Part shown: in pieces, positions 1 to 16,104 of the stretch
Layout of the letters: every line of letters starts with the position of its first letter
Numbering within the stretch: position 1 is the first letter of the stretch
Assembly (NCBI GenBank): GCA_024278345.1
Contig: JAJRTK010000214.1
Span: 1-16,104 of the forward strand
Direction of reading: 5' to 3'
Length of the DNA stretch: 16,104 nt
From: a bacterium
Lineage (GTDB): Bacteria; CSSED10-310; JAJRTK01
The notes under the pieces: model-generated
The model's input: the letters and a program-made list of their open reading frames with translations, nothing else
The model's database searches: none
What the model was told of the DNA's origin: nothing
Translations under genes and position numbers: made by a program

Positions 1-60
1 GCGACCGACGCCAAAGCATCCGGTTTGTTGCACCGGGAACGATCCGGTAAGCTCCCTGTC

Positions 61-1050
61 ATGTTGAAAGCCACCCATCGCACACAGACTGCTGTTTCCC
101 TGGCATTCATGGCCGCCGCCGCCGTCGTTGGGCTGTTGCTCCCGAAACTGACCGCCGCCCAGTTCCATCCGTCGCTTGAGAAAGGGGACAACCGGTCCGA
201 CGAGATCCTCAATACCGGTTTCAGCGTGACGGTGGATGTCAACGTCGTCTCCTTGACGGCATCTGTTCGCGACCGTCGCGGACGCTACCGAACGGGACTG
301 AAAAAAAAGGATTTCGCCCTTTATGTGGGCGGCAAAAAGCAGGAGATCCTGAGTTTTCGAACGACCCTCAAGGACCCGCTGGATATCGCCGTGCTTCTGG
401 ATGTCAGCGGGAGTATGCGCCACGATGGCAAGATCGAGAAAGCACTTTGGGTGTTGCGCCAAGTGGCCAAGAGGCTTGCGCCGGATGATTATCTCTCCTT
501 GCTCTTGTTTGCCGACGACCGGATCGAAAATGTCGTGCCCTTCACGGCGGATAAGTCGAGGTTCTTGGCGGCACTCGATGAAATCCAGGCGTACGGAAAG
601 ACAGCTCTAAGCGATGCTCTGGATGAAGCGTCACTCCTGGTGGACGAACATGGTGGAATGGCCCCCTCGATTCTTCTCCTGACGGATGGTTTCGAGAACG
701 CATCCGAGCTCACTCTTCAGCAGGCGTTGAACCATCTTCAGTGGAGGAGAGTGCCGGTATACTCGCTGGCCATGGTCCCGCCGGGCGGCGAGAAGAAGGC
801 GACGCATCCCGATGCCGGCTCCGATTTCGACGTCTTGCGACGGATTGCCGAAGAAACGGGGGGCCGTTTCTTCGTCGTCAGCTCGGATGTCAGCATGGTC
901 CTGGCAGTGGGAGGGATCGAACGAGATCTTCGGGCACGATACCGGATCACCTTTGCGGGCACGGAGGATGACAAGAACCCCAGGAAAGTAGCGTTGCGTG
1001 TTCCCGGTCGGCGCTTCACGATTCGGTACCGTCGGGGTTACCGCCCTTGA
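61..1050 (+). CDS. Exported von Willebrand factor A (VWA) domain protein
   Basis: A 329-residue protein. The N-terminus has a basic start, a hydrophobic stretch (VSLAFMAAAAVVGLLLPKL) and a likely signal cleavage near AAQF, so it is exported. A short beta domain follows (residues about 55-105, with a GLKKKDFALYVGGKKQEI segment), then the VWA domain with a complete MIDAS metal site: DVSGS from Asp114, Thr181 in GKTALSD, and Asp209 in LLTDGFEN. This order matches the 'VWFA-related Acidobacterial domain' family, whose members are secreted and of unknown partner. I chose ATG at 61 because the signal peptide starts right after it; an upstream in-frame TTG at 25 adds only twelve residues. The ribosome site is weak. 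It precedes the OmpA-like lipoprotein by about 120 bases and may serve the same envelope. The domain assignment is firm; the biological role is unknown. Confidence 0.9.
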   Translation: MLKATHRTQTAVSLAFMAAAAVVGLLLPKLTAAQFHPSLEKGDNRSDEILNTGFSVTVDVNVVSLTASVRDRRGRYRTGLKKKDFALYVGGKKQEILSFRTTLKDPLDIAVLLDVSGSMRHDGKIEKALWVLRQVAKRLAPDDYLSLLLFADDRIENVVPFTADKSRFLAALDEIQAYGKTALSDALDEASLLVDEHGGMAPSILLLTDGFENASELTLQQALNHLQWRRVPVYSLAMVPPGGEKKATHPDAGSDFDVLRRIAEETGGRFFVVSSDVSMVLAVGGIERDLRARYRITFAGTEDDKNPRKVALRVPGRRFTIRYRRGYRP

Positions 1051-1072
1051 TTCCGCCGCCAGCCGGTGCGTA

Positions 1073-1100
1073 TTGGACGACTGGCTCTCTTCGCTTTAGT
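1073..1100 (+). promoter_or_regulatory. Possible sigma-70-like promoter before the OmpA-like lipoprotein
   Basis: TTGGAC at 1073-1078 and TTTAGT at 1095-1100 are 16 bases apart and lie about 70 bases before the lipoprotein start. The -35 and -10 boxes match the E. coli consensus only partly (four of six at -10). The housekeeping promoter of this organism is unknown, so this is a suggestion only. Confidence 0.25.
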
Positions 1101-1172
1101 ATGGCCGGGTTGTCTTTGCCCCTGGCTACTGTTTCCAGTGGCTCCCATGAATGTTCCCGAAAGGAGAGGCTG

Positions 1173-1790
1173 ATGGGTAGGAACACTCTCTTGGCCTTGC
1201 TCACCGTCGCTTTGATGAGCAGCGGATGCGCAACGAAGAAATATGTCCGCAAAGAGCGGGACACGACGAACAAGAGAATCGATTCGGTGGAAGCTTCCGT
1301 CGAAGCGAACGAGACTAGGATCCGTCAAAACGAAGAGGCCATCGGCACGACGAATACACGGATCGATAAGACACGCCAGGAAGTCGCCCAGGTTGGCCGC
1401 GAAGCCGAAGAGGCTAAGAGAATGGCCAGAGGCAAGCTGCTCTACCAGGTGATCCTCAACAACAATTCGGTCCGTTTTGACGTGAACGAAGCAGAGCTTA
1501 CCGACGATGGGAAACAGCAGGTCTTGGGTCTCATCCAACGGCTCAAGACGGAAAACAAGAACGTTTACGTCGAAATCGAGGGGCACACGGACAATACCGG
1601 CACTGCCGAACACAACTACGATCTAGGCTTGACTCGGGCAAAAGCTATCCGCCGCTTCATGGCGGAAGAAGGAATCCCGCTCCACCGTATCGGCGTGATA
1701 AGCTTCGGTGAAACCCGCCCCATAGGAGACAATACGACAAGAGAGGGCCGGGCGATGAACCGAAGGGTCGTGATCTCTGTTTTAGAGTAG
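1173..1790 (+). CDS. OmpA/Pal-family peptidoglycan-binding lipoprotein
   Basis: A 205-residue protein. The start at 1173 is fixed by a strong AAGGAG ribosome site (1161-1166) and by the lipoprotein signal that follows: MGRNTLLALLTVALMSSGC, with the lipid-modified Cys19 in an SSGC lipobox. Residues about 25-90 are charged and heptad-rich (ERDTTNKRIDSVEASVEANE and similar), so probably coiled coil, as in Lpp- or SlyB-like spacers. Residues about 95-205 form an OmpA C-terminal domain: an SVRFDVNEAELTDDG strand, EGHTDNTG, NYDLGLTRAKAIRRFM, SFGETRPI and the terminal NRRVVISVLE. The family's Asp and Arg that grip diaminopimelate in peptidoglycan are present. It probably tethers the outer membrane to the wall. 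It resembles Pal in design but no Tol genes are adjacent, so I do not name it pal. Confidence 0.92.
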   Translation: MGRNTLLALLTVALMSSGCATKKYVRKERDTTNKRIDSVEASVEANETRIRQNEEAIGTTNTRIDKTRQEVAQVGREAEEAKRMARGKLLYQVILNNNSVRFDVNEAELTDDGKQQVLGLIQRLKTENKNVYVEIEGHTDNTGTAEHNYDLGLTRAKAIRRFMAEEGIPLHRIGVISFGETRPIGDNTTREGRAMNRRVVISVLE

Positions 1791-1860
1791 TGACAGGATG
1801 ATCGCGGCTTCCTACGTTGTGGTTCAAGGGCGCGAAGGTGTGGAGGCGAGCCATGGGAAC

Positions 1861-1905
1861 GGAAGCCGACCTTCATGACCATTATCGGCTTTCCTCCCTC
1901 CTTTT
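1861..1905 (+). terminator. Weak candidate intrinsic terminator after the OmpA-like gene
   Basis: GGAAGCCGA (1861-1869) pairs with TCGGCTTTCC (1885-1894) with one bulged base and a 15-base loop, followed by a pyrimidine-rich tail that includes TCCTTTTC. The stem is short and the T tract is interrupted, so this is uncertain. The rest of the 200-base gap 1791-1990 shows only a small GC hairpin at 1945-1956. Confidence 0.3.
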
Positions 1906-1990
1906 CATGAGCATGGGACGACCGGTTTTGCGGAGCCTTCAGATGGCGGCACCGCCTGCTTTTCGTCAAGCCTTTGGAGAATGAGGAACC

Positions 1991-3607
1991 ATGCAAATGT
2001 CCACCGACGACCTGGATCAAAGGGTCAAAAAACTTGTGGAAAGGTTCCAGAAGGAGTTTGGCGGGCAGCTCAATTTCCAGATTGTGCCGCCAGACACGGA
2101 GCCCCAATTCGAGCGGAAGCCTCCACGAACTCGCAGCACGAGCAGGATCGCGAGTTTCGACAAGACGCCTCGGCAGATCAAGCGGGAGCTCGACCGGTTC
2201 GTCATCGGTCAAGATGCCGCAAAGCGGGCGCTGGCCAACGCGGCATTCTACCATTACCGCCGGGCTCGAGCCGCCCTTGAAGGTAGAGAGGGCATCGAAG
2301 AGTACCAAAAGCCCAACGTGTTGATGGTGGGCAGCACGGGAGTTGGAAAAACCCTGCTTCTCAAGCGTCTTGCCAGGATCATTGGTGTCCCTTTCGTTCA
2401 GGGGGATGCCACGAAATTCTCCAAGACAGGTTACGTGGGAAAAGATATCGACAGCTTGGTCCGCCAGCTTGTCCGTGAAGCCAAGGACAATGTTGAGCTT
2501 GCGGAAGTGGGGATGATCTTCATCGACGAGATCGACAAGATCGGCGCCGCCCGAAATATGGTGGGCCACGACATTACCGGGACAGGGGTCCAAACTGAGC
2601 TTCTCAAGCCAATGGAAGAGACCGATGTCGATCTCATAGCCAGCGGCGATCCCGTCTCCTCTTTCCTGGGAATGGCGGCCATGCGTCGAGGGGCGCCGGC
2701 CGCCATCAACACGCGCCACATCCTGTTCATCGTTGGAGGCGCGTTTCCAGGTCTGGACGAGATCGTGCAAAAGCGGATTTCCAGGAAAACCATGGGGTTT
2801 GGTGGAACACTGCCCTCCATGAGCTCCAAAAGCGAATGGTTGAGGCACCTTGAAACCGAGGATTTCGTCGAATTCGGGCTTTTGGAAGAGCTGATGGGCC
2901 GTCTTCCCGTTCATGTCTCGCTGGACGACCTGTCCGTCGATGACCTCCTGGAAATCCTTGAAAAAAGCGAGTGCTCCATTCTCCGGCAGCACCAAGAGGA
3001 TCTGCGGCGCATCGGTGTGGCCCTCGAGTTCGAGCAAGAAGCGCTCCGGGAAATATGCGTTCGTGCCGAGCGCCACGGGACTGGGGCCAGAGGTCTTGTC
3101 ACCGAGTTCGAGCGCGTCCTTGGCAACTTCAAGTACGAGCTGCCGGATCACCGTCTGAAAAAGCTCGTCATCCATCGTAGCATCGTCGATGATCCGCATT
3201 CTGGGCTCTTGAACCTCCTGCTCCACGAGCCCATCCAAAGGTTTGTCCAAGAATTCGAGTTCGTCACGAAAGTCAAGCTCACTTTTGATCAGTCGGCCCT
3301 AGAGTTTTTGGGCCAAAGGTCGGAAGAGGGCAAGAACCCCATAGCTTTCTGCTGGGAACGCTTGAGCGGAGCGGACCGGGCCCTGAGGATGGTGGGGCGG
3401 AACAGCCTTGTGGTAACGCGGCAGATCCTCCAAAGCCCCATGAAACAAATCCTGGAGATCCTTGAGGCGGAACGTCCCTCCGTGCCACGCCGGAGACCGC
3501 TGTCAGACCCGAAAGTGCCGCCGGACCCAGAAGTTGCAGCCAGCACCGGCCCCGGCCCATCAGGAGCCTCCCCGATAGCCTGCCCCGCTCCTGAGCCCCC
3601 CATGTGA
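1991..3607 (+). CDS. Divergent ClpX-like AAA+ ATPase (no zinc domain, extended C-terminus)
   Basis: A 538-residue protein related to the unfoldase ClpX (E. coli about 424 residues). It lacks the N-terminal four-Cys zinc domain; instead there are about 55 polar residues. AAA+ motifs seen: Walker A GSTGVGKT (114-121), pore-1 loop GYVG (147-150), Walker B MIFIDEID (175-182), GGAF after sensor 1 (249-252), arginine finger in LMGRLPV (Arg304), and sensor 2 GARG (Arg367). The ClpP-docking loop IGF of ClpX appears as MGF (268-270), so ClpP contact is possible. The pore-2/RKH region used for ssrA-tag recognition differs (residues about 212-240, with no RKH). After residue 400 there is an extra roughly 90-residue segment resembling a second small AAA+ subdomain, then a Pro-rich tail. 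The start is ATG 1991 or 1997, with GAGG at 1983-1986. It opens the probable operon running to 6149. It may unfold a special substrate set; a ClpP-independent role is equally possible. Confidence 0.85.
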   Translation: MQMSTDDLDQRVKKLVERFQKEFGGQLNFQIVPPDTEPQFERKPPRTRSTSRIASFDKTPRQIKRELDRFVIGQDAAKRALANAAFYHYRRARAALEGREGIEEYQKPNVLMVGSTGVGKTLLLKRLARIIGVPFVQGDATKFSKTGYVGKDIDSLVRQLVREAKDNVELAEVGMIFIDEIDKIGAARNMVGHDITGTGVQTELLKPMEETDVDLIASGDPVSSFLGMAAMRRGAPAAINTRHILFIVGGAFPGLDEIVQKRISRKTMGFGGTLPSMSSKSEWLRHLETEDFVEFGLLEELMGRLPVHVSLDDLSVDDLLEILEKSECSILRQHQEDLRRIGVALEFEQEALREICVRAERHGTGARGLVTEFERVLGNFKYELPDHRLKKLVIHRSIVDDPHSGLLNLLLHEPIQRFVQEFEFVTKVKLTFDQSALEFLGQRSEEGKNPIAFCWERLSGADRALRMVGRNSLVVTRQILQSPMKQILEILEAERPSVPRRRPLSDPKVPPDPEVAASTGPGPSGASPIACPAPEPPM

Positions 3608-3642
3608 AAAAACAGGAACCGACCAGCACCTGGAGGAAAAGC

Positions 3643-4566
3643 ATGGATGACGCCATCGTACTCAAGGGACTGCGAAAGAGCTTCCGAACCGGAGTCCGCA
3701 TGGAGCCTAAAGAGGTTTTGCAGGGCCTCGACCTCAGAGTCCGGCCTGGCTCAATCTTCGGTTTCCTTGGCCCCAACGGCGCGGGAAAAACAACGACGAT
3801 CAAGACCGTTGTGGGACTTGTCCGCCCTACAGCCGGCCAAGTCACAGTCTTCGGCCATCCAGCCGGGACCGCCAAAGCGGCCGAACTCCTGGGCTTCCTG
3901 CCGGAAAACCCTTACTTCTACGAGTATTTGAACCCGGCGGAGACACTGAACTTCTATGGCGGTTTCTTCGCCGGGAGCCGCGCCGAACGCCGAGAACTGG
4001 TGGAAGAGCTCCTTGACAAATTCGATCTCCAGACGGTGAGAAACCAGCGGATCAAGACGTTTTCCAAGGGAATGCGGCAACGTCTGGGAATGGCGCAAGC
4101 CCTTGTGGGCCGTCCTCAGCTCCTGGTGCTGGACGAGCCGATGTCCGGTCTTGATCCCATCGGTCGACACCGGATCAAGGAGGCGATCCGCGACGCCGCC
4201 GAACGCGGAATAACTGTCTTCTTCTCCTCCCATATTCTGGCCGATGTCGAGGATCTCTGTTCCGAGGTCGGATTGCTCCTTTCAGGCCAGTTGGCCAAGA
4301 TCGGCAGCCTTGAAGAACTGCTTGTGAACCAGAGTCAGACCTACCTTTTGCAGTTTGACCGGGTCACACGAGATACGGCGCGGAGTCTCCAAAGCGGCGG
4401 CCTGAAAGGAAAGCTTAGCGGGGAACGCTTCCTGGTCCGGACAGAAGACCCGGATGAGGTCGGTCCCCTTCTGGACCAGGTCCGCCAGGCTGGTGGGCGG
4501 ATCCTGGCAGTCCAGCCGCTTCGCGAGACCCTGGAAGAGTATTTCGTCCGACAAGCTGGGAGCTGA
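3643..4566 (+). CDS. ABC transporter ATP-binding protein (ABC-2/CcmA-like)
   Basis: A 307-residue ATPase subunit that would power the permease encoded next. Motifs: Walker A GPNGAGKT (43-50), LPEN in the Q-loop place (86-89), signature SKGMRQR (141-147), Walker B LLVLDEP (160-166), D-loop SGLDP, and switch His197 in SSHIL. LPEN in place of a plain Gln and SKGM in place of LSGGQ are usual in the CcmA/NatA/DrrA type that pairs with ABC-2 permeases. Roughly 85 residues after the core form a C-terminal regulatory domain. ATG 3643 is preferred because GGAGG sits at 3632-3636; an alternative GTG at 3604 overlaps the previous stop (GTGA) and would add thirteen residues. Cytoplasmic, bound to the inner membrane through its partner. 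The substrate cannot be read from sequence. Confidence 0.93.
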   Translation: MDDAIVLKGLRKSFRTGVRMEPKEVLQGLDLRVRPGSIFGFLGPNGAGKTTTIKTVVGLVRPTAGQVTVFGHPAGTAKAAELLGFLPENPYFYEYLNPAETLNFYGGFFAGSRAERRELVEELLDKFDLQTVRNQRIKTFSKGMRQRLGMAQALVGRPQLLVLDEPMSGLDPIGRHRIKEAIRDAAERGITVFFSSHILADVEDLCSEVGLLLSGQLAKIGSLEELLVNQSQTYLLQFDRVTRDTARSLQSGGLKGKLSGERFLVRTEDPDEVGPLLDQVRQAGGRILAVQPLRETLEEYFVRQAGS

Positions 4567-4569
4567 CCA

Positions 4570-5334
4570 ATGCGAGTAATCTGGAATATTGGAGCCAACA
4601 CGTTTCGCGAGGCGATCCGGAATCGCGTTCTCTACATCATTCTGGTCTTCGCCTTCTTCTTTATTCTTGGGAGCCGGTTCCTGGGCAGCATCAGCGTGGG
4701 GCAAGACGTCAAGATCATCAAGGACATGGGCTTGGCGGGGATCTCTCTTTTTGCTGTTTTGGTGGCTATTTTCGTAGGAACCAGTATCGTTTACCAGGAA
4801 ATCGAGAGGCGGACGATTTACACGATCCTCTCCAAGCCAGTCCGGCGGCGGGAATTTGTCATTGGCAAATATTTGGGACTCTGCATGACCCTGGCGACGG
4901 TTGTGGCTGCCATGACGGTTGTGCTGGGGTTGCAGCTTTGGCTCGTCGGGGCTGGTTTCGATCTTTCGTTCCTCGTGGCCATCAGTCTGACTCTGGCAGA
5001 GCTCTTTGTCATCACGTCGGTGGCGGTCCTCTTTTCCACCGTCGCTTCGCCCCTGCTATCGGCGGTCTTCACCTTCTGTTTCTACATCATCGGCCACACG
5101 ATCCGAAACATTCTTGGGCTGCTCCAGTTTGTAGACAGTGACATCGTGCGGCGCTTCTTATCCGGGATCTACTTCGTTCTCCCCAACCTCGACAACTTCA
5201 ATGTCCATCGCGAAGTCGTCCACGGCTTGCCTCTGGCCTGGCCGGCCATCGGGTATTCCCTGGGTTACGGAGTGGCTTACTCGGCTCTCATGCTCACGCT
5301 GGCAGCTCTGGCGCTGGGGAAGAGGGATTTCTGA
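4570..5334 (+). CDS. ABC-2 type transporter permease
   Basis: A 254-residue inner-membrane protein starting three bases after the ATPase stop, so translation is likely coupled. About six hydrophobic segments are visible, near residues 18-40 (VLYIILVFAFFFILG), 53-75, 95-122, 130-158, 160-185 and 228-250. The soluble segment between the second and third has IERRTIYTILSKPVRRREF. That motif (RRTIYTILSKPV and similar) is typical of the permeases encoded with CcmA-like ATPases in Geobacter and Acidobacteria-type genomes. It would form a dimer with two copies of the upstream ATPase. The gene family is often annotated simply as 'ABC transporter permease subunit'; substrates are unknown. It lies 11 bases before the TPR-like gene. 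Confidence 0.9.
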   Translation: MRVIWNIGANTFREAIRNRVLYIILVFAFFFILGSRFLGSISVGQDVKIIKDMGLAGISLFAVLVAIFVGTSIVYQEIERRTIYTILSKPVRRREFVIGKYLGLCMTLATVVAAMTVVLGLQLWLVGAGFDLSFLVAISLTLAELFVITSVAVLFSTVASPLLSAVFTFCFYIIGHTIRNILGLLQFVDSDIVRRFLSGIYFVLPNLDNFNVHREVVHGLPLAWPAIGYSLGYGVAYSALMLTLAALALGKRDF

Positions 5335-5345
5335 AGGGGATTGCT

Positions 5346-6149
5346 ATGAACCGACTTCCAAAAGGCCGGCAACGTTCCTTTCTAGTGGGCGCGTGGCTGC
5401 TCCTGCTCTGTTTGGGCATCTATCATTTGCAGTGGGCCATCGAGGAGAGCCGCCCGGTGCGTCCCCCTGACCAGCCGCTCTACTTGCCCAACGGCAATTT
5501 TATCAAGGTCGTCTCTTTGGGATACGACGCGGTCATGGCCGACTTCCTGTGGCTCTACTCCATCCAATATGCCATCCAGGAGTTCTGGGGCAAAAAGAAA
5601 TACAGATGGCTCCACCATATTTTTAACCTGATTACCGACCTCGATCCCCAGTTTGAAACCGCGTACGTCATGGGCGCGATTTTCCTGGGCATGATGCAGA
5701 CCCGCCCCGATCTGGCTATCGATCTTTTGGACAAGGGCGCGAAAGCCAACCCCGACTCCTGGATCTACCCGTCGGAAGCCAGTTTCTATGCCGCGCTCCA
5801 CCTAAAAGACCGGCGGAAGGCCATGGCCTACCTCGAAGAGGCCTCCACCAAGCCAGGCTTTCCCGTGGCACTGAAACAAAAGCTGGCCCGTTACTACCAC
5901 CTTGAGGGGAAGACGGAGCTGGCGATCCGGCAATGGCTCTCCATCGAAGAGAATGCCGAATCAGACGCCTTCCGGAAACTGGCGCGGGAATCACTCCTTC
6001 GGGCCATGAACAGAAGCACGGAACCGCCAGAAGTCCTTCTTCGCCTGTGGAAACGCGTAGAGAAAGCCATCGCAAACCAGGAGTTCAAGGCCACCGCCAA
6101 AAAGAAGATCGAGGAGCTTACCGGGCAGATCCAGGGACAAGAGCCGTAA
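5346..6149 (+). CDS. Membrane-anchored TPR-like repeat protein
   Basis: A 267-residue protein with a single N-terminal membrane segment (residues about 12-28, FLVGAWLLLLCLGIYHL) and no clear cleavage site, so it is probably an inner-membrane anchor with a periplasmic helical body. The next part (residues 45-110, with PNGNFIKVVSLGYDAVMADF and a WLHHIFNLITDLDPQF segment) and later helical pairs (DLAIDLLDKGAKANPDSW, KAMAYLEEASTKPGFP, LAIRQWLSIEENAESD) have the spacing and Ala/Leu/Tyr pattern of tetratricopeptide repeats. The start at 5346 has a GAAGGGGA ribosome site at 5333-5340. Its position behind the ABC ATPase and permease suggests it is an accessory of that transporter, for example an adaptor for a substrate or partner. 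A 5-bp hairpin (GAGCC/GGCTC, 6141-6154) holds the stop codon in its loop. Confidence 0.82.
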   Translation: MNRLPKGRQRSFLVGAWLLLLCLGIYHLQWAIEESRPVRPPDQPLYLPNGNFIKVVSLGYDAVMADFLWLYSIQYAIQEFWGKKKYRWLHHIFNLITDLDPQFETAYVMGAIFLGMMQTRPDLAIDLLDKGAKANPDSWIYPSEASFYAALHLKDRRKAMAYLEEASTKPGFPVALKQKLARYYHLEGKTELAIRQWLSIEENAESDAFRKLARESLLRAMNRSTEPPEVLLRLWKRVEKAIANQEFKATAKKKIEELTGQIQGQEP

Positions 6150-6160
6150 GGCTCGGGATG

Positions 6161-6290
6161 TTGGGTTGTGGGACTCCTCCAGGGCGCAACTCGAACAAAC
6201 CGCTTTCTTCCCTTTGGGTTGCGTTCCCCTCCCGGCGGCACGACCCACGCCTGCGGCGCGGGTTCCCCCCGTCCGCCGCCACTCGCCCTT
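6161..6290 (+). repeat. Dispersed GC-rich intergenic repeat, copy A
   Basis: Part of the 295-base gap between the TPR-like and RdgC-like genes. Its core CCGTCCGCCGCCACTCGCCC (6269-6288) recurs exactly at 15894-15913 and with one change on the minus strand at 13328-13346. Against copy B (13324-13410), 25 of 26 bases match in the core by hand alignment, and a flanking part (CAAACCGCTTTCTT and GGGACTCC regions) is also alignable. Copy A carries the core-like block twice (around 6221-6241 and 6257-6282). No gene was found in this gap. Confidence 0.6.
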
Positions 6291-6444
6291 CATCGCCCCG
6301 GACAGAGCTTCCTACCCTGAAAGCGTTACACCAAGGGCATTGTGCCACAACAGGACCGGGCCGTTGATTCCAGACTTGGAGGTGTGATAGAAATACGGCC
6401 CTTCCCCCGACTGGATCCCTGCCCCCGAACCGGGAGCCCTTCTC

Positions 6445-7068
6445 ATGGGTCTAACCAAAGGCACCGTCTCCTACCGGCGCTTCCGACTCCAGGACGATCT
6501 GCCCCTGAACAGTCCGGAGGTCTTTCTTGACTCCATCCAGAAGCAAGCCTTCCGACCCATCGATGGGGAGACTGACGAAGAGGTTTCCATCGGCTGGGTG
6601 GGGGTAAATGACCCGCTCAATACCGAGCTGAGACATGAAGACCTCTTTTTCGAGGATCTTGTCCTGCTCTCCATGCGGATCGACAAGAAGCGGGTCCCGG
6701 CGAAGATCTTGTCAGCCCACGTCCAGCGGGCCTTTCGGGACTACGCTCACGAAAACGACCGCGCTCTTTTGAGCCGGAGCGAGAAGGAGAATATCAAGGA
6801 GATGGTCCACACGCGGCTGCTCCGGCGCGTCCTTCCCTCCATGGCAACCTACGACATGGTCCTCGACCTCAGCGAACTCGAGGTGAGGTTCTGGTCCCTG
6901 AGCCAAAACGTCTGCATCGAATTCGTAGAGCTCTTTGGGATGACTTTCGGCCTGAACCTCTTACCCATGAGCTGTTATGGCCTCGCGGCGAAGCTTCTGG
7001 ACGAGGTTTCGGTGGAGCGCCTTGCCAACCTCCAGCCCAGCGCCTTTGTGCGCTCCCGAGGAAGATGA
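6445..7068 (+). CDS. RdgC-like recombination-associated protein, N-terminal part
   Basis: A 207-residue protein. Features of the RdgC family are an N-terminal beta region (TVSYRRFRLQDDLP), AFRPIDGETDEEVSIGWVGV (the FRP...GWV signature), an LSMRIDKKRVPAKIL strand-helix, then EKENIKEMVHTRLLRRVLPS, where RdgC has a KxEI/KEEV...LLPRAF-type helix, followed by YDMVLDLSELEVRFWSLSQN. RdgC in E. coli (about 303 residues) forms a dimeric ring around duplex DNA and restrains RecA. Here the frame closes early and the following frame supplies what looks like the rest of the longer, Geobacter-type variant. ATG 6445 has GGGAG at 6432-6436 with an eight-base spacer. Identification is from motif recall, not alignment; I leave the symbol blank because the relation to classical RdgC is distant. 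Confidence 0.7.
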   Translation: MGLTKGTVSYRRFRLQDDLPLNSPEVFLDSIQKQAFRPIDGETDEEVSIGWVGVNDPLNTELRHEDLFFEDLVLLSMRIDKKRVPAKILSAHVQRAFRDYAHENDRALLSRSEKENIKEMVHTRLLRRVLPSMATYDMVLDLSELEVRFWSLSQNVCIEFVELFGMTFGLNLLPMSCYGLAAKLLDEVSVERLANLQPSAFVRSRGR

Positions 7069-7592
7069 GTCTCCTTGCCCGCATCCGACAGCTCGATTTC
7101 CTGGCCAGCGAATTCTTGACCTGGCTCCTGTACCGGTGTGAGCGACAAAACGCGGTTTGGAAGCTCGATGCTTCCCCTGCGTTCGAGCTCTGGCCCGATG
7201 ACCGGCTCCGGCTGGAAGCCCCCGTGGACGGCGTGACAAAGAATCTTCTGTCGGGAGGAACCCCGTCGCGCACTGCCGAGGCCCACGCGGCACTGGCCAC
7301 GGGCAAGCTGGTGCAGGAAGCTCGCTGGAAGCTCCTTCGCGGAGAAAAAGAGTGGCTCTTCACCATGAAGGCACCCGACCTGGATCTGCGCTCGGTGCGA
7401 CTTCCAGAGCTGTTGACGGAGGAAGAAGACGATCGCCTCCGCGAGCGCCTCAGCCTCATGAGAGAACTGGAAGAGACCGTGGAGCTGTTGCTCAAAACGT
7501 TTCTAGAGCTACGACTTTCCAACGGCTGGACCCGTGACGAGCTTCCGGCGGTATCAGAGTGGATTCTCGACGGAACCCCATCCAACGGGTAA
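7065..7592 (+). CDS. RdgC-like protein, C-terminal part in a separate frame
   Basis: A 175-residue protein whose ATG overlaps the previous stop as ATGA (7065-7068). It begins SLLARIRQLDFLASEFLTWL, then LYRCERQ, a segment that in Geobacter/Myxococcus-type RdgC homologues sits mid-protein (a WLGxxFLLWLxxR motif, from memory). The rest, with FELWPDDRLRLEAP, a GGTPSRTAEAHAALATGK segment, LDLRSVRLPELLTEEEDD and a long terminal helix, also fits that family. The two frames together give 382 residues, close to what one uninterrupted homologue would have. It could be a stable two-subunit arrangement with coupled translation, a -1 frameshift product, or a recently broken gene. No separate strong ribosome site was seen, apart from GAGGAAG just before the ATG. 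Confidence 0.62.
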   Translation: MSLLARIRQLDFLASEFLTWLLYRCERQNAVWKLDASPAFELWPDDRLRLEAPVDGVTKNLLSGGTPSRTAEAHAALATGKLVQEARWKLLRGEKEWLFTMKAPDLDLRSVRLPELLTEEEDDRLRERLSLMRELEETVELLLKTFLELRLSNGWTRDELPAVSEWILDGTPSNG

Positions 7593-7665
7593 GATGGGAG
7601 GAATCGCACACAAGGGCGGCGTGAAGCAGGTTGAACAGCACTCGGGGTCAGAGGGCCGAAGTACT

Positions 7666-10569
7666 ATGGAACTTGGAACAACGTTCCCTAGACGAAACCG
7701 TCATCAAGATGCCGCGGCATCTGGTTTACCGTCTCCACCGGCATCCTCCTCGGAAGTTCTTGGACGTGGCTTCCGCGTGGGTTTGAAGCCCGCGCCAAGC
7801 GTGGTGTTGGGAATTGCCCTGTGTTGGCTGTTTCTAGGGGCCTGGTGCAAGTCAGCCGGCGCCTTTGAAGTCACCGGACTGGTTCTTCAGACAACCGATA
7901 CGTTCCTCCCAAGCTGCGATCCCAATGATCCCAACGACGTTCCTCTCCAGGGCGTCACGGTTCGGATCCGAGGCCGGACGGTCACCACGACCACGGGAAC
8001 CGACGGACGGTTCCACCTGCTCGACCCGGACTTCACGAAAAACGGCGCCACCATTGCCGCTGGCCTGGAAGGCAACGTGAACAACTCCCAGTTCGCTATC
8101 TGGCAGGCGGGGCAAACACCTCCCGACATCCTGATTTGTCTTCCCGTGATCCCCGCCGACAACCCGAGCTTCAAGCTGTCGGCAAGCGATCCCGACGCCT
8201 GCCAGATCTGCCACCACGATCCCGACGGCTCGGAACCGGTGACAATCCTGCAAGAATGGCGAAAGTCGCGTCACGCCAACGCCGGGACCAACTCCTGGGT
8301 GGAGGCCGCTCTGATTGACTACCGATCCCGGGTACCCGTGGAGCAAGCAGAGAGCCGATGCGCCGACTGCCACACGCCGGCCGCATTCGACCTGGGCGTC
8401 GCCCCGGGATCGATGGAGCTGACCGAGCTGGCGGCGGACTCTTTGGCGCGAAAACATGGAGTTCAGTGCGGCACCTGCCACCGGGTCCGGGAAGTGACGG
8501 CCAACATCAAGGCAATCAATTTCGACGGCGGCGCAATCATCAGCCACGCCCCGTTGCCGATCTTTGCCTTCGGCCCGTGGAACGATGTGACCGATATGGC
8601 GACATCCCCGGTTGCCGCCTTCACCGACAGTCTATTTTGCGCGCCCTGCCACGAGCACGATGCGCCGGCAATAGCCGGCTCGGCGGTCATTCCCGGTCAG
8701 ACGACCTACTCGGAATGGGAGCGCTGGCAACAGAGGCTTCCCGCCTCTTCCCCGCTCAAGGGTACACCTGACGGCACCTGCCAGGGATGCCACATGCCGG
8801 CGAAACCGCTGGATCAACCAAACGTGGCCTGTGCCTTCGCCGCGAAGCGAGACAGGGCATTTCCCGTACGGGCCCACACGGCGGCGGGCACCTGGCTGGG
8901 CCCGGGAGAGCTCTTGCCAAACGGTCGGTACTCTCTTCTGGACGGCGCCGCCGCCCTGGATCTCGAGGTGGCTCAGATCGCCACTGGCGAAATCGAAGTC
9001 TCCGCCCAACTGATGAACCTGGCAGCAGGCCACAAATTGCCGACGGGCTCCGGCATCCGCAATTTAATCCTGGTGATCGAGGCATTCGACGCCGCGGGCG
9101 TGGAGATTGCGCCGCTGGGTGATCCTGTCCGGACATCGTTCCTGCCCGACTGGACCGGTTCTTTTGGGACCATGGGCGCCGAGGACTTGGCCGGCAAAGC
9201 CGGAAAGGGCTACGCCAAAATCTTCTCCAGGGACAGGGCGGATTTCGGGAACCCCGACAAGCAGTGGGCGAACTCCATGGAAGCCCAGTGCGTGGTCCAG
9301 GACAGTGCCCTGGAAGGCGGCCTTTCCGACACGACCAGCGCGGTCTTTCCGGTCAATCCCGCAGCCGGCGCGGTGAAGATTCTGGCCCGGGTTCTGTACC
9401 GCCGCGCCTTTGCCGGCTTCTTTGGCCGGCTGGGCCTGCCTGAGACCGATGCACTGGGAAACCCCATCGCCGACTTCGAAGTGGCACGCCGAACGCTGGA
9501 AATCACCCCCGTGAGCAGCCCCGAACCCCTGCCGGGCGGCGTGGACCTCGATTTCCAGATGGACGCCGCTGGCGCGCAACTTGCCGACGGCCAGGTGGTG
9601 GACAATCTTTTCGCGGCGCTGGGTGTGACCTTTTCTTCTCTTTCTTCGAGCAACGGGCAATCCTGTACCACCGCGGACGGGAGCGCCTACGTGGTGAATG
9701 GTGGAGGCGGCGACCTGGTGCTGTCGCCAAAACCTGGTCTCGCCAGTCACAACGAATGCACCGGCGGGATCCTCCGTCTGGATTTCAGCCCTCCCGTGGG
9801 CCTGGTGCTCTTCGACGTAGAGGCTGACAACCCCGGAGCCGGATTCGAGATCCGAGCCATGGACGGCGATGGCAAAGAGATTGCCTTGTCCCGGATTTAT
9901 GACGACCCGGCCAACTGCCAAAGCCATCCGGCCGGAGCCACGATCTCCCTGGAGCTGGCCCACCGCCGAGTCTCCAGTGTGGAGGTCCGAGGTACCGTGA
10001 AAACGGCGGCTGACCAAGGGGTGGCCTGGACGATTCGCCGCCTTCGATACCGGTTTGACTCGTTCCACCCAGAATCGTCGGGACCGGTGGAGACGCCCAC
10101 GCCCACACCGACGCCAGCCCCTGGCAACCCGACGCCAACGCCCACCTCGACACCGACTCCGCCGGTTCCTGGTATTTCGGAGCCGGTGCTCGTCGGCCAG
10201 CAATCGGTCCTGGTGACCGCTGGCAATCCACCGGGCAGCCGGATCGAGATTCGCGCCTCTGGAGGTCCCTCGACTCTTCGGGTTCTGGGAGCGAGCACTG
10301 CCGGCGAAAACGGAGAAGCGGAGGTTCGTCTTCTGACGCCCCTGGCGGGTGGGGAGAGCATCTACCCGTTCAACCTGCGGACTCTTATGGAAGGGCCGGC
10401 CATCACGGTGATCGCCCCGACGCCCACCACAACCCCAAAACCGCTCCCCCTCCTGGAACAACCGGGGCAGCCCAGCCGAGGACTGGCGGTCCTTGCTCTT
10501 ATGGGCGCGTTGGTGGGAGTTTTCACGATGATCATTGGGAGAAAACGAAATGGCGCCAGTTTCATGTAA
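7666..10569 (+). CDS. Exported five-heme c-type cytochrome with Pro-Thr stalk and C-terminal anchor
   Basis: A 967-residue protein. A signal-like segment ([21 protein letters not shown], ending near residue 66) is followed by a carboxypeptidase-regulatory-like beta domain (FEVTGLVLQ to about residue 165). Five CXXCH heme sites follow: CQICH (Cys179), CADCH (232), CGTCH (268), CAPCH (325) and CQGCH (372). After these comes an AGHKLPTG motif domain as in other multiheme cytochrome families, then a jelly-roll-like domain (about 620-800), a stalk of repeated PTPTP (810-833), a second short beta domain, and a C-terminal membrane helix ([15 protein letters not shown]) with the basic tail IGRKRNG. 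The layout suggests an electron-transfer protein held at the cell envelope. ATG 7666 has GAGGG at 7651-7655; ATG 7594 is also in frame. Overlap with the next gene by 20 bases suggests shared expression. The redox partner is unknown. Confidence 0.85.
10093..10164 (+). repeat. Microrepeat encoding the Pro-Thr stalk
   Basis: Imperfect tandem copies of ACGCCCAC / CCGACGCCA encode a PTPTP-type linker inside the cytochrome gene. Such stalks are common between surface domains and a membrane anchor and are prone to length change. Confidence 0.7.
10537..10541 (+). promoter_or_regulatory. Ribosome binding site deciding the cysteine-rich gene start
   Basis: GGGAG lies eight bases before ATG 10550 and inside the last codons of the cytochrome gene. 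It favours ATG 10550 over the in-frame TTG at 10535 and implies coupled translation with the upstream gene. Confidence 0.6.
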
Positions 10570-11149
10570 ATGCAAATCGGGCTGCAAAACCAAGCGCTGC
10601 CGGTGCTTCAGTAAAATGGGCGCATGCCAAAACGACTGCAAATGCAGAGAATGCCTGAACCCGTACAATGAAGAGGAACTCGAAACAACTGTCTGCCGAT
10701 GCAAGAGCGGTTGCACATCGTACCGATGCAAGTGCCTAAAAGCTAGAAACGGCTGTGAAGAGCAGTGCAAGTGTAAGGGCTGTAAGAACCCTCTCAACGG
10801 TCTCGATACCAGCGACATGACCGACTGCATGGTGGACAATATCACCATCGTCGCGAACTTATCGGAGAGCGAACTGGACGAGAAGTGGGAGCTGCCATGC
10901 GAACACCACAAGATCCCTCTCCGAAAGTTGCTTCGGGGCTACGAGTGCAAGCAGTGCGAGGGGACGGAGTACTGGGCCTCCATCTGCTGGGGGACAGTGG
11001 TCCAGGACAACTGCACGTGGCACTGCGAGGTCTGCCACAAATGCCGGGACTGGCGGGAGTGGCACTGCGATGGGTGCGGGAGATGCACCTACGGGATTTC
11101 ATTGCCTTGCGATAGGTGCGGCGACCGGAAATACGACTTCTTTTTTTAG
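10550..11149 (+). CDS. Cysteine-rich protein with two CXC (tesmin/TSO1/MSL2-like) modules and a CTCHY-like half
   Basis: A 199-residue cytoplasmic-looking protein without signal peptide. Residues 6-35 and 49-78 are two modules with exactly the same nine-cysteine spacing, C-x-C-x3-C-x4-C-x-C-x6-C-x3-C-x-C-x2-C, each ending in C(K/L)NP. This is close to the CXC domain of tesmin, TSO1, LIN54 and MSL2, in which nine Cys bind three zinc ions and contact DNA. The linker is acidic ([10 protein letters not shown]). Residues 117-190 hold another dense Cys/His array ([30 protein letters not shown]) that resembles the CTCHY zinc finger of RCHY1-type proteins. The gene overlaps the cytochrome by 20 bases and ends 17 bases before the hydrolase start. 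GC is 50% over 10561-10800 (120 of 240 counted) but 63% over 10921-11100. It may bind DNA, act as a zinc/metal store, or both. Family identity is from pattern only. Confidence 0.85.
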
Positions 11150-11166
11150 GAGAGCAAGGAAAGGCC

Positions 11167-12075
11167 ATGACTTGGATCGGTTGGCTTCTGAAACGGCTGC
11201 TCATGGCCTATCTGCTTTGGGGAGGCCTTCTTTTTCTGCTCCAGCGCCGGATCTTGTTCCCCAAGCAGATGACTCCATCGCTGGAACAGCCCGGGCTCGG
11301 TGTCCGGGGCCTGGAACAGCTCTGGCGGCCAACGCCGGTCGGGCCCGTGGAAGCCTGGTTTCTTCCGGGTCATGGAGTTTCGGAGGCGCAGCCGGGACCG
11401 GCGGTTCTTTTCGCCCATGGCAACGCCGAGCTCATCGAGTATTGCGCCGATGAGATGAACGCCTACCGCCGGATGGGAATTAGCGTTCTCCTTCCGGAGT
11501 TTCGGGGGTATGGCCGCTCGGCCGGCCAGCCGTCGGAATCAGCCATCGTCATGGATTTTACCGGTTTCTACGACGATCTGGTCCGCCGCCCTGAAGTCGA
11601 TGCCAGCCGGATCGTGTTCCACGGCCGGTCCCTGGGCGGCGGAGTCGTCTGCAGCCTGGCGGCACGCCGGGAGCCGGCGGCCCTCATTCTCCAATCGACC
11701 TTTACAAGCGTCCGTAGCTTCGCCCACGGCTACCTCTTACCGGGCTTCCTGATCCGCGATCCCTTCGACAACCTCGATCACCTGAAAGCGCTGCGTTGCC
11801 CAATCTTCATCGCTCACGGAACCAGAGACTCGATGATCCCGTTTTCCCACGGGCAAAAGCTCTACGCGGCGGCTCAAGCTAGGCAACAAAACGACTCCCC
11901 CAACGCAGCACCCCCTTTCTCAATCCTCCTTGCCTACGACAGCGATCACAACGATTTTCCGGCAAATTCGCCTGCCTACTTCCAGGAGATCGAGGAATTC
12001 CTGCGAAAAGCAGATATTCTTCCGCGCCACGGGCCCCGGGCCAAAGGCTCGCCAACCCCAAAACCGCACTTCTAA
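11167..12075 (+). CDS. Membrane-anchored alpha/beta hydrolase (ABHD13/Bem46-like)
   Basis: A 302-residue serine hydrolase with an uncleaved N-terminal hydrophobic segment (residues about 4-25, LLMAYLLWGGLLFLLQRR). The fold markers are in order: oxyanion-site HGNAE (84-88), PEFRGYGRS, nucleophile elbow GRSLGG with Ser155, acid Asp221 in HGTRDSMIP, and catalytic His261 in YDSDHNDF. This set is typical of the Bem46/ABHD13/YfhR group, whose substrates are poorly known. ATG 11167 follows an AGGAGAGCAAGGAAAGG stretch that starts right at the stop of the cysteine-rich gene, so the two are probably cotranscribed. The C-terminal 25 residues (basic, Pro-rich) look unstructured. A repeat copy and a terminator for the opposing gene lie in the 242-base gap after it. 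Confidence 0.9.
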   Translation: MTWIGWLLKRLLMAYLLWGGLLFLLQRRILFPKQMTPSLEQPGLGVRGLEQLWRPTPVGPVEAWFLPGHGVSEAQPGPAVLFAHGNAELIEYCADEMNAYRRMGISVLLPEFRGYGRSAGQPSESAIVMDFTGFYDDLVRRPEVDASRIVFHGRSLGGGVVCSLAARREPAALILQSTFTSVRSFAHGYLLPGFLIRDPFDNLDHLKALRCPIFIAHGTRDSMIPFSHGQKLYAAAQARQQNDSPNAAPPFSILLAYDSDHNDFPANSPAYFQEIEEFLRKADILPRHGPRAKGSPTPKPHF

Positions 12076-12109
12076 AACCGGTGGTGCTCCGGTCTTAGGG
12101 CAGTGGATC

Positions 12110-12207
12110 GAGAGCGGCGGCAATGGCGAACAGCGGGTGCCGGACGGCGCCCGATGGAAGCGGAACGCAACACAAAGAAAGCAACGCTATTACCAGGATC
12201 CACGCCC
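12110..12207 (-). repeat. Dispersed GC-rich intergenic repeat, degenerate copy D
   Basis: Read on the plus strand, GGAACGCAACACAAAGAAAGC (split by small gaps) and AGGATCCACGCCC align with parts of copy A reversed (GGAACGCAACCCAAAGGGAA) and copy B (GGGAGTCCACGCCCC). The CCGTCCGCCGCC core is not kept intact, only GAGCGGCGGC and GCCGGACGG. It has the same orientation relative to the TraB/GumN gene as the other copies have to theirs. Alignment is by eye and this is the weakest copy. Confidence 0.4.
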
Positions 12208-12213
12208 TTGACG

Positions 12214-12306
12214 AAAAAGACCCTATCGGAAAACCCTCTCCGCCCTGGACCAGCGTCGGGTTTGTGGGGGTCGGAGCTATCGTCTACGGGGTTTTCCGAT
12301 AGAGTC
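12214..12306 (-). terminator. Long-loop intrinsic terminator of the TraB/GumN-family gene
   Basis: An inverted repeat, GGGTTTTCCGATAG (12289-12302) against CTATCGGAAAACCC (12223-12236), is perfect over 14 bases and extends to 18 with one mismatch (12219-12236 with 12289-12306). On the minus strand the stem starts 11 bases after the TraB/GumN stop and is followed directly by TTTTT (12214-12218). This is the layout of a rho-independent terminator, except that the loop is 52 bases rather than the usual 3-8. On the plus strand there is no T tract, so it acts in one direction only. Confidence 0.65.
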
Positions 12307-12317
12307 TAAAGCACACC

Positions 12318-13217
12318 CTAAAACCGCCTGGCACGGTAACCCTTATCCCGGAGAAGCTGGACGATTCCATCCTGACCCACCAGATGACCGGCCCCCACGA
12401 TGATTAAAAGCGTGGTTTCCTTGGCCAAAAAACGTTCAATCTTCGCGGCCATCTTGAGGTTCCGCTGGGTAAAGAGCATCTCGTTGACGGGCTTGAGCTC
12501 CGGGTCATTAAGGGTCTGCTGGTTGAGAAGGCCGTAGAGCTTCTCCACGTCGCCATTCTTCCAGGCGTTGAGCAGCTCGTTCATCTCCGCCTCGACGGTT
12601 GCAAGCTCGCCAAGAAGGTAGCGAAGAAGCAAGTCTTCGCGGGTATTGACAAGCTCCTCGAAGAGATCGATCTGCTCCCGGATGGACTCCAGCTCCAGAA
12701 CCGGAAGCCCTCTCTTCTTGGCCAAATGAAGAAAATGGTAATCGATTCCGTTTTCCGGGCGCATTCCATGCTTCGCCAGCTCGGCCGAAACAAGCATGTT
12801 GGCCAGGAACCAGGGCTTCATCTTCCGCACCTGCTCAAGCTGCACGCCATAGCGACGGAGGCTCTTTTTTAGCATCTGGCGAGATTCGGCGGAAAGATGC
12901 TGCAGGAGGTCGGCCTCGCCGGTATAAAAGGCGTTGGAGAAGATGTAGCCCGATTCAGTGGCATCGAGGTCCGTGACATCGACCTCCACGACCAATGCCT
13001 TGGATGCGGCGAAGGCATTGGTGATACTGGATTTGAGGGGATAGATCCGCTGGTCGGCGATATGGATCGACCCCAAAAGGTAAACGGTGCAAGAATCCGA
13101 CCTGATTTCCCACAGGAACGTTTCCCCTTCAAGGGGCGCCGCGCTGGCCAGCGACATCCAGAGGGCGGCGAGTGAGCAGGCCGTCAAAACGGTCTTGAAA
13201 CGCATGAAGGGCATCAT
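12318..13217 (-). CDS. TraB/GumN-family exported protein
   Basis: A 299-residue protein starting MMPFMRFKTVLTACSLAALW with a signal peptide cleaved near ASAAP (residues 25-28). The family signatures are present: YLLGSIHIAD (first conserved GxH, His52) and, near the end, IIVGAGHLVGQDGIVQLL (second GxGH). Between them are NAFAASKALVVEVDVTD (a conserved Glu) and a charged helical bundle. Relatives include Tiki metalloproteases, TraB pheromone-shutdown proteins and GumN; the conserved His/Glu suggest a metal-dependent protease-like site, although bacterial members are mostly uncharacterised. GGTGGAG lies just before the double ATG; the second ATG (13214) has the better spacing, so the start is uncertain by one codon. 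The gene is minus strand, 246 bases downstream of cpaF with a repeat copy between, so it is probably its own transcript. Confidence 0.9.
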   Translation of the reverse strand: MMPFMRFKTVLTACSLAALWMSLASAAPLEGETFLWEIRSDSCTVYLLGSIHIADQRIYPLKSSITNAFAASKALVVEVDVTDLDATESGYIFSNAFYTGEADLLQHLSAESRQMLKKSLRRYGVQLEQVRKMKPWFLANMLVSAELAKHGMRPENGIDYHFLHLAKKRGLPVLELESIREQIDLFEELVNTREDLLLRYLLGELATVEAEMNELLNAWKNGDVEKLYGLLNQQTLNDPELKPVNEMLFTQRNLKMAAKIERFLAKETTLLIIVGAGHLVGQDGIVQLLRDKGYRARRF

Positions 13218-13323
13218 GACTCCACCTTGAAAGCTACCTGGAGCTCGCGCTCCCCCCAAACGGCACTTCCGCGAAACCGGATTGCATCAGGCTTCCAGGA
13301 AACAAAATATGCCAGGGCCTATG

Positions 13324-13410
13324 GAAAGGCGAGCGGCGGCGGACGGGGGGAACGCGCCGAAGAAAGAAAAGCGATTTGCACGAATGATGCCCCGCGGGAG
13401 TCCACGCCCC
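13324..13410 (-). repeat. Dispersed GC-rich intergenic repeat, copy B
   Basis: It lies in the 246-base gap between cpaF and the TraB/GumN gene. On the plus strand GGCGAGCGGCGGCGGACGG (13328-13346) and the following GGGGAAC match the reverse of copy A at 25 of 26 bases. The sequence then continues to GAAAGAAAAGCGATTTG and GGGAGTCCACGCCCC, which align with the outer part of copy A after skipping about 45 bases. Nothing gene-like was seen in this gap. Confidence 0.6.
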
Positions 13411-13463
13411 AAAACAGAAATCCCGCAAGAACGGAGGGTCCGCTGGCCTGAAAAGTCTTGTCC

Positions 13464-14801
13464 TCAAAAAATATCGAGAATGGGATTGAGGCCTCGGGCG
13501 CGGAGATCTTCGTAGAACCTGGGCACGGCACCCGCCGATTCGAAAGCGCCCAGAACCTTTCCATTTTCGGCAAGACCCGTTTGCCGATAGCGGAAAAGGT
13601 CGAGACGTGTGATGGCACCGCCTTCCATTCCGGTGATTTCACAGATCTCCTGTATTTTTCGCGTGCCGTCGGAGTAACGGGCCACGCTCACAATGAGGCC
13701 GATGGCGGAAGCAATCTGCTTGCGGATCGCCCGGACATCCAGGCCTGTCCCCGCCATCATCGCCATCGTCTCCAGGCGGGAGAGGACATCGCGAGCCGAA
13801 TTGGCATGGGCCGTCGTCATGGAGCCCACGTGCCCACTGTTCATGGCCTGGAGCATGTCCAGGGCCTCCCGGCCTCTACACTCGCCAACGATGAGGCGAT
13901 CAGGCCGCATCCTCAGGGAGTTCCGGAAAAGGTCGCCAATGGTGACGGCACCCTCGCCCAGCATGTCCGATGGCCGGGTTTCCAGGCGCCCCACGTGGAA
14001 CTGGAAAAGCTGGAGCTCTGCGGCATCTTCGATGGTGATGATCCGCTCTTCTTCGGGGATGAACGACGAAAGAACGTTCAGAAGAGTCGTCTTTCCCGTG
14101 GCTGTTCCACCGCAAATCACGATATTCTGCTTCGTTTCCACCGCCTGCTTCAGGAACTTGGACATGTTCCGCGACATGGAGTTCATGCGAATGAGATCGT
14201 CGGCGGCAATGAGATCCTGAACGAACTTTCGGATGGTGAGCATCGGTCCGGCGACGGCCAGAGGTGGGATGATGACGTTCACCCTGGACCCGTCCGGCAG
14301 GCGGGAATCCACCATGGGATGGTGGGGGTTGACCGATTTCCCCAGAGGCCGCAAAATGCGTTCGATCGTGGTCATCAGTTGCGAGTTGGAAGAAAAGCGA
14401 ATTCCCGTATAGACTAACTTTCCCTGCTTCTCCACAAAGACCTGTTCGGCATGGTTGACCATGATTTCGGTCACATTGTCATCGACCATGAACTCGGCAA
14501 TGGGGCCGAATTTGATCACATCCTCCAGCATGTCCGAAAGGATCTCGCTGGGGCTGATCCCCGATGGCAGCGAAGCCTCTTTTAGCGAACGCCGAAGCTG
14601 GTTGACAACGAACAACCGCTCGCTTCGCCCCGTTTCCGTATCCTCTCCGCTCAAGACCAGCCGACGCGCGGGAAGATCCCGAAAAAGAGATGAAAAAACC
14701 CTGTTCTTGACTTGTCGCACCTGTTTGGAGAGATTTTGCTCCAAACGAGAATTGTCGTTTCGAACGGGCATGACGATTTTTTGAGTATCCTGGACCGACA
14801 T
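13464..14801 (-). CDS. cpaF: CpaF/TadA-type secretion ATPase
   Basis: A 445-residue ATPase of the type II/IV secretion superfamily, CpaF branch, which powers Tad pilus assembly. A helical N-terminal part contains FVVNQLRRSL; the N1 domain has FGPIAEFMVDDNVTEIMVN and VFVEKQGKLVYTGIRFSS; PDGSRVNVIIPPLA and LTIRKF lead into the core. Core motifs: Walker A GGTATGKTT (231-239, with Ala where Gly or Asn is usual), Asp box ITIEDAAEL (256-263), Walker B LIVGECRG (303-310), and His box GSMTTAHANS (327-336). The start is ATG 14801 with GGAG seven bases upstream; a TTG two codons earlier is less likely. No other Tad/Flp gene (pilin, CpaB, CpaC, TadB, TadC) is within the window; the locus may continue elsewhere or this may be a stand-alone copy. 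Confidence 0.94.
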   Translation of the reverse strand: MSVQDTQKIVMPVRNDNSRLEQNLSKQVRQVKNRVFSSLFRDLPARRLVLSGEDTETGRSERLFVVNQLRRSLKEASLPSGISPSEILSDMLEDVIKFGPIAEFMVDDNVTEIMVNHAEQVFVEKQGKLVYTGIRFSSNSQLMTTIERILRPLGKSVNPHHPMVDSRLPDGSRVNVIIPPLAVAGPMLTIRKFVQDLIAADDLIRMNSMSRNMSKFLKQAVETKQNIVICGGTATGKTTLLNVLSSFIPEEERIITIEDAAELQLFQFHVGRLETRPSDMLGEGAVTIGDLFRNSLRMRPDRLIVGECRGREALDMLQAMNSGHVGSMTTAHANSARDVLSRLETMAMMAGTGLDVRAIRKQIASAIGLIVSVARYSDGTRKIQEICEITGMEGGAITRLDLFRYRQTGLAENGKVLGAFESAGAVPRFYEDLRARGLNPILDIF

Positions 14802-14847
14802 CTCCAAGCTCCAAGGCGAAGATCACAGCATTACCGCAGGGAAGCTG

Positions 14848-15804
14848 ATGCTATCAGAGGAACCGGACAGCCGTCCAACCTGGGCGACCTCCCATCTCCG
14901 CCATTACGAAAAAAACCGGATTCTTGACCCTCCGTCCAACGCGGGCAACCACCAAAACCCACGTCCATGCCGCTACAACCCGATACCGCCCACCTTTGAA
15001 CCGGACTCACAAGGCATGCTCCCTCCAGGAATTCCCCGGAAAACTCCCTCCGAAATCCAACAAGCCTTTTTGGAAATCCGGAACAGCCTCCTTGCCCAAT
15101 CCGAAGCCATCAAGCATCCCAACTTCGAGGCGCTCTCCACTGGTGATCTTGCCCTGCTCTTCAGCGCCTACGATGAACGCTTCTTTCACGGACTTCTGGA
15201 GAAACTATTGAACGACAGAACCAGCTTGCCCCTCCGTCTCAGATTGTCCTCCAGAATGACCTCCTCCGGCGGCAAAACAACCGTTAAGCAGTGGCGCGAC
15301 ATCAAGAGCGGGCAGTTGGGAGAAATCAGCTACGAAATCGCCATCTCCACCACCCTCCTCTTCCTGAGCTTCAGAGACGTCCAACGGCCCATCCAGGTCT
15401 GCGGCGTCACTTGCCGCGACCGCCTTGACGCCCTCCAACGGCTCATGGAGCACGAAATCACCCACCTTCTGGAATACTTGCTCCGGGAGGAATCAAGCTG
15501 TAATAAAACGCCCTTCAAGTTCTTGGCCGCAACGATCTTCGGCCATACCGACACGCGCCATCAACTGATCTCTCAAAAGGAACGAGCCGCCACCCAGTTC
15601 GGCATCCGCCGCGGAAGCTGGGTCCGATTCCTCTACGAAGGCCAGCCCATGGAAGGAAGGGTCAATCGGATTACGAAACGAGCCACCATCCTTGTCCCCA
15701 GCAAGACCGGAACTCTCTATTCGGACGGTCGGAAATACAGTAATTTCTACATTCCTCTGGGCCTCCTGGATCCCGCGGATCCGCCTCCATCGGAACCCCG
15801 TTGA
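14848..15804 (+). CDS. SprT-like zinc metalloprotease domain protein
   Basis: Up to 318 residues. The SprT-like domain spans about 98-240: LLFSAYDERFFHGLL, LRLSSRMTSSGGKTT, a YEIAISTTLLFLSF strand-helix, then the zinc motif HEITH (202-206) in LMEHEITHLLEY, with a third ligand from His233 or His238 in IFGHTDTRH. The C-terminal part (about 253-285, RRGSWVRFLYEGQPMEGRVN) looks like a small SH3/KOW-type barrel. SprT/Spartan relatives cut DNA-protein crosslinks, but bacterial members of this arrangement are uncharacterised. The start is unsure. ATG 14848 has AGGGAAG at 14839-14845. However, residues 1-56 look like translated non-coding DNA and contain a 61-base-spaced direct repeat out of frame, so ATG 15016 (262 residues, no clear ribosome site) is possible. 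It diverges from cpaF. Confidence 0.78.
   Translation: MLSEEPDSRPTWATSHLRHYEKNRILDPPSNAGNHQNPRPCRYNPIPPTFEPDSQGMLPPGIPRKTPSEIQQAFLEIRNSLLAQSEAIKHPNFEALSTGDLALLFSAYDERFFHGLLEKLLNDRTSLPLRLRLSSRMTSSGGKTTVKQWRDIKSGQLGEISYEIAISTTLLFLSFRDVQRPIQVCGVTCRDRLDALQRLMEHEITHLLEYLLREESSCNKTPFKFLAATIFGHTDTRHQLISQKERAATQFGIRRGSWVRFLYEGQPMEGRVNRITKRATILVPSKTGTLYSDGRKYSNFYIPLGLLDPADPPPSEPR
14871..14950. repeat. Pair of 19-base direct repeats between cpaF and the SprT-like core
   Basis: CCGTCCAACCTGGGCGACC (14871-14889) and CCGTCCAACGCGGGCAACC (14932-14950) match at 16 of 19 bases with starts 61 bases apart. The spacing is not a multiple of three, so this is not a protein repeat. It might be a two-site operator for the divergent genes, or chance. 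Confidence 0.35.
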
Positions 15805-15840
15805 ATCCCCCCGCTCTCCCTGCTTCAGAAGCAAAACAAC

Positions 15841-15920
15841 GCCATTCCCCTCGCTGCGTTCAACTGTTGAGGTCCGCTCGCGTCGGCGGCAATCCGTCCG
15901 CCGCCACTCGCCCGTTCCCC
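15841..15920 (+). repeat. Dispersed GC-rich intergenic repeat, copy C
   Basis: CCGTCCGCCGCCACTCGCCC at 15894-15913 is identical to 20 bases of copy A. The preceding CGCTGCGTTCAACTG and GTCGGCGGCAATC parts are only loosely alignable. It lies on the 3' side of the SprT-like gene. The remainder of the 300-base tail (15805-16104) shows a small TGCTTCAGAAGCA hairpin near 15820 and no convincing gene. Confidence 0.5.
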
Positions 15921-16104
15921 GACCATTTCGAGCCAAAAGCCGCCAAACGGAGAGCATGGAGACCGGAAGGCCTCCCTGGCTCTCCCGGCGACCGGGACAA
16001 GAAGTTGCATCGAACAACCCTTCACCAGGCGGTCTTCAACCACAAAAGCTTTCTCAAAACGTCACAAATCGGGATTCCGACGCGGTTCCGCATTCCCAAA
16101 GACA

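Follow-up and report, generated by a model that had tools for sequence, protein, structure and literature searches.

The window analysed here is a stretch of 16,104 nucleotides of bacterial DNA, in which a forward-strand ORF of 600 nt (positions 10550–11149, stop codon included) begins with ATG and encodes a protein of 199 amino acid residues, 32 of which are cysteines. A probable Shine-Dalgarno sequence, GGGAGA, lies ahead of the ATG on the same strand (10537–10542). Immediately upstream, an ORF resembling a multihaem cytochrome, with c554/c7 matches (7594–10569, forward strand), overlaps the start of the cysteine-rich gene by 20 nt, and downstream the ATG of an alpha/beta-hydrolase ORF (11168–12075, forward strand) is found 18 nt past the stop codon; the cysteine-rich gene and the hydrolase gene probably form an operon. 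The GC3 of the cysteine-rich gene resembles that of its neighbours and thus does not indicate a recent foreign origin. No defence genes were found near it, and no match to PglZ was obtained in the genome. Elsewhere in the window we noted a short RdgC-like protein (6445–7068; 207 residues against a profile of 298 positions), a 175-residue ORF that overlaps and follows its gene and has no Pfam match, and a ClpX-like AAA+ ATPase ORF (1991–3607) with N- and C-termini that appear extended when judged by eye.

A preliminary description of the locus had pointed out two segments (residues 6–35 and 49–78) with the same nine-cysteine spacing and C(K/L)NP ends, and had read the product as a CXC-type protein in a bacterium. 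The spacing (2,4,5,2,7,4,2,3) is indeed common to both modules, which share 15 of 32 residues. Module 1 (10565–10660, forward strand; residues 6–37) has cysteines at positions 6, 8, 12, 17, 19, 26, 30, 32 and 35, an arginine (Arg16) before Cys-4 and the ending CLNP; module 2 (10694–10792, forward strand; residues 49–81) has cysteines at positions 49, 51, 55, 60, 62, 69, 73, 75 and 78, Arg59 before Cys-4 and the ending CKNP. The linker between them (10661–10693, forward strand; residues 38–48), as read from the sequence, has no hinge of the RNPxAFxPK type. The ending CHCVGCKNP that had been attributed to the MSL2 CXC domain agrees with the PDB alignment, where MSL2 reads ...GCHCVGCKNPHK.

Profile searches support the core of that reading. 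The Pfam TCR/CXC model (PF03638) matches the window protein in two stretches with 29.8 bits (E 7e-7), and since this score exceeds the gathering cut-off of 23.5 the cysteine modules are not a chance pattern; both of them exceed the cut-off in a profile search of the whole genome. The Pfam MSL2-CXC model (PF16682) scores 21.3 bits, below its cut-off of 26.7. The Pfam scan returned CXC families only, with no RING finger, and NCBIfam and PHROGs profiles gave no match. Membership in a known bacterial metallothionein or zinc-ribbon family had been named among the outcomes that would speak against CXC; no such known family matches, and neither Pfam nor NCBIfam returned a metallothionein profile at E<=10. 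When the single protein was used as a phmmer query against the PDB nothing was retrieved, and a family profile was needed for matches.

Predicted fold, conserved arginine and C-terminal domain

AlphaFold2 (AF2) models were made without metals. The model of the window protein has pLDDT >90 over residues ~50–170 and is confident up to about residue 180, and module 1, which no homologue covers, is for that reason poorly modelled, with low confidence. Overlaid on DNA-bound structures, module 2 superposes with MSL2 (4rkh; Z 5.8, 1.7 Å over 41 residues, 42% identity) and with LIN54 (5fd3; Z 5.2, 1.5 Å over 37 residues, 43% identity), and it also matches the CXC domain of EZH2 (Z ~4, 2.0 Å over 39 residues); Foldseek E-values for the model are weak on their own. 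The predicted fold of module 2 is like that of known CXC structures. In a search of the PDB with the family profile, the top two matches were LIN54 (E 0.009) and MSL2 (E 0.04), both E-values being individually weak. From its nine cysteines, each CXC module is predicted to hold three zinc ions in a Zn3Cys9 cluster.

An arginine directly precedes Cys-4 in 45/45 modules scored in the window protein and its homologues, both window modules included, and it is the sole invariant non-cysteine residue within the cysteine cluster. LIN54 contacts the minor groove of DNA through Tyr536 and Tyr610, one tyrosine per CXC, and MSL2 does so by inserting an arginine (PMC4974476). In MSL2 the fourth cysteine is Cys544, and the residue just before it, Arg543, is solvent-exposed (PMC3447885). 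By this residue, the putative DNA-contact position of the family is MSL2-like (Arg) and not tesmin-like (Tyr). Because the family keeps an arginine where MSL2 has Arg543, which we take to be the residue inserted in the minor groove, MSL2-style minor-groove DNA binding is the likeliest function in the light of established knowledge of CXC domains.

The part of the protein that follows the modules was absent from the preliminary description and is equally conserved. This cysteine-rich domain (10805–11125, forward strand; residues 86–192, boundaries approximate), delimited by sequence conservation and predicted to be rich in strands, has a consensus that begins LPC..hKIPL..L..YeC..C...YW...C...VVQD..TWHCEv and ends sLPC..CG, and it contains the invariant signature CRDWREWHC (11042–11068, forward strand; residues 165–173). 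Its conserved Cys/His pairs are predicted to bind zinc. Modelled alone, the domain has no Foldseek match with E<=0.001; only ZDHHC5, ZCCHC4 and Pirh2 resemble it, at noise level (VIA Z 2.4–2.9), and a domain profile searched against the PDB gave chance-level matches only. The CXC modules are basic (+7 and +6) and the C-terminal domain is acidic (−8), which would fit one DNA-facing and one partner-facing part.

A rare, horizontally spread prokaryotic family

The CXC module has been described in the literature only from eukaryotic gene regulators. A first survey of 386 genomes with PF03638 yielded one further match, in a Nitrospinota metagenome-assembled genome (MAG), where the homologue has one CXC and 51% identity to the window protein over the shared part. 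Alignment of the two proteins revealed the second conserved region and was then used to scan genome contigs, which resulted in 42 family loci. The carriers belong to Desulfobacterota, Chloroflexota, Planctomycetota, Bacteroidota, Acidobacteriota, Nitrospinota and Proteobacteria among bacteria and to methane-oxidising (methanotrophic) archaea, and many of them are sediment MAGs. The window protein thus belongs to a genuine prokaryotic family and is not a single oddity.

Three fragments excepted, homologues are ~150–160 residues long and have a single CXC ahead of the C-terminal domain. The second module and C-terminus of the window protein align with the family, module 2 being the counterpart of the single CXC in all homologues. 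Two CXC modules are found in the window protein only, and the tandem is, as judged from the alignment, a duplication peculiar to it. The earlier reading of a tandem-CXC protein consequently holds for the window protein and does not extend to the family, where one CXC with a C-terminal cysteine domain is the norm. According to one publication (PMC3207858), prokaryotes lack proteins of the CHC (tandem CXC) type, a statement that fails for tandem CXC as such. We found no description of a prokaryotic CXC family in a partial search of the literature, and Pfam may already list bacterial matches.

At E<=10, PF03638 matches 37/38 family members and the MSL2-CXC profile matches 23 of the 38, and no Pfam metallothionein profile matches any of them. 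The cysteine pattern is identical in all 45 modules scored. Residues invariant in the 38 sequences, besides the cysteines, are Arg59, Asn80-Pro81, Pro116, Ser144 and Trp157-His158 (window numbering), together with the motifs DWREWH and TYG; Arg59 and Asn80-Pro81 lie in module 2. Bacterial and archaeal members maintain ~50% identity to each other. For pairs in which it could be estimated, dN/dS is 0.11–0.26, and the family is under purifying selection.

The distribution is patchy. In the groups tested, about 1–4% of the genomes sampled have the family: 6/149 in the order to which the Methanoperedens genome G391 belongs, 10/340 in one class of Desulfobacterota and 4/346 in one class of Chloroflexota. 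A survey of Bacteroidota with PF03638 missed a known carrier genome and is unusable as evidence of absence. Relatives were absent from phage and plasmid collections and from three viral-contig scans. In the family tree, archaeal copies cluster with one from Bacteroidia, a copy from Chromatiales is placed among those of Desulfobacteraceae, and the window copy groups with one binned as Kuenenia. These groupings suggest horizontal transfer, with the reservations that bins may be contaminated and that the window branch is long. Taken as a whole, the family is a rare, horizontally spread prokaryotic branch of the known CXC domain.

Defence operons, insertion sequences and ordinary neighbours

The CXC gene directly adjoins pglZ of BREX in 6/8 archaeal loci, which are close relatives and not independent cases. 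The gene order in one of them (L010) is pglX, Hypoth_ymh, AlbA_2, a gene for a 123-residue protein, CXC, PglZ (913 bits) and BrxL (1100 bits). A protein of ~120 residues (SAWFKKGATLSDKSARKEFGL...), for which no Pfam or PADLOC match was found, precedes CXC in all eight archaeal loci (L010:9609–9980, with counterparts in L029, L035, L039 and L081–L084), in one of them as a truncated form of 82 residues. Two archaeal copies keep this neighbour without adjacent BREX core genes. Corresponding BREX loci of relatives lack CXC and carry other genes, for example AlbA_2, in the slot upstream of pglZ, so that CXC and the ~120-residue protein look like a pair of optional cargo genes. In the order sampled around G391, PglZ is present in 5/6 genomes with CXC versus 32/149 overall (hypergeometric p 0.0018, uncorrected for kinship).

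Bacterial settings are more varied. A Wadjet-type operon from Bacteroidia (L085:6812–13221, the same as L038) has the order JetA, 76-residue ORF, JetB, CXC, JetC. Restriction, primase-helicase, AriA-like or defence-candidate genes lie nearby at L007, L016, L026, L032 and L037; bacterial neighbours include a primase-helicase operon, an AriA/GajA-like ATPase, an HsdR-like gene and a type II restriction enzyme. PADLOC matches of neighbours were picked by eye, and no enrichment is claimed for bacteria. A defence role is not general, because many bacterial copies adjoin ordinary genes (AtuA-like, LivF-like, SPFH-like, hypB/hypC and mnmA; a cytochrome in the window). At L018 (896–2134), two tandem CXC genes separate a hypB-like gene from a hypC-like gene, and the first CXC copy has palindromic repeats (CCCGCAAGTTTAGAACTTGCGGG) on its flanks.

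These settings raise the possibility that the family is a dedicated anti-phage accessory, in which the CXC gene would be functional cargo of defence operons, placed in the BREX slot or the gap between jetB and jetC, and its product would act as a DNA sensor or regulator. The pglZ adjacency, the co-occurrence with PglZ, the Jet gene order and the defence-type genes at the five bacterial loci all argue for this explanation, which we nevertheless regard as doubtful: many copies lie away from defence genes, PglZ is missing from the window genome and the BREX loci of close relatives do without CXC. Moreover, the CXC gene is absent from the published BREX gene sets that we found, and the words CXC and tesmin do not occur in the main text of a 2026 BREX survey (PMC12839542).

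The gene is also associated with insertion sequences. In the Eth-SRB2 genome, a 2.29-kb segment carrying CXC and an ISKra4-like transposase is present twice (L027:9906–12191 and L028:9906–12172). The block common to both copies runs from the left terminal repeat (GGGCGCAG) to the vicinity of CTGCACCC, with CXC placed between the left end (GGGCGCAGATAYTCTCATCTCCC) and the transposase, whose score is below the NCBIfam ISKra4 cut-off. Another Desulfobacteraceae genome (L031, from 1440) has an identical 23-nt left end ahead of its CXC gene, which brings the element to three copies in two genomes. Close to the L027 element there is a repeat of 7 nt, which we did not accept as a target duplication because it is offset by 2 nt and missing at L028. 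An IS66-like transposase adjoins CXC in three loci, and most loci have no transposase nearby. A simple search for 12-mer inverted repeats around all copies found no common ends, and with clear ends only in the ISKra4-like case a general transposon is not supported. In one genome the CXC gene occurs twice as an exact, bare unit of 529 bp in different surroundings (L009:9975–10503 and L014:2849–3377); an integron cassette was considered for this unit and dropped, as no convincing attC was found.

Fungal KDZ transposases carry CxC domains, and the prokaryotic protein might likewise be a selfish passenger or transposon accessory that aids the insertion sequence, for example by binding its ends, with the copies in operons being insertion relics without host function. 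Residence in the ISKra4-like element, the neighbouring IS66-like transposases and the bare ~0.5 kb copies are in line with this reading. We judge it unlikely, given that most loci lack a transposase, that archaeal and other copies free of insertion sequences are intact and under purifying selection, and that the position upstream of pglZ is conserved in archaea.

Interpretation and comparison with known systems

Sediments are rich in metals and sulfide, and a protein with so many cysteines, encoded in many cases by sediment MAGs, could be a metallothionein-like buffer that stores or senses zinc or other soft metals and does not bind DNA. Tesmin itself was first named as a metallothionein-like protein (PMC7124961). 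Such a role seems quite improbable for a family with invariant residues other than cysteine (Arg59, Asn80-Pro81, DWREWH, TYG) and ~50% identity across bacteria and archaea, which metallothionein profiles leave unmatched at E<=10 and among whose neighbours no metal-efflux or metal-regulator genes were noticed. Recent transfer of a CXC gene from eukaryotes to bacteria, which the reported absence of CHC proteins from prokaryotes (PMC3207858) might suggest, is very hard to reconcile with about 40 divergent loci of one common architecture in many phyla and archaea, with a GC3 of the window gene that resembles that of its neighbours and with the missing tesmin tyrosine.

The best explanation, which we consider fairly probable, is that the CXC gene is a horizontally mobile accessory encoding a minor-groove DNA binder. 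Its CXC module would insert the invariant arginine before Cys-4 into the minor groove in the fashion of MSL2, and its C-terminal domain would contact a partner. Carried by insertion sequences, the gene would be dropped into operons, phage-defence operons included, where its product may help to locate or regulate DNA. A bolder version, which we hold to be improbable, makes the prokaryotic CXC protein a mobile DNA-targeting accessory of both anti-phage systems (BREX, Wadjet and restriction islands) and transposons, ancestral to the eukaryotic MSL2, LIN54 and pre-SET CXC domains.

CXC modules guide chromatin regulators such as the DREAM/MuvB complex (through LIN54) and the fly dosage-compensation complex (through MSL2). 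A conserved prokaryotic family with the MSL2-type arginine shows that the module has a greater age, or has been exchanged more widely, than was thought, and the small size of its members makes them suitable for tests of DNA reading by CXC. Since the gene occurs in BREX and Wadjet operons and within an insertion sequence, its product may be an accessory factor of genome conflict in prokaryotes that has gone unrecognised; of the leads obtained, the links to defence and to transposons are the most interesting.

With regard to BREX, the archaeal CXC gene, beside the gene for the ~120-residue protein, fills the accessory slot upstream of pglZ, whereas the window protein and the bacterial members are not BREX-encoded. 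The C-terminal domain resembles DHHC and CHY-type zinc domains (ZCCHC4, ZDHHC5, Pirh2) weakly, with Z of 2.4–3.4, scores at noise level that show no shared family. Module 2 belongs to the same cysteine cluster family as the CXC of EZH2 and the pre-SET CXC of SUV39; the SET domain of these proteins is missing and the window protein is not a histone methyltransferase.

The hinge between the two modules of CHC-family proteins is long and contains an RNPxAFxPK motif. The LIN54/tesmin/TSO1/CPP proteins (PF03638; 5fd3) have in common with the window protein a PF03638 match above the cut-off and the fold of module 2, and their two CXC modules are a feature that within our family the window protein alone displays. 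They differ from it in the minor-groove tyrosine before Cys-4, replaced by arginine in both window modules, in the hinge, for which the window protein has a 13-residue gap without RNPxAFxPK, and in lacking its extra C-terminal cysteine domain. The MSL2 CXC (PF16682; 4rkh, 2lua) shares the nine-cysteine order, the fold, the arginine directly before Cys-4, the asparagine after Cys-9 and the C-x-NP end, and is a single CXC, as in a typical family member. Its segment between Cys-2 and Cys-3, in contrast, has 11 residues (PMC3447885) versus 3 in the window protein, which also has no N-terminal RING finger, carries a different C-terminal domain and does not reach the MSL2-CXC cut-off of Pfam (21.3 vs 26.7 bits). 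The window protein is thus a CXC-domain protein by profile and predicted fold that is neither a tesmin/CPP protein, because the tyrosine and the hinge are missing, nor MSL2, because it has no RING finger and stays below that cut-off.
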